From contig CACWOX010000008.1 of NCBI GenBank assembly GCA_902762615.1, forward strand, positions 1 to 64,000: a stretch of DNA of 64,000 nt. The letters run 5' to 3'. Under the pieces are notes generated by a model, which searched no databases, had not been told where the DNA came from, and saw only the letters and a list, made by a program, of their open reading frames with translations. This document shows positions 1 to 64,000 of the stretch, piece after piece. The position numbers and the translations under genes were made by a program. Position 1 is the stretch's first letter. Every line of letters begins with the position of its first letter. This DNA is from an uncultured Ruminococcus sp. (GTDB lineage: Bacteria; Bacillota; Clostridia; Oscillospirales; Acutalibacteraceae).

Positions 1-51
1 TCTCGGCTCACTGATATTTTTGATTTCTTCTTTTAGTGTTTTTATATCCAT
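1..51 (-). CDS. 5' end of an unidentified gene (partial)
   Basis: An ATG at 51-49 on the minus strand opens a frame that stays open to the window edge (17 codons, beginning MDIKTLKEEI). It lies 22 bases after the stop of the truncated esterase-like frame and shares its direction, so it is probably the next gene of the same operon. The upstream sequence has only a weak purine-rich stretch (AGAAGAAG) as a ribosome binding site. Too little is visible to name a family. Confidence 0.4.
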   Translation of the reverse strand, partial: MDIKTLKEEIKNISEPR

Positions 52-72
52 GCCTCTATTTTACATCTTCTT

Positions 73-216
73 CTAATAAAAGTAAATGCTTTTACCCTGG
101 TGCAGAATATAGGCGACCTTGTAGGGCTTATCCTTTGTCAGATTGTTGGGTGCGACAATGGAAATCGGTGTGTCCATTTCGAGTATGTCTGAATAAACTG
201 TTCCGCTGAGTCTCAC
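73..216 (-). pseudogene. truncated alpha/beta-hydrolase (esterase-like) N-terminus
   Basis: A 47-codon frame starts at GTG (216-214), with GGAGGT eight bases upstream, and ends at TAG (75-73). Its GTG overlaps the TGA of the upstream adenosine deaminase frame (GTGA), a classic translational coupling. The product has PISIVAPNN and then PYKVAYILH. This resembles the first strand of S-formylglutathione hydrolase/tributyrin esterase-type proteins, where a YLLHG oxyanion loop follows and the protein continues for about 200 more residues. Here the frame ends seven residues after the His, so the Ser-Asp-His triad is absent. I read it as a remnant made by deletion or frameshift; a genuine small peptide is less likely. 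Confidence 0.5.
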
Positions 217-1123
217 GGTTGATTACCTCCCAATGATTTGATTCTTATATCGTCGAGCTCTTCCGCCGTCAGGCAGCCTGACTGGTACAGGCGAAGATAT
301 TCCTTTGATACGTCGGAATCGAATATCAGCACGTCGTCAGAATTGATCGTTACATCAATTCCGTGACGGTACAGCTTGGCAATAGGGTGTTTTTCAATAT
401 CCGAAACCCTGCCAAGAAGGACATTGCTCGACGGCGTTATATTGAGCCGTATGCGGTTGTCGGCAAGAAAGTCCATGACGTCCTCATCGTCAGCGGCTGC
501 GATACCGTGCTGACAATATCCCGCGCCGTTCCCCATTCGCCTACGTGGGCTTTGAGCACCAGTCCATTTTCGGCGGCTCTGCGGTAAATCGGCACAAAAT
601 TTTCTATCGGCTGCGCAAGCTCGTCGCCGTACAGATCTATGGAATAAAATTCCTTTCTACCCCATAAGTGTTTAAGGCAGTCCTCCAGATAGTCAACGGG
701 ACAGTGTCTCGACAGTCCGATTTGCAGACGCAACTCAATTTCGGGCGCTATGCGGTGGTTGATCTCCTGAAATGTGTAGATCAGTTCACCGACGTCATTA
801 TGGAAGAATTCCCCCAGTCCCCACACGTCCTCGCCAATTTCCAGCACGGAAACGCCGTCGTATTTTGCCTGAACAAAGGTTGATTCTATCAGAAATTTCC
901 GCCCCTCGGGGGTATTGAAATGCTCCCCGATGTACTGTCTGTTCCATTCGTCCATCCGGCTCATGGAGGTGAGCGGCTTTGTAACGGGTTTTACATCATA
1001 TCCGGTCTTGCGCAGAATATATTCCCTGTTTCCCCCAAGCACAAAATGATTGTGCAGATCGGCTTTGGGAAAGCTTCTTACAATTTCGATATCTTCGCTT
1101 TTCAGTGCTTCAATGAAATTCAT
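213..1123 (-). pseudogene. adenosine deaminase family protein, frameshifted and internally deleted
   Basis: Two overlapping minus-strand frames together make an adenosine deaminase-type amidohydrolase. The upstream frame starts at ATG 1123 (AGGAG seven bases ahead) and has the metal-binding DLHNH motif and the LKAHVGEWG motif. The second frame carries QHGIAAAD, LNITPSSNVLLG and VTINSDDVLIF, the end of the same fold, to TGA at 213. The switch lies near 505-525. Between HVGEWGTARDI and QHGIAAA the usual spacer of about a dozen residues is missing, so the event is a deletion that is not a multiple of three, not a single-base slip. The intact protein would deaminate adenosine or a related purine in the cytoplasm. 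The stop overlaps the GTG of the esterase remnant. Confidence 0.75.
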
Positions 1124-1167
1124 TTTTTCTCCTGTTTTCCTTTTCGCAAAATATAAAACATGACAGG

Positions 1168-1196
1168 TTGACGCTGCGCCGATAATCATTTATAAT
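1168..1196 (+). promoter_or_regulatory. sigma-A promoter of the SPFH gene
   Basis: TTGACG (1168-1173), a 17-base spacer and TATAAT (1191-1196) lie 34 bases before the start codon at 1231. Confidence 0.75.
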
Positions 1197-1230
1197 GAAT
1201 ACAGAAAAATATCAGCAGGAGGCTTGCAAA

Positions 1231-2376
1231 ATGGGAATCATCAAAGCATTCACAGGCGCAACGGGCGGGGTCATGGCGGATCAATGGCTGGAAATGTACT
1301 ACTGCGACAGCATTCCGCAGGGTATTCTCGCTCAGAGAGGTTTTAAACACACAAGCGAGCGCAGCTCCAACACCAAAGGCGACGAAAATGTGATAAGCGA
1401 CGGTTCGGTGATCGTGGTCAATGAAGGTCAGAGCGCCATTGCCGTCGAGCAGGGCAAGGTCATCGGATGCTACACCCAGCCCGGCGAACACGTCTTTCAC
1501 GGCGGGAGCGCAAGCATTTTTTCCGGCGGCGGCGTGAAGGGAATAGGCAAGGAAATCTTCACCCGCGTCGGCTTCGGCGGAGACGTCGCGATTCATCAGT
1601 ACATCCTGTATCTCGACATGAAGGAACACATGGGCAATCCCTTTTCGGTGAGCTTTCCCATATGCGTGACGGATGAGGAAATCGGCATGGAACTGACCGC
1701 CACTGCCAGAGCCAGCGGCGTATTTTCCTTCAGGATCACCGAGCCGATGACCTTCTATCAGAGAATATTCAGAGGAGCCAGCGGCACCATGTCTGTGCGG
1801 GATGTGCTTCCCCAGATGCAGGCGGAATATGCCACCGCAATGATGGAAGCGTCGGCAAAGCTCTTTGCGGGGTCGCTCAGGCTGTCGGATATGCCGGGCA
1901 AGGTCGCCAAATTTGCCCAAGCGGTCAGTGAGTGCATGAGCGAAAAATGGATATCCCTGCGTGGCTTCACGGTGGTTTCCATGGCGATTGACAGCCTGAC
2001 GGTCTACGACAAAGATATGCATGTCATCCAGACCGTTCAGCGCGACAAAATGCTCCGCGACCCGACAATGGCGGCGGCGACGCTGGTTGGCGCACAGGCG
2101 ACCGCCATGACTGAGGCGGCAAGGAATGAGAACGGCGGTTTTGTCGCAGTGAGTGCGGTTTATCCTCCTGTCAGTCCTTCGCCGTTGCCGAATGTCACTA
2201 CCGCGCCGACGGTAGGAAAAATACCGAATGTTCCGGCTCCGCCAAAACCTCAGCCTGCCAAAAATATGTTTCTTGCGGCTGACGACGACGACAAGCCGAA
2301 GCTGTGGTACTGCTCCAACTGCCGCGTAACGCTCACTTCCAAATTCTGCCCCAACTGCGGAGCAAAGCGCAAGTGA
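1231..2376 (+). CDS. SPFH/Band-7 domain protein with C-terminal zinc ribbon
   Basis: The ATG at 1231 is chosen because AGGAGG (1217-1222) is correctly spaced before it; the longer frame from 1195 begins inside the promoter. The 381-residue product starts MGIIKAFTGATGG and has the YdjI/'virion core protein'-like SPFH fold: an N-terminal amphipathic segment, a beta-rich core (about 20-200) and a helical stretch (about 200-290). A Pro-rich linker follows, then a C-terminal zinc ribbon with two CxxC pairs (YCSNC and FCPNC). Such proteins are thought to form membrane-associated scaffolds; their exact role is unknown. The gene is monocistronic and divergent from the adenosine deaminase remnant. Confidence 0.8.
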   Translation: MGIIKAFTGATGGVMADQWLEMYYCDSIPQGILAQRGFKHTSERSSNTKGDENVISDGSVIVVNEGQSAIAVEQGKVIGCYTQPGEHVFHGGSASIFSGGGVKGIGKEIFTRVGFGGDVAIHQYILYLDMKEHMGNPFSVSFPICVTDEEIGMELTATARASGVFSFRITEPMTFYQRIFRGASGTMSVRDVLPQMQAEYATAMMEASAKLFAGSLRLSDMPGKVAKFAQAVSECMSEKWISLRGFTVVSMAIDSLTVYDKDMHVIQTVQRDKMLRDPTMAAATLVGAQATAMTEAARNENGGFVAVSAVYPPVSPSPLPNVTTAPTVGKIPNVPAPPKPQPAKNMFLAADDDDKPKLWYCSNCRVTLTSKFCPNCGAKRK

Positions 2377-2385
2377 TAGAAAAAA

Positions 2386-3348
2386 TTATTCCACCGTAAA
2401 TTCCGTCCATTCAATGTGATTATACTGCATGACGTCGTTCGCCAATTTCATGCCTAATTTCTCATAAAACGGAACGGCATTTTCATTGGCGATAAGATAG
2501 ACCGCTATGTCCTTTTCACCGCCCGCGATTTCGTGGGCGGTTTTCATTAATTCTCTGCCGATGCCCTGATGAGTGTAATTGCGATCAACGCCGAGGTCGG
2601 TTACATACAGCCAGTAGGCAAAATCGGTCAGCCCCAGCAGCGCACCTACGATATTGCCGCTGTCATCCAGCGCTGCCAGACTGATGGAAACGCTGGCAAG
2701 CAGCTTGGGAATTCTTTTCTCAAACCGTTCCTTCGGGTACTGTGAGCCGAGATCAGTTCGCTTCAAAAAGTCGATATATTCCTCCGGCGTGAACCGGTGG
2801 TTTTCAATTTTGATTTTATGGTTCATTTTCCCGGGATTGGCTGTAAATCTATACCGGCAGGTGGGACGAATTTCTCCGTGATACATCGCGTTCCCCTCGA
2901 ATTCTTTGACAAAGCCGCACTTCTCCATAACCCCGCGTGAAGCGTAATTTTCCGCCGCACAGATTCCCATGACGTATTCCAGACCGAATTGCTTCATCAT
3001 CACGGACAGAAATGCCGTCACCGCTTCCGTTGCGTAACCCTTGCGGGTGAAACGCTGCCCGATGTGATAACCTATTTCCCATTCGCCGCTGCCTATCGGA
3101 ACAAGCTCCACATGACCGATGTTGCAGCCTTCCTGCTTCAATATGACCGGATAGACCTGCGGCGCGTTGACGTTGCCGTAATTTGCCGCAAGGTATTGAA
3201 TGGCTTCCAGCGCGTCCTCCTTGGTTTCAAAAACCTCGTCGGGCTGGAATCTGCGGTTGTTCTCGTCAACCGACAGCTCGTGAACCGCCTGCGCCATGCT
3301 TTCGTCGAATGTTTTTATGATCAGGCGTTCGGTTTCGGTCAGCATCAT
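2386..3348 (-). CDS. double GNAT-family N-acetyltransferase
   Basis: Two acetyltransferase domains lie in one chain of about 320 residues. The N-terminal one (about 1-170) is RimJ/RimL-like: LTETERLIIKTF, then GYHIGQRFTRKGYATEA as the acetyl-CoA binding motif A, then a CGFVKEFEG tail. The C-terminal one (about 175-320) has LGVDRNYTHQGIGRELM as its own motif A and NAVPFYEKLGM near the end. Three ATG codons cluster at the start; GGAGG is only one base before the first (3354) and seven before the second (3348), so 3348 is preferred. The gene overlaps or abuts the stop of the upstream ABC ATPase, implying coupled translation. The substrate is unknown. Confidence 0.8.
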   Translation of the reverse strand: MMLTETERLIIKTFDESMAQAVHELSVDENNRRFQPDEVFETKEDALEAIQYLAANYGNVNAPQVYPVILKQEGCNIGHVELVPIGSGEWEIGYHIGQRFTRKGYATEAVTAFLSVMMKQFGLEYVMGICAAENYASRGVMEKCGFVKEFEGNAMYHGEIRPTCRYRFTANPGKMNHKIKIENHRFTPEEYIDFLKRTDLGSQYPKERFEKRIPKLLASVSISLAALDDSGNIVGALLGLTDFAYWLYVTDLGVDRNYTHQGIGRELMKTAHEIAGGEKDIAVYLIANENAVPFYEKLGMKLANDVMQYNHIEWTEFTVE

Positions 3349-3350
3349 AT

Positions 3351-4400
3351 TCATTCCTCCGCTTTTTCTTCTTCCGCTTCTTCTGTTTTTTCCACTTCGC
3401 CTCTGTAAAGGCGGCGAATGATCTCTTCGATATCAGCGTCCTTCAGATTCACGTCCTTGACATGTGTCTTACCGAGGGTGTAATTCAGCATATGCTCGAC
3501 GGGAATCTTGTCAGTGTTGAAGTCTACCGTGAACATTGTTCCTTCGGTCTTGACCGAGAGGTCGCCCTCTTCCAGACCCCTGTCAGCAAAAGCGGCGGGA
3601 TAATCGAGCGCGTCAAGCGCGGATTGGTTGGCGGCTTCAAAAATAAGCTCGCGCATTTGTCCGTACTTCTGCTTTAAATTATAAAGGCTGCCGTCGTAGA
3701 CCTTTTTGCCGTGGTCTATCATGACGATTCTCTTGCAGAGAGTGGAAATATCGTCGAGGTCGTGCGTTGTGAGAATGACGGTGGTGCCTTCCTCCTGATT
3801 GATATAGGTCACCGCCTTGCGGATATTGTCCTTCACCACTACATCAAGACCGATGGTCGGCTCGTCGAGAAAGAGCACCTTGGGGTTGTGCAGCAGCGAA
3901 GCGGCGATGTCGGCTCTCATGCGCTGCCCGAGTGAAAGGGTACGCACAGGCGATTTGATGAAGGATTGCAGCTCCAGCACATCGTCAAGAAATGCCATCT
4001 GCTTTTTGTAGCGTGCCTCGTCGATTTCATAAATTTCCTTTAGCACGGTGTAGGTTTCGCCCAGCGGCAGATCCCACCAGAGCTGCGTCCTCTGCCCGAA
4101 TACAACGCCTATTTCCTTGACGTAGCGTTTGCGGTTCTTCTGAGGATTCTGCCCGTTGATAATGCAGCTTCCTCCTGTGGGTGTGAGTATGCCGGTGAGC
4201 ATTTTGATAACGGTGGATTTTCCGGCGCCGTTCGGCCCGATAAAGCCGAGGATTTCGCCCTTGTCCACATGGAATGATATGTCGTCCACAGCCTTGACGA
4301 TCTCTGTTTTGGGAGAAAAAAGCGATTTCACGCTCCCCATAAGTCCCGGCTGCTTCACCGTCTTTTTGAAGTATTTTTCGAGATTCTGCACATATATCAT
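3351..4400 (-). CDS. ABC-2-type exporter ATP-binding protein
   Basis: A 349-residue nucleotide-binding subunit. Walker A is GPNGAGKST (55-63), the signature is LSLGQ (155-159), Walker B is VLFLDEP (about 175-181) and the switch His lies in TTHDLDD (213). The VFGQRTQLWWDLP segment is typical of the ABC-2 exporters whose ATPase is normally followed by two six-helix permease genes. Here no permease follows: the next gene is the double GNAT protein, with which it shares its stop/start region. Residues beyond about 240 form an extra domain ending in a Glu/Lys-rich tail. It may serve permeases encoded elsewhere. RBS AGGGAG precedes ATG 4400. Confidence 0.85.
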   Translation of the reverse strand: MIYVQNLEKYFKKTVKQPGLMGSVKSLFSPKTEIVKAVDDISFHVDKGEILGFIGPNGAGKSTVIKMLTGILTPTGGSCIINGQNPQKNRKRYVKEIGVVFGQRTQLWWDLPLGETYTVLKEIYEIDEARYKKQMAFLDDVLELQSFIKSPVRTLSLGQRMRADIAASLLHNPKVLFLDEPTIGLDVVVKDNIRKAVTYINQEEGTTVILTTHDLDDISTLCKRIVMIDHGKKVYDGSLYNLKQKYGQMRELIFEAANQSALDALDYPAAFADRGLEEGDLSVKTEGTMFTVDFNTDKIPVEHMLNYTLGKTHVKDVNLKDADIEEIIRRLYRGEVEKTEEAEEEKAEE

Positions 4401-4443
4401 TCGGATGTCATCTCCCTTGTCTGTTTATCAAATGATTAATTAT

Positions 4444-4472
4444 ACTATATCATTCAAAAAATCCCATTGCAA
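4444..4472 (-). promoter_or_regulatory. promoter of the ABC ATPase/GNAT operon
   Basis: On the minus strand TTGCAA (4472-4467), 17 bases, then TATAGT (4449-4444), about 44 bases before ATG 4400. Confidence 0.65.
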
Positions 4473-4523
4473 GTGCCGAATAACATTCTTTAACATTTCT
4501 TTATGAATTACGTGCGATACAAA

Positions 4524-4565
4524 AAGCCACAGGTTTGCCGGAACAATCTCCGCAGCCTGTGGCTT
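4524..4565 (-). terminator. rho-independent terminator of the 95-residue protein gene
   Basis: Read on the minus strand, AAGCCACAGG pairs with CCTGTGGCTT (10 bp) and is followed by a T run (TTTTTGT). It lies 15 bases after the stop at 4580. Confidence 0.8.
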
Positions 4566-4579
4566 AAAGGTATTCTGTT

Positions 4580-4867
4580 TTAGCCATTATCAAACGAAAC
4601 CAAACTTTGCGCTTCTTCGCGGCTGATACCGTATGACTTCATGAGCTGATTCATTATTTCATCATCGTCACAGCCCATGCTTCGCAGCATGTCCACTGTG
4701 CCCAAACTCCTGCGGCGTCCGGTTCGTTCCGTCCCCTGCCTCATTGCCTGCATCATGCCGTTCAGCATACTGTCGGTGGTTTCGCGTCTTCCGCACGACG
4801 TTATGTTCTGATTTTCCGCTTCACGCTCAATGGCGTCGAGATTTGTGTTTTGGCTTTCGCTGTACAT
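4580..4867 (-). CDS. small hypothetical helical protein (95 aa)
   Basis: The ATG at 4867 is chosen because GGGAGG lies nine bases upstream; a longer frame to 4936 runs into the promoter. The protein is hydrophilic, with a Gly/Arg-rich middle (TERTGRRRS). Its C-terminal three-helix-like segment (VDMLRSMGCDDDEIMNQLM, then YGISREEAQSL) looks like a UBA/CUE or short-chain helical oligomerisation module. No signal peptide or membrane segment is seen. It has its own promoter and terminator, so it is a stand-alone transcript. I cannot assign a function. Confidence 0.7.
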   Translation of the reverse strand: MYSESQNTNLDAIEREAENQNITSCGRRETTDSMLNGMMQAMRQGTERTGRRRSLGTVDMLRSMGCDDDEIMNQLMKSYGISREEAQSLVSFDNG

Positions 4868-4923
4868 GATGAATTCCTCCCTTTGCCTGAGTTGTAGACT
4901 CCCTTGAAATGTCTGACACCTAT

Positions 4924-4952
4924 ATTCTATCAACACGATATGAATTTTTCAA
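4924..4952 (-). promoter_or_regulatory. promoter of the 95-residue protein gene
   Basis: Minus strand TTGAAA (4952-4947), 17-base spacer, TAGAAT (4929-4924), about 57 bases before ATG 4867. Confidence 0.6.
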
Positions 4953-5126
4953 CCTTTTCACACGGGATTTTTTATTTTTATATTATTATATTTTTAAATA
5001 ATCGGGCAGTCTTTGAATAACCGCAGGAAAATCGCGGCATAATAATAACGCAGCTGAGAGAGAAGATTTCAACCCGAAAACCAAAATTCTCTCCGCAGCC
5101 AGATTTTACCGGAGGTGGTTATTTTT

Positions 5127-5300
5127 ATGACCGAAAAAGAATTGCTCTATGTACAGGACGCGCTTGGTCACGAACAGTATTTCCAGACCCAGTGCAAGGA
5201 GACTTCAAGCAAGATTCAGGACGCCGAGCTGAAGCGCTGCATTGAAGACATGGCGAGCAAGCACCGCGAGATCTTCAACAGCTTTTACGGACTGCTTTAA
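5127..5300 (+). CDS. CotF-type spore coat protein (57 aa)
   Basis: The ATG at 5127 is used because GGAGGTGG (5111-5118) is its ribosome binding site; the in-frame GTG at 5115 lies inside that site. The product (MTEKELLYVQDALGHEQYF...) is a short helical hairpin matching the coat-F domain, common in small clostridial coat proteins that form four-helix bundles. The companion gene follows after 18 bases with its own GGAGG, so the two are one operon and may form a heteromer. A CATAATAATA stretch about 90 bases upstream could be a sporulation-sigma -10 element, but this is weak. Confidence 0.75.
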   Translation: MTEKELLYVQDALGHEQYFQTQCKETSSKIQDAELKRCIEDMASKHREIFNSFYGLL

Positions 5301-5318
5301 GAAGGAGGCATCATCAAC

Positions 5319-5573
5319 ATGAACGACAGAGACCTTATGGAAAATATGCTGCTTCTTGAAAAGGGAAGCTGCGACCTTTATCTTCACGGCACCATCGAAT
5401 CGTCCAATCAGAACGTCAGCCGCACCTTCAACAAGGCGCTGGGCGATTCGCTGAATATGCAGAGCACCATTTACGGCAAGATGGAGTCAAAGGGCTGGTA
5501 TGCCCCTCAGCAGGCGGAGCAGAACAAGATCGACTCGGTAAGACAGCAGTATTCCGGCAGCGGCAGTATGTGA
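5319..5573 (+). CDS. CotF-type spore coat protein (84 aa)
   Basis: This second member of the coat pair begins MNDRDLMENMLLLEKGSCD and continues through HGTIESSNQNVSRTF to a GKMESKGWY motif. That is the usual layout of clostridial coat-F proteins: two long helices, then an aromatic turn. The tail (QQYSGSGSM) is Gln/Ser/Gly-rich. AGGAGG sits 11 bases before ATG 5319. The paired short plus longer coat-F arrangement suggests a two-component coat unit. No clear terminator follows; an imperfect hairpin lies near 5650-5690. Confidence 0.8.
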   Translation: MNDRDLMENMLLLEKGSCDLYLHGTIESSNQNVSRTFNKALGDSLNMQSTIYGKMESKGWYAPQQAEQNKIDSVRQQYSGSGSM

Positions 5574-5757
5574 TTGATTAGAAATGTGCCTGACAATGCG
5601 TGAATAATTATATCATCGAATAATTGAAATAATCTCCGCGGGGTCGTCCTGAATGTGTGATCATGAAAGCATTCGGGCGAATCCTGCGGGGTTTTTCTTA
5701 TCACTTTACTGTTTTATTGTTATATTGTTTTATTGTTTGAAAAACCATACATATTTT

Positions 5758-6306
5758 TCACGTCAGATTCTTGTAGTCGGTGTATTCCACAACGCCGCTG
5801 ATATGATCGAGCGCATTCTCGCAAAGCTCCTTTACCATAAGGCACTCAACAGCGGGAAGTCCTACGCTTTCTCCGGCGACAATTCCGAAATCGGCTGACG
5901 TTTTAAAGCCTCTGCTTCTGTAATTCTGGGGATTGCCCTCGACAATCACCGCCTTAAAGCCCATTTCTTTTGCCCTTTCAAAGCCGTATTCTATCAGTTC
6001 CTTTGAAATATGCTGTCGCTGACATTCGATCTTGACCGCCACGGGAGAAAGCAGCAGCAGTTCGTCCATATATTTGCCGCCCAGATGGAATTTCGAGAAC
6101 ATGGCGTAGCCCGTAACCTCGTCATTTTCGTCCGTCATAATCAGCTCAAGCTCCGGGATATATGTCTTCATCGAACGTATTTCCTCTATCAGACTGACAA
6201 CCACCTGTGCTTCCTCGGCGTTTTCATAGTCGGTAAATGTCCTTCTTACCATATCGAGGGAAAGCTGCCAATATTTATCTTCCATTGATTGGATGGTTCT
6301 GCTCAT
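5758..6306 (-). CDS. GNAT-family N-acetyltransferase
   Basis: A 182-residue acetyltransferase starting at ATG 6306 (MSRTIQSMEDKYW), whose ATGA overlaps the TGA of rsgA, so the two are translationally coupled. The N-terminal helix reads LDMVRRTFTDYENAEEAQVV, then LSPVAVKIECQRQHISKELI provides the acetyl-CoA motif and YRSRGFKTSADFGI the C-terminal signature. This layout is that of the YhbS-like GNAT group. Substrate unknown. The longer frame from 6366 only adds rsgA-overlapping sequence without an RBS. Confidence 0.8.
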   Translation of the reverse strand: MSRTIQSMEDKYWQLSLDMVRRTFTDYENAEEAQVVVSLIEEIRSMKTYIPELELIMTDENDEVTGYAMFSKFHLGGKYMDELLLLSPVAVKIECQRQHISKELIEYGFERAKEMGFKAVIVEGNPQNYRSRGFKTSADFGIVAGESVGLPAVECLMVKELCENALDHISGVVEYTDYKNLT

Positions 6307-7349
6307 TTTTTTATTTTTCCTTCTTTCTTCATTTTTCTGCTGTAAACGCTGACGGATTTTGCCCACTGCTCTTTCTGTCTGCGATAGGTGTCTTTGTCCT
6401 CGCTGTATTTAGCTTCTATCTTTAATTTTTTGTAGCTTTCCAGACGGCTTTCGTCCAGCTCGCCGCTTTCTATAGCCGCACGCACGGCGCAGCCGGGTTC
6501 GCTTTCGTGTCTGCAATCGTGGAAACGGCACTTCGCGGCATATTCCTCGATGTCGGAGAATGCCTGACCCAAGCCCTCGGTCACGTCCCACATGCCAAGC
6601 TCGCGCATACCGGGTGTGTCAATCACCATCGCTCCGCATTGCAGCATGACCAGCTCTCTGTGGGTGGTGGTGTGTCTGCCCCTGCTGTCCGATTCTCTGA
6701 TGCCGCTGACGTCCATGATCTTCTCGCCTGCAAGGGCATTGACTAAGCTCGACTTGCCCACGCCCGACGAGCCTAAGAATACAAGCGTCCTGCCCTTTTG
6801 CAGGTATTTGCCGAGATATTCCATGCCGTAGCCTGTTTTTGAGCTGACAATATGTGTTTCCACTCCCTCGGCAACACGGCTTGTCTCCAGAATATAGGGA
6901 AGATAGTCATCGGTCAGATCCGCCTTTGTCAGTATAATCACCGGCTCGGCTCCCGACTGTCGGGCAGCGGTGAGGTAGCGTTCAAGGCGCTTGGAATTGA
7001 AGTTGTCGTTAAGCGACTGCATGAGAAATACATAGTCGAAGTTCGCCGCGATCACCTGTTCCCCTCTGCTGACGTCAGGATCACGGCGTGAAAAGAAGGT
7101 TCTGCGCGGAAGTGTGGCTGTAATGCGGCTATCGCCGTTGTCAATATAGTCGATCAACACAAAGTCGCCGACCGTGGGGAAATCTTCGCCGTCATAATAA
7201 TATTCCTTTGATTTGAGCTGCGCAAAGTTCTCTCCGTAATCCGAAACGATGCCGAATCGCCCCTTGTGTACCGAGATAATACGGGCGGGCATACCTGTTT
7301 TGCTGTCTGACAATAAATCGTCTGTAAATCCATAATCAAAAATATTCAA
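6303..7349 (-). CDS. rsgA: ribosome small subunit-dependent GTPase A
   Basis: A circularly permuted GTPase that helps mature the 30S subunit. The order is an OB-fold (about 1-100), then TKAD (G4, 141-144), GSSGVGKSS (G1, 193-201), DTPGM (G3, 244-248) and a zinc knuckle with C274, C279, H281 and C287. At 348 residues it is slightly longer than the usual 290-300 because of an N-terminal segment and a Lys-rich tail (KMKKEGKIKK) that may bind RNA. The start is TTG at 7349 with GGAGG ten bases upstream. It is the first gene of a two-gene operon and has a long structured leader (7350-7655). Confidence 0.93.
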   Translation of the reverse strand: MNIFDYGFTDDLLSDSKTGMPARIISVHKGRFGIVSDYGENFAQLKSKEYYYDGEDFPTVGDFVLIDYIDNGDSRITATLPRRTFFSRRDPDVSRGEQVIAANFDYVFLMQSLNDNFNSKRLERYLTAARQSGAEPVIILTKADLTDDYLPYILETSRVAEGVETHIVSSKTGYGMEYLGKYLQKGRTLVFLGSSGVGKSSLVNALAGEKIMDVSGIRESDSRGRHTTTHRELVMLQCGAMVIDTPGMRELGMWDVTEGLGQAFSDIEEYAAKCRFHDCRHESEPGCAVRAAIESGELDESRLESYKKLKIEAKYSEDKDTYRRQKEQWAKSVSVYSRKMKKEGKIKK

Positions 7350-7434
7350 TGTTGTTATCCTCCATCTTCAGTTGTGTATCATATCATCGTAAAATCATTG
7401 AAATCCGCTAACTGAAAATGGGGGCAAAAAACGC

Positions 7435-7474
7435 AAAAAGACCGCAGAAAACCATCCTTAAAGGATTTCTGCGG
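7435..7474 (-). terminator. terminator-like hairpin in the rsgA leader
   Basis: Minus-strand CCGCAGAAA pairs with TTTCTGCGG (7466-7474 and 7442-7450, 9 bp perfect, with an inner TCCTT/AAGGA stem). It is followed by TCTTTTTG and then a second T run. It lies between the leader promoter and rsgA, so it either ends a small transcript or attenuates rsgA. Confidence 0.7.
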
Positions 7475-7502
7475 CATAGATGCATAAATCGTGAAAGGAG
7501 CC

Positions 7503-7565
7503 TTAAAAAGGCACGACGAAAAAGGGACTCCCCGTCCCGTCTTTTAAAAACGTGCCGGTATTCAT
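7503..7565 (-). CDS. putative 20-residue leader peptide
   Basis: An ATG at 7565 opens a 20-codon frame (MNTGTFLKDGTGSPFFVVPF) ending at TAA 7505-7503, inside the rsgA leader. The coding sequence itself forms the GGCACG/CGTGCC hairpin, and its last codons coincide with the T run. The nearest purine-rich site (GCGAGG) is about 20 bases upstream, so translation would depend on the preceding nine-codon frame or be weak. It may be only a by-product of RNA structure. Confidence 0.25.
   Translation of the reverse strand: MNTGTFLKDGTGSPFFVVPF
7505..7556 (-). terminator. second terminator-like hairpin in the rsgA leader
   Basis: Minus-strand GGCACG (7556-7551) pairs with CGTGCC (7515-7510), with an inner GGGAC/GTCCC stem, and is followed directly by TTTTT (7509-7505). 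It overlaps the 20-codon frame. Confidence 0.5.
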
Positions 7566-7572
7566 TTTTCAG

Positions 7573-7602
7573 TTAGCTGATTATTACCTCGCTGACAATC
7601 AT
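7573..7602 (-). CDS. putative 9-residue leader peptide
   Basis: ATG 7602 opens MIVSEVIIS followed by TAA (7575-7573). AAAGGGG lies nine bases upstream, a plausible ribosome binding site. It sits after a 5' hairpin (GTCTGCT/AGCAGAC, 7622-7650) and ends just where the long inverted repeat begins. That geometry suits a translation-coupled attenuator, but no codon bias for one amino acid is evident. Confidence 0.25.
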   Translation of the reverse strand: MIVSEVIIS

Positions 7603-7660
7603 ATTTTTAATCCCCTTTCCCGTCTGCTTTAATTTTTCAAATCAGCAGACCTACGCTTTC

Positions 7661-7689
7661 AGTGTACAACTGTCATTTGCTTTTGTCAA
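7661..7689 (-). promoter_or_regulatory. sigma-A promoter of the rsgA leader transcript
   Basis: Minus strand TTGACA (7689-7684), 17-base spacer, TACACT (7666-7661). Transcription would start near 7654, giving a leader of about 305 bases before the rsgA TTG. Confidence 0.75.
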
Positions 7690-7820
7690 GATTATTTTCG
7701 TAATTCATCAAAGGCATCGGCAAAAAGGTGTGAAAGCTGCCCCATTTAAAAGGCATTGACAAGAAAAATAAAAAAAATCAAAAATAAAATCAAAAAAATG
7801 AAAAAAACTAAAAAAAAAAC

Positions 7821-7849
7821 TTGACAAACCGCGTTTGATGTAGTATAGT
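7821..7849 (+). promoter_or_regulatory. strong promoter of the tRNA operon
   Basis: TTGACA (7821-7826), 17 bases, TATAGT (7844-7849). A long A-rich tract directly upstream (7760-7820) resembles an UP element, as expected for a stable-RNA promoter. Confidence 0.85.
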
Positions 7850-7879
7850 ATATAAGCACTTGATTTGAGGCGGCAATTC

Positions 7880-7955
7880 GCTGGTGTAGCTCAGTTGGTA
7901 GAGCAGCTGATTTGTAATCAGCAGGTCGGGGGTTCAAGTCCGTCCACCAGCTCCA
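7880..7955 (+). tRNA. tRNA-Thr (anticodon TGT)
   Basis: The 76-base cloverleaf begins GCTGGTG, pairing with CACCAGC at the 3' end. It has D-loop AGTTGGTAGA, an anticodon stem GCTGA/TCAGC around loop TTTGTAA, and a GGTTCAAGTCC T-arm. CCA is encoded. Confidence 0.95.
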
Positions 7956-7985
7956 CTTTTCTTTTCAAATGCTTTAAGTTAATAT

Positions 7986-8071
7986 GGGAGAGTTCCCGAG
8001 TGGCCAAAGGGAACAGACTGTAAATCTGTCGCGTCTTCGCTTCGGTGGTTCGAATCCACCCTCTCCCACCA
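7986..8071 (+). tRNA. tRNA-Tyr (anticodon GTA)
   Basis: An 86-base class II tRNA: acceptor GGGAGAG/CTCTCCC, anticodon loop CTGTAAA (GTA), a long variable arm (CGCGTCTTCGCTTCG region), T-arm GGTTCGAATCC, and encoded CCA. It is co-transcribed with tRNA-Thr. Confidence 0.95.
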
Positions 8072-8075
8072 GGTC

Positions 8076-8108
8076 AAAATCCCGTTGACGAGTGTCGGCG
8101 GGATTTTT
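8076..8108 (+). terminator. terminator of the tRNA operon
   Basis: AAATCCCG (8077-8084) pairs with CGGGATTT (8099-8106) around a 14-base loop; the T run continues to 8108. Confidence 0.85.
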
Positions 8109-8148
8109 GATTTATTTGAATTAATATCAATTACGGGGTGATAAAATT

Positions 8149-8640
8149 ATGCGCAGGATTGTTTGCTTCCACAATCCGGATGAAATCAACGGCTACCTGA
8201 GCAACTGGTATTTGTCGGATTTCGTTGTTGACGGTATTCAATTCACGTCAATGGAACAATATATGATGTACAGCAAAGCGGTATTGTTCCATGACAATGA
8301 GATGGCGTCAAAAATAATGAGCACAACCGACGTCGGCAAAATAAAGGCATTGGGACGCATGGTCAAAAACTACGACGAGTCATATTGGAACGGTACAAGG
8401 CAGATTATCGTTTACAATGGGCTGCTGGAAAAATTCAGGCAAAACAAGGATTTGGCAGAACAATTATTGTCCACAGACGAGGACATTCTTGCGGAATGTG
8501 CGGTGCAGGACAAAATCTGGGGCATAGGACTTTCCATGAAAAGCTCCGATAGATTCGACGTTGAAAAATGGCAAGGCAAGAACCTTTTAGGATATGCTCT
8601 TATGATGGTGAGAAATGAATTGAAAAGGAATTTGATATGA
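8149..8640 (+). CDS. NADAR-domain protein (YbiA/RibX-like N-glycosidase family)
   Basis: The 163-residue product has the NADAR layout: an N-terminal strand then LSNWY, FTSMEQYMMYSKAVLF, a DAILAECAV-like stretch (here DEDILAECAVQDKIWGIGL) and the closing WQGKNLLGYALMMVR. Family members hydrolyse N-glycosidic bonds. YbiA-type proteins act on riboflavin intermediates, and others remove ADP-ribose from guanine bases, opposing DarT-type toxins. The catalytic Glu and Trp motifs look intact. GGGGTGAT precedes ATG 8149. The gene follows the tRNA terminator and overlaps the next small gene by ATGA. I see no DarT-like toxin nearby. Confidence 0.85.
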   Translation: MRRIVCFHNPDEINGYLSNWYLSDFVVDGIQFTSMEQYMMYSKAVLFHDNEMASKIMSTTDVGKIKALGRMVKNYDESYWNGTRQIIVYNGLLEKFRQNKDLAEQLLSTDEDILAECAVQDKIWGIGLSMKSSDRFDVEKWQGKNLLGYALMMVRNELKRNLI

Positions 8641-8861
8641 AAAACTTAGTTTATGAGGAATATTCCCAAAGTCGCGAGTACAAAATGGAAATATACCTGA
8701 ATGACAATATCTATGAAACATGCATTCTGTACCGCGAAACCGACGAATATATGGGCAGGGACTGGTTTCAATATATTGGAATAGACAAAATGCGGCATTT
8801 TTCCGACACACTCGACAGGGCAATTAAAATCGGCAGGGAATGTCTGAGAAGCTACTTATAA
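8637..8861 (+). CDS. hypothetical protein (74 aa) coupled to the NADAR gene
   Basis: It begins at ATG 8637, overlapping the stop of the NADAR gene (ATGA), with AAGGAA inside the upstream gene as its binding site. The product is acidic and aromatic (KNLVYEEYSQSREYKM, then FQYIGIDKMRHFSDTLDRAI). It has no membrane segment and reads as a small alpha/beta fold. Tight coupling suggests a function tied to the NADAR protein. I do not recognise a family. Confidence 0.65.
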   Translation: MKNLVYEEYSQSREYKMEIYLNDNIYETCILYRETDEYMGRDWFQYIGIDKMRHFSDTLDRAIKIGRECLRSYL

Positions 8862-8928
8862 AAAGCTGAATTTCTTATCTGCTTGGCGATGCCGTTGCCA
8901 ATATGTCACAAATTGCTCTATGCCTGAG

Positions 8929-8957
8929 TTGACATATTTTCATATGGTCTGTATAAT
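8929..8957 (+). promoter_or_regulatory. sigma-A promoter of the YitT gene
   Basis: TTGACA (8929-8934), 17 bases, TATAAT (8952-8957), 66 bases before the GTG start at 9024. Confidence 0.85.
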
Positions 8958-9023
8958 GTATAATATGATTAATATTTGATGATTTTATGAAATCATACGA
9001 TTCAGATAAACAAGGTGATCATC

Positions 9024-9908
9024 GTGAAGAATTTAAGACAAAAGGTAAGAAAATCCCGCATAGTCAAAAATGTGCTGCTCATTACTCTGGGCAGCTTTAT
9101 CTATGCCTTTGCGTTTGAATGGCTGTTTGTGCCGAACAATATCGTTATGGGCGGCTTTACGGGTCTCGCGCAGACGCTTAACCGATTTGTTCCAGCCGTT
9201 CCAATAGGCGTTACGGTCATTTTGCTGAATGTGCCGCTCTTCCTTCTCGGAATCAGGCGGCAGGGCTTCCGGCTGCTGTTCTCGTCGGTATTCGCCATGT
9301 CGATAAGCTCGGTATTTATCGACGTGCTCGCTTATGCGGTGAAATTCAAGCCCATAGAGGATCATCTTGTCGCATGTCTGATAGGCGGCGGCATGGTTGG
9401 TCTGGCAATGGGAATACTGCTTATGGTGGGCGCAACGACCGGAGGCGTGGAGCTTGCCGCGCGGCTGCTCAAATACCACTTCAGGCATATTTCAATCGGC
9501 AAGCTCTGCCTTGCGCTGGATCTGAGCGTTATCGCATTGTACACGGTGGTTTTCAAGAATATCAACGACGGACTTTACGCCGCCATTGCAATGTATATTT
9601 CAAGCCTTGCGATGGACGCGGTTGTCTACGGGCGCAACACTTCCAAAGTGGCATGCATTATCTGCTCCGACGGCAATGTTATCAAAGAACGCCTCATAGA
9701 GCTTGACCTCGGCGTTACCAATATCCGTGCGCACGGCGGCTACAGCGACAGCGAAAAGGACATACTCATTTGCGCCTTCAAGCCCAGCAGAATCTCAGAG
9801 CTGAAAGAAGCCATCATGGAACTGGACAAAACCGCCTTCGTCATCATCTGCAACGCCGAGGATATTTTTGGAGAAGGCTTTGCCGACGTCAGCTTAGACA
9901 GCTTATAA
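9024..9908 (+). CDS. YitT family membrane protein (DUF161/DUF2179)
   Basis: About 294 residues. GTG at 9024 is preferred over GTG 9015 because AAGGTGAT (9012-9019) then forms the ribosome binding site. Five hydrophobic segments fill the first two thirds: LLITLGSFIYAFAFEWLF; the VPNNIVMGGFTGL loop; VTVILLNVPLFLLG; CLIGGGMVGLAMGILLMVGATTGG; and a LDLSVIALYTVVF stretch. A soluble DUF2179 domain follows (ACIICSDGNVIKERLI, then LKEAIMELDKTAFVII). The family is widespread in Firmicutes and its transport role is undefined. It is probably the first gene before the nucleoside phosphorylase, separated by a leaky hairpin. Confidence 0.88.
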   Translation: MKNLRQKVRKSRIVKNVLLITLGSFIYAFAFEWLFVPNNIVMGGFTGLAQTLNRFVPAVPIGVTVILLNVPLFLLGIRRQGFRLLFSSVFAMSISSVFIDVLAYAVKFKPIEDHLVACLIGGGMVGLAMGILLMVGATTGGVELAARLLKYHFRHISIGKLCLALDLSVIALYTVVFKNINDGLYAAIAMYISSLAMDAVVYGRNTSKVACIICSDGNVIKERLIELDLGVTNIRAHGGYSDSEKDILICAFKPSRISELKEAIMELDKTAFVIICNAEDIFGEGFADVSLDSL

Positions 9909-9932
9909 TATTTCCCATACAAAAAAGCAATA

Positions 9933-9967
9933 CCGCCCCGAAGATGATCGAATCAACCCTCGGGCGG
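9933..9967 (+). terminator. hairpin after the YitT gene
   Basis: CCGCCCcGA pairs with TCGGGCGG with one bulged C. It is followed on the plus strand by CATTTATTTAT, a poor T tract, so read-through into the phosphorylase is likely. Confidence 0.5.
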
Positions 9968-10009
9968 CATTTATTTATAAAAATTTATAAAAATTGAGGA
10001 GGAAGAAAC

Positions 10010-10765
10010 ATGATAACCGATTCATTCGATGACAAGACACCGCCAATCGTCAGCTTCGGAGATTTTTACGGTGAGCAAAAGCACCTGATCGACACCTGCC
10101 TTGTCACATTTTCCAAACAGATCGCAGACAACGTGCTCGAAACATTCGACTGCACCCAAATCGCCGACATTCACGCGGCGAACGGCTTGATCCCCATATA
10201 TCAGTTCACCCACGAGGGCAGGAACATCGGCTTTTACCTGTCGGGAATAGGTTCAACACTGGCAGCGCAGTTCTGCATAGAATCCAACTACCTGACCGGT
10301 GCGACAAAATACATAATGTTCGGCTCCGCGGGAAGTCTTGACGGCGAAAAGACCGCCGGAAAATTCGTCGTTCCCACACATGCCTACCGCGACGAGGGCA
10401 TGTCATACCACTACGCACCGCCGGCAGATTATATTGCCATCCAGAATCACGGCAGAGTCGCGGAGATATTCCATGAGCTGAATCTGCCGTATATTGAGGG
10501 AAGAATCTGGACGACCGACGCGTTTATGCGCGAGACGGTGGGACAAATGACCAAGCGCAAAAGCGAAGGCTGCATTGCCGTTGAGATGGAGCTTGCCGGA
10601 GTGCAGGCAGTGTGCGACTTCCACGGGCTGGAGCTGTACGACTTCCTTGCGACAGGCGACGTTCTTTCCGAGAAGGAATACCGCGTAGAGGGTCTGAAGG
10701 ACGCAAATCACAATATGGACAAATTTTATATCGCTCTGGAAATAGCAAAAAGGATCAGCCAATAA
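10010..10765 (+). CDS. nucleoside phosphorylase (PNP/UDP family)
   Basis: A 251-residue phosphorylase of the purine/uridine phosphorylase superfamily. FYLSGIGSTLAAQFCIE forms the phosphate-binding strand-turn and MFGSAGSLDG the base-site loop. EGMSYHY follows, then VEMELAGVQAVCDFHGL (ribose-binding Met-Glu), and TGDVLSEKEY ends the active site. It would cleave nucleosides with phosphate to the base and ribose-1-phosphate; base specificity cannot be read here. GAGGAGG sits nine bases before ATG. No promoter is visible in the short gap after the YitT gene. It is convergent with the deacetylase, with seven bases between the stops. Confidence 0.85.
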   Translation: MITDSFDDKTPPIVSFGDFYGEQKHLIDTCLVTFSKQIADNVLETFDCTQIADIHAANGLIPIYQFTHEGRNIGFYLSGIGSTLAAQFCIESNYLTGATKYIMFGSAGSLDGEKTAGKFVVPTHAYRDEGMSYHYAPPADYIAIQNHGRVAEIFHELNLPYIEGRIWTTDAFMRETVGQMTKRKSEGCIAVEMELAGVQAVCDFHGLELYDFLATGDVLSEKEYRVEGLKDANHNMDKFYIALEIAKRISQ

Positions 10766-10772
10766 CCAAAAA

Positions 10773-12029
10773 TCACCTGACTGTCATATGGCACACGCCG
10801 CGCTTACCGCTCGATGTAATGGCGTAAATATCCACCTTGCCTTTTTTCAGCGCCTTCACATTGCCGCTGATGCTGACGGTGGCAATCGAGGTATCAGAGC
10901 TTTCCCATCTGACAAAATCCGTTGAATCCTCGGGGTTCATTCTTGCCACAAGAAGTATCTCGCCGCCGACGTAAATGGAATATGTCTTATGGGTAATGCT
11001 GACCGATTTTGACGGCAGATCGGCATGATCACGGTTATATCTCGGCTGAAACGTATAAGACTTTTCAGGATACAGGTCGAGAGTTGCAAAAATATATCCG
11101 CGCTCTCTCAGATAGGGAATTATTTTTTTTAGCGCCGCAACATTGAATGATCTGTCATGCATCAGTATAATTTCCACGTCCTCTGTACAGGTTTTCTTGA
11201 CATTTTTCAATGAAAACGCTGCGCTGGCACGTTCCGATGTATCGCCTGTGGTGGCAGTCCAGTCGAATACCCTGTAACCCAGATCTTCTGCTCCGCTGAG
11301 GTTTCGGCGCATCCAGAGAGGATCGCATCGCGTCGTGTCGGTACCGCCGGGAAAACGCAGCAAATCGCAGTGTTTTCCCGTATACCCTTCTACCTTTTCG
11401 GAAAGCATCTCTATACCGTGTAAGTAGGAATAATAGGTAGCGTAGCACTTTTTGAAGACATGGCTGTAAGAATGCAGTCCAACCACACAGCCCTGTTCCT
11501 GCATTTTTTTAGTGACAGGGAGCTTTAAGGAATTCACCACAAAAAATGTGGCCTTTACGTCATATTCCTTGAGCACAGCCAAAATATCCTCTGTACAGTC
11601 TGTGGGGCCGTCGTCAATGGTTAGGTAACAGGTCTTCTTGACTGTAACAGTACAATCCGCTGTGCTGCCGTTTTGGTTATCCGCCGTAATAGTGCATGTG
11701 CCGACTCCGGCGCCTTTTACCAGACCGCTCTCATCCACCGTGGCAATTGCTTCGTCAGAGGAACGGTACACGATGTTTTCTCCGCCGCTTGCCGTAAGCT
11801 GAAAGCTCAGTCCCTTCCCTATTTCGATTGAATTCTCATTAAGCGATACCGGCGTGGAAAGGCTTGATGCATCTGATGCCGACACATCTGATGAAGACAC
11901 CGCTGCATTTGAATGCAGCCAGCGATCGGCAAAAACAAAAGCACCCCACATAAGCACCACAAGGATTCCGGCTGCCCCTAAAATCAATATCAGATTTTTG
12001 ACGATTCCTCCGGATTTTGATTTCTTCAT
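10773..12029 (-). CDS. membrane-anchored polysaccharide deacetylase with two Ig-like (BIG_2) domains
   Basis: The 418-residue protein has a short basic N-terminus and one membrane helix (about 11-33). A Ser-rich linker (44-60) leads to a BIG_2 Ig-like domain (about 62-131, SSDEAIATVDESGLVKG) and a NodB deacetylase domain (about 134-320). NodB motifs are TIDDGP (137-142; catalytic D139, metal D140), HSYSH (186-190), RFPGG (225-229) and the MHD His (H291). A second BIG_2 domain closes the chain (about 340-418, SSDTSIATVSISGNVKA). It should deacetylate peptidoglycan or another surface N-acetyl glycan outside the membrane, with the Ig-like domains giving wall contact. Confidence 0.9.
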   Translation of the reverse strand: MKKSKSGGIVKNLILILGAAGILVVLMWGAFVFADRWLHSNAAVSSSDVSASDASSLSTPVSLNENSIEIGKGLSFQLTASGGENIVYRSSDEAIATVDESGLVKGAGVGTCTITADNQNGSTADCTVTVKKTCYLTIDDGPTDCTEDILAVLKEYDVKATFFVVNSLKLPVTKKMQEQGCVVGLHSYSHVFKKCYATYYSYLHGIEMLSEKVEGYTGKHCDLLRFPGGTDTTRCDPLWMRRNLSGAEDLGYRVFDWTATTGDTSERASAAFSLKNVKKTCTEDVEIILMHDRSFNVAALKKIIPYLRERGYIFATLDLYPEKSYTFQPRYNRDHADLPSKSVSITHKTYSIYVGGEILLVARMNPEDSTDFVRWESSDTSIATVSISGNVKALKKGKVDIYAITSSGKRGVCHMTVR

Positions 12030-12120
12030 ACAATCAACAACTCCCCCATTTTAATAGTTCAGCACATCAGATGAATGCAGACAAAGTGTCTGTCTGTTTT
12101 AGTTTGTTTTGTTTATCCGT

Positions 12121-12149
12121 ATTCTACCACACATCACAGTAAAAATCAA
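12121..12149 (-). promoter_or_regulatory. promoter of the polysaccharide deacetylase
   Basis: Minus strand TTGATT (12149-12144), 17 bases, TAGAAT (12126-12121), about 90 bases before ATG 12029. Confidence 0.65.
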
Positions 12150-12212
12150 TGGTTTGTCCTTGTGTTAACGGCAAATAATCAACCACCCGCACTGCTCACC
12201 TTCATTAAAATC

Positions 12213-12257
12213 AAAAATGCAGCCGATCCGTAAATCCACTGAGCCGGCTGCATTTTT
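12213..12257 (-). terminator. terminator of the zinc-ribbon/Yip1 gene
   Basis: AAAAATGCAGCCG and CGGCTGCATTTTT form a perfect 13-bp stem ending in a T run in either direction. It lies 19 bases after the stop at 12277. Confidence 0.85.
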
Positions 12258-12276
12258 ATTCAATTAAAATATTCTG

Positions 12277-13092
12277 TCAAAAAATCATTTTGCTCAGGAT
12301 AAAGGCAATCAGTCCGAATGCAACAATATTGGCTGTCACCAGACCGAATACATACCAGATCGGATTTTTGTCAAAAGCCGCTGCCTTTTTAATGCCGTCA
12401 CAAAGCATGATGTATTTGAAAATGAGTCCTAAAAGAAGCAGTATCAGCGATACCGGAATGTAGACAAACCCAAAAATGAACGCCGCACAGCCGCAAACTG
12501 CAATTGGCAGCATGCAAACCGAGAGGATATTCATATTCTGTATATAATCGGTCTTTTTATTTTGAACGGAGAAAAACAGCGTGTTAAGTCCCGCAGACGC
12601 AAAGAAGAACACGGCGATAACAAGCAGGGTATAAAAGAACAGCTTTACCTTAATGGCGGTCAGATCTGCATTCATACCCATGCCATAGCTGAAATAAGAA
12701 TATCCCGGAATCATGCCAAGAATCGAGGAAATGCTGTTAAGCATTATGCTGAACAAGCCCAGCGTTGTCAATAGGACAGAGCCGGAACCCAGTATGCTCC
12801 AGACATGCTGCTTTTCCGCCGCAGCTTTATCAAGAGCTTTCGTGGGATCTGCCGAGAAAAACGCCTTTATGTATTCCAGCGCGTATGTGAAAATATTAGG
12901 ACCTGCCGCTGTTTTGGGAGCCTGCTGCGGCGCAGCATAGGGCATGCCGTAATTATATCCCTGCTGCGGCTGCTGTGCATGTTGTTGCTGACAGTTGGGG
13001 CAGACTCCGTTTGCATCGAGCGGAGCACCACAGCGGGAGCAAAATCTGCCGTTCTGAGGGGGAACAGGATTGAATTGATTCTGGTTATTCAT
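12277..13092 (-). CDS. zinc-ribbon membrane protein, Yip1-like
   Basis: About 271 residues from the second of two adjacent ATGs (13092), seven bases after GGAGG; the first (13095) is only four bases away. An N-terminal zinc ribbon (FCSRCG, then CPNC) is followed by a Gln/Pro/Tyr-rich linker (HAQQPQQGYNYGMPY). The last 160 residues carry about five membrane helices of the Yip1 type (SILGSGSVLLTTLGLFSI; LFFYTLLVIAVFFF; VCMLPIAVCGCAAFIFGF; and onwards). Such proteins are common in Clostridia and may organise membranes or sense metal, but no role is established. The gene is monocistronic. Confidence 0.8.
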   Translation of the reverse strand: MNNQNQFNPVPPQNGRFCSRCGAPLDANGVCPNCQQQHAQQPQQGYNYGMPYAAPQQAPKTAAGPNIFTYALEYIKAFFSADPTKALDKAAAEKQHVWSILGSGSVLLTTLGLFSIMLNSISSILGMIPGYSYFSYGMGMNADLTAIKVKLFFYTLLVIAVFFFASAGLNTLFFSVQNKKTDYIQNMNILSVCMLPIAVCGCAAFIFGFVYIPVSLILLLLGLIFKYIMLCDGIKKAAAFDKNPIWYVFGLVTANIVAFGLIAFILSKMIF

Positions 13093-13185
13093 CATTATAC
13101 CTCCATTATCCTTCTGAATAGGCTTGCTTTTAATCATATGAACAAGATCGCCCGATCATGTCCGCTCTGCATATTGTACAAATCA

Positions 13186-13214
13186 ATTATACACCATCGC
13201 GCTCACATTGTCAA
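13186..13214 (-). promoter_or_regulatory. sigma-A promoter of the zinc-ribbon/Yip1 gene
   Basis: Minus strand TTGACA (13214-13209), 17 bases, TATAAT (13191-13186). Confidence 0.85.
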
Positions 13215-13232
13215 CACAGGCATACCCTATCG

Positions 13233-13269
13233 AAAAAAGGAACCGTCACAATGATGTGCCGATTCCTTT
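13233..13269 (-). terminator. terminator of mgsA
   Basis: Minus strand GGAATCGGCACA folds with TGTGACGGTTCC around TCAT (with mismatches) and runs into TTTTTT. It lies 37 bases after the mgsA stop. Confidence 0.75.
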
Positions 13270-13305
13270 ATAACGTGCTTGAAAATTTCTCCCGTCAGCC
13301 GAAAA

Positions 13306-13704
13306 TCACTTGCGGACATAGTTGCGGTAATCAAAATCGCCGCGTTCCAGACCGTGAATGAGTATTTCAGCCGTTGCCATATTCGTGGCTACAGGGATAA
13401 CGTGCATATCGCACATGCGCAGAATGTCATTGTCTCTCGGCTCATTTGGCTTCGGTGTGAGCGGATCGCGGAAGAATATCAGCAGATCAATCTCATTGTA
13501 GCCGATACGCGCAGCTATCTGCTCGCCGCCGCCTGCAGCGCCAGGCATGAAGCAGTTGACGTTGAGTCCCGTAGCTTCTCTGACGATTTTGCCGGTAGTG
13601 CCTGTTGCACAGAGGTTGTGACGGCTGAGTATGCCGCAGTAAGCTATACAGAACTGTATCATAAGCTCTTTCTTGTCATCATGTGCTATCAAAGCAATAT
13701 TCAT
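13306..13704 (-). CDS. mgsA: methylglyoxal synthase
   Basis: The 132-residue enzyme converts dihydroxyacetone phosphate to methylglyoxal, a phosphate-releasing bypass of glycolysis. Visible motifs are IALIAHDDKK at the N-terminus, CATGTTGKI (phosphate loop), FMPGAAGGGEQIAARI and the active-site LIFFRDPL segment. Length and motif order match the family throughout. In many Clostridia mgsA ends the mreBCD-PBP2-minCDE-rodA block. Here it lies 84 bases downstream of the MinD-like gene, consistent with that ancestral order. RBS GGGAG precedes ATG 13704. Confidence 0.93.
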   Translation of the reverse strand: MNIALIAHDDKKELMIQFCIAYCGILSRHNLCATGTTGKIVREATGLNVNCFMPGAAGGGEQIAARIGYNEIDLLIFFRDPLTPKPNEPRDNDILRMCDMHVIPVATNMATAEILIHGLERGDFDYRNYVRK

Positions 13705-13788
13705 AAATGCCCATCTCCCAACTTTGTTCTTTATTTATAGATTTATATATATTATTAACGGCTTGCACCGATTTTATAATTGACAGCG

Positions 13789-14553
13789 TCATGTCAGCAG
13801 TCGGAATGACCGTACTGCATCGAGCGGCACACGTTCTCCGCAGAGCCGTCTCGCAGTATCACGCGCGTACCGCATAAGTTCGCACTTTTCATCCGGCACA
13901 CGCCCGGAAGCGGCTGATTCGTGCGCCGAAATATCGTGTGGCAGCACTCCCAGAAGCTGTGCTCCCACAATGTCGATACACATATCTATGTCCGACACGC
14001 CGCCGAACTTCATACCCTCGGGCGAGAAATCGGTGAGCAGCAGCCGTATTTCGCAGGAATGTGTTGTCTGCGCCGACGCCCTTCTGATAATGCGGCAGAG
14101 CATGGAGGAATATTTCAGGCTTATTGCGTCGGCACGGGAACAGATGACAAACATATCAAAGCATCCAGCCATGCCACAGTCAGGCAAAGTACCTGCCGGA
14201 ATGTCGGCAAACACATCACATTCCCGCGCAAGGCTTTCGACGACCCTTCTGACCTCCACCGACAGCGGAGAGACCGTTCTCTCGGAAAATGGACCTGCCG
14301 GCAGCAGCCTGAGATTTTCACCGCAGTCGGTAAGCGCTTCCTCAATAGGACATTCACCGAGCGCCGCGTCATTCAGATTCATTACCGCGCCGCAATCCGC
14401 CCCCAGCATGTAGGCAAGCGTACCCCCGAAACCTCCGGCATCAACCAGCACAGTCGAATGACCGGCTGAAGCAGCGGCTTTGGCTGTGCAAACGACAGAC
14501 AAAGAGGTGCCTTGCCCCCCGAGTGCCGAAATAAATGCGATTTTTTTAGCCAA
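13789..14553 (-). CDS. MinD/ParA-like protein with a degenerate P-loop
   Basis: The 254-residue protein has the overall SIMIBI MinD fold: an N-terminal strand KKIAFISALGGQGTS, VLVDAGGFGGTLAYMLG as strand two, DVFADIPAGTLPDC as Walker-B-like, and FVICSRADAISLK as the base strand. The P-loop reads SALGGQGTS, whereas MinD has GKGGVGKTT. The signature Lys position is L11 and the P-loop Lys is T16, so ATP hydrolysis is very unlikely. No C-terminal amphipathic membrane-targeting helix is obvious. It starts at TTG 14553 and has its own promoter. Its position between PBP2 and mgsA is where minCDE and rodA usually stand; minC, minE and rodA are absent here. Confidence 0.75.
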   Translation of the reverse strand: MAKKIAFISALGGQGTSLSVVCTAKAAASAGHSTVLVDAGGFGGTLAYMLGADCGAVMNLNDAALGECPIEEALTDCGENLRLLPAGPFSERTVSPLSVEVRRVVESLARECDVFADIPAGTLPDCGMAGCFDMFVICSRADAISLKYSSMLCRIIRRASAQTTHSCEIRLLLTDFSPEGMKFGGVSDIDMCIDIVGAQLLGVLPHDISAHESAASGRVPDEKCELMRYARDTARRLCGERVPLDAVRSFRLLT

Positions 14554-14640
14554 AGTACATTCACCCGCCTGCCGTCTGTCTTTTTGTCATTTAATGTCGC
14601 CTTAACACCGACGGATTTACAGAAATATCCAGTTATTTGT

Positions 14641-14669
14641 ATGATAGCACAAATTATTTAAGATGTCAA
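14641..14669 (-). promoter_or_regulatory. sigma-A promoter of the MinD-like gene and mgsA
   Basis: Minus strand TTGACA (14669-14664), 17 bases, TATCAT (14646-14641), 88 bases before TTG 14553. It lies in the 228-bp gap after PBP2; the rest of that gap is A+T-rich with no gene. Confidence 0.8.
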
Positions 14670-14781
14670 AGATAAATTGCAAAAATTCGGCAAATTCACG
14701 CGAAAATGCTTGACGAAAATAATTGTTGATATTTGGTTGTTTTCCATATCGTAAAATTATATATGCTAAAATAGAGAAATT

Positions 14782-16947
14782 TTATCCTGTTATTGAATCG
14801 CCTGTATCCTCCCATGTAACAATGCCGCTGTCGCTTATCACAGCGTACCCGGCGGTCTTGGCTGAGAAGAAATATTCGTCGAATACGTCTCTTGCCACCT
14901 GTGCCATGACCTTTCCGTGACCGCACTTTTCGCCGATGACCGCAACGGCAATCTCGGGATCGTCATATGGCGCAAACGCGATAAACACGGCGTTCGGAGA
15001 CTCAGTCTTTTCCTCGCCGCGAGAGGATTTGTTGGTATCGGCAGTACCCGTCTTGCCGCCTATCTTGAGCTGGTAATTCTCAAAGGTGTCTGACGCGGTA
15101 CCGTCCTCGGTAACGCTCCTCATGCCCTCCTTAACAATATCCATCATGGTATCGGAGGCTTCCATTTTGGTAATGACGGTCTTGTTGATCTCCGCGTCCT
15201 CGCGGACGGTCTGGTTCATGTCGTAGGATTTTATGGTCTTGATGAGGGTGGCTGAATACCGCGTTCCGCCGTTTGCGAGTGTGGACATATAGGCGCATAT
15301 CTGCATTGGCGTGAATCGGTTGTCGCTCTGTCCGATGGCCGCCTGCAGCGTATCACCGGTGAACCAGTTCATGTTGCGGCTGGAGCGTTCCTCACGTCCG
15401 GCAAGAATTCCAATGGATTCGCCCAGACCGACTCCGGTCTTGGAACCGAGACCCAGCTGCTTGCAATAATAATTCATTCTGTCTATACCTACACGCTGAG
15501 ATATGGTATAGAAGAATATGTTGCAGGAAACCGAGATAGCCTGTGTGACGTTGACGCTGTGATGCACGCCGTCGCAAATAAACATCTTGTTACCGGCTTC
15601 CTCAAGTATCATATATCCGTTGCAGGTTACTTTCTCATTGCGGTCTATGCCGTGTTTCTGGGGTTCATCCTTGCCGCTCGCCTTGTAGTTTTCGTACTCC
15701 TGAAGCGCCGCCAGCGCCATTGCCGGCTTGAAGGTGGAGCCTGGAGCGTAGCCGCCGCTAAACGCACGGTTGAAAAGAGGATTGTCGGGATTCTTGCTCA
15801 GGTCGTCGTAATCCTGAAGATATGTGCTCAGATTGAAGGAAGGATATGTGGCAGCCGCCAGCACCTCGAAGGTCTTGACCTTCATGACAACGGCGGCGGA
15901 AGCGTTTGCGTCGGCGCCGCTGCCCTCGATGCCTGCCGCTCGCTGGGCGAGCACTATGTTTTCAATTGACTGCTGCGTCGCCTTTTGCAGATCCGCATCT
16001 ATAGTGAGCACCACGGTATTGCCCGCCTTGGGTTCACGGGTGTATTCGGTGTAGATGACATTGCCGTTGCTGTCGTGACGCACCTTTTTGATGCCGTTCT
16101 GTCCGCGAAGGGTATCTTCGTATTCCTTTTCCACGCCGAATTTACCCACAACGTCGTTATAGCCGTAGCCCTTCTTGCGCAGGGTTTCAAATTCCTCGGC
16201 GTAGATCTTACCTGTAATGCCTATCAGGTGCGGCGCAATCGTGCCGTCGGCATATTCCCTGATCGGCACAATCTCCACATTCACGCCGCGGAAGAAGTTG
16301 GAATTTTCGCTGATAATCTGCATGGTATCCTGCGAAATATCGCCTGCAAATGTAAAGGGATTCGATGAGTTGAAGCCCATCAGTTCCATCTCCAAGCGCA
16401 CGCCCATGATGATTCGGGCAACGTCCGGAGCAAGCCCTTCGGTCTCGTAGCGATCAGCCATTTCGTCAAAGCAGTTCTGCGCGGTGGCATAGGTCTGCAA
16501 TTCCAGCATGGTCTCCATCTTGCGTATGGCAGAGGCGCTGTTTTCCGCAAAGGACACATTGCCCATTTTGTCCACTATCAGAGGACACGTATCTTCCCAT
16601 TTTTGAGTTCCGTCCTCGTTTCTGCCTTCCTTTTCGTCGATAATTCTGGTCAGTCGGTAGATGATTTCGTTTCGCTGAGGGTTTTCCAGCTTGTTGAATT
16701 CCGACGCCTGAAAAATGATCGCATAACCCATGCGGTTTGATGCGATGGTTCTGCCGTAGCGGTCGAGAATTTCGCCCCTCGCCGCCGTGACCTTTATGCT
16801 CGAGGCGGTATAGGACAGCGCCGAATCCGCGTAGACGTCGTAGTTTAATATCTGAAAGTCCGCCAGCTTCAATATGTAAGCGCCGAGTATGGTCAGCACT
16901 ATGATTACCAGCATTACGCAGCGTTTATAAATAAGTTTTGCATCCAA
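14782..16947 (-). CDS. mrdA: penicillin-binding protein 2 (elongation-specific D,D-transpeptidase)
   Basis: A 721-residue class B PBP that cross-links peptidoglycan for the elongasome. One membrane helix spans about 10-30. The pedestal/dimerisation domain (40-300) contains ARGEILDRYGRTIASN. The transpeptidase domain has the catalytic STFK (S404, K407), SCN (474-476) and KTG (632-634). All three motifs are intact. The fifth gene of the mreB-mreC-mreD-DUF4299-mrdA run, it is separated from the DUF4299-like gene by 73 bases. RodA, its glycosyltransferase partner, is not encoded in the window. Confidence 0.93.
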   Translation of the reverse strand: MDAKLIYKRCVMLVIIVLTILGAYILKLADFQILNYDVYADSALSYTASSIKVTAARGEILDRYGRTIASNRMGYAIIFQASEFNKLENPQRNEIIYRLTRIIDEKEGRNEDGTQKWEDTCPLIVDKMGNVSFAENSASAIRKMETMLELQTYATAQNCFDEMADRYETEGLAPDVARIIMGVRLEMELMGFNSSNPFTFAGDISQDTMQIISENSNFFRGVNVEIVPIREYADGTIAPHLIGITGKIYAEEFETLRKKGYGYNDVVGKFGVEKEYEDTLRGQNGIKKVRHDSNGNVIYTEYTREPKAGNTVVLTIDADLQKATQQSIENIVLAQRAAGIEGSGADANASAAVVMKVKTFEVLAAATYPSFNLSTYLQDYDDLSKNPDNPLFNRAFSGGYAPGSTFKPAMALAALQEYENYKASGKDEPQKHGIDRNEKVTCNGYMILEEAGNKMFICDGVHHSVNVTQAISVSCNIFFYTISQRVGIDRMNYYCKQLGLGSKTGVGLGESIGILAGREERSSRNMNWFTGDTLQAAIGQSDNRFTPMQICAYMSTLANGGTRYSATLIKTIKSYDMNQTVREDAEINKTVITKMEASDTMMDIVKEGMRSVTEDGTASDTFENYQLKIGGKTGTADTNKSSRGEEKTESPNAVFIAFAPYDDPEIAVAVIGEKCGHGKVMAQVARDVFDEYFFSAKTAGYAVISDSGIVTWEDTGDSITG

Positions 16948-17020
16948 TCTATCGTCCCCCCGTATACGCTCACGTTGGCTTGATCAGTGATTTTTGATTG
17001 TATGATTTTAAACGATATAA

Positions 17021-17884
17021 TTACAGTTCTGCCTTAAACCTTGCGACAAGATCATCGACCTGGTTGTCGGTCAGTAGGACAACAACGTGATTGGCGTCGT
17101 AGTATTCGGCGTCAGGCACATTTTCGATCAGCTTGTCATAGGGAATGATCTTCATTTGCCCGTCTGATTTCCTGTCGTCGGAGTAGCCCAGCATGACATA
17201 CCAGCTGCCAACCTCAAACCGTCCGTTCATGCTCATCGGGATCTCCGGCACTGCCGGCACAATGGAGGGAACCTCCGCTCTGACCGCAAAGCAGCCAAAG
17301 GTGGAACCGTCATTCTTATCATAAAAACGAGGAACGGCATAATACCTGTCAGGCTGCTGCTTTTCGTTGAGCCACTTACTGAATTGATCTGTGTCGCTGC
17401 CGAAAAGGGCAATTTCCTTTTTGCCTATATAAAGCGGATGTATCGCGGCGAATACCGTGAGCTTCTGGGTTTCGCCCGAGGTGATCTGGTTGGCGACTAT
17501 TTGCAGAGAATAAGTATTCGCCTCTATATCGCGCTGAATGGCCTGCTCTATCTGGTGCAACGCGAATTTTTCACCCTCGCGGATAAATGTATCGACGCCT
17601 TGCAGCTTGCACACGCGAGCCACTATCATATAGCAAAGCTCGATGTCGTGGCGGCTGTTGAAATAATTCAGATGAATCTCGGTGGTCCTGCCGTCAAAAT
17701 GAATCTGAAAGCCACGTCCGATGTCCTCAGGTGAAAAAACGGAGGTGTAATCTCCCTCCTTGCCTTCGTCAAAACGACCGTATTCGTCATAAATGCCATA
17801 TGTAAGCTCTTCGGTAAGTGCTTCTTTGAGAGAGAGCTTTTTACCCGATAATCCCTTTGGTTTGATGCAAATATCAGCTGACAT
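17021..17884 (-). CDS. DUF4299-like protein
   Basis: A 287-residue soluble protein starting MSADICIKPKGLSGKKLSL, with LTYGIYDEYGRFDEGKEGDY and IGRGFQIHFDGRTTEIHLNY. This matches my recollection of the uncharacterised DUF4299 family, whose members are about this length. No signal peptide, membrane helix or nucleotide motif is visible. It stands between mreD and PBP2, inside an otherwise conserved cell-shape operon, with AAAGGAGAG before ATG 17884. That position suggests an accessory elongasome role or simple hitch-hiking. The family call needs a profile search. Confidence 0.6.
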   Translation of the reverse strand: MSADICIKPKGLSGKKLSLKEALTEELTYGIYDEYGRFDEGKEGDYTSVFSPEDIGRGFQIHFDGRTTEIHLNYFNSRHDIELCYMIVARVCKLQGVDTFIREGEKFALHQIEQAIQRDIEANTYSLQIVANQITSGETQKLTVFAAIHPLYIGKKEIALFGSDTDQFSKWLNEKQQPDRYYAVPRFYDKNDGSTFGCFAVRAEVPSIVPAVPEIPMSMNGRFEVGSWYVMLGYSDDRKSDGQMKIIPYDKLIENVPDAEYYDANHVVVLLTDNQVDDLVARFKAEL

Positions 17885-17914
17885 TTTCAGCTCTCCTTTC
17901 CGCCATTCAAAATA

Positions 17915-18427
17915 TCAATCGTCGTAAAGCCGCGTGGTTATCGCCCTGTTGAAGTAAAAGAACACCGGCATGGTCACAGTGGAATACACCGCACGCGGGA
18001 GCAGAATATTGGGTATAAAATACAGTATGTCGTGCGTTCCGGCGAGAAATATCCATTGCACAACCGAAGCCGTCACCGCAGCGGCAAATCCCAGCAGCAC
18101 TGAAGTAACGATATTGTTGCGCATGAGGTACATCACCAGCAGTCCGCAGCCGTAGCATATCGCCAGGTTCACAAGCCCGTAAAAGCCGAACGGTGCGGTG
18201 CTGCCTGCATCAATCAGCAATCCGGCAGCCATGCCGAACCACATGCCCACAATGTCTCCCTCAAAAAGCGCTATGCTCACGGCGCAAACAGTCAGCAGCA
18301 TGGGACTTTCTCCAAAAAACTGCGGTAGAAGAGACGGTGTGAACTGCACAATGTACACCAGAAAAAGCTCCACACCGTAAACTATGTATTTTTGGGTACT
18401 TCCGCTGAGTCGTATCATTGTATTCAA
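17915..18427 (-). CDS. mreD: rod shape-determining protein MreD
   Basis: A 170-residue integral membrane protein with five to six helices: YGVELFLVYIVQF; PMLLTVCAVSIALFEG; GMWFGMAAGLLID; GLVNLAICYGCGLLVMYL; and so on. The family-typical acidic turn near FEGDIVGMWFGMAAGLLIDAG is present. It links cytoplasmic MreB to MreC in the elongasome. TTG 18427 with GGGAGGT six bases upstream is chosen over ATG 18418, which would be too far from the site. The gene follows mreC after 38 bases. Confidence 0.85.
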   Translation of the reverse strand: MNTMIRLSGSTQKYIVYGVELFLVYIVQFTPSLLPQFFGESPMLLTVCAVSIALFEGDIVGMWFGMAAGLLIDAGSTAPFGFYGLVNLAICYGCGLLVMYLMRNNIVTSVLLGFAAAVTASVVQWIFLAGTHDILYFIPNILLPRAVYSTVTMPVFFYFNRAITTRLYDD

Positions 18428-18465
18428 TCACACCTCCCTGGGTCGATAATCCGTTGTTGAAAGAA

Positions 18466-19365
18466 TTAATCATTAGGCGTATCGGTTGTCTGATAGCCTT
18501 CGATGGAATCCTTGCGCACACTTCTCTGTCCTTCAAACTCCGTGATGATGAATACGTCGGTGCAGCCCTTGACGTCTGCCGTCGGTTCCACAACGGCGTA
18601 AAGCGAAATGTTTTCCGATTCGGCGCGGATCTCCTTTACCTCGCCGATAATCAGATTAGCCGGAAATACCGAGCCGAAGCCGGAGGTCACCACCAGATCG
18701 CCCACCGTCACTTCACAGTCGCGTGAAAGATAATTCAGGCGGGTATATCCACTTTTTGCGGCGGAAATCTCACCGAAGAGAGTGCCGCCGTCGCGTGTAT
18801 CCTTGTCCACAGCGCCCACCTCAAGCCCCGGGCTGAGAATGGTAGTTACCTTTGACGAAGTAACGCCGAGTCCCGAAATATAGCCCACCAGACCGTCGGC
18901 AGTGATGACCGGGTCATAAAGCTCCACTCCGTCCGCTGAGCCCTTGTCGAGGGTGAATCCGGCGTAATAATCATTTGCATCGCGCGAAATAACGGTGGAG
19001 GCAAGGAACTGATACATGTCGTTTTCTTCTTTCAGACCCAGCAGCTTGCGATACTGCTCGTTCTGCGCCTTGAGGTCGTTGTAATCCACCGTCTTGCGGT
19101 TCATCTCGCGCACCTTTTTCTTGAGCAGCTCGTTTTCGGCGCGAATCTGCTCTATGTCCTCAAAATTGCCCGAAAAAGAGCCGAAGCCCGCCGAGATCAT
19201 TGCACTGACCCTCTGAACAGGCTCGGTTATTATTCCGGCTATGGAAGATACAAAGTCGCCGTTTCCGCCTGTGCCGATGGAATACACCATCAGACAGACC
19301 ATTACCAGCACGGCTGTAAGGAATATCCGCAGGTTGGAATCCCTGAAATTGAATCTGTTGCGCAA
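18466..19365 (-). CDS. mreC: rod shape-determining protein MreC
   Basis: 299 residues: one membrane helix (about 12-27, IFLTAVLVMVCLMVYSIG), a coiled coil (about 66-100, EDIEQIRAENELLKKKVREM), then the beta-barrel extracellular domains. Those carry VISRDANDYYAGFTLDKG, ADGLVGYISGLGVTSSKV, TILSPGLEVGA and DLVVTSGFGSVFPANL. This is the standard MreC layout; it scaffolds PBP2 outside the membrane. The start is TTG 19365 behind GGGGGCAGGAG. It lies 68 bases after mreB; a 22-bp interspersed repeat fills part of that gap. Confidence 0.92.
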   Translation of the reverse strand: MRNRFNFRDSNLRIFLTAVLVMVCLMVYSIGTGGNGDFVSSIAGIITEPVQRVSAMISAGFGSFSGNFEDIEQIRAENELLKKKVREMNRKTVDYNDLKAQNEQYRKLLGLKEENDMYQFLASTVISRDANDYYAGFTLDKGSADGVELYDPVITADGLVGYISGLGVTSSKVTTILSPGLEVGAVDKDTRDGGTLFGEISAAKSGYTRLNYLSRDCEVTVGDLVVTSGFGSVFPANLIIGEVKEIRAESENISLYAVVEPTADVKGCTDVFIITEFEGQRSVRKDSIEGYQTTDTPND

Positions 19366-19412
19366 TGCTCCTGCCCCCTATCAATCAGCAATTGCCTATC
19401 ATTCTTAAAGTC

Positions 19413-19434
19413 AGCGAACGAACGTGAGCGTTCT
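19413..19434. repeat. interspersed 22-bp repeat, copy 1
   Basis: AGCGAACGAACGTGAGCGTTCT, containing the inverted pair GAACG/CGTTC. It lies directly after the mreB stop codon. A copy with one difference is at 63347-63368 and an 18-bp partial copy at 46975-46992; all three are intergenic. Confidence 0.7.
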
Positions 19435-20441
19435 CAGCTTCTTATGCGCCAATATGAATTCTCGCTTATGTCGAGCATTCTTCCGGTGCCTTCCGCAACG
19501 CAGTCGAGCGGATGCTCCGCGACGTTGACCGGCATTCCGGTCTCCTGCGAAAGCAGCTTGTCCAGACCGCGCAGCAAAGCTCCCCCTCCGGTGAGCATAA
19601 TGCCGTGATCCAAAATGTCAGCCGACAATTCCGGCGGAGTCTCTCCGAGCGTCTGCTTGACCGCCTCCACAATGTCGGCAAGCGGCTCGGCAAGCGCTTC
19701 ACGCACCTCCGCGCCGGAAATAACGACGTTCTTCGGCAGACCGTCCACAAGGTTTCTGCCCTTGATGGCAACCGGCTTCTCGCCGTGATAAGGAAATGCC
19801 GAACCGGCGCTTATTTTGAGATCCTCGGCAGAACGTTCGCCGATCAGCAGATTATATTTGCGCTTGACATAGGAGAGAATCGCCGCGTCGAAAGCGTCGC
19901 CCGCCTTGCGCACCGATCTTGAAATGACTATGTCACCCAGCGAAATCACCGCGATATCCGTGGTACCGCCGCCTATATCTATGACCATGCTTCCGGCAGC
20001 CTCAGCCACGGGAAGTCCGGCGCCGAGAGCCGCAGCCATTGGCTCCTCGATAAGATCGACCACGCCGCCGCCCGCCTGTCTTGCGGCATTTTCAACCGCG
20101 CGGCGTTCCACCTCAGTAACGCCCGAAGGGATGCAGATGATCACCCGGGGACGTGAAAACAGATTGGACTGCACCGCGTTGCGAATGAAGTGCTTGAGCA
20201 TTTCGGCTGTTATGCTGAAATCGGCAATAACGCCGTCCGTCAGAGGGCGCAGAGCCACGATCGAGCCGGGTGTGCGTCCTATCATCTCACGCGCAAGATT
20301 GCCCACTGCAAGCACCTCGTCGGTGCGTATATCCACGGCAACCACCGAAGGCTCGCGTATCACTATGCCCTTGCCCTTGACGTAAACAAGTGTATTGACC
20401 GTACCGAGGTCGATTCCTATATCCTTTGAAAAAAACGCCAT
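19434..20441 (-). CDS. mreB: rod shape-determining protein MreB (actin homologue)
   Basis: The 335-residue protein has all actin-fold nucleotide motifs: DIGIDLGTVNTLVYVKGKG (phosphate 1), SMVIDIGGGTTDIAVISLG (phosphate 2), GIMLTGGGALLRGLD (adenosine) and EEPMAAALGAGLPV (connect). It forms membrane-bound filaments that steer lateral wall synthesis with MreC, MreD and PBP2 encoded downstream. AAGGAAG precedes ATG 20441. The upstream transglutaminase-like gene ends 49 bases away and no promoter is obvious between them, so transcription may come from further upstream. Confidence 0.96.
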   Translation of the reverse strand: MAFFSKDIGIDLGTVNTLVYVKGKGIVIREPSVVAVDIRTDEVLAVGNLAREMIGRTPGSIVALRPLTDGVIADFSITAEMLKHFIRNAVQSNLFSRPRVIICIPSGVTEVERRAVENAARQAGGGVVDLIEEPMAAALGAGLPVAEAAGSMVIDIGGGTTDIAVISLGDIVISRSVRKAGDAFDAAILSYVKRKYNLLIGERSAEDLKISAGSAFPYHGEKPVAIKGRNLVDGLPKNVVISGAEVREALAEPLADIVEAVKQTLGETPPELSADILDHGIMLTGGGALLRGLDKLLSQETGMPVNVAEHPLDCVAEGTGRMLDISENSYWRIRS

Positions 20442-20490
20442 TTTTATAAACGCTTCCTTTTTGCTGTCAATGTAAAATCATGCATTTGCT

Positions 20491-21873
20491 TTACGCATAG
20501 ATAAGACGGACGGCGTAGAGATTTTTCCAGATGTCGTCCTCACCTGCCGACATTCGCACCAGACTGCAGTTTTTGATCTTTGGCGTACTGCCGGATTTGT
20601 TTGCCGCCGAAAGGCTGCGTCCGAGAGCGGAATATTTGGTGCCGCTGTTTTTGGACATCCATGTTTCGGCTGCCTCGCTGTTGATCGAGTCGTCGAATAT
20701 AATATAGATAAGCTCTTTTCGCTCTTTTGCGGTGGAAATAAATTTCTGAGTGATCACATCCACTGCCGCGTCGTCTAATGCGCTGAGATGAAGAGCATAC
20801 ATTTCGTAATAATTATCCTTGGTTGCTGTGCATTTTTCGAGATCGAAGTTGTAAAGCTCGGTGGTCACATACACCTCGTCATCGGTGTATTCGCACTGCA
20901 TCTCGCTGTAATCCGCACCCGTCTTGTGATTGATGGCAAGACGCTCGTCGGTTATGTTGAAGTAATTGTAACGGCTGTACAATATGTCGCTGTCGGTGGA
21001 GGAATCGTCCCATGTCACATCCAAATTGTACCAGTCTCCGTCAATTCTGACCTGATTCCACATATGTCCCGCATTTTTTGACATGCCGACAGCCGTGCGG
21101 CATTCGATGCCCACTAAATTGAGCAGCATCTTCATCGCCCCCGCATATCCGGTGCAGACTGCCTTTTTCCGGACCAGAGCGCCGTAGACATTAAATGCGT
21201 CGTGAGATGAATCGTCCGCCTCGGCTGCTTCAAAATCGTATGCGACAGTGTCCACCACCGCGTCGTGAATGATCGTCTCTCTCGCAAGCTCGGTTGCTTC
21301 GTCGGGAATGCGTGACAGTATGGGAATAATCGCGCTGTTGAGCTCGTCGAACATCGAATGAATCTCTGTGGCGGAATATTTGGAATACAGCACCAGATAA
21401 TTGCCGTCGTGGAAGTTGTTTTTGACGGTGTAGCTTCCCATCACCCAGAATGCCTCGGGATGATCGGCAAGCACGGCTTCCTTGACTATGTAGATCTGGT
21501 CGAATTCCAGCGAGGATTTAAGCCGGATGTATTTCAGCTCGAAGCAGCCGTTTTCCGCCCGTTCGGAAGATATTTGATAGATGGCGTTTTCTATATCCTT
21601 ATAGGCGTCCTTCATAGTCTCGTCTTTAAGCGAGGCAAAAGCGGATTTGCTGCCTATCGGCTTGAATCCCTCCCGAACAGGAAGTGTCAGCGTCAGCGCC
21701 GTGCAATTCTGGTCGTTCAAGCCGAAGAGGTCGCATTTTAACGCGTTCATGATCTCACCGAAGCCACTGCCCGATGAGATTGCCTCGGAGGTTGCGCAGC
21801 CCGTGAGGGTAAGCGCTGCGAAAAGACACACCGCGACGGCAAATATTCTGATGATTTTTTTTCGACCGTCCAT
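20491..21873 (-). CDS. lipoprotein with transglutaminase-like domain
   Basis: 460 residues. A lipoprotein signal ends LTLTGC (Cys26). A transglutaminase-like core lies at about 200-300: KKAVCTGYAG (C240), NAGHMWNQV (H270) and WYNLDVTWDD (D285), a complete Cys-His-Asp triad. The N-terminal 170 residues resemble the alpha/beta region often found before such domains. The C-terminal 130 residues have no recognisable motif. It would act on proteins or peptides at the outer membrane face; whether as protease or transamidase is unknown. Its place directly before mreB suggests a wall-related role. Confidence 0.82.
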   Translation of the reverse strand: MDGRKKIIRIFAVAVCLFAALTLTGCATSEAISSGSGFGEIMNALKCDLFGLNDQNCTALTLTLPVREGFKPIGSKSAFASLKDETMKDAYKDIENAIYQISSERAENGCFELKYIRLKSSLEFDQIYIVKEAVLADHPEAFWVMGSYTVKNNFHDGNYLVLYSKYSATEIHSMFDELNSAIIPILSRIPDEATELARETIIHDAVVDTVAYDFEAAEADDSSHDAFNVYGALVRKKAVCTGYAGAMKMLLNLVGIECRTAVGMSKNAGHMWNQVRIDGDWYNLDVTWDDSSTDSDILYSRYNYFNITDERLAINHKTGADYSEMQCEYTDDEVYVTTELYNFDLEKCTATKDNYYEMYALHLSALDDAAVDVITQKFISTAKERKELIYIIFDDSINSEAAETWMSKNSGTKYSALGRSLSAANKSGSTPKIKNCSLVRMSAGEDDIWKNLYAVRLIYA

Positions 21874-21944
21874 GAATTTACCCCCCGATTATTGAGTGTG
21901 AAGTTTGAAATGTGAAGTGTGAAGCTGTGCTATGTATTGCCGCG

Positions 21945-24095
21945 TTACTGCACTCCTTTGAAATACATGCCGGACGTTATGTTTTTTTCTCTTGAAAGTG
22001 TGCCTTGAATGTAGCCGCCGATCATTGCGGCACATTCCTCCCGGCTCTCGGTGGTGAAGGTCATTGTCACCCAGTCAAGCGACAGCTCGTCGCAGGATTT
22101 TCCAGCTACATTCTCCGTTACGCTCATCATCACAGGATTGAATATCTCCGAGCAGCCCATTCTGCACAGCACAGGCAATTCGCGTCCGGTGCGGTCGGTA
22201 ACGGAGCATCTTTTACCGTCCGCCATTTGTTTCGATAATCCGCGGCAGCCCATTGGCGAAAGCGCCGCAGGACAGTTGCGGGTGATCATCATGGGGATAT
22301 TTCCTCTTATGATCATGCCTCTGGGCTGTGATGAGCCGAGAGCGGCTATCTGCCCGAGCGTCAGTTCAAGGCTCAGTTCATTGTCAGCCATTCCCATGCC
22401 GGCATACCCGTCGAGCGAACGGCTGTTGAATACATTCAGCCCGAAGCCGCCGTGAATGGTCATTCCGATATTTTTCATTATCGGCAAAAGCCCGATGTTG
22501 TGTATCATTATATCATCAATACCATGCTTTTGGGCTTGCACGGCGAGCTTCTCTATCTGTTTTTCCACGCCGAAAAGTCCTCTCGGAGCCTCCACGGCAG
22601 GAATGATTTTCATATGGCGCAGCCTGTCGGCAGCGTCGGCAAGAGCCTGTTCGCCCATTTCCAGCGGAATGTAAGCCATGATCACACCCTCAAGGCTGTC
22701 GGGTATCTGTCCGGCATGGCGGAAAATAACCCGCAGCGGCGGCTTACCGTCTGCAAATACGCGGCGTTCCGATGGGCTGGCATTCTCCGCGGTGTCATCG
22801 AAGCAGATTGCCTTTGGTTCCCGCCTTAGCGAATCCAGCTTCCCCAGCGCCTCGCGCTTCATTGCGGAAAGAGCGGAGGACGGCAGCGTAAGCCCCTGGG
22901 CGACCTCGGATGTAAAACCGGCGAGAAAGTAGGGCGTGCCGCCTGTTTTGCCCAGAACGCGTGCCGCGTATTCCTCGCTGAAAGGCGTCTTGGCGGCGTG
23001 CTGCGGCTTGTCGCCCGTGACGGCTGCCAAGTGTCCTTCGCCGTCGCTCACCTCAAGCAGGGCGGAAGAATCGACGTCCGCCGCGGTGAGCTTCATTTCA
23101 AGGGGAATGCGCTGATATTCATTTTTGTAAAGCGGATGAATCGAGCCAAGCAGCGAAGAGGAGGCCGAAACAACGTCCTCCTTTGTCCGCGTGCCGAACA
23201 TGCCGCGACCGCGTTTGCCGGTAAAATATCCGTCGGTAAAGCCGGAGCGTGAGAATACCGCCGTGAGCTTTTGGGCTAAATCGGCTGGCACTTCGCCCTC
23301 GTCACGCATCATGCGGCAGGCGGTCACCGCGGCTGCCACGTATTCGGGGCGCTTCATGCGACCCTCTATCTTGATGGAGCGTACCCCCATAGCCTCAAGC
23401 GCAGGAATGTGCTCTATGTGCGACATATCCTTGAGGCTCATGCAGCCGTCAAAGCCGCTTTTGTCGCCCGTCACGCGGAACGGCAGACGGCACGGCTGCG
23501 CACAGAGTCCGCGGTTGCCGCTTCTGCCTCCCAGCACGGCGCTGAAAAGGCACTGACCCGAGACGCACATGCAAAGCGCTCCATGAATGAAAACCTCTGT
23601 TTCTATGGGGGAAACCGCCGTAATTTCGGATATTTCCTTACCGCTGAGTTCTCTTGAAAGCACGGCGCGCTTAAAGCCCATTTCGGCTGCGGCGATGGCA
23701 CCGCCCGCAGTATGCAGCGACATCTGCGTGGAGGCGTGCATCACAAGATCGGGTGCGGCAGCGTGTATGTACCGTGCAAGACCGGCGTCCTGCACTATCA
23801 CCGCATCCACGCCAATGGCGCATGCCTCGGAAATAAGCTCCTTTGCCGATGACCATTCGTCGTCCCGCACAAGGATGTTCGCGGTGAGATGTACCTCGAC
23901 GCCCGAAGCGTGGCAGTATCCCACCGCTTCACGCAGTCGGGAAAAATCGGAAAAATTCTCGGCATTGCGCCGTGCATTCAGCCCTCCGGCACCGAGATAG
24001 ACCGCATCGGCTCCCGAACGCACAGCGGCGACAAGCTGCTCCTGCGAACCGGCAGGAGCAAGTATTTCAATTTTGTCCTTTGCGAAGGAACTCAT
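21945..24095 (-). CDS. U32 family peptidase-like protein (long form, RlhA/TrhP family)
   Basis: 716 residues. The N-terminal half is the U32 barrel: IEILAPAGSQEQLVAAVRSGADAVY, then the signature EVFIHGALCMCVSGQC (167-182) and a further Cys pair GLCAQPC (198, 202). The C-terminal half corresponds to the DUF3656-containing extension of the long form. Relatives make 5-hydroxycytidine in 23S rRNA (RlhA) or prephenate-dependent 5-hydroxyuridine in tRNA (TrhP); the long form is closer to RlhA. Old annotations as collagenase are misleading. It overlaps the zapA stop by ATGA. Confidence 0.85.
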   Translation of the reverse strand: MSSFAKDKIEILAPAGSQEQLVAAVRSGADAVYLGAGGLNARRNAENFSDFSRLREAVGYCHASGVEVHLTANILVRDDEWSSAKELISEACAIGVDAVIVQDAGLARYIHAAAPDLVMHASTQMSLHTAGGAIAAAEMGFKRAVLSRELSGKEISEITAVSPIETEVFIHGALCMCVSGQCLFSAVLGGRSGNRGLCAQPCRLPFRVTGDKSGFDGCMSLKDMSHIEHIPALEAMGVRSIKIEGRMKRPEYVAAAVTACRMMRDEGEVPADLAQKLTAVFSRSGFTDGYFTGKRGRGMFGTRTKEDVVSASSSLLGSIHPLYKNEYQRIPLEMKLTAADVDSSALLEVSDGEGHLAAVTGDKPQHAAKTPFSEEYAARVLGKTGGTPYFLAGFTSEVAQGLTLPSSALSAMKREALGKLDSLRREPKAICFDDTAENASPSERRVFADGKPPLRVIFRHAGQIPDSLEGVIMAYIPLEMGEQALADAADRLRHMKIIPAVEAPRGLFGVEKQIEKLAVQAQKHGIDDIMIHNIGLLPIMKNIGMTIHGGFGLNVFNSRSLDGYAGMGMADNELSLELTLGQIAALGSSQPRGMIIRGNIPMMITRNCPAALSPMGCRGLSKQMADGKRCSVTDRTGRELPVLCRMGCSEIFNPVMMSVTENVAGKSCDELSLDWVTMTFTTESREECAAMIGGYIQGTLSREKNITSGMYFKGVQ

Positions 24096-24448
24096 CTGTC
24101 GTCAAGCTCGGAAAGGCGCAGACGAACGCCCTGAAGCTCACGTCTAAGCCGCTCGATCTCGCGCTTGGCTTCCTCGGCTTCGAGGCGGGAACGCTCGCTG
24201 TCTTCGATATAAGCCTTGATCTGCGAACGAAGGCTGTCGGCAGCTGCGTTTGCCTTCTTGCATTCGTCGGCATAGCTGAGCGCGCAGAGCACTGCCGCCA
24301 TGGTGGTGGAAACCCTGTCGCTGCCTGCCATCATCTTGTTCATTCTCGCGTCTACGTCGTCGCCAATGGCTCTGATGTAGCTCTCGTCATCTTCGGATGC
24401 AATGTAGTAATCTGTTCCGCATACATTGAGACGTACCTTATTTTTCAT
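24092..24448 (-). CDS. zapA: cell division protein ZapA
   Basis: The 118-residue protein begins with a beta-hairpin head, KVRLNVCGTDYYIASEDDESYIRAIGDDVDARM, and continues as a long coiled coil (ADSLRSQIKAYIEDSERSR and the following Leu/Arg/Glu heptads). That is the ZapA form, a dimer/tetramer that bundles FtsZ at the division ring. ATG 24448 follows AAAGGAG. It heads a minus-strand run into the U32 gene, the transglutaminase-like lipoprotein and mreB, so division and elongation genes are neighbours here. Confidence 0.88.
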   Translation of the reverse strand: MKNKVRLNVCGTDYYIASEDDESYIRAIGDDVDARMNKMMAGSDRVSTTMAAVLCALSYADECKKANAAADSLRSQIKAYIEDSERSRLEAEEAKREIERLRRELQGVRLRLSELDDR

Positions 24449-24644
24449 AATTGAGATTCAAACTCCTTTTGCAATCATGCATAGTTATACTCAATTATTA
24501 TAATACATTATTCCCCGAGTTGGAAGTGTATTTTTGCAGATTTACAAAAACTTTTAAATTGGAAACTTTTAAATTTTCTGAATTGACAAGGAAAACGATA
24601 GAAATGATGAAATGATGCAATTGCAACAAGAGGCAAATATCCGG

Positions 24645-24673
24645 TTGACTTGAATGATGAAATGTGCTATTAT
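24645..24673 (+). promoter_or_regulatory. promoter of the aminotransferase gene
   Basis: TTGACT (24645-24650), 17 bases, TATTAT (24668-24673), 73 bases before ATG 24747. The leader shows no T-box or obvious riboswitch. Confidence 0.75.
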
Positions 24674-24746
24674 TTAAAGAAGCCGCATCACACAACGCCA
24701 ATCTGCGTCAGATGGGCTGCAATAAAACACTGAGAAGGTATGCGCT

Positions 24747-25967
24747 ATGAGAACATTTCAGAAATCGCACAAGCTCGACAATGTGTGCTACGATATACGC
24801 GGTCCCGTAATGGACGAAGCCAACCGCATGATCGCAAACGGAGAAAAAATCCTCAAGCTCAACATAGGCAATCCAGCCCCATTTGGCTTTCGCGCTCCTG
24901 ACGAGGTCATCGAGGCAATGCAATCCAACCTGACCTCTACAGAAGGATATTCCGACTCCAAGGGATTGCTTGCGGCTCGTCAGGCCATCGCCGATTACTG
25001 CGTCAATGTCAAACATATTGCCGGCGTCACTCCCGACGACGTTTACACCGGCAACGGCGCAAGTGAGCTTATCACATTGTCCATGCAGGGCTTGCTCGAC
25101 AACGGCGACGAAGTGCTTGTTCCCGCGCCCGATTATCCTCTATGGACGGCTTCCGTCACGCTTGCCGGCGGCAAGGCGGTGCATTACATATGTGACGAAA
25201 GTGCCGACTGGTTTCCCGATATAGACGACATCCGCTCCAAGGTGACGCCGCGCACAAAGGGCATTGTCATCATCAATCCCAACAATCCCACCGGTGCGCT
25301 TTATTCCCGCGACCTGCTGGAGCAGATAGCCCAGATCGCCCGCGAAAATGACCTGATCGTATTTTCCGACGAGATTTACGACCGTCTTGTAATGGACGGT
25401 CTCGAGCATACATCCATTTCCTCCATAGCTCCGGATATTTTTTCCGTTACCTTCAACGGACTTTCCAAATCTCACCTCATTGCCGGCTACCGCTGCGGCT
25501 GGATGTCGCTCTGCGGCGAAAAATCCCGTGTCAAGGGCTACATTGAAGGCATCAACCTGCTCTCTTCCATGCGCCTTTGCTCCAACGTTCCGGCGCAGTC
25601 GCTTATTCCCATCGCTCTCAAAAACGCGTACACCGCCAAAGAAATGCTTGTTCCCGGCGGCAGAATATATGAGCAGCGCGAGTTCATCTGCAATGCCATC
25701 AATGACATTCCCGGCATGAGCGTCGTCAAGCCAAAGGCTGCCTTCTACATCTTCCCTAAAATCGACACCGAGCGTTTCCATATAACCGATGACGAAAAGT
25801 TTGTGCTCGATTTCCTCAAGCAGAAGAAGATTCTTCTCACGCACGGCGGCGGCTTCCACTGGGAGACCCCCGACCATTTCCGCGTGGTATATCTGCCTTG
25901 CGTCGACGAACTCAAACAGGCAGCAGAGGGACTGCGCGACTTCCTTAAAGATTATCGCCAGAACTGA
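24747..25967 (+). CDS. pyridoxal-phosphate aminotransferase, AlaA/AlaT-like
   Basis: A 406-residue class I aminotransferase. The N-terminal YDIRGPVMDEANRM and LNIGNPAPFGF are typical of alanine-synthesising AlaA/AlaT enzymes. The cofactor site is built by GNGASELI (102-109), NPNNPTGALYS (about 177-187), FSDEIYDRL (Asp208/Tyr211) and the Schiff-base Lys in LSKSHLIAGYR (K241). R248 and a C-terminal HFRVVYLP Arg would bind the substrate carboxylate. It would use pyruvate/glutamate, as inferred from the family. It is monocistronic with a strong terminator. GAGAAGG precedes ATG. Confidence 0.88.
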   Translation: MRTFQKSHKLDNVCYDIRGPVMDEANRMIANGEKILKLNIGNPAPFGFRAPDEVIEAMQSNLTSTEGYSDSKGLLAARQAIADYCVNVKHIAGVTPDDVYTGNGASELITLSMQGLLDNGDEVLVPAPDYPLWTASVTLAGGKAVHYICDESADWFPDIDDIRSKVTPRTKGIVIINPNNPTGALYSRDLLEQIAQIARENDLIVFSDEIYDRLVMDGLEHTSISSIAPDIFSVTFNGLSKSHLIAGYRCGWMSLCGEKSRVKGYIEGINLLSSMRLCSNVPAQSLIPIALKNAYTAKEMLVPGGRIYEQREFICNAINDIPGMSVVKPKAAFYIFPKIDTERFHITDDEKFVLDFLKQKKILLTHGGGFHWETPDHFRVVYLPCVDELKQAAEGLRDFLKDYRQN

Positions 25968-25989
25968 TTTTTTCAGGCTAATATTACGT

Positions 25990-26026
25990 CCGGACAAGGA
26001 GGCAACTGTTTCTTTGTCCGGTTTTT
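25990..26026 (+). terminator. terminator of the aminotransferase gene
   Basis: CCGGACAA (25990-25997) pairs with TTGTCCGG (26014-26021), followed by TTTTT. Confidence 0.9.
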
Positions 26027-26082
26027 CCTACTGAACTATGTGAAAATCATTATGAAAAAATTTATTTTCTAAATAAAAACTC

Positions 26083-26111
26083 TTGACATATTGTTAACAG
26101 TCTGTTACACT
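26083..26111 (+). promoter_or_regulatory. sigma-A promoter of lipoprotein 1
   Basis: TTGACA (26083-26088), 17 bases, TACACT (26106-26111). Confidence 0.85.
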
Positions 26112-26145
26112 AAAATTATCAAAAAACGAATGGAGGATTCTTCAA

Positions 26146-27063
26146 ATGAAAACAACCAAAAGACTCATTTCACTGACCGCAGTTCTGGCGCTGCTGCTCT
26201 CAATGGCGTCCTGCTCGCTGCTCGAAAAGAAGGCAAGCTTCACCCAAAAGATCACGGCTGGCAACATTACTGTCAGCATCCGCGACGACATGAAAGAACT
26301 GGACGAGGTCAAAAACGACGACAACTACATCACAGGCTTCCGCTGGAACGGCTACGGCATGAACATCGGAAATGTGGAGGCAAATGAAACCAGCGCATTC
26401 AAGCTCAGCGGTCAGACCGGCGACGATGTCCTTAAAAAGGTTGCCGAAAGCGGCAAGGATGCGAGCGACATCAAGAAGTTTGGCGACATCAGTTATATCG
26501 AATACACCGATACGTCCAACAGCACGGATTACGCATCCACGGTGTATATTACGGAAGTCGGCTATGAGTATTATTTCTTTGAGTTCTACACACTTCCCAA
26601 TAATGCCGACAAGTACCGCGAGCAATACGAGACCATTATTTCCAGCGTCAGCATCATAGAGGAACCTGCCAAGACGGTAGACGTCACCTTTGACAATGTG
26701 ATCTTAACGGTGGATGGTGACGCATATGAGCAGAGCAGCGGCACATGGATATGCAGCAGATACTCTGTCACTGTATTCAACACCAATCTCAGCGCCAACA
26801 CAGCAACACCCGAGCAATTGGCAAAAGCGACAATCCAGAGCGGCGGTTACAAGGACTTCAACGGTCAGGATGTCACTGAAGTTCAAACAACTCCGGGCGG
26901 CGCGGTCTACTTTGAAGGCATGGCTGAGGAATTATACGCTACCCACTTCATCAAGGAAATCAACGGCACGCTGTATTATATCATGCTTTCAACGATTGTT
27001 CCTACAGACGATCAGCTCAAGGCTGAATTCGTAACGATTGTCGACGGCGCTCACGCGGCGTAA
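26146..27063 (+). CDS. lipoprotein, tandem paralogue 1
   Basis: 305 residues with a lipoprotein signal ending LSMASC (Cys23). The mature part is two similar-sized alpha/beta halves. Half one begins FTQKITAGNITVSIRDDMKE and holds FRWNGYGMNIGNVEAN. Half two begins TVDVTFDNVILTVDGDAYEQ and holds a Cys (ICSRY). Both halves end in a loop then ...EFYTL/...LSTIVPTDDQLKAEF, suggesting an internal duplication of a PsbP/DUF-like fold. Function unknown; it is exported and membrane-anchored. It has its own promoter, GGAGG and terminator. The neighbouring gene 27259-28167 is a clear paralogue. Confidence 0.8.
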   Translation: MKTTKRLISLTAVLALLLSMASCSLLEKKASFTQKITAGNITVSIRDDMKELDEVKNDDNYITGFRWNGYGMNIGNVEANETSAFKLSGQTGDDVLKKVAESGKDASDIKKFGDISYIEYTDTSNSTDYASTVYITEVGYEYYFFEFYTLPNNADKYREQYETIISSVSIIEEPAKTVDVTFDNVILTVDGDAYEQSSGTWICSRYSVTVFNTNLSANTATPEQLAKATIQSGGYKDFNGQDVTEVQTTPGGAVYFEGMAEELYATHFIKEINGTLYYIMLSTIVPTDDQLKAEFVTIVDGAHAA

Positions 27064-27095
27064 TCAAGGCTTTTTGAAAATCAATACTTTTATTT

Positions 27096-27144
27096 CATCC
27101 GCACATAAGGCAGAGCAACTCCTTGTGTGCGGATGATTTTTTTT
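27096..27144 (+). terminator. terminator of lipoprotein 1
   Basis: CATCCGCACATAAGG pairs with CCTTGTGTGCGGATG (15 positions, one wobble), then A and TTTTTTTT. Confidence 0.92.
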
Positions 27145-27196
27145 AATTGGAAACTTAAAATTAGTATGAATTCTCCTATCAGAGCCCTCATAATTC

Positions 27197-27225
27197 TTGA
27201 CAAAAAAAATATACTTAGCTACAAT
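27197..27225 (+). promoter_or_regulatory. sigma-A promoter of lipoprotein 2
   Basis: TTGACA (27197-27202), 17 bases, TACAAT (27220-27225). Confidence 0.85.
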
Positions 27226-27258
27226 TATAATATATTACCCGAATGGAGGAATAAAAAA

Positions 27259-28167
27259 TTGAAAGCAACAAAAAAAATGATGAGTTTCATTGCGGTTCTT
27301 GCGCTGCTGCTCTCAACGGCATCCTGTTCTCTTCTCAACGGAGGCGGAAAGTTCAACCAGAAAATCGTAGTCGGCAATATTGAACTCACTATCCGTGAGG
27401 ACATGAAGGAAGATCCGTCAATTACTACAAAGGGACAAAATTATATCACCTGCTATTTCTGGAACGGATACGGGATGAATATCGGCTCGATAAATGCTAC
27501 CGATATCATACTCAGCGGAAAAACAGCTGATACATTTCTTGCGGAAACACTGGAAGAGCAAAAAAACCTCACCGATATTAAAAAGTACCAAGACGTCAGC
27601 TATGCGGAATACTCCATTACAGAAGGAGAAAATCAATATCTGTTTACCTATTTTATACTTGAAGAAGGAAACGAATTTTACTTCCTTGAGTTTTACACCA
27701 TGTCAGAAACTTCAGATGAGTACATGAAACAGTATCAAACCATTGTTTCAAGTGTTAAAATGATTAAAGAAACAACGGCAACTGTCAATGTAACCATAGG
27801 AGGAATCGCTATGACAATTGACGGTGACTCGGTTGACAGTGGAAACAATATTTATAAATGCGGCAGATATATGGTCAGCGCCGCTTCTTATACTGTTCCA
27901 TCTGAATATTCCGCTGAGGAATTCATTCGTTCAGCCATCGAACAAGGAGGTTACAAGACCGCCGAGGGAAAGGAAGTAACCGAGGTAACTACAACCGCCG
28001 ACGGCATTTCCTCTTTTGAATGTTACACTAATAATATGTATGCGTATCATTATGCCAAGACGGTAGAAACCAAGATTATATATCTCTTCTTCTTCACAAC
28101 GGCGCCAGCTGATGAACAGCTTAAAACAGATTTCGGATATATTGCCGCTGCCGCAAAGCTTTCATAA
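27259..28167 (+). CDS. lipoprotein, tandem paralogue 2
   Basis: TTG 27259 is the start: GGAGG lies ten bases ahead, and the frame's earlier codons (from 27127) overlap the promoter. The 302-residue product begins KATKKMMSFIAVLALLLSTASC. It matches paralogue 1 along its length: KFNQKIVVGNIELTIREDMKE, FWNGYGMNIGSINATD, EFYFLEFYTMSE and TTAPADEQLKTDF. The two differ at many positions and this copy is more A+T-rich, so the duplication is old or one copy was acquired from a relative. Function unknown. Confidence 0.8.
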   Translation: MKATKKMMSFIAVLALLLSTASCSLLNGGGKFNQKIVVGNIELTIREDMKEDPSITTKGQNYITCYFWNGYGMNIGSINATDIILSGKTADTFLAETLEEQKNLTDIKKYQDVSYAEYSITEGENQYLFTYFILEEGNEFYFLEFYTMSETSDEYMKQYQTIVSSVKMIKETTATVNVTIGGIAMTIDGDSVDSGNNIYKCGRYMVSAASYTVPSEYSAEEFIRSAIEQGGYKTAEGKEVTEVTTTADGISSFECYTNNMYAYHYAKTVETKIIYLFFFTTAPADEQLKTDFGYIAAAAKLS

Positions 28168-28204
28168 TATTTCTAAAAATGAGTATATCGCTGCCAACAC
28201 ATCA

Positions 28205-28242
28205 AAAACGCTTGCCTTATCGTCAAACAAGGCAAGCGTTTT
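28205..28242. terminator. bidirectional terminator between lipoprotein 2 and the 119-residue gene
   Basis: AAAACGCTTGCCTT and AAGGCAAGCGTTTT form a perfect 14-bp stem with T runs on both strands; it serves the two convergent genes. Confidence 0.9.
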
Positions 28243-28312
28243 GTATTTTACTCATGTTTACTCATGTTTAATTTACTGCATCAAAAGCTGTGACTTTGCG
28301 GAATCAAAACAA

Positions 28313-28672
28313 TCAGAAAATGGCTGTTATCAGCATTGCCGCGGCTGCTCCGCCGCCTGCCGAAATCAACAGCGGAAGCCAGCTGCCGCGTCGGTTTTGA
28401 TTTATTGGTGGAGCATCCGCTATCGAATACTGACGTGTGCGCTGTTCGGGCGGGTGCTTATGACTTGCATTTACACGCAGCACATGTCTGGTGCCATGCT
28501 GTGCGTCCTCCACCTCCGCGCTGAGATTGTCAGCCACACGTTCCGCCTCACGGTGCAGATCCAGCCCACTGCCGCAGGTGTACTGCGGACGGACAAAGCA
28601 TATCACACGCTCAAAAAATTCGCTGTCCACGCTCTCTACCTCAACGACATACCTTCCGATTCCCTTTATCAT
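28313..28672 (-). CDS. small protein with C-terminal membrane helix (119 aa)
   Basis: It begins MIKGIGRYVVEVESVDSEFF and ERVICFVRP, followed by a short helical stretch (DLHREAERVADNLSAEV) and a His/Pro-rich linker. A C-terminal helix runs LLISAGGGAAAAMLITAIF. The N-terminal part recalls small clostridial proteins with an MxKGVSRRVIVI...PDPxLFEQAIF start, sometimes misannotated as initiation factor 2 fragments. It would be tail-anchored in the membrane. AAAGGGG lies 14 bases before the ATG, rather far. Function unknown. Confidence 0.65.
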   Translation of the reverse strand: MIKGIGRYVVEVESVDSEFFERVICFVRPQYTCGSGLDLHREAERVADNLSAEVEDAQHGTRHVLRVNASHKHPPEQRTRQYSIADAPPINQNRRGSWLPLLISAGGGAAAAMLITAIF

Positions 28673-28883
28673 TTTTTCTAAAAAACCCCTTTCTATGCAA
28701 ACTCATGCAATGCCGCGCAAAGTATGAAATTCCGGAAATCCCATGCACGGTCACGTATCAATCCATAAGCTATTATTTGCGAAAAAGTCAAAAAATATGT
28801 ATGGCAGGCAGATCACAAGAAAGATTAAACAAATTGTAATATTCCGCTTGAAATGGCAAAAAAAGGGTTTTCAACTCAAAAGC

Positions 28884-29198
28884 GGTGGAAAAGTCTGTTA
28901 AAAGTGTGGAAAAGTGTGGAATTACATTCTGTATTATCATTCAGCCCTCAAAATCAAGCGGAAATCGCAGGGTTTTCCCCTCTTTCCACCGAGTTTTCCA
29001 CCGAATTTTCAAAGGGTGTAATATTCAACAGCTCTCCACAGCCTTTTTTGATTCGCAGATGTGGGATTTACAAATAGTAATAATTCGCATTTTTGGAGTC
29101 ATTAATTGAAACATTTTACAAAATAATTGTCGGATTTTTGCTCTTATCACAGATTTTCAACTGCTTTTCCACCTCTGATTTCCACAGGCAGTGGAATA
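28884..29198. other. cluster of DnaA-box-like sequences
   Basis: In this 600-bp gene-free stretch (28735-29360) about nine sites share the core TTCCAC of the DnaA box TTATCCACA. They are 28884-28892, 28905-28913 (TTTTCCACA, one mismatch, minus), 28915-28923, 28982-28990, 28994-29002 (TTTTCCACC), 29032-29040, 29165-29173, 29178-29186 and 29190-29198, on both strands. A+T-rich blocks flank them. No dnaA, dnaN or strand-switch is nearby, so this is not an obvious oriC; a DnaA-titration or regulatory site is possible. Confidence 0.45.
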
Positions 29199-29220
29199 TG
29201 TCCGAATCATACCTTTGCTT

Positions 29221-29249
29221 TTGACACGATGTAACAATAATTTTACGAT
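29221..29249 (+). promoter_or_regulatory. upstream ilvD promoter
   Basis: TTGACA (29221-29226), 17 bases, TACGAT (29244-29249). It lies just downstream of the DnaA-box-like cluster. Confidence 0.6.
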
Positions 29250-29266
29250 ATATCTTCCGTGGATTA

Positions 29267-29295
29267 TTGACAATCAGGGCAATTGGATTTAAAAT
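29267..29295 (+). promoter_or_regulatory. downstream ilvD promoter
   Basis: TTGACA (29267-29272), 17 bases, TAAAAT (29290-29295), 65 bases before ATG 29361. With the previous one it makes a tandem pair. No T-box is seen in the leader. Confidence 0.75.
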
Positions 29296-29360
29296 ATAAA
29301 AGATAAAAAGACATTGCTCTTGCAGTCATTCTTTTATAATAATTCAGGAGGTAATATCCC

Positions 29361-31022
29361 ATGAGAAGCGATATGCTCAAGGAAGGTCCCAGCAGAGCGC
29401 CGCACCGTTCCCTGCTCAAGGCACTTTCCATCACAGATTCCGAAATGAAGCGTCCGTTTGTCGCTGTTGTCAATTCCTACAGCGAATACATTCCCGGTCA
29501 CATGCACCTGCGCGAGATCGGTGAAGCCGTTAAGGCGGGTATCCGCAACGCAGGCGGCGTTCCCTTTGAGTTCCAGACCATAGGCGTGTGCGACGGTCTT
29601 GCAATGAATCACCCCGGCATGAAGTATTCCCTGCCTTCCCGTGAACTCATTGCCGACTCCATCGAGGTTATGCTGACCGCTCACCCGATGGACGCAGTCG
29701 TGTTCATTCCCAACTGCGACAAGATCGTTCCCGGCATGCTGCTTGCTGCCTGCCGTCTGAATATCCCTGCCATCTTCATCAGCGGCGGTCCCATGATGTC
29801 GGGCAGGTGCGACTCCAACAAGTACGGACTTTCCGAGATGTTTGAAGCGGTCGGCAGCTATTCCGCAGGCAAGATAGACTCCCGCAAGCTTCAGGAGCTG
29901 GAAGCCAAGGCATGTCCCACATGCGGTTCCTGCTCCGGCATGTACACGGCAAACTCCATGAACTGCCTCACCGAAGCGATCGGTATGTCTCTCCCAGGAG
30001 CGGCAACCTGTCTGGCTGTTTCGGCAAAGCGCCGCAGACTCGCCAAGATGAGCGGCGAGAGAGTTCTGGAACTGCTCAAAAAGGACATCAAGCCCCTCGA
30101 CATCATCACCCCCAAATCACTTGAAAATGCCCTTCGCTCCGAGATGGCTCTCGGCTGCTCCACCAATACAGTGCTTCACCTTACCGCAATCGCCTATGAA
30201 GCCGGCTGCCCCATCAACATGGAGATCATCGACGATATCAGCAAGACCACTCCCCAGATATGCAAGCTCAATCCCGCAGGTCAGATCTTCATCGAGGATC
30301 TCGAGGAAATGGGCGGCATTGAGGCTGTTCTCAAGGAACTGAGCAAGGCAGGTCTGATCAACACCGAATGTATGACCGTTGCCGGCACTGTGGGCGAAAG
30401 AATCGCTTACGCTCCCGACGCCGACGGCACTGTCATCCGCACGCTTGACAATCCTCACCGCAAGGACGGCGGCATTGCCGTTCTCCGCGGCAACATCGCA
30501 GAGGAAGGCGCGGTCGTCAAGCAGGGCGCAGTCGCTCCCGAAATGATGCAGCACCGCGGTCCCGCTAAGTGCTTCGACAGCGAAGAGGACGCAAGCGAGG
30601 CGATTCTCGGCGGCAAGATCAAGGAAGGCGACGTGGTTGTCATCCGCTATGAAGGTCCCAAGGGCGGTCCCGGCATGCGCGAAATGCTCAATCCCACCGC
30701 TTCGCTGGTCGGCATGGGTCTGGATAAGTCGGTCGCTCTCATCACCGACGGACGATTCAGCGGTGCCACAAGAGGCGCTGCCATCGGTCACGTATCTCCC
30801 GAAGCTGCCGCAGGCGGACTGATCGGACTCATTCAGGACGGCGATATGATCAACGTTGATATCACCAACCGCACCCTCACCCTTGAAGTCGACGACGCTG
30901 AGATCGAAAAGCGCCGTGCAGCTTGGGTCGCTCCCGAGAAGCACCTCAAGGGCTATCTGGCTCGCTATTATCAGCACGTGAGCAGCGGTTCCCAGGGCGC
31001 GGTATTCCTCAAGGATGAATAA
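29361..31022 (+). CDS. ilvD: dihydroxy-acid dehydratase
   Basis: The 553-residue Fe-S dehydratase of valine, leucine and isoleucine synthesis. Cluster ligands are visible in NCDKIVPGM (C119) and [12 protein letters not shown] (C188/C191), with VCDG (C77) nearby. [20 protein letters not shown] near the C-terminus is the family signature. Length and motif order are normal. AGGAGG lies nine bases before ATG. It is not clustered with other ilv genes here; tandem promoters and a terminator make it a single-gene unit. Confidence 0.95.
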
Positions 31023-31065
31023 ACTTTTGGCTCCCACTATTATATAAAACAAAAAACATAAAACA

Positions 31066-31120
31066 ATCCCCGTCAGAGCGCGTTCCTTTGGAAGGTCTCA
31101 CTCCGACGGGGGATTTTTTA
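31066..31120. terminator. terminator between ilvD and plsC
   Basis: ATCCCCGTC pairs with GACGGGGGAT around a long partly folded loop, then TTTTTT on the plus strand. The minus-strand side ends TTGTTTTAT, so it may also serve plsC. Confidence 0.85.
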
Positions 31121-31123
31121 TCA

Positions 31124-31855
31124 TTATTTGCTGAATTGTGCCTTTGCCTGCGTCACGATCTGCTGGGTTTTTGCCGGCAGCTCTTTGAATTCGGCGCGTC
31201 CCATGCCTTCTGTTTCGATGGGCGGCAATATCGCTAAATTCACTTTGCCGGATTTTATCCAGTAGCCGTTGCGCTCAAAGAGAGCGCTTGTGCCGTCAAG
31301 CGCCACAGGAATGATCGGAGCGCCGGTCTTCTGGGCGACCTTGAAGGCGCCGCCCTTGAATTCGCCTATCTCACCGGTCTTGCTGCGTGTGCCTTCGGGA
31401 AAGATGATCGCAGAATAGCCGTTGTTTATCACTTCGATCATCTTGTTGATTGCTTCAATTCCCGCCTTCATGTCGGCGCGGTCGACGTAGACGCAGTGGA
31501 TCTCCCTCATCCACAGGCGTATGAGCGGCACCTTGCCTATGCTCGCCTTGGAGAGAATGGCATGAGGCTTGTCGAGGTGTGCCAGCAGCACAAGGATATC
31601 AAAGAAGCTCTGGTGATTGCTTGCAAAAACGCAGGTGCGTCCTTCGGGAATATTTTCCTTACCTGTAACCGTCACCTTTGCGCCTGCCATGAAGAGCAGC
31701 CTGCGCGCCCAATTGCGAACGATTTTATCAACCAGCGCATCGCGTTTTTCGCGTGTAGAGAATTTATTTGCCAGCTGCACTCTGAGCCAGACGAACATCA
31801 GCAGAAGCAGCTCTATCCACATATATGCCTGAAAAATAATAGTTCTGAGTATCAT
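31124..31855 (-). CDS. plsC: 1-acyl-sn-glycerol-3-phosphate acyltransferase
   Basis: 243 residues. A membrane helix (about 5-27) is followed by the acyltransferase domain with NHQSFFD (H81 and D86 of the HX4D motif), an SIGKVPLIRLWMRE block and FPEGTRSKTGEIGEFKGG (EGTRS 154-158). All four family motifs are present. It makes phosphatidic acid at the inner membrane face. GGAGG precedes ATG 31855. It follows greA after a terminator. Confidence 0.92.
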   Translation of the reverse strand: MILRTIIFQAYMWIELLLLMFVWLRVQLANKFSTREKRDALVDKIVRNWARRLLFMAGAKVTVTGKENIPEGRTCVFASNHQSFFDILVLLAHLDKPHAILSKASIGKVPLIRLWMREIHCVYVDRADMKAGIEAINKMIEVINNGYSAIIFPEGTRSKTGEIGEFKGGAFKVAQKTGAPIIPVALDGTSALFERNGYWIKSGKVNLAILPPIETEGMGRAEFKELPAKTQQIVTQAKAQFSK

Positions 31856-31880
31856 CTTATTGTCCTCCGATGTATATTAA

Positions 31881-31931
31881 AAAGCTGTCACCAGCCCCGG
31901 AAGGCGTTACAGCCAGGTCAGGCAACAGCTT
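31881..31931 (-). terminator. terminator of greA
   Basis: Minus strand AAGCTGT (31931-31925) pairs with ACAGCTT, followed by TTTT. An inner GCC...GGC pairing closes the loop. Confidence 0.65.
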
Positions 31932-31957
31932 GTTGATTCAATTGCATCAATAAAGCC

Positions 31958-32446
31958 TTATTTGGAAGCGATGATTTCGAGTATCTGGTAGGTCAGCACT
32001 CCGCCGGGAGCCTCAACATCCACCAGTTCATCGACATGCTTGCCAAGAACGGCTCTGCCTACCGGACATTCGTCCGAAATACTGCCTCTGAGGGGGTTCG
32101 CTTCAGTGGAGCCGACGATCTGATATTCTTCCTCTTCGTTGCTCTCAACATCGAGAAGCTTAACCGTGCTGCCGATCTTTACCACGTCGGTGGAAAGCTC
32201 GGATTCGTCGATAATCTCGACATTTTTAAGCATTGTCTCCAGCTCGAGAATTCTGCTCTCGACCTGAGCCTGTTCGTTTTTGGCTTCGTCGTATTCGCTG
32301 TTTTCACTCAAGTCACCGAAGGAAAGGGCAACCTTGATCTTATCGGCTATGTCCTTTCTTTTGACTGATTTGAGGTATTCCAGCTCTTCCTCGCGCTGCT
32401 TGAGACCTTCCGCCGTCAGCTTGAATTGCCTTACGTTGTTTGCCAT
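31958..32446 (-). CDS. greA: transcription elongation factor GreA
   Basis: 162 residues from ATG 32446 (AGGGAG ten bases upstream; the TTG nine bases earlier is too close). The N-terminal coiled coil contains the tip motif [16 protein letters not shown], whose acidic residues reach the polymerase active site. The C-terminal FKBP-like domain has [11 protein letters not shown] and [19 protein letters not shown]. It rescues backtracked RNA polymerase by stimulating transcript cleavage. It has its own strong promoter. Confidence 0.95.
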
Positions 32447-32507
32447 ACTTTGCAATCTCCCTTTGCTTCATGGATTTATCAAAAATGAATGCGGTGATAC
32501 GGATAAT

Positions 32508-32536
32508 ATTATATCCTCATTGACCCAAAATGTCAA
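32508..32536 (-). promoter_or_regulatory. sigma-A promoter of greA
   Basis: Minus strand TTGACA (32536-32531), 17 bases, TATAAT (32513-32508), 61 bases before ATG 32446. Confidence 0.9.
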
Positions 32537-32573
32537 TATTGAATTTTACCTGCCTATTGCCTGAAATTTCGGG

Positions 32574-34739
32574 TCACATTGCTTTCAGGATAGATACGGT
32601 AGAAAGCAGCAGGAACACCAGCTGCATAATCAGTATCTCCATGGAATCTATCGCGTATGGGCTTATGCAGCTCAGTCCCGCCACAAAAATGAGTCCCATT
32701 CCAAAGCATATGCCCTGTATCATCATACTCACACCCTCGGTATCCTTGAGCACAGCCGCTGCTCTTATCGCGTCGGAAAGCGCTTTAAGGGTTCCGTCGG
32801 TGGCTATCAGAGCATCCTGCGCTTTTGTCACCTTGTAGGTCACGGAATCGTAGACGCTGCTGCCCTCATTATCCAAGATGGAAATAAATCTCGGCGGTAT
32901 GTCAAATACCGATTTGATCAGCTGAATATTGATATTGGCGTCACAGGTGTAAATCATTATGCTGGTTCCGTCATCTATGAGCTGAAGCAGCGCCTTTCGC
33001 GCCGACATTGCCGCCTTGTATTCCAGCATGTACACGCCCATGAGCCTGTTGTTGACTGCCACATAGAGCATCTGGAAGCATTCGTTTTTGCGCATGGCTT
33101 CAAATTCATCCAGCCGCGCGAGACCGCCGCCCGGAATGAGTACGCGGTGCAGCTCCATCATATTCCTGTTGCCGATCAGTACTTTTTTATCCTTGACCCA
33201 TGCGGAAATGCCCAGCTCCGTCTCATATGTAATGCTGTCAACACGCTGCCTGAGCCTTGCGTCATCGCGTATCAGCTCACCGAACACCTCGGCAAGAGCG
33301 CCGCCGGAAACGACAAGAACCGAAGCCGCAACGGAAGTGATTTCCTCGATCTCCATGTCGTTTATCGCAAAGCTCCTGCGGACGCGAATGCTGCCTCTTG
33401 GGAAAAGGTCGGTGGTATTGATGGCAAAAGCGTCGGTATCTCCGAATTTATCCACCGCGTTCCAGCCGGTCAGCAGAGCGCCGCTGCGTCGGAGCCGTTT
33501 GGAAAGGCGGCTGAGCGGAGCTTCAAGACTGATCAGACCGGTTATCGGAATTCCGGTGACCAATGCCGCACAAAGCGCCGAAAAGGCTACATTCACAGGG
33601 TCGCTGTCAGTGAATGCTCCTCTGACCGCCGCAACGGCAGCCGCAATGACCGACACGATAAGAATGACCGGATAAGCACCTGACATCATGATGGAGCATT
33701 TGTCCTCACGGCAGGCATTATAAAAGTAATTGGAAAGGTGCTTGGTGCGCACCACATAAGCGATCTTTGCGCCGCGGACGCCCGAAGCATGCCTGAGATC
33801 GGCGGCTATGGGACTGTCATCGGCTAACATCACCTCGCTGTGTATGCCTCTCTTGGAGGAATAGGCAAAGCCGTGCGCTACCCGTGAGTTGTGTATTAAT
33901 CGGTTGACGGTATAAACAAGCACTGCCAGACAGACAGGCGCCGCAAATGTGCCGTATATCGGCTTGGAAAAGAAAAACGCCGCCGCAAGCATATAGATTA
34001 TATGTATCAGCTCGGCAACTATCGCCGTTGAAATGGCTGTCAGGGTGCTGAAATTTCTTTTAAAGAGGCTCCTTATTCCCTCTTTGATGTCCTTGAATAA
34101 AATCAAGGAAGTCAGTGCAAGCCCTATGAGAGAGATAAGAAGATAGATCATCGTGAAACCGTCCGGCGAGCATATGCCGGACATCGACACACCGAGATTG
34201 GGAAGCAGATCCATCGCCACCAGAAAAGCCGTGATAATCGAGATTTCAAAGAGATTGAATTTCATGCGCTTGGTCATGTGGCTGAGGTCGGTGCGGATTC
34301 TCTCCGCATCCTGCCTGCTTCGGTATTCCGCCGCGGCAAGTCTTCTGTCACTGTCGCTGGAAAACCGCCCGCTGTCGATGTATCTGTCGGATTTAATTCG
34401 CCTTTCCAGATCAAATAGATCAATGCTGCTCTCGCGGCTGCGGACGCTTCGCTTCTGATTCTTTTTGAGAAGCCTGTCGGCAGGGTCAAAGTCAACCGGC
34501 GAAAGCTCCGGCAAATACTCCGAAGGCTCGGGCAGAAGTCTGTCGGCTACGGAAATGTCCAGCTTTACAAATCGTATGACGCCTTTTGTAAGTCTGAGAT
34601 TTCCTCTGCCCTTTGCTGCCGGCTGGCTGATATTCCATGCGCTCGGAATCGGCATTGCCTCCATGACATGCGAAACGTCCTCCGGTCGCAGCCGGCGCTT
34701 TTTGCTGCCAATGTGTGCACTTTCTTCGTGATAATTCAA
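32574..34739 (-). CDS. P-type ATPase-like pseudoenzyme (large membrane protein)
   Basis: The 721-residue protein starts at TTG 34739 behind AGGAGGT. A disordered basic N-terminus (1-155) precedes about six membrane helices (160-400, plus two at 675-721). The layout from LVTGIPITGLISLEAPLSRL onwards follows P1B-type ATPases. The phosphorylation motif DKTGT is replaced by NTTDL (441-445) and the TGD motif by TCD (598-600). GDGxND and the CPC metal site are absent. The nucleotide-binding domain remnant (ELGISAWVKDKKVLIGN, 508-524) is recognisable. So it has a transporter-like fold without a phosphorylatable Asp, perhaps a scaffold or sensor. It is downstream of two disordered proteins and rlmB. 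Confidence 0.75.
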   Translation of the reverse strand: MNYHEESAHIGSKKRRLRPEDVSHVMEAMPIPSAWNISQPAAKGRGNLRLTKGVIRFVKLDISVADRLLPEPSEYLPELSPVDFDPADRLLKKNQKRSVRSRESSIDLFDLERRIKSDRYIDSGRFSSDSDRRLAAAEYRSRQDAERIRTDLSHMTKRMKFNLFEISIITAFLVAMDLLPNLGVSMSGICSPDGFTMIYLLISLIGLALTSLILFKDIKEGIRSLFKRNFSTLTAISTAIVAELIHIIYMLAAAFFFSKPIYGTFAAPVCLAVLVYTVNRLIHNSRVAHGFAYSSKRGIHSEVMLADDSPIAADLRHASGVRGAKIAYVVRTKHLSNYFYNACREDKCSIMMSGAYPVILIVSVIAAAVAAVRGAFTDSDPVNVAFSALCAALVTGIPITGLISLEAPLSRLSKRLRRSGALLTGWNAVDKFGDTDAFAINTTDLFPRGSIRVRRSFAINDMEIEEITSVAASVLVVSGGALAEVFGELIRDDARLRQRVDSITYETELGISAWVKDKKVLIGNRNMMELHRVLIPGGGLARLDEFEAMRKNECFQMLYVAVNNRLMGVYMLEYKAAMSARKALLQLIDDGTSIMIYTCDANINIQLIKSVFDIPPRFISILDNEGSSVYDSVTYKVTKAQDALIATDGTLKALSDAIRAAAVLKDTEGVSMMIQGICFGMGLIFVAGLSCISPYAIDSMEILIMQLVFLLLSTVSILKAM

Positions 34740-34838
34740 CGGAATAAACCTCCTGCTAATGCGGTATTATTTCCGGCTGCAAACATCATTGTGTTATTGT
34801 GTTATTGTGTTATTATGTTTAAAACAGCCCAAAGTGCG

Positions 34839-34871
34839 GAAAAACGACATCCTGATAAAATGCCGTTTTTC
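34839..34871 (-). terminator. hairpin after the Tyr/Asp-rich disordered protein gene
   Basis: AAAAACGGCAT pairs with ATGTCGTTTTT on the minus strand (one G-U), ending in a T run; it lies seven bases after the stop at 34878. An ATAACACA direct repeat (three to four units, about 34788-34816) follows before the next gene. Confidence 0.75.
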
Positions 34872-34877
34872 ACATGG

Positions 34878-36875
34878 TCACTTTCTCTTTTTAAATCTGC
34901 CGCCCGACGACTTGCCGCCTTCATCAGACGGAGAGGACTGACGGTCAGACGAGATTGATCTGCCGCCGAAACCGAAGCCGAATTCGTCATCATCGTCGTT
35001 TTTGGAAGCACTGTCGCCGCCAAAGGATATATCGCCAAAGTCGGCATTATCGAAAGCGCCGTCATCAAATCCGTCATTGCCAAATACATTGTCGCTGAGA
35101 TCGCTGTCAAATCCGTCATTGCCGAATGCATTGTCGCTGAGATCGCTGTCAAATCCGTCATTGCCGAATGCATCGTCATTCAGATCACTGTCAAAACCGT
35201 CCGTTCCTGAAGCATTATCGTTCAGATTACTCTCAAAACCGCTTAAAGAGGATTGGTCATTTTTCGGCTGGGTATCTTCCGGCTTTTCTTCCTTTGTGTG
35301 CTTGTGGAAATTAAAATCAAAATTCGTGAGCGGACTGGGTGTGAATTTCGGCTGCTCCGGTTCGGGAGCAGGGGGTGGAGTAAATATCGGAGCTATCGGT
35401 TCGGGTGCTGCCTGCTGCACCGGCTGAGGCTGCTGCACCGGCTGAGAAAACTCCTGCTGACTGCGATAGGGCGGCTCATAGGGAGGCTGCGGATAGGTTC
35501 TGGGAGGCTCCTCGCGGTTATCCCGATTATAGTAGTAGCCGTCTCTGCGATCATCATATCTTCTTTCCCTGCGGTCATCATACCTGTCTTCATACCGGTC
35601 ATAGTACCGGTCGTCATACCGATCATCAGCTCTATCGTCGTAATACCTGCGGTCATCATCGCGGCGGTGTTCATTGAACCGGCGCCTCCCTCGTTCCGAA
35701 TCGCGGCGACGGTCGTAAGAATCATCCCTGCGGTCATCTCTGCGTTCATCACGATACCTGCCGTAAGGCTCCTGAGGCGGATATGGCGGGTACTGCTGAT
35801 ACTGAGGGGGATATGCGGGGTACTGCCCATACATCGGCATAGGCATCGGCATGGGCATCGGATAAGGAATGGGTATGGTCTGTATCGGCATATTGCCCGA
35901 CTGATTCTGTCCCGAGTTCGGAATGACTACCGGATAGGGCATCATCTGGTTCATAGGCGCCATGGGAGCCATAGGATATGACGGGTACATTCCTCCATAA
36001 GGCATATAATCCTGATTTGGTTTATCCTGATCATGGTTCATGTAATAGTCATCCTCGTCTCGATCATCATAATTATCGTATGGATCGTCGTAATATCTGC
36101 GGTCATCGCTGCGCTTTGGGAGCGGCGGAAGCGGTGGGTCGTTCCTGTACTCAGCCGTCGGCTCGGGTTCGGGCTTGGACGGCTTGGAAAACACGGAATC
36201 GGGGCGCAGCTCAGGAAGGTAGGAATCCTCCTCGGAGGGAGCCGTCTTTTTCGGCACTACCTTTACAGGAGCCGGCTTTGGCGGCTCAGGCTCAACGGGA
36301 AGCGCTTCCGGCTCGGGCTGTCGCTCTTCCTCTTCGTCCTTCTTCTTCTTAAATGAAAATTTCGATTTCACGGGCTTAGAGTGTTCGTCAAAATATCTGT
36401 CAAAATCCTCAGAGTCGTTGCCCTTGGAGCCGTCATAGGAAAGCCCCGCAAGCAGATCCCTCGCTGCGTCGCCGTCTGAATAAATCGACTTTTCCGGATA
36501 TACGTCGTCCTCGCTTTCATTGTCGTCTACCGGATCAAAGAGATAAGAAAATTCCGATTCGGCATTTCTTAAAGGAGCGTTTTCATTCTCGCGGCTGCTG
36601 CGGTCACGCGGCGTTGAAATCATAGTGGAGCGCGTGGGGTCAAATATATGCTCATCTGTAAGCGTTTCGTCGTTGTCATCGAGCCGTTCGCGCTTGCCAA
36701 AGAGACTCTTTTTGTGCTTGGGCAGATCGGCGGTTTTTTCGGCGTTTTTCTTTTTTGCCTCGCGCAGCTCTTTGCGGCTGAGTTTTTTGGGCTGTTCGCC
36801 TCCACCCATGTTGTCCGGGTCTGCTATGTCAATTTCAAAATCGTCGTTATAGTCGAAATCGTCTTCAAATCCCAT
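34878..36875 (-). CDS. large intrinsically disordered protein with tandem repeats (665 aa)
   Basis: A cytoplasmic-looking protein with no signal peptide or membrane helix and almost no expected fold. In order it has an acidic N-terminus (FEDDFDYNDDFEIDIADPD), a Lys/Arg patch, and Pro/Glu stretches. The centre is Tyr/Asp/Arg-rich (RYYDDRADDRYDDRYYDRY and similar), beside a Met/Pro/Tyr segment (PMPMPMPMYGQYPAYPPQYQ) and a Gln/Pro block. Near the C-terminus are 14-residue repeats of the type GFDSDLSDNAFGND (about four to five units), and it ends in a basic tail. Such Tyr/Arg/Asp composition favours condensate formation. ATG 36875 follows CGGAGG. Function unknown. Confidence 0.75.
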   Translation of the reverse strand: MGFEDDFDYNDDFEIDIADPDNMGGGEQPKKLSRKELREAKKKNAEKTADLPKHKKSLFGKRERLDDNDETLTDEHIFDPTRSTMISTPRDRSSRENENAPLRNAESEFSYLFDPVDDNESEDDVYPEKSIYSDGDAARDLLAGLSYDGSKGNDSEDFDRYFDEHSKPVKSKFSFKKKKDEEEERQPEPEALPVEPEPPKPAPVKVVPKKTAPSEEDSYLPELRPDSVFSKPSKPEPEPTAEYRNDPPLPPLPKRSDDRRYYDDPYDNYDDRDEDDYYMNHDQDKPNQDYMPYGGMYPSYPMAPMAPMNQMMPYPVVIPNSGQNQSGNMPIQTIPIPYPMPMPMPMPMYGQYPAYPPQYQQYPPYPPQEPYGRYRDERRDDRRDDSYDRRRDSERGRRRFNEHRRDDDRRYYDDRADDRYDDRYYDRYEDRYDDRRERRYDDRRDGYYYNRDNREEPPRTYPQPPYEPPYRSQQEFSQPVQQPQPVQQAAPEPIAPIFTPPPAPEPEQPKFTPSPLTNFDFNFHKHTKEEKPEDTQPKNDQSSLSGFESNLNDNASGTDGFDSDLNDDAFGNDGFDSDLSDNAFGNDGFDSDLSDNVFGNDGFDDGAFDNADFGDISFGGDSASKNDDDDEFGFGFGGRSISSDRQSSPSDEGGKSSGGRFKKRK
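35067..35246. repeat. 42-bp tandem coding repeat
   Basis: Four full 42-bp units and part of a fifth begin at 35067, 35109, 35151, 35193 and 35235. Units two and three are nearly identical, the outer ones diverged. They encode the 14-residue repeats of the disordered protein and are likely to vary in copy number between strains. Confidence 0.85.
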
Positions 36876-36933
36876 ATTTATCCTCCGTTTTCGGTAATGG
36901 AAGGTAACAAAATATCACATTAATATCATAAAA

Positions 36934-38754
36934 TTATCTGCGCCGCTGCGGCTGACGGCTGCTTGCACGGTCGCTGTCAGGCTCAGCCTTGGGAGTATAA
37001 AATCCCAGAGGTCCGAACTTCGGCTTTGGCGGCACATTCTGCTGCTGTCTGTCGGGAGCACGGCGTGCGCCGTTTGGAGCCTGCTGGGGAGCATATGCGG
37101 AATTCTGGGTACTGCCCTGCATCTGCGCGTTGCGCATCATCTGCTCCTGCTGGCGGCGGTATGCCTTCATCTGACGCTCATAGGCGAGTCGCTGCTGCTC
37201 GTAGACACGGCGGCGTTCTTCCTCGCGACGGCGTGCTTTCTCCTGCTCCGCCTCACGCTTTGCCTTCTGCTGAAGGCGGACGATCTCCCTGCCGTCCGCA
37301 ATTCCCTGCTCCGTGGCACGCCTGAGCTGCTCCTGCATGTCGCGTCGCTGGCGCTGATGCTCGGTGTATTCTCCCCGGGGATATCTGCGTTCACCGCCAT
37401 ACGGCTTTTCCCGCTGGATATATGCCCCCGGACGTCCCGTGCGATGACTTCCGCGATAGCGTGACTGCTCTGCCATGTCTGCCAGACGGCTCTGCTCGTC
37501 CAGCCAGCGGGAATAATTGTTGTCCTTGGAATTGACCCGACTGTAGCCCATATTCCACTCATACATAAGCGCCGGATCTGTCAGCCCCTCCGGGTCAGCC
37601 ACATGTCCCGGTCCACGCATATCGTGATTGATAAGGTCTCTCAGGCGCTTGTTGCTGATCTGCACATAGGGGTTGTTGAATTCGCCCGACATAATGCTTT
37701 CGCTCAGCACGTTTTTATCGGCACTCAATCTTCGGCGCGATCTCTCCATCCGGCGGTATCTGTCGCGCGGGTCGAATTGAGCGTCGTCCACATAATATTC
37801 CCTGCTGCCGCTGTTGGAATGAAATCTGCCGTTCTTGCCGGCGGATTCGTCCTCATAAATGGTGTCAACGGTATGCCGGAGCATATCCGAGCGCGAAGGA
37901 TCAATCTGATCAATTTCGCTCCACCTGCGGCTGAACCGCCCGAAATAGGGCAGTTCTTTTGAATCCGGCATCAGACCGTCCTGCTCCGGAATCTCTGCGC
38001 GCCAGCTGCCCCGCTCGGTCACGCCTTCTATGTCATACTGATCCTCGGCAGTGTAAAAATCCTCCGCCGAACCGTCGACACTGCGGACGTCGTATATGCC
38101 GAGCCGTGCGTATCTCTTTTTGGCACGGCTGTCTATGCCGGATTTGGCGTCCTCAATATCCCGCCGCCTGCGAATGTCAGCCATAATGGCTTCGGGCGTC
38201 TCCTTGTTTTCGTCAGGGAGCATTTTTTCCACTTCCGCGCGGCGCTTGTCAACAGGCGTATCGAGACGGCTGTAGGAACGCAGCTTTACCTCGCGCTTTT
38301 TGAAACGCGAGCCTTCGCTGTCGCCATAGAGATAGGAAAGGTCTTCGGGAAGCTCTTCCTTGATATCGGCGAGAGCGTTGTATTTAAGCCTGTCAATGGT
38401 CAGGTTGGATAACGTGCTGCCTATGCTTCCCACCGGACGGTAATTGCCGGTGTAGGCATTTTCATCAAGACGCGACGTGAGCTGATCCGCGTTGATGATA
38501 TCCTTATGCAAATCAAAGGCAAAACGGTTTTCTTTGGGTTTATCGGTGCTTTTGCCGCTTGCGTCGGTCTTGAGTCCGCGATCATCGGCAAACATGGAGG
38601 GATCAAGCTCAAAATTCGTCTTGCTGCCATGCCACGTTCCGTTGTTCCAGCGCTCATGCGCTTCGTCCATGGTGACGAAGGTTGAAAAACGAGCCTCGTC
38701 AGATTCGTCATCCACGTAAGGATTGACAAAAGGCTCTCTGAAATTTTCTGCCAT
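36934..38754 (-). CDS. large charged, mostly disordered protein (606 aa)
   Basis: ATG 38754 (MAENFREPFVNPYVDDE) is preferred over the longer frame because AGAAGGGAG lies about ten bases ahead. The protein is rich in Arg, Asp, Glu and Tyr, with no signal peptide or membrane helix. Its C-terminal third has a single long Arg/Glu/Gln helix (about 470-560, KREAEQEKARRREEERRRVY and neighbours), a likely coiled coil. A Pro/Gln/Arg tail follows. It lies between rlmB and the Tyr/Asp-rich disordered protein, all in one direction with 45-58 base gaps, so they are probably one operon. I do not recognise a family. Confidence 0.75.
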   Translation of the reverse strand: MAENFREPFVNPYVDDESDEARFSTFVTMDEAHERWNNGTWHGSKTNFELDPSMFADDRGLKTDASGKSTDKPKENRFAFDLHKDIINADQLTSRLDENAYTGNYRPVGSIGSTLSNLTIDRLKYNALADIKEELPEDLSYLYGDSEGSRFKKREVKLRSYSRLDTPVDKRRAEVEKMLPDENKETPEAIMADIRRRRDIEDAKSGIDSRAKKRYARLGIYDVRSVDGSAEDFYTAEDQYDIEGVTERGSWRAEIPEQDGLMPDSKELPYFGRFSRRWSEIDQIDPSRSDMLRHTVDTIYEDESAGKNGRFHSNSGSREYYVDDAQFDPRDRYRRMERSRRRLSADKNVLSESIMSGEFNNPYVQISNKRLRDLINHDMRGPGHVADPEGLTDPALMYEWNMGYSRVNSKDNNYSRWLDEQSRLADMAEQSRYRGSHRTGRPGAYIQREKPYGGERRYPRGEYTEHQRQRRDMQEQLRRATEQGIADGREIVRLQQKAKREAEQEKARRREEERRRVYEQQRLAYERQMKAYRRQQEQMMRNAQMQGSTQNSAYAPQQAPNGARRAPDRQQQNVPPKPKFGPLGFYTPKAEPDSDRASSRQPQRRR

Positions 38755-38799
38755 TTTTCCTGTCTCCCTTCTGCATTTATCTGACAATCAGCTGTGTAA

Positions 38800-39717
38800 T
38801 TACTTGTTGTACGCCTTGATACCGCCCCGCTGGCGGGTTATTTCATAAATGACAATAGCGCATGCGACAGATGCGTTGAGTGAATTGATGCTGCCACGCA
38901 TGGGCAAAGACAGCACTCCGTCGCACTTTTCGCGCACCAGACGGCTCACTCCGCTGTCCTCGCCGCCGATCACCAATCCGACGGCTCCCGTGAGGTCGCC
39001 TCCGCACCATGACTGCCCGTCCATATCGGCGCAGTATATCCACAAGCCGCGCTTTTTCAGGTCATCAATGCAGGCTGAAAGGTTTGCCACCCTTGCCACC
39101 GGCATATATTCCAGCGCGCCTGCGGAGGCTTTGCCGACTGCCCATGTGAGACCCACTGCGCGGCGCTTGGGAATGATCACTCCGTGTGCTCCGGCAGCTT
39201 CGGCTGTGCGGATAATGGCTCCGAGGTTATGCGGATCCTCTATGCCGTCGCAAAGTATGACAAAGGGCGATTCTCCGCGGCTCTCAGCCAATGCGAATAT
39301 ATCGTCGATTTCGGCGTATTCGTGAACGGCAGTCAGAGCGGCTATGCCCTGATGACTTCCGCCGCACATAGCTTCCAGCTTGGCAGGAGAAACCTCCTTG
39401 ACAGTGATGTTCTTTTCTCGTGCCAAAGCAATGATCTGACCGAAGGTACGCCCGCTGCTGTCACTGGAACGTGCCACAAGCAGCGACTCGATGGGTCTGC
39501 CGCTTTTAAGCGCCTCGGTGACGGCGTTGCGTCCGGTGATCAAGTCGCTGTGTTTTTCTCTTCTTTCCTCATTTTCTGCGGTTTCTCCGAAATCTGCCCC
39601 TTCTTCCGTCGCGTCCTGTTGGCTGTCGGCATAATGCCTGCGGCGTGGCTGCTGATCGGATTTTTTGTCTCCCTGATATCGGCGGCTGTTTCCGCCGCGT
39701 CCCTTATAGTCGCTCAA
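38800..39717 (-). CDS. rlmB: 23S rRNA (guanosine-2'-O-)methyltransferase RlmB-like (SpoU/TrmH family)
   Basis: 305 residues. A disordered basic extension (1-55) leads to a substrate-binding domain (about 57-135, ITGRNAVTEALKSGRPI) and the SPOUT knot. The knot carries motif 1 DGIEDPHNLGAIIRTAEAAG, motif 2 GLVIGGEDSGVS and motif 3 LPMRGSINSLNASVACAIVIYE. It methylates the 2'-O of a ribose in 23S rRNA using S-adenosylmethionine. The start is TTG 39717, with AGGAG 11 bases upstream. It heads the operon with the two disordered proteins. The N-terminal basic tail is longer than usual. Confidence 0.92.
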   Translation of the reverse strand: MSDYKGRGGNSRRYQGDKKSDQQPRRRHYADSQQDATEEGADFGETAENEERREKHSDLITGRNAVTEALKSGRPIESLLVARSSDSSGRTFGQIIALAREKNITVKEVSPAKLEAMCGGSHQGIAALTAVHEYAEIDDIFALAESRGESPFVILCDGIEDPHNLGAIIRTAEAAGAHGVIIPKRRAVGLTWAVGKASAGALEYMPVARVANLSACIDDLKKRGLWIYCADMDGQSWCGGDLTGAVGLVIGGEDSGVSRLVREKCDGVLSLPMRGSINSLNASVACAIVIYEITRQRGGIKAYNK

Positions 39718-39750
39718 ATTATAGACACTCCTGTCATTTTACTTCTGTAA

Positions 39751-39779
39751 ATTATATAATACCACAAATCCCTCGTCAG
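39751..39779 (-). promoter_or_regulatory. promoter of the rlmB operon
   Basis: Minus strand CTGACG (39779-39774), 17 bases, TATAAT (39756-39751), 34 bases before TTG 39717. Confidence 0.7.
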
Positions 39780-39882
39780 AAAATATATTTTTTATGAATT
39801 GTGGGTTAATTCAGTGGGAAATTTTATTATTTTTAAAATAACTTACATTACTAAAGAATTTCTAAAGATTGAACCAACCGTA

Positions 39883-39911
39883 TTGACTTGAACCGGACAA
39901 GCTGCCATAAT
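39883..39911 (+). promoter_or_regulatory. promoter of the ABC-F gene
   Basis: TTGACT (39883-39888), 17 bases, CATAAT (39906-39911). The -10 element overlaps the ATG at 39910, so translation must start downstream, at 39940. Confidence 0.75.
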
Positions 39912-39939
39912 GATAGCAACGCATTCAAAAAGGGGGTTG

Positions 39940-41454
39940 ATGCCTACGCTTCAGATAAAACATCTTACTGTCGATCACCGCCGCGACCTTCGCTGCCTGA
40001 TTCAAGATCTCTCTTTTACGCTCCATGAGGGAGACAAAGCCGCCATCATCGGCGAAGAGGGCAACGGCAAGTCCACTTTGCTAAAGCTGATCTATGATCC
40101 GTCGCTGATTGAGAGCTACTGCGAACATTCCGGCGAAATCATTCGCCACGGTAGAATATTCTATCTCGAACAGGAGCTTCCGAAGGAAAAGACGGGAATG
40201 ACGGTGTACGAATTGTTTTGCTCCGTTCCCGGTTTTTTTGACAGAAGTCCGGGAGAGCTTGCACGCACGGCGCAGAGCATGGGACTTCCGGCAGATATTT
40301 ATTATGCCGATCAGAAGCTCGGCACTCTTTCCGGCGGCGAAAGCGTCAAGATCCGGCTGCTCTCGCTGATCACATCACAACCCGACATTCTGCTGCTCGA
40401 CGAGCCGTCCAACGATCTCGACATTCCGGCGCTGGAATGGCTGGAAGGTTTTATAAAGAATTCCGATGTGCCGGTACTATATATATCGCACGATGAAACG
40501 CTGCTGGAAAACACGGCAAACGTTATCATTCATCTTGAGCAGGTGCATCGCAAGACCATTCCCGTCTGCACCGTCGCCCGCTGCGGCTACCGCGAATATG
40601 CCGAGCGCCGCGAAGCTGCCCGTTCCCATCAGACACACGTTGCACGCAAGGAACAGGCGGAGTACGAAAAGCAGCAGGAGAAATTCCGTCGCATTCAGTC
40701 CCGCGTGGAGCACGAGCAGAATGTGATAAGCCGTTCTGACCCGCACGGCGGAAGACTGCTTAAAAAGAAGATGGCAGCCGTCAAGTCGATGGAGCGCCGT
40801 TTCGAGCGAGAACACAGTGAGATGACGCAGCTTCCGGAGACCGAGGACGAAATATTTGTCCGATTCTCACCCGAGATTTCGGCAAGCAGGGGCAAGACAA
40901 TTCTTGATCTGCACCTTGATGAATTGACCAATGAATGCGGTGTGCTGGCACGCGGCATTGATCTTCATATAAGCGGCGGCGAAAAGATATGCATGATCGG
41001 GCGCAACGGTGCGGGAAAAACGACGCTGCTTCGGATGATGGCAGAGCGGCTTCTCAACCGTACGGATATCAAAGTCGGCTATATGCCGCAGAATTACGCC
41101 GAGCGCATGGACATGTCGCTCACACCGGTGGAATTTCTCTCCCGCACGGGTGACAAGGATGAACTTACAGCCATTCGCACCTATCTTGGCAGTATGCGCT
41201 ACACCGCCGCAGAAACCGAACATTCCATATCGGCGCTGTCAGGCGGACAGAAGGCAAAGCTGTACTTCATCGCAATGAATCTCGACCGCTGCGATGTGCT
41301 TCTGCTCGACGAGCCGACGCGCAATTTCTCGCCGCTGTCGGGACCGGTGATCCGCCGCGCCCTGAAGGAATACGGGGGAACGATCATCAGCGTATCGCAC
41401 GACAGAAAATTCATAAGCGAGGTGTGCGACAGAGTTTATCACCTTGGAGAATAA
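39940..41454 (+). CDS. ABC-F family ATPase
   Basis: 504 residues with two nucleotide-binding domains and no membrane part. Domain one has GEEGNGKST (38-46), LSGGES and ILLLDEPSNDLD. The linker (about 225-300) is a charged helical hairpin, the P-site tRNA interaction motif region (YAERREAARSHQTHVARKEQ). Domain two has GRNGAGKTT, LSGGQK and VLLLDEPTRNFSP, where canonical TNHLD is changed. ABC-F proteins act on the ribosome, some protecting it from antibiotics; I cannot assign which. ATG 39940 follows AAAGGGGG. The leader is only about 22 bases, too short for drug-sensing attenuation. Confidence 0.85.
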   Translation: MPTLQIKHLTVDHRRDLRCLIQDLSFTLHEGDKAAIIGEEGNGKSTLLKLIYDPSLIESYCEHSGEIIRHGRIFYLEQELPKEKTGMTVYELFCSVPGFFDRSPGELARTAQSMGLPADIYYADQKLGTLSGGESVKIRLLSLITSQPDILLLDEPSNDLDIPALEWLEGFIKNSDVPVLYISHDETLLENTANVIIHLEQVHRKTIPVCTVARCGYREYAERREAARSHQTHVARKEQAEYEKQQEKFRRIQSRVEHEQNVISRSDPHGGRLLKKKMAAVKSMERRFEREHSEMTQLPETEDEIFVRFSPEISASRGKTILDLHLDELTNECGVLARGIDLHISGGEKICMIGRNGAGKTTLLRMMAERLLNRTDIKVGYMPQNYAERMDMSLTPVEFLSRTGDKDELTAIRTYLGSMRYTAAETEHSISALSGGQKAKLYFIAMNLDRCDVLLLDEPTRNFSPLSGPVIRRALKEYGGTIISVSHDRKFISEVCDRVYHLGE

Positions 41455-41457
41455 ACA

Positions 41458-41495
41458 AATACCGCAGGTTGTTTTACAATTGCCTGCGGTATTTT
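41458..41495. terminator. terminator between the ABC-F gene and the V-ATPase operon
   Basis: AATACCGCAGG pairs with CCTGCGGTATT around a 14-base loop, with T-rich ends on both strands; it probably serves both convergent units. Confidence 0.85.
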
Positions 41496-41593
41496 GCTAT
41501 GAGTTATAATCCCATTCTTTCGTCTTTTTAGCATCGAATGAAACGGTAAAGTGGGTTTTGTGTCATCATCTATTCCATTCAGAAATTTTCAAA

Positions 41594-42211
41594 TTACTGC
41601 TTTGCGTTTTTCTGCGCCTTGATGACCTTCAGACGGCTGAATTCCTCTCTGTCCTTCTCGTCGAGCGCGTCGGTGATATACTTAACCGTTGTCTCGAACT
41701 TTGGTATCATGATGTTTTTCAGTGCGTTGGCTCGCTTCTGTGTCTTTTTTATCGCGTCAGCAAGGCGGTAGACGCAATTCTCCACCTCGGCAAGCACGGC
41801 CGTCAGCCGCTTGACCTCCTGAAATTTCAAGTAAGCGCGGTCGATCATGGAATTCGATGTGTACATACCGAAGGGAATCGTCAGCGGACGTTCCTCCAGC
41901 CGCACGGTCGGAATTTCCACGCCCATTACCGAACGGTAGTCTATGGTGAGTCCGTCGTCCACCGGCACTGCCTCCGCAAGCGGTTCGCACAGACCGAAAA
42001 CAATATTGGCTCTTTGCAGCGCAATGTATGCCTCGGAATAATTGGTATCTATCTCGCTTTGAATGGTCGCGGCGCGATCTATCATGGTCATCATTTCGCG
42101 CACCAGAATGTTGCGTTTGCGGTCGAGCAGGTCATAGCCCACTCTGGCAAGCTCAAGGGATTTCTTTGTGGCAATCAGGTTGCCTTTGGTGGGGACTGCA
42201 TTCACAGCCAT
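41594..42211 (-). CDS. atpD: V-type ATPase subunit D (central shaft)
   Basis: 205 residues, last gene of the operon. It begins AVNAVPTKGNLIATKKSLELARVGYDLLDRKR, the strongly conserved N-terminal helix of the D subunit, and ends with the matching long C-terminal helix (LADAIKKTQKRANALKNIMIP). The two form the coiled-coil rotor axle inside A3B3. AAGGAGTGAGG precedes ATG 42211, and the gene follows subunit B after 20 bases. Confidence 0.95.
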   Translation of the reverse strand: MAVNAVPTKGNLIATKKSLELARVGYDLLDRKRNILVREMMTMIDRAATIQSEIDTNYSEAYIALQRANIVFGLCEPLAEAVPVDDGLTIDYRSVMGVEIPTVRLEERPLTIPFGMYTSNSMIDRAYLKFQEVKRLTAVLAEVENCVYRLADAIKKTQKRANALKNIMIPKFETTVKYITDALDEKDREEFSRLKVIKAQKNAKQ

Positions 42212-42231
42212 ATGACCTCACTCCTTTCTTG

Positions 42232-43620
42232 TCAGGCTTCCTTGGCGGGAGCGTGATAGAATTTTTCCAGCGTTTCGTTGTCCACGCGGTCAAGCTCCTC
42301 TCTCGGCAGCTCGGAAAGCAGCTCCCAGCCGAGCGTAAGGCTCTGCTCCATGGAACGCGCTTCATTCTCGCTCTGTCTGATGAAGGTGTTCTCAAATTTC
42401 TTGCCGAATTCCAGCAGCTTCTTGTCGCTGTCGGAAAGCTCTTCTTCACCGATAACCGAGGCAAGCGAACGAGCGTCCTGCACCTTGGCATACGACGCGA
42501 ACAACTGATTGGACAAAGCAGCATGATCGGCTCTCGTAAAACCTTCGCCGATGCCGTCCTTCATCAGACGGGACAGCGACGGCAGTATGGAAACCGGAGG
42601 ATAGATTCCCGACCCGTCCAGCGCACGGTCAAGAACGATCTGCCCCTCGGTGATATAGCCTGTCAGGTCGGGAACCGGATGGGTGATATCGTCATTCGGC
42701 ATGGTGAGAATGGGTATCTGCGTGACCGAGCCTTTGTGTCCCTTGATCATTCCTGCGCGTTCATAAAGGGAAGCAAGATCGGAATAGAGATAGCCCGGAT
42801 AGCCCTTTCTGCCCGGAATTTCGCCCTTGGAGGAGGAGAATTCGCGGCAGGCTTCGGCGTAGGAGGTCATGTCGGTCATAATAACCAATACATGCATGTC
42901 ATGTTCAAACGCGAGATATTCCGCCGCAGTCAAAGCACATCTCGGCGTGAGGATTCTCTCGATGATCGGGTCGTTTGCCAGATTGAGGAACATGGTGACG
43001 CGCCCCAGCACGCCCGATTCCTCAAAGGAACGGCGGAAGTAATCCGCTACGTCATTCTTGACGCCCATTGCGGCAAAGACAATGCAGAACTTCGCGTCCT
43101 CGTCGTTGGCGATCTTTGCCTGACGAACGATCTGCGCGGCAAGCTCGTTGTGCTTCATGCCCGAACCGCTGAATATCGGCAGCTTCTGTCCTCTGATAAG
43201 GGTAATAAGCGTATCTATGGAAGAAATGCCTGTGCAGATGTAGTTCTGCGGGTAGACTCTCGACACGGGATTGATGGGCGTGCCGTTGACATTCATGCGC
43301 TTTTCGGGATATATCCTGCCCAGACCGTCGATCGGAGTGCCGACGCCGCTGAATATTCTGCCCTGAATTTCGGGCGAAAGGTCAAGCTCCATAGGTCTGC
43401 CCTTGAGTCGGGTGCGTGTGTTGTTAAGTGAGATGCCTCTGGTACCTTCAAAGACCTGAATCACGGCTCTGCCGCCCTCAATGGTGACGATTCTGCCGTG
43501 ACGCACACTGCCGTTGTCAAGCCGTATCTCGACAATTTCCTCATACGAAGGGCAATCCACGTCGTCGAGCACGATCAGCGAACCGTTGATCTCCTTGACT
43601 CCGATATATTCAAAAATCAT
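42232..43620 (-). CDS. atpB: V-type ATPase subunit B (non-catalytic)
   Basis: 462 residues. It has the B-subunit hallmarks: [47 protein letters not shown] and [15 protein letters not shown]. The last replaces a Walker A loop, marking it as non-catalytic. [37 protein letters not shown] follows. It alternates with subunit A in the hexamer. GGAAGGGAAG precedes ATG 43620. Confidence 0.96.
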
Positions 43621-43640
43621 TCTATTACTTCCCTTCCTGC

Positions 43641-45404
43641 TTATGAGACGGTGAAGGTGTTAATCACATCGTCAATTTCCTTGGTGTAGCCGTCAAGAAT
43701 CTCTTCCCTGTCGTTGGGAACGTCATATTTAATGCGGACAATCTTGTCAAAAAGTCCGCTGTCGGTTATCTTGGAGAGCGGCACGCCCTGCGACACGGCA
43801 TAAGCTGCCACGTCGTAAAGATGAAGGGTGGCACGCATCATTTTCAGCTGCTTGGAAAGCGGCACATAGGTATCGTCCTTGTGGAAGGCATTCTGCTGAA
43901 GGAATCCGACGCGTATCGCCTTGGTTATTTCTATAATGAGCTTCTGATCGTCGGGCAGAACGTCCGAGCCGATCAGCTTGACGATTTCCATAAGGCTGGC
44001 TTCCTCCTGAAGCAGCGCAGCAAAGCGTTCGCGGCACTTCATGAAGTCCTCGCCGACGTTGTCGCAGTACCATTTTTCCAGATCGCCCGCGTATTCGCTG
44101 TAGCTGTCGAGCCAGTTGATGGCGGGATAATGTCTGGCATAGGCGAGTGATTTATCCAGCGCCCAGAAGCAGCGTGTGAAGCGCTTGGTGTTCTGGGTGA
44201 CAGGCTCGGAGAAGTCGGAACCCTGCGGAGAGACAGCTCCGATGATGGTGACGGAGCCCTGCTTGCCGCACAGCGATTCCACAAGACCGGCACGCTCGTA
44301 GAATTCCGAAAGGCGGGAAGGCAGATAAGCCGGAAAACCTTCTTCGGCTGGCATTTCTTCCAGACGTCCGCTGATTTCGCGCAGAGCCTCCGCCCAGCGG
44401 GAGGTGGAATCCGCCATGATAGCCACATGATAGCCCATGTCGCGGTAGTACTCCGCAAGGGTGATTCCGGTGTATATGGAAGCCTCACGCGCTGCCACAG
44501 GCATATTGGATGTGTTGGCAATCAGGCAGGTTCTGTCGGTCATGGGGCGGTTGGATTTCGGGTCGATCAGTGAGGAAAACTCCTCGAGAACCTGGCTCAT
44601 TTCGTTGCCGCGTTCGCCGCAGCCGACATAGACGATGATGTCAGCATCACACCACTTGGCAAGCTGGTGCTGCGTCATGGTCTTGCCGGTGCCGAATCCG
44701 CCCGGAATGGCAGCTGTGCCGCCCTTGGCTATCGGGAAGAGCGCGTCGATGACACGCTGACCCGTAATCAGCGGGATATTGGCGTAAAGACGCTCATTGA
44801 TCGGTCTCGGGTGACGGATCGGCCATTTCTGGCAGAGCGTCAGCTCATGTTTATTATTGTTATTGTCGATTATGGTAACAATAACATCATTAATCTTATA
44901 TTTTCCGTCGGGAGCAACGCTCTCTACCACGCCCGAAAGATCGGGACGCACAAGACAGCGGTGCTCGATGATGGTGGTCTCGGGACAGGTGGCATAAATC
45001 ATGCCGCCCTCCAGTCTGTCACCCGGCTTGACGCAGACAGTCACGTCCCATTCCCGCTCGGTGTCGAGCGAAGGAACGCTTGCGCCGCGGTCGATAAAGG
45101 CGCTGCCGGAATGTTTCTCGATTTCCTTTAGAGGGCGCTCTATGCCGTCGAAGATATTGTCGAGTATGCCGGGTCCGAGGGTCGCCGAAAGCAGACCTCC
45201 TGTGGAATAGACCGGTGCGTCGGGCATCAGTCCCGTCGTTTCCTCGTAGACCTGAATTGTCGTATAGTCGCTGGATATGCCGATAACCTCGCCTGCAAGG
45301 CGCTGCTCACCGACATAAACCATTTCCATCATTGTCAGATCGGTCTTGCCCTTGACGGTTACTACAGGACCGTTGATGCCGTATATCTTGTAGGATTTTT
45401 CCAT
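43641..45404 (-). CDS. atpA: V-type ATPase subunit A (catalytic)
   Basis: 587 residues: the beta-barrel (1-70), the V-type-specific non-homologous insert (about 110-195), then Walker A GGFGTGKT (235-242) in [19 protein letters not shown]. The catalytic GCGERGNEM segment follows, then [19 protein letters not shown] and the C-terminal helical domain. All catalytic motifs are intact. It hydrolyses or makes ATP coupled to ion flow. GGAGGTGATG, an extended Shine-Dalgarno, precedes ATG 45404. Confidence 0.97.
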
Positions 45405-45428
45405 AAGGGCATCACCTCCAAAAAAATA

Positions 45429-46040
45429 TTATGCTATCGTAAGCCCCGAATGCTGCGCAAACCATTCGTGCTGCTGCTCCAGAGCAACGTCCAGCGTGAC
45501 GTTGAGCACTCTGCCGATTTCCGCGTTCTCGGCGCGAAGTCCGCCCAGAACGATGGCGGGATCCACCTTCACGGTGCAGTCGCCGAACGCCGTCTTGATG
45601 AGAGGGGAGCATTTCTTGTCGCGGTCGCGGATATAGATGACCGTGGCGCTCAGATGCTTTTCCCCGCATTTGATGAAGGCTTTGCGGGCTTCAATGGCAG
45701 CCTTGCGCAGGTATGTCTTGTATGCGTCGGTTTTGGTGAATTCATCCAGCTTGACGGCGGCACGCTCAAAGACCTCCTGCTCAATGGCATTTCTGCGCGC
45801 CAAAAGAGCCTTCTTTCCGGCGCTCTCCTTTTCGGCAAGCTCGCGGCTGATCATGCTGCGAACTTCTCCGGTGCAACGCTGAATGGTCTTGTAGGATTCC
45901 TCACGGAACTCTCTCTCGGCTTTTTCCAGCTCGATAGCGTTCTGTGCCTCCACCTCTCGCATGATCTTGTCGTGCTGTTCCTGCGCGTATTCGTTGATAG
46001 CCAGCATGAATTTGCTGAGCTTTTCTTCCTGTGTCAACAT
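45429..46040 (-). CDS. atpE: V-type ATPase subunit E (peripheral stalk)
   Basis: 203 residues from ATG 46040 (MLTQEEKLSKFMLAINEYAQEQHDKI); the longer frame overlaps subunit F. The N-terminal two thirds is a long charged helix (EAQNAIELEKAEREFREES and so on) forming the stalk. The C-terminal head has GGLRAENAEIGRVLNVTLDV, typical of E subunits. It clamps the top of A3B3 to the membrane part with the H/G subunit encoded at 50095-50412. AAGGGG lies 12 bases upstream. Confidence 0.9.
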   Translation of the reverse strand: MLTQEEKLSKFMLAINEYAQEQHDKIMREVEAQNAIELEKAEREFREESYKTIQRCTGEVRSMISRELAEKESAGKKALLARRNAIEQEVFERAAVKLDEFTKTDAYKTYLRKAAIEARKAFIKCGEKHLSATVIYIRDRDKKCSPLIKTAFGDCTVKVDPAIVLGGLRAENAEIGRVLNVTLDVALEQQHEWFAQHSGLTIA

Positions 46041-46083
46041 TGTTTCAGTTACACCCCTTCGTAATTTAGGGTCAATGGATCGA

Positions 46084-46392
46084 TCATATCTTAACGCCGA
46101 TTGCCTCACGGACATAGCGGGAAATTGAGTCCTTGGCTCTGCCGTTGCCGTGGCGGTCGGGTATCTCCACAATGAGCGGACGGGATATATTGAGCTTGAG
46201 GTCATAGACAAGATCGGGACAAAGCGAGACAAGGCGCTCGGTCATCAGGATAATTCCCACCGACTCGTCCGCCATGGCGCTTCTGAGCGCGTGTTCGACC
46301 TCCCAGTCCTCATGCACAACCGTACCCTCAATACCCGCCAGTCTCAGACCTGTGGCGGTGTCGATATTGTCGCTGATTAGGTAAAATTTCAA
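46084..46392 (-). CDS. atpF: V-type ATPase subunit F (central stalk)
   Basis: 102 residues. The Rossmann-like KFYLISDNIDTATGLRLAGIEG and then DESVGIILMTERLVSL are the subunit F signature. The protein binds the side of the D axle and regulates rotation. The start is TTG 46392, with AGGAA about 12 bases upstream. Placing F before E, instead of after C, differs from the archaeal order. Confidence 0.92.
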   Translation of the reverse strand: MKFYLISDNIDTATGLRLAGIEGTVVHEDWEVEHALRSAMADESVGIILMTERLVSLCPDLVYDLKLNISRPLIVEIPDRHGNGRAKDSISRYVREAIGVKI

Positions 46393-46413
46393 AGGAAAAT
46401 CATTCCTTTCACG

Positions 46414-46911
46414 TCAGATCTTGTTAAGGATCATGATGGCGATAACCAGACCGTAAAGGGCTATGGATTCACCGAGAGCAACGAAAATAAGAGCCTTACC
46501 GAATGCCTTCGGGTCTTCGCTGGTAGCGCCGATAGCTGCGGGAGCTGCCGATGCAACGGCGATACCGCCGCCTATACCGCTGATACTGGTGGAAAGAGCA
46601 GCCGCAAGCAGTCCGAGACCGAGTGCAAGACCTGTGTTCTCCGCCGCTGTGGAGGCAGCAGTCTCTTCGGCAGCTGCTTCAGCAGTCTCCGGGGCAGCTG
46701 TGGTTGTCAAGGGTGCTGCGTCTGCATCATTGTCGCCCGAAGCCATTGCCGTCATTGCGCCGAATATACACACCGAAAATACGAGAGCCAGTGCCACAAA
46801 ATTGACCTTGAGCGCCTTTGCGCCGCTGCCGCTCTGCTTAAAGAATCTTACCGCGACATATGCCGCTGCGAATACTGCGATAACAGGAATTGAATAGATA
46901 AGTACGTTCAT
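46414..46911 (-). CDS. atpK: V-type ATPase subunit K (rotor ring proteolipid)
   Basis: 165 residues from ATG 46911 behind GGAGGAA. Two N-terminal helices (1-22 and 36-57) are joined by an Asp/Ala/Thr-rich linker (58-95, DNDADAAPLTTTAAPETAEA) to the ring hairpin (96-165). The ring carries STSISGIGGGIAVASAAPAAIG and VALGESIALYG. E148 is the ion-binding carboxylate; the first hairpin has none. So one site per subunit is expected. The charged linker is longer than in Enterococcus NtpK. Whether H+ or Na+ is carried cannot be decided from sequence alone. Confidence 0.92.
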   Translation of the reverse strand: MNVLIYSIPVIAVFAAAYVAVRFFKQSGSGAKALKVNFVALALVFSVCIFGAMTAMASGDNDADAAPLTTTAAPETAEAAAEETAASTAAENTGLALGLGLLAAALSTSISGIGGGIAVASAAPAAIGATSEDPKAFGKALIFVALGESIALYGLVIAIMILNKI

Positions 46912-46974
46912 TTTGTATTCCTCCGTAATTATAATTTGATAATTTATTGAAAGCGAGAAGTGAGAAATTTGGTG

Positions 46975-46992
46975 AGCGAACGCATGTGAGCG
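46975..46992. repeat. interspersed 22-bp repeat, partial copy 2
   Basis: AGCGAACGCATGTGAGCG matches the first 18 bases of the repeat at 19413 and 63347 with two differences. It lies between the V-ATPase I and K genes, beside GCGCACAGCGCTC. Confidence 0.5.
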
Positions 46993-47035
46993 CATATATT
47001 CCAGCGCACAGCGCTCATTAACTCCACACTCCACA

Positions 47036-49003
47036 CTATTTTTTCAGCTCCTCCGCCATCACGGAAGCAGATTTGAAGGGTCTGCCTTCGCCCGTAAAGA
47101 AGCGGCTGAACATCTCGTAGAATTCCAGACGAAGCGCCTGAATTCCGACCAGCAGACCTTCGAGCGCCATGATGATGATATTGCCCAATATCACCGTGAC
47201 CCAGTAGCCGAAACCGCTCATCATACCCGCGAGGGTGAATACCACCGTCATCATGCCGGCGTGCACCAGAATGAACGCGCCTACGCGCAGGAAACTGACG
47301 GTATTGGATACATAAGACAGCACCACTTCCAGCATTTCAAAGATATTCTGCATAAGGAAATCTCCGATATTCTCGGGGAACCAGTCCTTCTTGCCGGCGA
47401 CCAGTTCGCTGAGCGGCTCGTTGAGGAATATCAGAATCGCCGGAATGACGATCAGGCATACGACATATGCAGGCGTGAGCAGCGGAATGTGCAGGAACAT
47501 CTGACCCAGTATGCCGAATATCGTGCCTCCGTAGAAGAGGAAGCCCGCGACGCCGTTCTGACTGAACAGGGCGTTGCCGTATTTGTGCTGCTTGAATTTG
47601 GTGTAGATATTGAGCAGAATGGCAACCAGCACCAGCACAACGCCAATTCCGATGGCGGCATAGATAAGCTCCGTGCTCAGCTCGTTGACGTCGAGCAGCT
47701 TGCCTTCCATCAGCGGAACGCCCGTCTTTTCATGCACCCAGCCCCAGAAGGGATTGAGCAGATCCTCAAAGCCGAACACCGAGCCGAACAGCACTCCGAA
47801 TATGGCCGACGAAATGCCGCACATGGCAATGCACTTGCCCAGTTCCATCTTCTTCATCTTCCACATGAAAAACCATGTGATAAGCGACAGGCAAATTCCC
47901 TGCCCTACATCGGCAAACATGATGCCGAAGAGAATGAAGTATGTGATAGCCACAAAGGGCGTAGGATCCATCTCGTCGTAATTGGGAAGTCCGTACATCT
48001 TGACAAAGAATTCAAACGGCTTGAATATTCCCGCGTTTTTGAGCTTGACCGGAGACGTCTGGGTCGGCTCTTCACTGGCGTTTTCAAATTTGTATTCGAT
48101 GCCGCCCAGCTTTTCCAGCCGCTTTGCGAATTCCTTCTCGTTCTCTGCCGGAACCCAGCCAGCAAGGAAGAATATCCTGCTGTGCTGATATTTGGCAGTA
48201 TAACGCCTTAAATCAAAATTATTCTTGTGGCGCTCGAGGTAATTGAGCACCTTGCCGCAGCGAACCTCTTCCTCGCCCCAGAAGTCGTCCATCTTTTTCT
48301 TGACGTCGGCAAGTCTTTCATTAAGCCCCTCGAGCTGCTCCGCGAGGGTGTTGTAGGCTTCCTCCGGGGTGCCGACTGCATCCGGAATTTTCAGGCGTTC
48401 CCAATAGAGGCTCTGGAATATTCTGTCCACCTCGTGAATGTTGTCTATCGGAGCCATGTAAACGCCCCAGACGTATTTGTCGTCGCTGGTACAGGGGAAG
48501 GTGACAATGTAGGGATTGTCGCTGTACATACTGAGCTTTTCGTAGCTCTCCTTGGGCAGCCGTCCGAAACGCACCTTGATAAATTCGCACTTGAATATCT
48601 CATCAAGCTTCATATCAAAGCCCTGAAAGTGCTTGAACTGCTCCATGGAATGCGTTACGTTCTCAATCTCCTGCGTGAGATTGAATTTTTCCTCCTGATA
48701 CGCCGCAAGCTTTGACGAGGTGTTTTCCACATAATCCTTGATCTCGTCCCAGTTCAGAAGCAAATCGGAATCCTCTACAGGCGCGACATTGAGCCTTGCC
48801 AGCTTGACAGCGTCGCTCAGCTTGTTCAGGTAGAACGTGTATGGGTTTTCGTCATTGAGTGAAACAAACTCGGATTTGTCCTTGAAGAAGCTCATAGCCT
48901 GATCGAGGTGGAAATTCTCCGAGGAACAGCAGGTGTCAAGAACGGCATCAAGCTGATCAATGCTTCCGATAATGCTCAGAAGCTTCATTTTCATTACAGC
49001 CAT
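47036..49003 (-). CDS. atpI: V-type ATPase subunit I (a-subunit, ion channel)
   Basis: 655 residues. The cytoplasmic N-terminal half (1-330) is coiled coil and alpha/beta arms (LLSIIGSIDQLDAVLDTC at the start, later KVLNYLERHKNNFDLRRY). The C-terminal half has about eight membrane helices (TYFILFGIMFADVGQGICL; GISSAIFGVLFGSVFGFED; VLSYVSNTVSFLRVGAFILVHA). The SFLRVGAF Arg is the essential rotor-facing Arg. AAGGAG precedes ATG 49003. It forms the ion half-channels against the K ring. Confidence 0.94.
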   Translation of the reverse strand: MAVMKMKLLSIIGSIDQLDAVLDTCCSSENFHLDQAMSFFKDKSEFVSLNDENPYTFYLNKLSDAVKLARLNVAPVEDSDLLLNWDEIKDYVENTSSKLAAYQEEKFNLTQEIENVTHSMEQFKHFQGFDMKLDEIFKCEFIKVRFGRLPKESYEKLSMYSDNPYIVTFPCTSDDKYVWGVYMAPIDNIHEVDRIFQSLYWERLKIPDAVGTPEEAYNTLAEQLEGLNERLADVKKKMDDFWGEEEVRCGKVLNYLERHKNNFDLRRYTAKYQHSRIFFLAGWVPAENEKEFAKRLEKLGGIEYKFENASEEPTQTSPVKLKNAGIFKPFEFFVKMYGLPNYDEMDPTPFVAITYFILFGIMFADVGQGICLSLITWFFMWKMKKMELGKCIAMCGISSAIFGVLFGSVFGFEDLLNPFWGWVHEKTGVPLMEGKLLDVNELSTELIYAAIGIGVVLVLVAILLNIYTKFKQHKYGNALFSQNGVAGFLFYGGTIFGILGQMFLHIPLLTPAYVVCLIVIPAILIFLNEPLSELVAGKKDWFPENIGDFLMQNIFEMLEVVLSYVSNTVSFLRVGAFILVHAGMMTVVFTLAGMMSGFGYWVTVILGNIIIMALEGLLVGIQALRLEFYEMFSRFFTGEGRPFKSASVMAEELKK

Positions 49004-49051
49004 GTCTATACTCCTTAAATAATCTCTGTCCTTTAATTATATATTTAAGAT

Positions 49052-50095
49052 TTATGCAATCGTTATCATGGAAGCAATCTGGTCGGGAGAGACCCTGTAG
49101 CGCACTCCCTCTATAATGGTCACAATGTCGCGGCGCTCAATGCCGGAAAGCAGCAGGTACGAAAACACCGCAACCGTCGGATCAGTGGAAAACCTCATCA
49201 AATGCCGCACACGCTTATAGCTCAGACGGTTGACAACCTGATCAATGTATTCCTCGTCGATATCGCCCAGTTCTCTGCCGTAGAAGGTCTCGGAGCGGAA
49301 TATCTCCAGAACATCTTCGGCGCTCTCGGCACTCAGCATCTTGTCAAAGGTGCGCTTGGAAATCTTGTAATTGAAATCAAACACCAGCGACCTTGCCAGA
49401 TCGTCGCCGCACGCACCGTAATATTTTTTAAAACGGTAAATATTCAAAAAGCTGCTCAGCTCACTCCGCGTGCCTAACAGCCCCAGAAGGTCGTCCCTGG
49501 CGCTACCGCGGAAGTTCTTCCTGATGACCGATTCGGCAGAGCTGAAAAGGTGTGAATACAGCGCATGCTCGATCATCGTATAGTCGATGGAGCCGTCCTC
49601 CCCCACGGAAATGCTGCGCAGTATCTTGTAAAACACCGTGCCGCTCATAGCTCTGAGAAATTCCACATAATCCTTCGCCTGCGCCATTCTGATGGGATCA
49701 AGCCCGTCACGCTTGACAAAATATTTCGGCATGGCAAAGACATATTCTCCGGCACGCCCTGCCGACAGCAAACGCAAAAATTTGAGTATCTCCCTGATCT
49801 GCGTACTGTAGACCATGAAGGAACGCATGTATTCCCCCGCGTCAACGCGGTATTTGGAAAGAGCCGTCAGTTCGCTCTGCATAAGCTCGTCGAGCGCCGC
49901 TTCAAGCTGCCCTCTGTGCACATTGGAGTCGTCAATATTCCGCAGAGCATAGGCATAATGAGTGTTGTTCTTCAGATATGCCGCCACTTCGGTGACCGTC
50001 TGGCAGCCCAGCAAATCGCTAATGTTCTGCGCTGTCAGCCGCTTGCCGAACATAGCGCGGCTTTTAGTGAGGAGCACATTGGAAGCCTGTGACAT
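49052..50095 (-). CDS. atpC: V-type ATPase subunit C (socket, d-type)
   Basis: 347 all-helical residues with repeated RKNF/FYKILR-type segments and ALDELMQSELTALSKY. It has the three-helix-bundle architecture of subunit C/d, which caps the K ring and seats the D axle. The start ATG overlaps the stop of the upstream stalk gene (TAATG). The C gene stands before I here, whereas the archaeal order is I-K-E-C-F-A-B-D. Confidence 0.88.
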   Translation of the reverse strand: MSQASNVLLTKSRAMFGKRLTAQNISDLLGCQTVTEVAAYLKNNTHYAYALRNIDDSNVHRGQLEAALDELMQSELTALSKYRVDAGEYMRSFMVYSTQIREILKFLRLLSAGRAGEYVFAMPKYFVKRDGLDPIRMAQAKDYVEFLRAMSGTVFYKILRSISVGEDGSIDYTMIEHALYSHLFSSAESVIRKNFRGSARDDLLGLLGTRSELSSFLNIYRFKKYYGACGDDLARSLVFDFNYKISKRTFDKMLSAESAEDVLEIFRSETFYGRELGDIDEEYIDQVVNRLSYKRVRHLMRFSTDPTVAVFSYLLLSGIERRDIVTIIEGVRYRVSPDQIASMITIA

Positions 50096-50412
50096 TATTT
50101 ATCATCTCCCGTGGCTCTGGCGACGATCTTAGCCACCCATTCGTCGCCCTTCTCGGCGTAAATCGCGTTGAGCTGATGTTCGGTTTCCTTCTGCCGCTCC
50201 AGTATTTCCTTTAGTTCAGCCTCGGCGTTTCTTGCCTCCGCCTTTTTGATCAGCTCCACTCGTTCCTCCGCTCTGTCGCGGTATCCGCGGCGAAGCTCAT
50301 CCTTCTTGGCTTTTATCCTGTCCTCCGAGCCTACGCGAAGCCTCTTCGCCTCATCGGTCAGCTCTCGGGCGCGTTTATCCATTTCAACTATGCGTTCGAC
50401 CATATCCTGCAT
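50095..50412 (-). CDS. atpH: V-type ATPase subunit H/G (peripheral stalk helix)
   Basis: 105 residues, almost entirely one charged helix (VEMDKRARELTDEAKRLRV, then KDELRRGYRDRAEERVELIKK). That is the usual partner of subunit E in the stator. ATG 50412 is chosen because AAGGTG lies seven bases ahead; the GTG at 50421 is inside that site. It is the first gene of the nine-gene operon and overlaps subunit C by one base. The sequence itself is simple, so the call rests mainly on position. Confidence 0.8.
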   Translation of the reverse strand: MQDMVERIVEMDKRARELTDEAKRLRVGSEDRIKAKKDELRRGYRDRAEERVELIKKAEARNAEAELKEILERQKETEHQLNAIYAEKGDEWVAKIVARATGDDK

Positions 50413-50470
50413 GATATGCACCTTGCTTTCACTGGCTTAAATGCCGCAGTTATCATAATATTATTTGAAT

Positions 50471-50499
50471 ATTATACTGCAAATCCCCCCATTATTCAA
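50471..50499 (-). promoter_or_regulatory. sigma-A promoter of the V-ATPase operon
   Basis: Minus strand TTGAAT (50499-50494), 17-base spacer containing a G run, TATAAT (50476-50471), 58 bases before ATG 50412. Confidence 0.8.
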
Positions 50500-50580
50500 G
50501 TCTACAATACACTAAAAGAAATTCAATTTTTTATGCAAATATGTGAATTGTGGAGCATGCCTGTTTCATTCATCATATGT

Positions 50581-50620
50581 AAAAAACGCCCTGCACGACC
50601 TGAATCGTACAAAGCGTTTT
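50581..50620 (-). terminator. terminator of the opp/ApbE-like operon
   Basis: Minus strand AAAACGC with inner GTACGA pairs with TCGTGC and GCGTTTTTT. It lies 27 bases after the stop at 50648. Confidence 0.8.
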
Positions 50621-50647
50621 AAGCATGATTTTTGCAAATTTATGGTA

Positions 50648-51940
50648 TTATTTTTCAGACTCGGCTTCCAGCGTTTTTGATGAATAGCTCACGTCGCTGT
50701 CGCTCAGCAAATTGCTCACACGAATTTCTGACGAGCTGCATATGACACAGCTGTCACGGCAGAAGGCAAAGCTGAATTTTCCCTCCGATTTCTTCTGAAG
50801 CTTGAGCGGCGAGAATTTGTCGGAGATGTAAGCACCTTTGACAGCAAGCATAAGCTGCGCACAGCCCTGCGTTCCGGAGCAGACCGTCAGATTGCTCACC
50901 GAAGATCTGCAAATTCCGTCAGACACTGCTATATACGGCGTTATCATCCTGCCGTCCGCGAACTGGTAATAATATCGGTCATTCTGCCTGCTTGCCGGGT
51001 AGTCGTGAAATACAACAACGCTCTTCACATCGCCGCATTGAAGCGACGCCGCCTTATAGATCGTCTGACCCACGCGGTCATATATGGTAGAGCTTATGGA
51101 AATATCCTTGCCACCCAAAGACCTTGTGAATCCCTCGCCGCAGGTGAGATAGCCGTCGGTGAATCCGGCAGCGGCCATTTTTTCCGCCATATAGTCGGCG
51201 GCAAAGGCATTCTTCATCCAGTAGAGATCGACAAAAGCCTCTATCCCGTTTTGGGCAGCGTAATCGAGATATTCCTCCGACACACGAAGCGTCGCGCGGT
51301 TGCCGTCATTTAGTTCAATGTCAATCTGCTTGGGGTCGGCGGCAAAGGAAGCCATTTCCGCAAGCAAGGTGCGATGCTTTTCATTTCCGAGCGGATCAAA
51401 ATCCTCTGCTTCCTCATCTGTTGCGCAGAAAAAGAGCGTCGTATACTGCTCGTAAACAGGTGCCAGAAATAGTTCCCTGCTCTTTGCTTGCGTTAGCAGT
51501 ACAAGCGCGTCATATGCCTCTTTGTCAAGCACAACAGGCTTGTTGACATTGGCGATGAGCAGCCCGATTCCGTGAATGTTGTCATCTGTGACCGAGGACG
51601 AAAAAAGCTTCTCAGCCTCAGTGGACACATCGGTGTATAAAGCTGTCAGCGCCTTGATCTGTCCCGAAGGCGAACTTCCGTCGGCTCCCGCGTTGTAATG
51701 CAGCACAAATTCGGAAGCACATGTCGGTTCGCCGGAATTGTTGGCCTCTATCTCCGTCCAGCCCGGCTCCTTCGCAAGCAGACCGTTTACCGCCCAGACA
51801 AATGCCAAAATACCGACGGCAGCCAGCATGATAGCCGCTGCCGTCTTGATCTTAAAACTTTTAGAGCTTTCCTCAGGCAGGTCGATGCGCTCAATACGCG
51901 ATTCGGAGGAATAACCCCTTCCGGTGCTAAACCAACCCAT
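50648..51940 (-). CDS. membrane-anchored protein resembling a degenerate ApbE
   Basis: 430 residues with a cytoplasmic N-terminus, one membrane helix (about 32-55) and a large extracellular domain. The stretch DLYWMKNAFAADYMAEKMAAAGFTDGYLTCGEGFTRSLGG follows the ApbE pattern DLGGIAKGYAADRAVELL...GALVNLGGDIRALG, but the Gly-rich core is altered. Earlier, IKALTALYTDVSTEAEKLF and KEAYDALVLLTQAKSRELF resemble the ApbE N-terminal helices. The ApbE C-terminal His/Asp motif is not visible, so flavin transfer is doubtful. It starts four bases after the OppF stop, as the last gene of the opp operon. It could be an extracytoplasmic accessory protein. Confidence 0.6.
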   Translation of the reverse strand: MGWFSTGRGYSSESRIERIDLPEESSKSFKIKTAAAIMLAAVGILAFVWAVNGLLAKEPGWTEIEANNSGEPTCASEFVLHYNAGADGSSPSGQIKALTALYTDVSTEAEKLFSSSVTDDNIHGIGLLIANVNKPVVLDKEAYDALVLLTQAKSRELFLAPVYEQYTTLFFCATDEEAEDFDPLGNEKHRTLLAEMASFAADPKQIDIELNDGNRATLRVSEEYLDYAAQNGIEAFVDLYWMKNAFAADYMAEKMAAAGFTDGYLTCGEGFTRSLGGKDISISSTIYDRVGQTIYKAASLQCGDVKSVVVFHDYPASRQNDRYYYQFADGRMITPYIAVSDGICRSSVSNLTVCSGTQGCAQLMLAVKGAYISDKFSPLKLQKKSEGKFSFAFCRDSCVICSSSEIRVSNLLSDSDVSYSSKTLEAESEK

Positions 51941-51944
51941 ACCG

Positions 51945-53255
51945 TCAGAGTGTTGCCATCCAGAGCATGAGCAGGAAGAGGATTACAATAAACGCAAAGA
52001 CGCCTATGCCTATCAGAGCACCCTTCAGACACGCCTTGAAGTTGCGTATGTGGTTCTTCTTCTTGAAGATAAGACCCACAATAATGCCGATAATTGGCAG
52101 AAAGAAAGCACCGATGGTGTACCACAGGCTGCCTGTGTCGTGAAGCGGAGCTTCCAGAATCGCCTCGTCCACCACATCGCTGACCGGCGTTGCCTCGGCT
52201 TCAAGCTTTGCCTTCTCTTCTTCCGAGAGAATCGTAACCGGCTTGATCGGAACACCCTCATCACGGATGCGCTTGTACTCGGCGATCTCCGAGGGGCTGC
52301 CATATACAAAATGGTTGTGTCCTATATCGCACAGCTCCGGCTTTTCCTTGGAATAATCATGCACAGAGGGGTCGTAGGTGAAAAGCTTCTTATTCTTTTC
52401 CAACTTGGGGTCAGGAATAGGGATAGCCGAAATGAGCGAATGAGTGTAAGGATGGAGCGGGAAGTCAAAAAGCTCCTCGGCAGGTGCAACTTCGACAATA
52501 TCGCCCTTGTAGATAACGGCAATATGGTCGGAAATAAAGCGCACGATAGAGAGATCATGAGCGATAAAGAGATAGGATGTCTCTCTTTCCTTCTGGAATT
52601 TCTTCATAAGGTTGAGGACCTGCGCACGAATGGAAACGTCAAGAGCGGAAATCGGCTCGTCTGCAATGACAAGCTCCGGCTCCATGACCATGGCGCGTGC
52701 CAGACCGATTCTCTGTCGCTGACCGCCGGAAAATTCGTGAGGATAACGGGTCAGATGCTCAGGGAGTAGTCCGACTTCCTTGATCATCTGCTCGACCTTC
52801 TGCACACGGTCGGCTTCATTCTCAAAAAGTCCGAAATTGTAAAGACCTTCGGAGATGATGTAGTCAACTGTGGTGCGTTCGTTGAGGGAGGCGGCGGGAT
52901 CCTGGAAAACCATCTGGATATTCCTGATGACCTCACGGTCAAGGCTGCGGGGAATCTTGCCGGAAATACGCACGCCTTTGTAAAGTATCTCACCGTTGGC
53001 GCAGGGATTGACACGAATAACGGCTCTGCCGATAGTGGTTTTGCCCGAACCGGATTCGCCGACCAGCGAGAACGTCTCACCCTTATAGATATCGAAGGAG
53101 GCATTCTTTACCGCCTTAACAGCGTTGTCGCCCTTGCCGAAGGTAATATCGACGTTCTTGAGAGACAGAAGTATCTCCTTGCCGTTTTCATCTATTGGAC
53201 CTTGCTCCGGAAGGGTCGCAACGGTTTCTGTTTGATTCTTTTTCTTATTAAACAC
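51945..53255 (-). CDS. oppF: oligopeptide ABC transporter ATPase OppF with C-terminal membrane anchor
   Basis: 436 residues from GTG 53255 (AGGAG eight bases ahead; the GTG at 53264 lies in that site). The ATPase part (about 20-320) has [39 protein letters not shown] and an Opp C-terminal motif ([20 protein letters not shown]). It continues about 100 residues beyond a normal OppF. A linker ends in two hydrophobic helices ([19 protein letters not shown] and [18 protein letters not shown]) split by a basic [15 protein letters not shown] loop. This tail would anchor the ATPase in the membrane. It follows oppD after 11 bases. Confidence 0.85.
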
Positions 53256-53266
53256 AGCAGACACTC

Positions 53267-55015
53267 CTATATATTAAAAGCTTTCATCAGCTTCTCGTGA
53301 ATACCCTGAATAGCTTCCGGTTTTTCCACATGGGGAGATCTCGGGTCAAGCAGCCATGTCTTGGCGAAATGGGTTTCGCTCACCTGATACATCGGCGGCT
53401 CCTTCAGGGTATCTATCTTCATGCAATAGGGATTTCTGGGAGCGAAGGGATCGCCCACGATCTTGTTGTAGAGCGACGGCGGCGTGCCGGTGATGGAATA
53501 AAGCTCGGTATTCCTCTGAGCAAGCTGAGGCAGCGACGACAGCAGCGCCCATGTGTAGGGGTGGCGCGGGTCATAGAATACCTCGTCCACCTTGCCCAGC
53601 TCTACGATCTGACCGGCATACAGCACGGCAACGCGGTCGGCAATGTTAGCGACAACGCCGAGGTCGTGTGTGATGAATACGATCGTATAGTTGAATTCCT
53701 TCTGCAAATCCTTGAGGAGCTTGAGTATCTGCGCCTGAATGGTAACGTCAAGCGCTGTGGTCGGCTCGTCGCAGATCAGTATCTTCGGCTGGCAGGAAAG
53801 TGCGATGGCAATAACGATTCTCTGTCTCATACCGCCCGAATACTGGAACGGATAATCGTCAAAGCGGTTTTCCGCGTTGGGAATACCGACCTTCTTCATC
53901 AGCTTCATTGCCCTCTCTCTCGCCTCTATCTCAGTCACATTCTGGTGCTTCATGATGATGGAGGTGATCTGTTTGCCTATGGTAATAATCGGGTTAAGGG
54001 AGGTCATGGGATCCTGGAAAACAGTGGCGATTCTGCCGCCGCGAATGTGCATCCAGTCCTTTGAGGATTTGAGCTTAGCGAGATTGAGCATGCCCATGCC
54101 ATGCAGCTTTTCGGGCGTCTCGTCAATATATCTCACAAGGAACGTGACATTCTCAAACACAGCGCTGCGTTCCGAACTGTCATCGAGATTGACGCCCAGC
54201 TTCATCGCCTCTTTGAGGGCATTGAGCAGCTTGTTTGCCTGCTTTTTGCGGGTGTGAGACGTCATTCTCGCAGTAGAGAGCACGATTTCCTTGGCAATCA
54301 TCAGATTGCGCTCCTTCGTTTCAACCGGAATCTCCTGCGCTATCTCCTGATCATATTTGGATTTGAGCTGCTGCATACGGCTCTTGTATTTGCTGTTGAA
54401 GTCAGAATCGCTTGCAGCCTTGCGCTTCTGCTCACTGACAGCCTTTTTCTTCTCAGCTTCAAGCCTCTTGATCTTGTTGTCCATGTCGGCAATCTGCTGG
54501 GTGGTCTCCTTGATCTTGTCCTGCTCGTTTTTGGGATCGAAGGTCTGCTTGAGGTTGAAAAGCTCAGTGCGCTCGAATTTGAGATTCTGCATGCGCTTTT
54601 CAAAGTCTCTCTCCTGCTCTTCGCTCAGATTAGAGTGGGCTTTCTTTGCTGATTCCAGCTTGAGTATAGAGCGATAGGTTTCGCTGCCATTCTCAAGTTT
54701 GGCGTATTCATTGAGCTTTGTGTGATACTCCTCTATCGACTTTTTGAAGTCGTCGTTAAGAGTCACATATGTGTCATTCAGCTCATCGTCGTTGAAGACA
54801 AGGCTGCCGTTGTCGATAAAGCCGTTGCTGTCGAGCATGCCGGCAAATGTCTTGGTGAAAACCGACTTGCCCGAGCCGGATTCACCGACGATGGCAATGG
54901 ATTCATTTTCGTAAATATCCAGCGAAATGCCGCGGATAGCGGTCAGGATTCTGCCGCGCACACGGAATTTCACCACTAAATCCTTGACGGATAACAGTAC
55001 CTTATTGTCTGCCAT
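53267..55015 (-). CDS. oppD: oligopeptide ABC transporter ATPase OppD with large coiled-coil insertion
   Basis: 582 residues against about 330-350 usual. Walker A GESGSGKS (44-51) is followed by a normal SLVFNDDEL stretch. An insert of roughly 230 residues (about 80-310), almost all charged helix ([39 protein letters not shown]), comes next. Then the chain resumes with [15 protein letters not shown] (Q-loop about 334), YSGGMRQR (392-399), [12 protein letters not shown] (Walker B) and a complete Opp C-terminal motif. All catalytic motifs are intact. The insert lies between Walker A and the Q-loop, where the ATPase faces the permease and solvent. GGGAGGT precedes ATG 55015. Confidence 0.9.
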
Positions 55016-55029
55016 TGTACGTACCTCCC

Positions 55030-56031
55030 TTAAACATGCGTTCTCGGGTCAGAAGCGTCACCGAGATTCTGACCGACGACATAAAGAACGATTGTGATGA
55101 TCGAGGCGACTGTCACAGGACTCCAGAATTCAAATTCCCAGCCGGGGGTGAGCATGGCGGGTTCGGCGGCGTAGATCATCTTGCCGAGCGACATGTCACT
55201 CATACCCATGCCGATGTAGGAAAGAAACACCTCATAAGAAATATAGGTGGGTATTTCAATGGCGAGAAGAGTCACGATGACGGAGGTCATAAAGGGAAGA
55301 ATGTTCTTAACGGCTATTCTGGTGATAGGCGTGCCGAGACAGCGGGAAGCCAGATTGTATTCCCTGTCACGGATAATAATAACCTGTGTTCTGATGAAGT
55401 AGGCAATGCTCAGCCAGCCGGTGACCGTCAGGGCAAAAACCATTGTCCAGAAGTTCGCAGAGAAGATAAGAATCAATACCGAGATAAGGAGAATGTAAGG
55501 AACGTTGGCTATGATGTTGTAGACCTCGTTCATCACCAAATCCACCTTTTTGGAGAAACCCCAGACGGCTCCCACCAAAACGCCGATGGTCATATTGATG
55601 GCGGCGCATATAAGGGCAAGCGAGATGGAGATTCTCGCGCCGTTCCAGACTGCGTCAAAGGTAGATTCTCCCGATCCGCCGGAACCGAGTATCCAGTGGA
55701 TATTCTGACCCATTCTTTCCAGTGCCAGCGACGGCGAAAGATGCTTGGAAGCGCCGTTGAGAATATTCGCAAAACGGTCATACCCGGAAAAGAGCGGATA
55801 GACATAGGAGAATATGATAATCAGCGCCAGCAGAGAAAGCATGAATATATTGATTTTCTTTTTAAAGAACACTCTGAAAACAGAACTCCAGTAGGAGTAA
55901 CGAGGAGCGGTGATTTTTTCCGATTCAAGATCATCGTGCGCCACCGGCGTAAAAAGCTCTGCTTCGGAAAGACCAAGATCGTCCAGAGCAACGAGATTAT
56001 CCGTATTGTATTGATTGAACTGATCCTTCAT
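55030..56031 (-). CDS. oppC: oligopeptide ABC transporter permease OppC
   Basis: 333 residues of the binding-protein-dependent permease type: one N-terminal helix (about 55-75) after a cytoplasmic extension, then five helices. The EAA loop reads REYNLASRCLGTPITRIAVKNILPF, where the permease meets OppD/OppF. The C-terminal region (LSYIGMGMSDMSLGKM, later FEFWSPVTVASIITIVLYVVGQNLGDASDPR) is OppC-typical. AGGCAGG lies immediately before ATG 56031; oppB ends six bases upstream. Confidence 0.92.
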   Translation of the reverse strand: MKDQFNQYNTDNLVALDDLGLSEAELFTPVAHDDLESEKITAPRYSYWSSVFRVFFKKKINIFMLSLLALIIIFSYVYPLFSGYDRFANILNGASKHLSPSLALERMGQNIHWILGSGGSGESTFDAVWNGARISISLALICAAINMTIGVLVGAVWGFSKKVDLVMNEVYNIIANVPYILLISVLILIFSANFWTMVFALTVTGWLSIAYFIRTQVIIIRDREYNLASRCLGTPITRIAVKNILPFMTSVIVTLLAIEIPTYISYEVFLSYIGMGMSDMSLGKMIYAAEPAMLTPGWEFEFWSPVTVASIITIVLYVVGQNLGDASDPRTHV

Positions 56032-56037
56032 CCTGCC

Positions 56038-57609
56038 TTACCTCGCTTTTTCGTTGAATGAGATTCTCGGATCGACCATTGCCATGAGCACGTCGCCGAG
56101 TATTATGGAAACCACGGTAATCAGCGCATAGAAGAGGGTCACGCCTACTATTACACCGTTATCGTAGAAATTGATTGCCTTGGTTAAGAGGTTGCCCGCG
56201 CCGGGAACGACGTAGACGCGTTCAGTGATGATAGCACCGACCACAGCGCCCAGTATGGAGCCGGGGATACCGTGTACAATGGGAATCATCGCGTTTTTGA
56301 GTATATGCTTGCTGAAGATCTCGTCCTCCGAAAGACCGCCCGAACGCGCAAACTTGACATAATCGGAATTCATCTGGTCGATCATGTATCTGCGCAGCCA
56401 GTTCATCAGGCCTGCTACGGACGGCAGCGCCAAGGAGACGATAGGCAGCACATACATCATCCAGTTAGCCTTCTCCATCTCAAAGGTGGTAGGAAGACCG
56501 AGCTTACCGCCGATAGCCTTGAAAAGGAAGATATAAGCGAGCGACGGAACGGCGGAGATGAAGATGATATACATCTTGCCGAGCTTGTCAAAGAATTTAT
56601 CCTTTCTCCTTGCCATCATAACACCGAGAGGAAGTCCCAGCAGATACGACATTGCCGTAGCAATAATGCCGATGACAAACGAGAAACCGACCTTTGACAT
56701 ATTTGCCTTATGGGTCATGACGTTGGTGTAGTTGTCGGTGAAGCGTTCCTTATAAACCGCACTGCTTTTAAGTGATCCGGGGACATAGGTAGCCGTGTGG
56801 AGGTCGTCAGCCGACTGCTCAATATGACCGGTAGGATAGTAAACCGTATCCTGCACATAGGAACCCTGAGACCGGTTCATTGTGTCAAACACATCAAGTC
56901 CCTGGTTTACCGAATAAGAGGTGCCCAGGCTGATGGTCAAAAGATTCTGGTGAATATAGGGGAATTCAGAATCGCAGTAGAGCAGATACTTATGCTTAGT
57001 GCCGTTGCCGATAATGGCTGGGGATAGCGTATCTCCACCGTAAGCAGGATCGTACCATGTGAAATCGATCCATCTGTCGCCTACCGCGTCATCCTCAACG
57101 GCGTGAATATTGTCAATTGTGAAAATATTTTTCAGATAATTCCATAGTCTGTTTAAAACGGGCTTATCCTTGACGGCAAAGTACTGCTCTTTGCCGCCGG
57201 CAGCGTATTTCCTGCCGAGCATCATGGCGTCAAGGCGAGTGACGGTATAGCCCTTGGCGGAATATGTTTCCTCAAATTTCTTGACATACTCCTTGACTAT
57301 TCCGCTGTCATTAAGCGCCTTTTTGCCGAATTTGACAGCTTCAGCCCTTGTCTCTTCATCTATTTCACCAGATTTTCTGAGTTCAAGCAGGTAATCGGCA
57401 TAGGTCACATAATCGAGATAGCCGAAGTCTTCCCATTTCTGGTTTTTATAAGCAACTCTCTGGTTGTTTGCGGTCTTGGTGAAAAGCGGGTCGGAAGCGA
57501 AAATCAGATCCCTGTTCATCAGGGAATAGATCATGATCATAACAATCGCCACCACGATAACGACGGATATCAATCCGTGAATAAGGCGCCTAAAAACATA
57601 TTTAATCAT
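56038..57609 (-). CDS. oppB: oligopeptide ABC transporter permease OppB with large extracytoplasmic insert
   Basis: 523 residues against about 310-320 usual. The first helix (about 10-30) is followed by a hydrophilic segment of roughly 270 residues (about 35-305, including KWEDFGYLDYVTYADYLLEL and TWYDPAYGGDTLSPAIIG) before the remaining five helices. By topology the insert faces outward. The core then follows OppB: SFVIGIIATAMSYLLGLPLGVMMARRK, the EAA loop YVKFARSGGLSEDEIFSKHIL and ending DPRISFNEKAR. The ribosome binding site is weak. The insert may dock the substrate-binding protein. Confidence 0.88.
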   Translation of the reverse strand: MIKYVFRRLIHGLISVVIVVAIVMIMIYSLMNRDLIFASDPLFTKTANNQRVAYKNQKWEDFGYLDYVTYADYLLELRKSGEIDEETRAEAVKFGKKALNDSGIVKEYVKKFEETYSAKGYTVTRLDAMMLGRKYAAGGKEQYFAVKDKPVLNRLWNYLKNIFTIDNIHAVEDDAVGDRWIDFTWYDPAYGGDTLSPAIIGNGTKHKYLLYCDSEFPYIHQNLLTISLGTSYSVNQGLDVFDTMNRSQGSYVQDTVYYPTGHIEQSADDLHTATYVPGSLKSSAVYKERFTDNYTNVMTHKANMSKVGFSFVIGIIATAMSYLLGLPLGVMMARRKDKFFDKLGKMYIIFISAVPSLAYIFLFKAIGGKLGLPTTFEMEKANWMMYVLPIVSLALPSVAGLMNWLRRYMIDQMNSDYVKFARSGGLSEDEIFSKHILKNAMIPIVHGIPGSILGAVVGAIITERVYVVPGAGNLLTKAINFYDNGVIVGVTLFYALITVVSIILGDVLMAMVDPRISFNEKAR

Positions 57610-57637
57610 AATTATTCACTCTGCCATTATTATTGTA

Positions 57638-57682
57638 AGAAGGATGGATCATAAACATAAAACGAATATGACCCATCCTTCT
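57638..57682 (-). other. intercistronic hairpin between oppA and oppB
   Basis: AGAAGGATGG and CCATCCTTCT (10 bp) with an inner TCATA/TATGA extension form a stem without a T run. Placed just after oppA, it would stabilise oppA mRNA and damp read-through, giving more binding protein than transporter. Confidence 0.7.
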
Positions 57683-57779
57683 CCGTCAAAACAAAATATT
57701 AATGCTGAATTTAGGGTTTACAAATTGATCACGCAATGATTCAAAAATAATCTAACAGCAGATATGATCACGCAAAGGA

Positions 57780-59927
57780 TTAATAGAGACCGATGCACTT
57801 GACCATGTAGCCGGCGTAATCAGGCAGGAACGTATCGAGGTAGGTGGAAGGATCACCATAGTCAGGACCCCAACCGGAGAGGTCGTAAATGGAGTAGTTC
57901 GCTTCCTTACCGGAGTCGACATTGTAACCTGCTGCCAACCAAGCGTCGTAGTCAGCACAGCCGATGAGGTTGATGATGACCTTGCCACCGAGAGAAGCCT
58001 CAACGGACTGCTTGAAGGAGTTGGCCTTGTTGGTGTAAACTTCGTTGCTGGAGAGATAAGGCAGATCGAGGTAAATCGGATTTTCCTCATCGATCTTGAC
58101 GTCTTCCTTGGCAAGCTCTTCAATAGCCTTGTCAAGCTCTGCAGCGGCTTCGGTGGGATTGTACCAGCCGTCGAAACCGGAGCTGGAGCCGATGCCGTCG
58201 TCGCCGTTGGGATCCCAGACCTTCATCTTGACGCCGTCAGCGTCGATCTGAGCCTGCATGATCTCACCGTAATAGGTACCTGCCGGGAAAGTCTTGTCGG
58301 TGCCATTGATGGAAACGGTGGTGTCCTCTGTGAGCTTAACAAAGGTACCGGGAGTGTAGGAGTTGATAATGCTGGTGAGCTTGAGATCCTCGCCAACTGA
58401 CTGTGCGTTATATGCGCCTCTGTCGAGACCGAAGCAGATAGCTCTGCGGAAGTGGCTGTTTCTCATAGCCATGTTGGAACGGACCGCATCGTCACCCTTG
58501 ATTTCGGAAACGGCAGCTGTTTCGTCAGCAACATTGGCATAAACGGCACGGTTGACGTTGAGGAAGCCCATGAAAGAAGTAGCGTCAGTTCTGCTTGTGA
58601 AGCCGTACTTGTCGAAGTTGCCGTCAGCCTTGGCAAGCTCCAGAGCGGAAGCATTCAGAGTAGCGCTGACAATTGTTCCCGCGACAGCGTCCTTGTACGC
58701 CTTGGTAGCGTCGGAACCGTCGTTGAAGAGCCAGTTGAATGTCTTGATGTTGATGTTGTCCTTGTTCCAGTAAGTGGGGTTAGCCTTAAAGGTGATGGAG
58801 TTCTCAGGGGTAGCGCCGGTTATGAGGTAGGGACCGCAGTATGCGATGTGGTCAGGATCCTTGCCGTAGGTATAATCGGCAGCGCTGTTGTCATATGCCT
58901 CACCGAACTTACCGCCCTGGGATTCATAGTACTCTCTGCTCATAGGAGCAAAGCAGGTGTAGCCCAGCATGGACATGAAGTAGGGGCAGGGTTCAACAAG
59001 AGTGTAAACCAATGTGGTGTCATCGGGAGCCTTGACGCCGACAGTGGAAAAGTCGGTGGTCTTACCGTTGATATAATCGTCAGCACCAACGATAACAGGC
59101 TGTACAAGCCATTCAACGCCGCCCTTAGCATCAAAGAGGTGGTTCATACCGGCGACGAAGTCGTCAGCCTTGACGTCAGCAACCTTACGACCCTGAGAAT
59201 CAGTCCAGACAAGACCGGACTTGATCTTGAAGGTGTAGGTCAGACCGTCCTCGGAAATCTCAACGCTTTCCGCCAGCGCGGGCTGCTGAACGTTCTCGAC
59301 GTCATACTCATACAGACCGTCATATGTGTAAACAACAGGCTCTGTATCTGCCTGACGGGAGGTTGCCATAATATCCCATGTCTGAGGATCGGAGGTATAG
59401 GGCATTCCGTACTCATCTGTAATGGTGTAACCTTTTTCGGTGAGGTAATCTTTAACTGCCTGCTCATAAGTGCCTGTGCCGGCCTTCTCGCCATAGATCG
59501 CTTTCAGAGCGGCAATGTCTTCCTTGGTGATAAACTCGGTAGTGACAATCGACTGGTGACGTCTGTCCTGATCATTGCCCCAGTAACAAGGGGTAACGGT
59601 GTAAGGAGCAACACGGCTGACACCGTATGTACCGCCTCTGGAAGTAGTTGGGAACATAACCGCGGCTTCCATCAGCTTTGCCTCTGCAACAGCCATCTTG
59701 GCAAATCTCAGGTTGACGTCAGTTTTTTCCGCTCTTGCGTCCTGATAGATCTCGAGGAACGCGCCGAGTTCAGACTGGTAAAGGGTTGAAGACTGCTCTT
59801 CGTAGTCCTTCGTCTGAAGCTCATCGACCATTCCTTCTCCTTCGCCCTTCTTGCCGCAGGCTGCCAGTGACGAAACAAGCAAAGCTGCCGCGAGAAGAAT
59901 GCTCAGGAAACGTGTGGTTTTCTTCAT
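57780..59927 (-). CDS. oppA: oligopeptide ABC transporter substrate-binding lipoprotein OppA
   Basis: 715 residues with a lipoprotein signal ending SSLAAC (Cys24). The SBP_bac_5 fold covers the rest. TFKIKSGLVWTDSQGRKVADVKADDF and YTLVEPCPYFMSMLGYTCFAPMSREYYES precede GPYLITGATPENSITFKANPTYWNKDN. The C-terminal half has MRNSHFRRAICFGLDRGAYN and later DLSGWGPDYGDPSTYLD. It is longer than Gram-negative OppA (about 520), with an N-terminal extension of about 70 residues. Codon use is strongly biased, as in highly expressed genes. AGGAAAACCAAA precedes ATG 59927. Confidence 0.93.
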   Translation of the reverse strand: MKKTTRFLSILLAAALLVSSLAACGKKGEGEGMVDELQTKDYEEQSSTLYQSELGAFLEIYQDARAEKTDVNLRFAKMAVAEAKLMEAAVMFPTTSRGGTYGVSRVAPYTVTPCYWGNDQDRRHQSIVTTEFITKEDIAALKAIYGEKAGTGTYEQAVKDYLTEKGYTITDEYGMPYTSDPQTWDIMATSRQADTEPVVYTYDGLYEYDVENVQQPALAESVEISEDGLTYTFKIKSGLVWTDSQGRKVADVKADDFVAGMNHLFDAKGGVEWLVQPVIVGADDYINGKTTDFSTVGVKAPDDTTLVYTLVEPCPYFMSMLGYTCFAPMSREYYESQGGKFGEAYDNSAADYTYGKDPDHIAYCGPYLITGATPENSITFKANPTYWNKDNINIKTFNWLFNDGSDATKAYKDAVAGTIVSATLNASALELAKADGNFDKYGFTSRTDATSFMGFLNVNRAVYANVADETAAVSEIKGDDAVRSNMAMRNSHFRRAICFGLDRGAYNAQSVGEDLKLTSIINSYTPGTFVKLTEDTTVSINGTDKTFPAGTYYGEIMQAQIDADGVKMKVWDPNGDDGIGSSSGFDGWYNPTEAAAELDKAIEELAKEDVKIDEENPIYLDLPYLSSNEVYTNKANSFKQSVEASLGGKVIINLIGCADYDAWLAAGYNVDSGKEANYSIYDLSGWGPDYGDPSTYLDTFLPDYAGYMVKCIGLY

Positions 59928-59967
59928 TTTGGTTTTCCTCCAATTTAAAAATATAGATATTGAATCT

Positions 59968-60010
59968 ATAACGCAGGGAAGGTCTCGGTCAAAACGCCGA
60001 CCTGCGTTAT
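59968..60010 (-). promoter_or_regulatory. 5' UTR hairpin of the opp mRNA
   Basis: ATAACGCAGG (59968-59977) and CCTGCGTTAT (60001-60010) form a perfect 10-bp stem with an inner CGG/CCG, right at the expected 5' end of the transcript. A stabilising hairpin or regulatory element is likely. Confidence 0.6.
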
Positions 60011-60022
60011 TAATCGTTAAAC

Positions 60023-60051
60023 ATTATAGTACCTTTTAACATTTTAGTCAA
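60023..60051 (-). promoter_or_regulatory. sigma-A promoter of the opp operon
   Basis: Minus strand TTGACT (60051-60046), 17 bases, TATAAT (60028-60023). The region from here to 60335 is A+T-rich and holds no gene that I can see. Confidence 0.88.
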
Positions 60052-60335
60052 GAGCTTTATATAATTAATTTCAGATTTTTGAATTTTTTTGTTGAAGTAA
60101 TTGCAAACGGCGGTTGTCGCTACATAAATTTCTTGCAAATTGCTCATAAAATGTTCAATCTCATCAACTTTTATAACTTAACAAGCCTTATTTTAATTCA
60201 AAATTGGTTGACAATGGCATTATTTAACGTGAATTATTCATACAAAAAGATATTTTTATGCTTTAAATCATGAAAAATTCTCCATTTATTTGACTTTTCA
60301 GCATGGTATAAAAAAAATATCGATACCTTCCAACG

Positions 60336-60369
60336 AAAAGCTGATACCGTTTTTTCGGCACCAGCTTTT
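60336..60369 (-). terminator. terminator of the lipoprotein trio
   Basis: Minus strand AAAAGCTG pairs with CAGCTTTT, with an inner CCG/CGG. It lies 13 bases after the stop at 60382; the T run is short. Confidence 0.6.
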
Positions 60370-60381
60370 ACAGTTATGAGC

Positions 60382-60924
60382 TTATTCTATACTTTCCTTT
60401 GATACCTCTCCTGACTGTGAATTCCAAAAATCATACAATGCGGTTTCGGTTTCGTCCTCCGGGTCAGGCGGAAGAATGATTTTCGGCGTTTCGATTTGCT
60501 TGCCGCGTGTGTCGAGCGCGCGGAAAACCTCTGTCGGCGGCGCCATTAGCGTGGGGACGAACTTCACCAGCAGGTAATCGTCCGATTCGTTATCCGAAAG
60601 CGACAGCACCCGCATATCCTCCTGTACCCCGGGAACGGAGGACCATTCCTCCGACAGCGACAGGCAGCCGAGACATTCCCTGACCTTCATGCTTCCTGAA
60701 CGAGTGTTGTCGGAATATTGGACGTAGGATCTTCCGTTGTAATCAAAAGCCATCACGTCACGATCAGGCGCTATCTCCATATCATAGACCTCAAAGACAA
60801 GGTAATTCTCCGGCAGCCTGGCATATCCCGGCTCATACAGCCGGTCAAGAAACGCGTCGCACGCCGTCATCGGCAGCACAAGCAGCAATGCCAGCGCCGC
60901 CGTGATGATTCTGAACTTTTTCAT
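60382..60924 (-). CDS. lipoprotein (180 aa)
   Basis: ATG 60924 follows AAAGGAG; the signal peptide ends LPMTAC, giving Cys22. The mature part reads PENYLVFEVYDMEIAPDRDV, MAFDYNGRSYVQYSDNTRS, then a CLGCLSLSEEW pair of Cys and an acidic Pro/Glu tail (PPDPEDETETALYDFW). The N-terminal third resembles short lipoproteins that report membrane-protein partners, but I recognise no family. It follows the next lipoprotein by 23 bases and ends a three-gene operon with the membrane protein at 61596. Confidence 0.75.
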   Translation of the reverse strand: MKKFRIITAALALLLVLPMTACDAFLDRLYEPGYARLPENYLVFEVYDMEIAPDRDVMAFDYNGRSYVQYSDNTRSGSMKVRECLGCLSLSEEWSSVPGVQEDMRVLSLSDNESDDYLLVKFVPTLMAPPTEVFRALDTRGKQIETPKIILPPDPEDETETALYDFWNSQSGEVSKESIE

Positions 60925-60947
60925 GTTTTTTCTCCTTTCAACAACAG

Positions 60948-61565
60948 TCAATCGTCAAATTCATCCCATGATTTTCCTCCATCGAAGGAGTGATTGTACA
61001 TGGTGAAGGCTTTCAGCGTGTCTTTTTTATACTCTGAAAGGTCGGTTTTGAGGTAATTTTTGTAGGGAAAGCTGTCCGGAATGACATAGGCGGCATAGAC
61101 ATAGATGATTCTGTTTCCGCCGCGATCAATCAAAGCATATTCATAGGTACTGGAAAAACCGTCGTTTGTCACATACGCCGGATATTGGTACGATTTTTCG
61201 TCGTACATCACATAATTGGTAAAGCTTTGACCGTCAAAGTGCCTGATGGTCATAGAGAGAGCTTTCAAACGCGCTTCCTCGGCTGTCATCTGCTCTGTGT
61301 CGCAGCGGTATTCTAAAATCATATAGCCATCTGTGTCAAACAATCCCTCGCCAAAGGAGGATTCATAGAGAATCACTCTGTCCTCTTCTACAGCGTCGGG
61401 GAATACCGAAAGATTGCTGTCGAGATCGCCGCCGTATTTGGCTGTGTAATACGACTTGTCGTATTGCTCCGCGCCGCTTCTTTTTTCGGGAGCGCAGCCA
61501 GTCAGTGCAAATATCATTGCAACCGCCGCCGCGATGGCGGTGAATTTTCTGATAAATTTCTTCAC
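60948..61565 (-). CDS. lipoprotein (205 aa)
   Basis: The signal peptide ends FALTGC (Cys23). The mature part has SYYTAKYGGDLDSNLSVFPD, GEGLFDTDGYMILEYRCD, EEARLKALSMTIRHFDGQSF and IIYVYAAYVIPDSFPYKNYL. The pattern of short beta segments with a central helix is similar to small clostridial lipoproteins of unknown function. It precedes the 180-residue lipoprotein in one operon. AAAAAGAGGTG precedes ATG 61565. No catalytic motif is evident. Confidence 0.75.
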   Translation of the reverse strand: MKKFIRKFTAIAAAVAMIFALTGCAPEKRSGAEQYDKSYYTAKYGGDLDSNLSVFPDAVEEDRVILYESSFGEGLFDTDGYMILEYRCDTEQMTAEEARLKALSMTIRHFDGQSFTNYVMYDEKSYQYPAYVTNDGFSSTYEYALIDRGGNRIIYVYAAYVIPDSFPYKNYLKTDLSEYKKDTLKAFTMYNHSFDGGKSWDEFDD

Positions 61566-61595
61566 TTTAAAGCACCTCTTTTTTATAAAGAATAC

Positions 61596-61940
61596 TTACA
61601 TTGGAAATAGAACCCAAAGCGTACCCAATATCGCCGCGCCGATTACCATTACGACAATCAGAGCAATGGCAATTCCTTTTTTCTTCTTGGCAAAGAAGAA
61701 GCATGTCAGCGCGATCAGTACAGCATAAAGCAACGCCAGTTTTGCCATAAATCCCATGTTCTCACCTCCCTGCAAATCATCCGGCACGGTTGTCAGCCAC
61801 ACACCGTCAAGGTCGCTCGCGGACGGGAGATTCGGCTCTGACATCGCCAACAGAAACCACAAGGTCACCGCTTCCACCGGCAGCAACGCTATCACAATGA
61901 CCGCCGCAATCGTCAGCGCTTCTTTGATTTTGTCCTTCAA
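61596..61940 (-). CDS. small membrane protein (114 aa)
   Basis: Three helices: about 8-33 (ALTIAAVIVIALLPVEAVTLWFLL), 66-83 (AKLALLYAVLIALTCFFF) and 90-112 (AIALIVVMVIGAAILGTLWV). A 25-residue outside loop (SEPNLPSASDLDGVWLTTVP) lies between the first two, and a KKKK cytoplasmic turn between the last two. The start is TTG 61940, with only GGGAT as binding site. It is first in the operon with the two lipoproteins, suggesting a shared envelope function. No family recognised. Confidence 0.7.
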   Translation of the reverse strand: MKDKIKEALTIAAVIVIALLPVEAVTLWFLLAMSEPNLPSASDLDGVWLTTVPDDLQGGENMGFMAKLALLYAVLIALTCFFFAKKKKGIAIALIVVMVIGAAILGTLWVLFPM

Positions 61941-61979
61941 ATTTTTATCCCATCTCTTTCTTGCTCACAGGATAGCTGT

Positions 61980-62008
61980 ATTATACCAGTATCATTATCG
62001 TTTGTCAA
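61980..62008 (-). promoter_or_regulatory. sigma-A promoter of the membrane protein/lipoprotein operon
   Basis: Minus strand TTGACA (62008-62003), 17 bases, TATAAT (61985-61980), 39 bases before TTG 61940. Confidence 0.88.
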
Positions 62009-62063
62009 GGCATTTTTATCGAAATTCAATGAATTTATTTTGAATAACGCAAAAAATAAAAAT

Positions 62064-62093
62064 GTTTCAACGAAATAATTATTTCGCCGAAAC
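62064..62093 (-). terminator. terminator of the zinc-ribbon membrane protein gene
   Basis: Minus strand GTTTCGGCGAAATAATTATTTCGTTGAAAC folds into a stem (GTTTC/GAAAC and CGAAATAA/TTATTTCG) followed by ATTTTTATTTTTT. Confidence 0.8.
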
Positions 62094-62140
62094 ACTTTTC
62101 GATTTATGAGCACATAAACAATTGAAGAAAACATTTAAGT

Positions 62141-62800
62141 TTAATCATTCTCGTCTGTATTTTCATCATCATATTTTTCTGATTGATTTCTTTCTTCAAT
62201 AATTAACCAAATAAATGCAATGGCATTTAAAACAAGAATTATGAAGGGACAAACTGTGGGTGAAAACTTGATTATTTCAAAGTTGTTCGTCATTTCAGTT
62301 ACATTATTGTTTAAAAAAGCCACAGCAACGATAAATGCGATTGAGGAAACAATACACAGCAAGGAAATAAACTCACCTTCAAGATATTTTGTTTTTTTAT
62401 TATGATAAATATTTTCGATCATAATCGCCAGATGAAACAATATCATGACTATAATAATCCAACTTAAAGCCGCAACTAGATTAAAGAAAAGGGCGACACT
62501 ATCATCGGGAATCTGAGTTAATTGTGCAATTTTGTCTAATAGTTCCATAAGGAATAAAGGTGAATACGCATAAGATGTAGAAAGACCTATTGTTTGCAAT
62601 GCAGTTGGCAAATTCACTGTCAACCAAGCAGGAAATAAAAGAATAACGGTAAAAACAAATGAAAAAACTGCATACGAACTAGCACTAAACGGGAAATTTG
62701 AAGAGAAGTGCTCTGAAGTTCTCTGATCAAGGCTTGTTCCGCAATGCTGACAGAATCTAGAGTTGTCACTGATTATCTTTCCGCAATTCTTACAATACAT
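62141..62800 (-). CDS. zinc-ribbon integral membrane protein
   Basis: 219 residues. The N-terminal zinc ribbon is MYCKNCGKIISDNSRFCQHCG (two CxxC pairs). Four to five membrane helices follow (AVFSFVFTVILLFPAWL; VALFFNLVAALSWIIIVMIL; FISLLCIVSSIAFIVAVAFL; PFIILVLNAIAFIWLII) and an acidic tail (EKYDDENTDEND). It is markedly A+T-rich compared with genes before 60 kb, and so is the divergent Xre gene, so the pair may be acquired. Its promoter overlaps the 17-bp inverted repeat, so the neighbouring regulator probably controls it. Function unknown. Confidence 0.8.
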   Translation of the reverse strand: MYCKNCGKIISDNSRFCQHCGTSLDQRTSEHFSSNFPFSASSYAVFSFVFTVILLFPAWLTVNLPTALQTIGLSTSYAYSPLFLMELLDKIAQLTQIPDDSVALFFNLVAALSWIIIVMILFHLAIMIENIYHNKKTKYLEGEFISLLCIVSSIAFIVAVAFLNNNVTEMTNNFEIIKFSPTVCPFIILVLNAIAFIWLIIEERNQSEKYDDENTDEND

Positions 62801-62837
62801 ATGAGCATCTCCACATTTATAAATAATTTCAAGTCAC

Positions 62838-62866
62838 ATTATACTGCATTTTGCGGTAAAAGTCAA
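62838..62866 (-). promoter_or_regulatory. promoter of the zinc-ribbon membrane protein
   Basis: Minus strand TTGACT (62866-62861), 17 bases, TATAAT (62843-62838), embedded in the inverted repeat. Confidence 0.85.
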
Positions 62867-62884
62867 GACCGCAAAATGCAGTAT
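62841..62884. promoter_or_regulatory. 17-bp inverted-repeat operator between divergent genes
   Basis: ATACTGCATTTTGCGGT (62841-62857) and ACCGCAAAATGCAGTAT (62868-62884) are perfect inverted copies separated by ten bases. The left arm overlaps the minus-strand -10 element. The right arm lies just upstream of a plus-strand TATAAT (62887-62892) for the Xre gene. No T run follows the stem, so it is an operator, not a terminator. Confidence 0.75.
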
Positions 62885-62927
62885 TTTATAATAATTAAAC
62901 AGAAAAGTGAGGAAATGAGATATTAAA

Positions 62928-63140
62928 ATGTATCGAAGAATTAGAGATCTAAGAGAAGATCATGATTTAACACAAAAAACGATGGCTGAGAAACTCAACT
63001 GCTCTCAACAGGTGTATAGTAATTATGAACTAGGACAGCGGGATATTCCTACTGACATTTTGATTCGTCTTTCTAAATTCTACGACGTTTCTATTGACTA
63101 TCTTCTGGAAATCACAGACAATCCAAATATTAACCGTTAA
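62928..63140 (+). CDS. Xre-family transcriptional regulator (70 aa)
   Basis: A minimal Cro/C1-type helix-turn-helix protein: IRDLREDHDLTQKTMAEKL forms helices 1-2, NCSQQVYSNYELGQRDIP the recognition helix region, and DILIRLSKFYDVSIDYLLEIT the closing helices. It has no extra sensor domain, so it probably acts as a simple dimeric repressor. It is divergent from the zinc-ribbon membrane gene across a perfect 17-bp inverted repeat, its likely operator, giving autoregulation. GAGGAAATGAG lies upstream of ATG 62928. Confidence 0.85.
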   Translation: MYRRIRDLREDHDLTQKTMAEKLNCSQQVYSNYELGQRDIPTDILIRLSKFYDVSIDYLLEITDNPNINR

Positions 63141-63177
63141 CACTGCACTTGCGTTATGATCCATACCAGTCAGTGTT
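63139..63177 (+). terminator. terminator of the Xre gene
   Basis: AACACTG pairs with CAGTGTT, followed by TTTTTTATTT; the stem begins at the stop codon. Confidence 0.8.
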
Positions 63178-63346
63178 TTTTTATTTGTATCTTTGACCGG
63201 AGTTTTCTTGATTATTCATGTTTCACAAGAGAAAAAGAACTGTTTCACAAGTTCAGTGCAACAGTTCCAAATTTCCTTCTTTATTCCAAGCGCGAAGCGC
63301 TTCCTTCACTATTATCTATTATTTATTCTTTATTATCCATTCTCTA

Positions 63347-63368
63347 AGCGAACGAATGTGAGCGTTCT
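63347..63368. repeat. interspersed 22-bp repeat, copy 3
   Basis: AGCGAACGAATGTGAGCGTTCT differs by one base from the copy at 19413-19434. It lies 15 bases beyond the stop of the DUF711 gene. The rest of the 63178-63346 gap is A+T-rich without a gene that I can support. Confidence 0.7.
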
Positions 63369-63383
63369 GCCCCTGCAACAAGG

Positions 63384-64000
63384 CTAATTCTTGAGACTTT
63401 GTAGGGGGGCGGGGATTCTGCCGCCGCGTGAAATAAACTTCGCGGGGGAATAGGTGTTCACGTCCATAATGGGAGCGCTGCCAAAGAGGCCGCCGAATTC
63501 CATATCCTCGCCCGGCTTCTTGCCGATGGCGGGAATCAGGCGGATCGCCGTAGTCTTGCTGTTGACCATGCCGATCGCCGCTTCGTCGGCTAAAATGGCG
63601 GAGATGATCTCGGCAGGCGTGTCGCCCGGAATGGCGATCATGTCCAGCCCCACCGAGCAGACGGCTGTCATGGCTTCCAGCTTGGTGAGGGAAAGTGCGC
63701 CGCAGCGAGCCGCGTCGATCATGCCCGCGTCCTCCGACACCGGAATGAACGCGCCGGAGAGTCCTCCGACATGCGAGCTTGCCATCACACCGCCCTTCTT
63801 GACCGCGTCATTGAGCAGCGCCAGGCAGGCGGTCGTGCCGTGTGCGCCGCAGCTTTCCAAGCCCATTTCCTCCAATATATGTGCCACCGAATCGCCTACC
63901 GCCGGAGTGGGCGCAAGCGACAGATCGACAATGCCAAAGGGGACGCACAGTCGGCGGGAAGCCTCCTGCGCCACGAGCTGTCCCATACGGGTTATCTTGA
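63384..64000 (-). CDS. DUF711/UPF0210 family protein, C-terminal part
   Basis: The frame is open from the window edge to TAG at 63386-63384 (about 205 codons seen; the N-terminal half lies outside). [63 protein letters not shown] and [18 protein letters not shown] are characteristic of the DUF711 (PFL) family. These fold like a glycyl-radical-related barrel but have no proven enzymatic role. In many Firmicutes the gene follows a small ACT-domain gene, which would lie upstream, outside the window. No internal ATG is needed as a start. Confidence 0.9.

Follow-up and report, generated by a model that had tools for sequence, protein, structure and literature searches.

The window, a stretch of 64,000 nucleotides from a contig of an uncultured Ruminococcus sp., carries on its minus strand a gene whose product is predicted to adopt the fold of P1B-type heavy-metal ATPases and has lost the catalytic motifs of these pumps. 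The gene belongs to a family that is retained throughout an order of Clostridia, is under purifying selection, and is linked to an upstream gene that we take to be rlmB. We class this family as a pseudoenzyme of the P1B fold and not as a P1B pump by function; the protein, hereafter the pseudo-ATPase, probably does a job other than pumping.

The window protein is predicted to share the fold of P1B-type ATPases

A sequence-only reading of the window had described a full-length frame of 721 codons that follows the P1B plan with its catalytic motifs changed or missing. The frame was found intact at these positions, on the minus strand (Table 1), with NTTDL at the place of DKTGT (residues 441-445), TCD at the place of TGD (residues 598-600), TGIP around the CPC site, where P398 is kept, and no GDGxND. 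The NCBIfam model TIGR01525 (heavy-metal P-type ATPase) matched residues 356-607 with an E-value of 1.6e-11 and 43.8 bits, which is far below its curated cut-off of 346 bits. A phmmer search matched the copper ATPase 3rfu (E = 1.4e-4), and no Pfam family was found for the protein at E ≤ 1.

The AlphaFold2 model, built from an alignment of 43 sequences, had a mean pLDDT of 82.3 and a pTM of 0.78, with most of the body above 90. The pLDDT of residues 1-120 was mostly below 50, and the N-terminal tail is predicted to be disordered. When the model was compared with the PDB using Foldseek, P1B pumps ranked on top (4bbj, E = 3.2e-18; 3rfu, E = 3.0e-16), followed by ATP7B and ZntA; the TM-scores were only about 0.3-0.5 with large rmsd values, which may mean that the domains stand in other positions. 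We also modelled L137 (Ruminococcaceae bacterium Marseille-P2935), which lies far off in the family, on nearly the same sequence set; this model showed the same order of elements, again with 4bbj as its top match (E = 2.3e-19).

Both models featured eight long helices placed according to the P1B plan, together with P and N domains, in the same order as in CopA, ZntA, and CadA (PDB 4bbj, 3rfu, 4umw, and 7qbz). These heavy-metal ATPases were the best matches in sequence as well as in fold, and the predicted P1B-type fold agrees with what the sequence-only reading had proposed. Chance resemblance to the pumps was ruled out by the two models and the Foldseek comparisons. Compared with the pumps, the pseudo-ATPase lacks DKTGT, TGD, GDGxND, CPC, and SEHPL, its A domain is cut down to about 47 residues in the model, and a disordered tail stands where the pumps have metal-binding domains. 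Counted from the same column, its core has 572 residues, as against 662 and 673 in two true P1B pumps.

Table 1 Features of the pseudo-ATPase gene and of its neighbourhood in the window.
Feature	Positions	Strand	Basis
P1B-fold pseudo-ATPase gene, 721 aa, TTG start	32574..34739	minus	fold, TIGR01525, Foldseek
Ribosome-binding site AGGAGG, 9 bases ahead of TTG	34749..34754	minus	
N-terminal tail, residues 1-128, predicted disordered	34356..34739	minus	pLDDT mostly <50 up to residue 120
First two long helices (MA/MB-like), residues 142-213	34101..34316	minus	AlphaFold secondary structure
Next two long helices (M1/M2-like), residues 232-294	33858..34046	minus	AlphaFold model
Actuator (A) domain remnant, no TGE, residues 300-346	33702..33842	minus	AlphaFold model, translation, alignment
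Helices (M3/M4-like) with TGIP at the CPC place, residues 347-418	33486..33701	minus	AlphaFold model, alignment
NTTDLFPRG instead of DKTGTLTxG, residues 441-449	33393..33419	minus	alignment
Nucleotide-binding (N) domain, residues 451-575; G510 and G523 kept, SEHPL His lost	33015..33389	minus	
TCDANIN, family T-x-D-x-N motif at the TGD place, residues 598-604	32928..32948	minus	alignment
P domain, second half, GDGxND segment missing, residues 576-650	32790..33014	minus	
Last two long helices (M5/M6-like), residues 651-720	32580..32789	minus	AlphaFold model
SpoU-family RNA 2'-O-methyltransferase gene (presumably rlmB), conserved upstream gene	38800..39717	minus	Pfam SpoU_methylase, E 1.1e-39
Disordered-looking ORF, 617 aa, between rlmB and pseudo-ATPase	36934..38787	minus	this genus and G028 among 79 loci
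Disordered-looking ORF, 665 aa, same interval	34878..36875	minus	this genus only among 79 loci
greA, downstream in this genus	31958..32455	minus	Pfam GreA_GreB
Acyltransferase gene (presumably plsC-like), downstream in this genus	31124..31855	minus	Pfam Acyltransferase, E 6.7e-35

Catalytic residues are lost throughout the family and others have become fixed

The alignment contained 43 DKTGT-bearing P1B pumps and 128 distinct relatives of the pseudo-ATPase; five broken, split, or duplicate entries (L030, L051, L072, L080, and L179) and rows with identical 150-residue cores were left out. Motif strings were counted in 127 rows, that is, 130 minus three true pumps (L094-L096). The pump residues K442, G444, T445, E475, H480, D574, and G599 were present in 43/43 pumps and in 0/128 pseudo-ATPases; they include the Lys, the Gly, and the second Thr of DKTGT, the His of SEHPL, and the Gly of TGD. 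The GDGxND segment, whose G, D, G, N, and D occur in all 43 pumps, was gapped in all 128 pseudo-ATPases and aligned as a deletion, not as a substitution. The string GDGxxD occurred in two of the 127 rows, at residue 460 and not at the GDGxND place. No TGE was found in the translated window protein, and the string appeared in 11/127 rows, two of them within the A domain remnant (L039 and L043) and nine elsewhere. Of the CPC motif, the cysteines were kept in 4/128 and 2/128 sequences and the proline (P398) in 106/128, and CPC-like strings in six of the 127 rows all lay away from the CPC place. K626 was kept in one sequence of 128.

The possibility that homologues retain DKTGT, so that the window copy would simply have decayed, was not borne out, since the motif was found in 0/127 rows. 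The change at TGD is likewise a property of the family. The absence of the phosphorylated Asp and the conservation of N441 hold for the window's genus, where position 441 was N in 17/17 rows, the window copy included, but not for the wider family, in which this column contains D in 60, N in 23, and S in 16 of the 128 sequences.

Pump residues still present in the family are G510 (126/128), G523 (128/128), and the Asp of TGD, D600 (122/128). At other positions, new residues were fixed, namely D or E at 444 (112), F486 (113), Y559 (118), Y574 (117), P536 (106), and N602 (104 of the 128). Strongly kept residues that are peculiar to the family make the change look like replacement, not erosion. 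Judged by the features of P1B pumps, the family has the common fold and, apart from the two TGE strings in the A domain remnant, none of DKTGT, GDGxND, TGD, TGE, CPC, and the SEHPL His.

Selection acts on the gene and conservation is highest in the head

In the 25 same-genus pairs of lowest dS, dN/dS ranged from 0.067 to 0.30 for the whole gene and from 0.034 to 0.31 for residues 356-721, ratios that are rough for the 18 pairs in which dS exceeded 1. Purifying selection is strong. An enzyme fold without catalytic residues that is conserved under selection is one mark of a pseudoenzyme, and this is what was found here. Decay of one single copy was ruled out by the absence of the motifs from the whole family together with the low dN/dS.

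Conservation peaked in the N domain and in the early part of the P domain. The mean frequency of the most common residue was 0.44 in the N domain and 0.33-0.34 in the two helix pairs compared, whereas the true pumps showed the reverse order, with 0.52 in the N domain and 0.62-0.64 in the helix pairs. An N domain that is kept better than the helices argues against a conserved ion path; demands of folding, and not of docking, could also account for how constant the head is.

The pseudo-ATPase is a single-copy gene of one order

Among 60 genomes chosen as relatives, the window's own included, 57 contained a match. Within the genus, 16 of the 17 other genomes matched at 52-83% identity and without stops, and matches in other genera had 19-26% identity. 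The latter were considered to be the same gene and not ordinary pumps because nearly all of them adjoin rlmB and none has DKTGT; exceptions among the matches fetched were two true pumps (L057 and L059), which served as controls.

The order survey used a profile of 47 cores. In this survey, as in those of the class and the phylum, no more than four first-look candidates were scored for each genome, and diverged copies can therefore escape; the order and class counts rest on the matches listed, with lower-ranked genomes taken by best E-value only. In the order, 334/346 genomes had a full-length match at E ≤ 1e-60, one each. Rescoring the other 12 on all candidates brought out, in four of them, a diverged copy that covers most of the model and lies beside rlmB, bringing the total to 338/346. 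Seven genomes (G344, G375, G395, G428, G525, G616, and G638), listed as 90-100% complete, had neither the pseudo-ATPase nor an RlmB match at E ≤ 1e-40, reflecting either joint loss or a shared assembly gap; in another genome without the gene (G350), the contig runs on for only about 400 bases past rlmB.

In the class survey, 14 of 15 order genomes had the pseudo-ATPase (334-659 bits), and no full-length match was found in 278 genomes of other orders. Outside the order, the highest score was 144.5 bits, confined to model positions 198-476 and typical of ordinary pumps. In a phylum sample, 5/299 genomes matched at E ≤ 1e-45, all five belonging to the order, with kinship listed for 20 of the 294 misses. 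The order is presumably the Oscillospirales of GTDB, which is not an order in the NCBI taxonomy. Named carriers include Marasmitruncus massiliensis (Oscillospiraceae in NCBI) and a Negativibacillus MAG; a genome titled Oscillospiraceae bacterium (L146), which may or may not belong to the order by GTDB, had only partial pump-like matches.

The pumps set apart comprised 43 ORFs with DKTGT, the best of which scored 207 bits, as against 166 rows without the motif, duplicates and fragments included. The four diverged copies scored 143-201 bits, which overlaps the pumps, so that their separation rests on motif, coverage, and rlmB. In a tree of 43 P1B rows and 55 family rows, some drawn at random and others picked, one change separated the two groups with a support of 100/100; the tree program gave a long-branch warning, and the root of the family is therefore unsure. 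The pseudo-ATPase most likely became fixed a single time, early in the history of the order, and was then handed down, nearly always in one copy beside rlmB. One family gene, that of G058 (L030/L072, G058:C38), contains an in-frame TGA and shows up as separate pieces; it may be a pseudogene or reflect a sequencing error or recoding.

The gene is nearly always linked to rlmB

The order on the minus strand of the window is rlmB, the 617-aa ORF, the 665-aa ORF, the pseudo-ATPase gene, greA, and the plsC-like gene. In 81 genomes fetched through the family gene, rlmB was found upstream on the same strand in 60, and directly upstream in 52 of these, with a median gap of 20 bases. In the other eight, 1.1-4.6 kb separates the two genes: disordered ORFs in six genomes of this genus and in G028, and a broken copy in G058. 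Nineteen of the 21 genomes without visible rlmB have fewer than 250 bases of sequence upstream of the pseudo-ATPase; where at least 250 upstream bases were available, rlmB was present in 58/60 genomes, and in 43/45 with at least 800. No rlmB was found in the 3822 upstream bases of G037 or in the 4017 of G010, whose contig ends inside an interval typical of this genus.

Starting from rlmB, 36 of 80 named loci had no pseudo-ATPase; in 15 of the 36, less than 1.6 kb follows rlmB, and many of the remainder bear Lachnospiraceae, Clostridium, Eubacterium, or unranked names. Neighbours other than rlmB vary among 43 named loci, which were fetched through rlmB and are hence biased for rlmB itself. The linkage may be merely inherited gene order; judged by gene order only, RlmB is a possible partner.

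The sequence-only reading had suggested that the basic N-terminus could bind the disordered neighbours. Among 79 loci, these two ORFs were seen only in this genus, except that the 617-aa ORF has a match in G028 (L060:9479-11200), and they are therefore unlikely to explain the function of an order-wide family. Since the tail of the pseudo-ATPase is often longer elsewhere, these low-complexity ORFs may be a split-off or replaced tail. Two further observations concern the region. In three genomes of the same genus, an extra GreA-like ORF of 80-90 aa adjoins the pseudo-ATPase gene, just before the full greA (L011:3794-4036, L012:1143-1385, and L013:2307-2579), and in the window, adjoining plus-strand ORFs at 26146-27063 and 27127-28167 have similar lipoprotein-like sequences, probably from a tandem duplication.

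Some tails carry a short motif

A median of 288 residues precedes the core in the family, and about 150 in the window copy. Part of the members outside the window's genus have a short tail motif of the type [FY]-S-[VLI]-[DE]-[DE]-I-[LI], for example, YNVDDILEEIKRKK, FSLDDILAEF, and YNVDDILEEI; carriers include L137:9798-12260, L161:9729-12422, and L145:9905-12514. A strict regular expression found it in 23/110 tails, compared with 0.48 (maximum 3) over 200 shuffles, and a looser pattern in 39/110. In the L137 model, the motif region (residues 7-21) is helical, though at modest confidence. The motif was absent from the rows of the window's genus and, given also the 39/110, is not universal; among window ORFs of at least 150 codons, no strict match and one looser match were found.

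Similar motifs exist in other proteins. A DNA pattern for the motif hit 10 places in 19 genomes, nine of them by position in the pseudo-ATPase's own tail, and the idea of a proteome-wide motif was dropped for this reason; a backward control pattern gave four matches in the same genomes, so single matches can be due to chance. At the named loci, the motif occurred in 13/43 family genes and in 8/912 non-family ORFs (0.6 expected), two of which (L133 and L179) look like pieces of family genes.

Discussion

P-type pumps run the Post-Albers cycle. With DKTGT, GDGxND, TGE, and SEHPL missing, this cycle should not run in the pseudo-ATPase, and retention throughout the order suggests that the protein is useful to the cell. 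The sequence-only reading had proposed a retained non-pumping role, for example as a scaffold or sensor. Its pseudoenzyme part stands, in view of the lost motifs and purifying selection, and such a role would fit the conservation pattern. The reading we favour, which is about as likely as not, makes the pseudo-ATPase a membrane-anchored binding platform that works through its head and its disordered tail. Such a protein would form no aspartyl-phosphate and run no pump cycle. The membrane helices would hold it in place, the N/P head would offer a docking surface, either fixed or set by a ligand, and the long N-terminal tail would recruit a cytosolic partner.

The leading alternative, which we consider unlikely though worth keeping in mind, is a nucleotide sensor whose N domain would still bind ATP, ADP, or another nucleotide and, with no hydrolysis, relay its state via the membrane body to a partner. 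The near-invariant G510 and G523, N524 in 82/128 sequences, and the high conservation of the N domain and first part of the P domain are consistent with it; on the other hand, H480 of SEHPL and E475, a Glu five positions ahead, both invariant in the pumps, are gone from the whole family, and the first Gly of the GxG motif remains in 36/128 only. A far-reaching version of the platform can be entertained as speculation and is quite unlikely in its full form. It would make the protein an order-defining core membrane receptor: in one ancestor, a P1B ATPase would have given up its chemistry and turned into a single-copy platform, essential or nearly so. The tail motif, all but exclusive to this protein in the genomes searched, would recruit one dedicated cytosolic partner and possibly tie RlmB rRNA modification, or ribosomes, to the membrane.

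By analogy with some pseudokinases, the pseudo-ATPase might be a regulatory subunit that tunes a genuine P1B pump in its own cell by pairing with it. The shared fold and the presence of DKTGT-bearing P1B pumps in some genomes of the order (e.g., G023 and G058) speak for such pairing, which we nevertheless regard as doubtful because, wherever at least 250 upstream bases could be inspected, the gene nearly always adjoins rlmB and not a pump. A passive channel or carrier, using the membrane helices and not ATP, is improbable: both models have the eight long helices of the P1B plan and the CPC proline is widely kept, but its cysteines are nearly always lost and the helices are less conserved than the head, the reverse of true pumps. 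We give very little weight to a HAD-type enzyme with migrated catalytic residues; although Asp is frequent at 441, an acidic residue prevails at 444, and D600 is common, the strand and loop of residues 438-450 have no invariant acidic position, the GDGxND segment is gapped in every relative, and N replaces D441 in the window's genus. A decayed pseudogene or local artefact, which the TTG start and the decay-like motif loss of a lone copy might suggest, is hardly credible in the face of stop-free frames and low dN/dS in the genus and of retention by nearly all genomes of the order.

The platform reading has parallels. Pseudoenzymes have been reviewed as scaffolds or allosteric partners (PMC10211241), and, like them, the pseudo-ATPase has a conserved fold from which the catalytic motifs are gone. 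The examples in that abstract are kinases, phosphatases, and ADP-ribosyltransferases, and neither P-type nor ATPase is mentioned in its text. According to another review, Na,K-ATPase has signalling, non-pumping roles while being an active pump (PMC6152704); there, a P-type ATPase body assembles other proteins, as proposed here, with the difference that the pseudo-ATPase family should not pump. A literature search, whose coverage left out most subscription journals, found no description of a P-type ATPase pseudoenzyme.

Research on pseudoenzymes has dealt at length with kinases and phosphatases. A core gene that an entire order carries in single copy, with the fold of a pump, no chemistry, and no Pfam family, offers a clean and testable case of a repurposed transporter. 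Whatever the pseudo-ATPase does, its function is one that a large group of gut-type Clostridia has kept and whose gene is absent from the related orders sampled.
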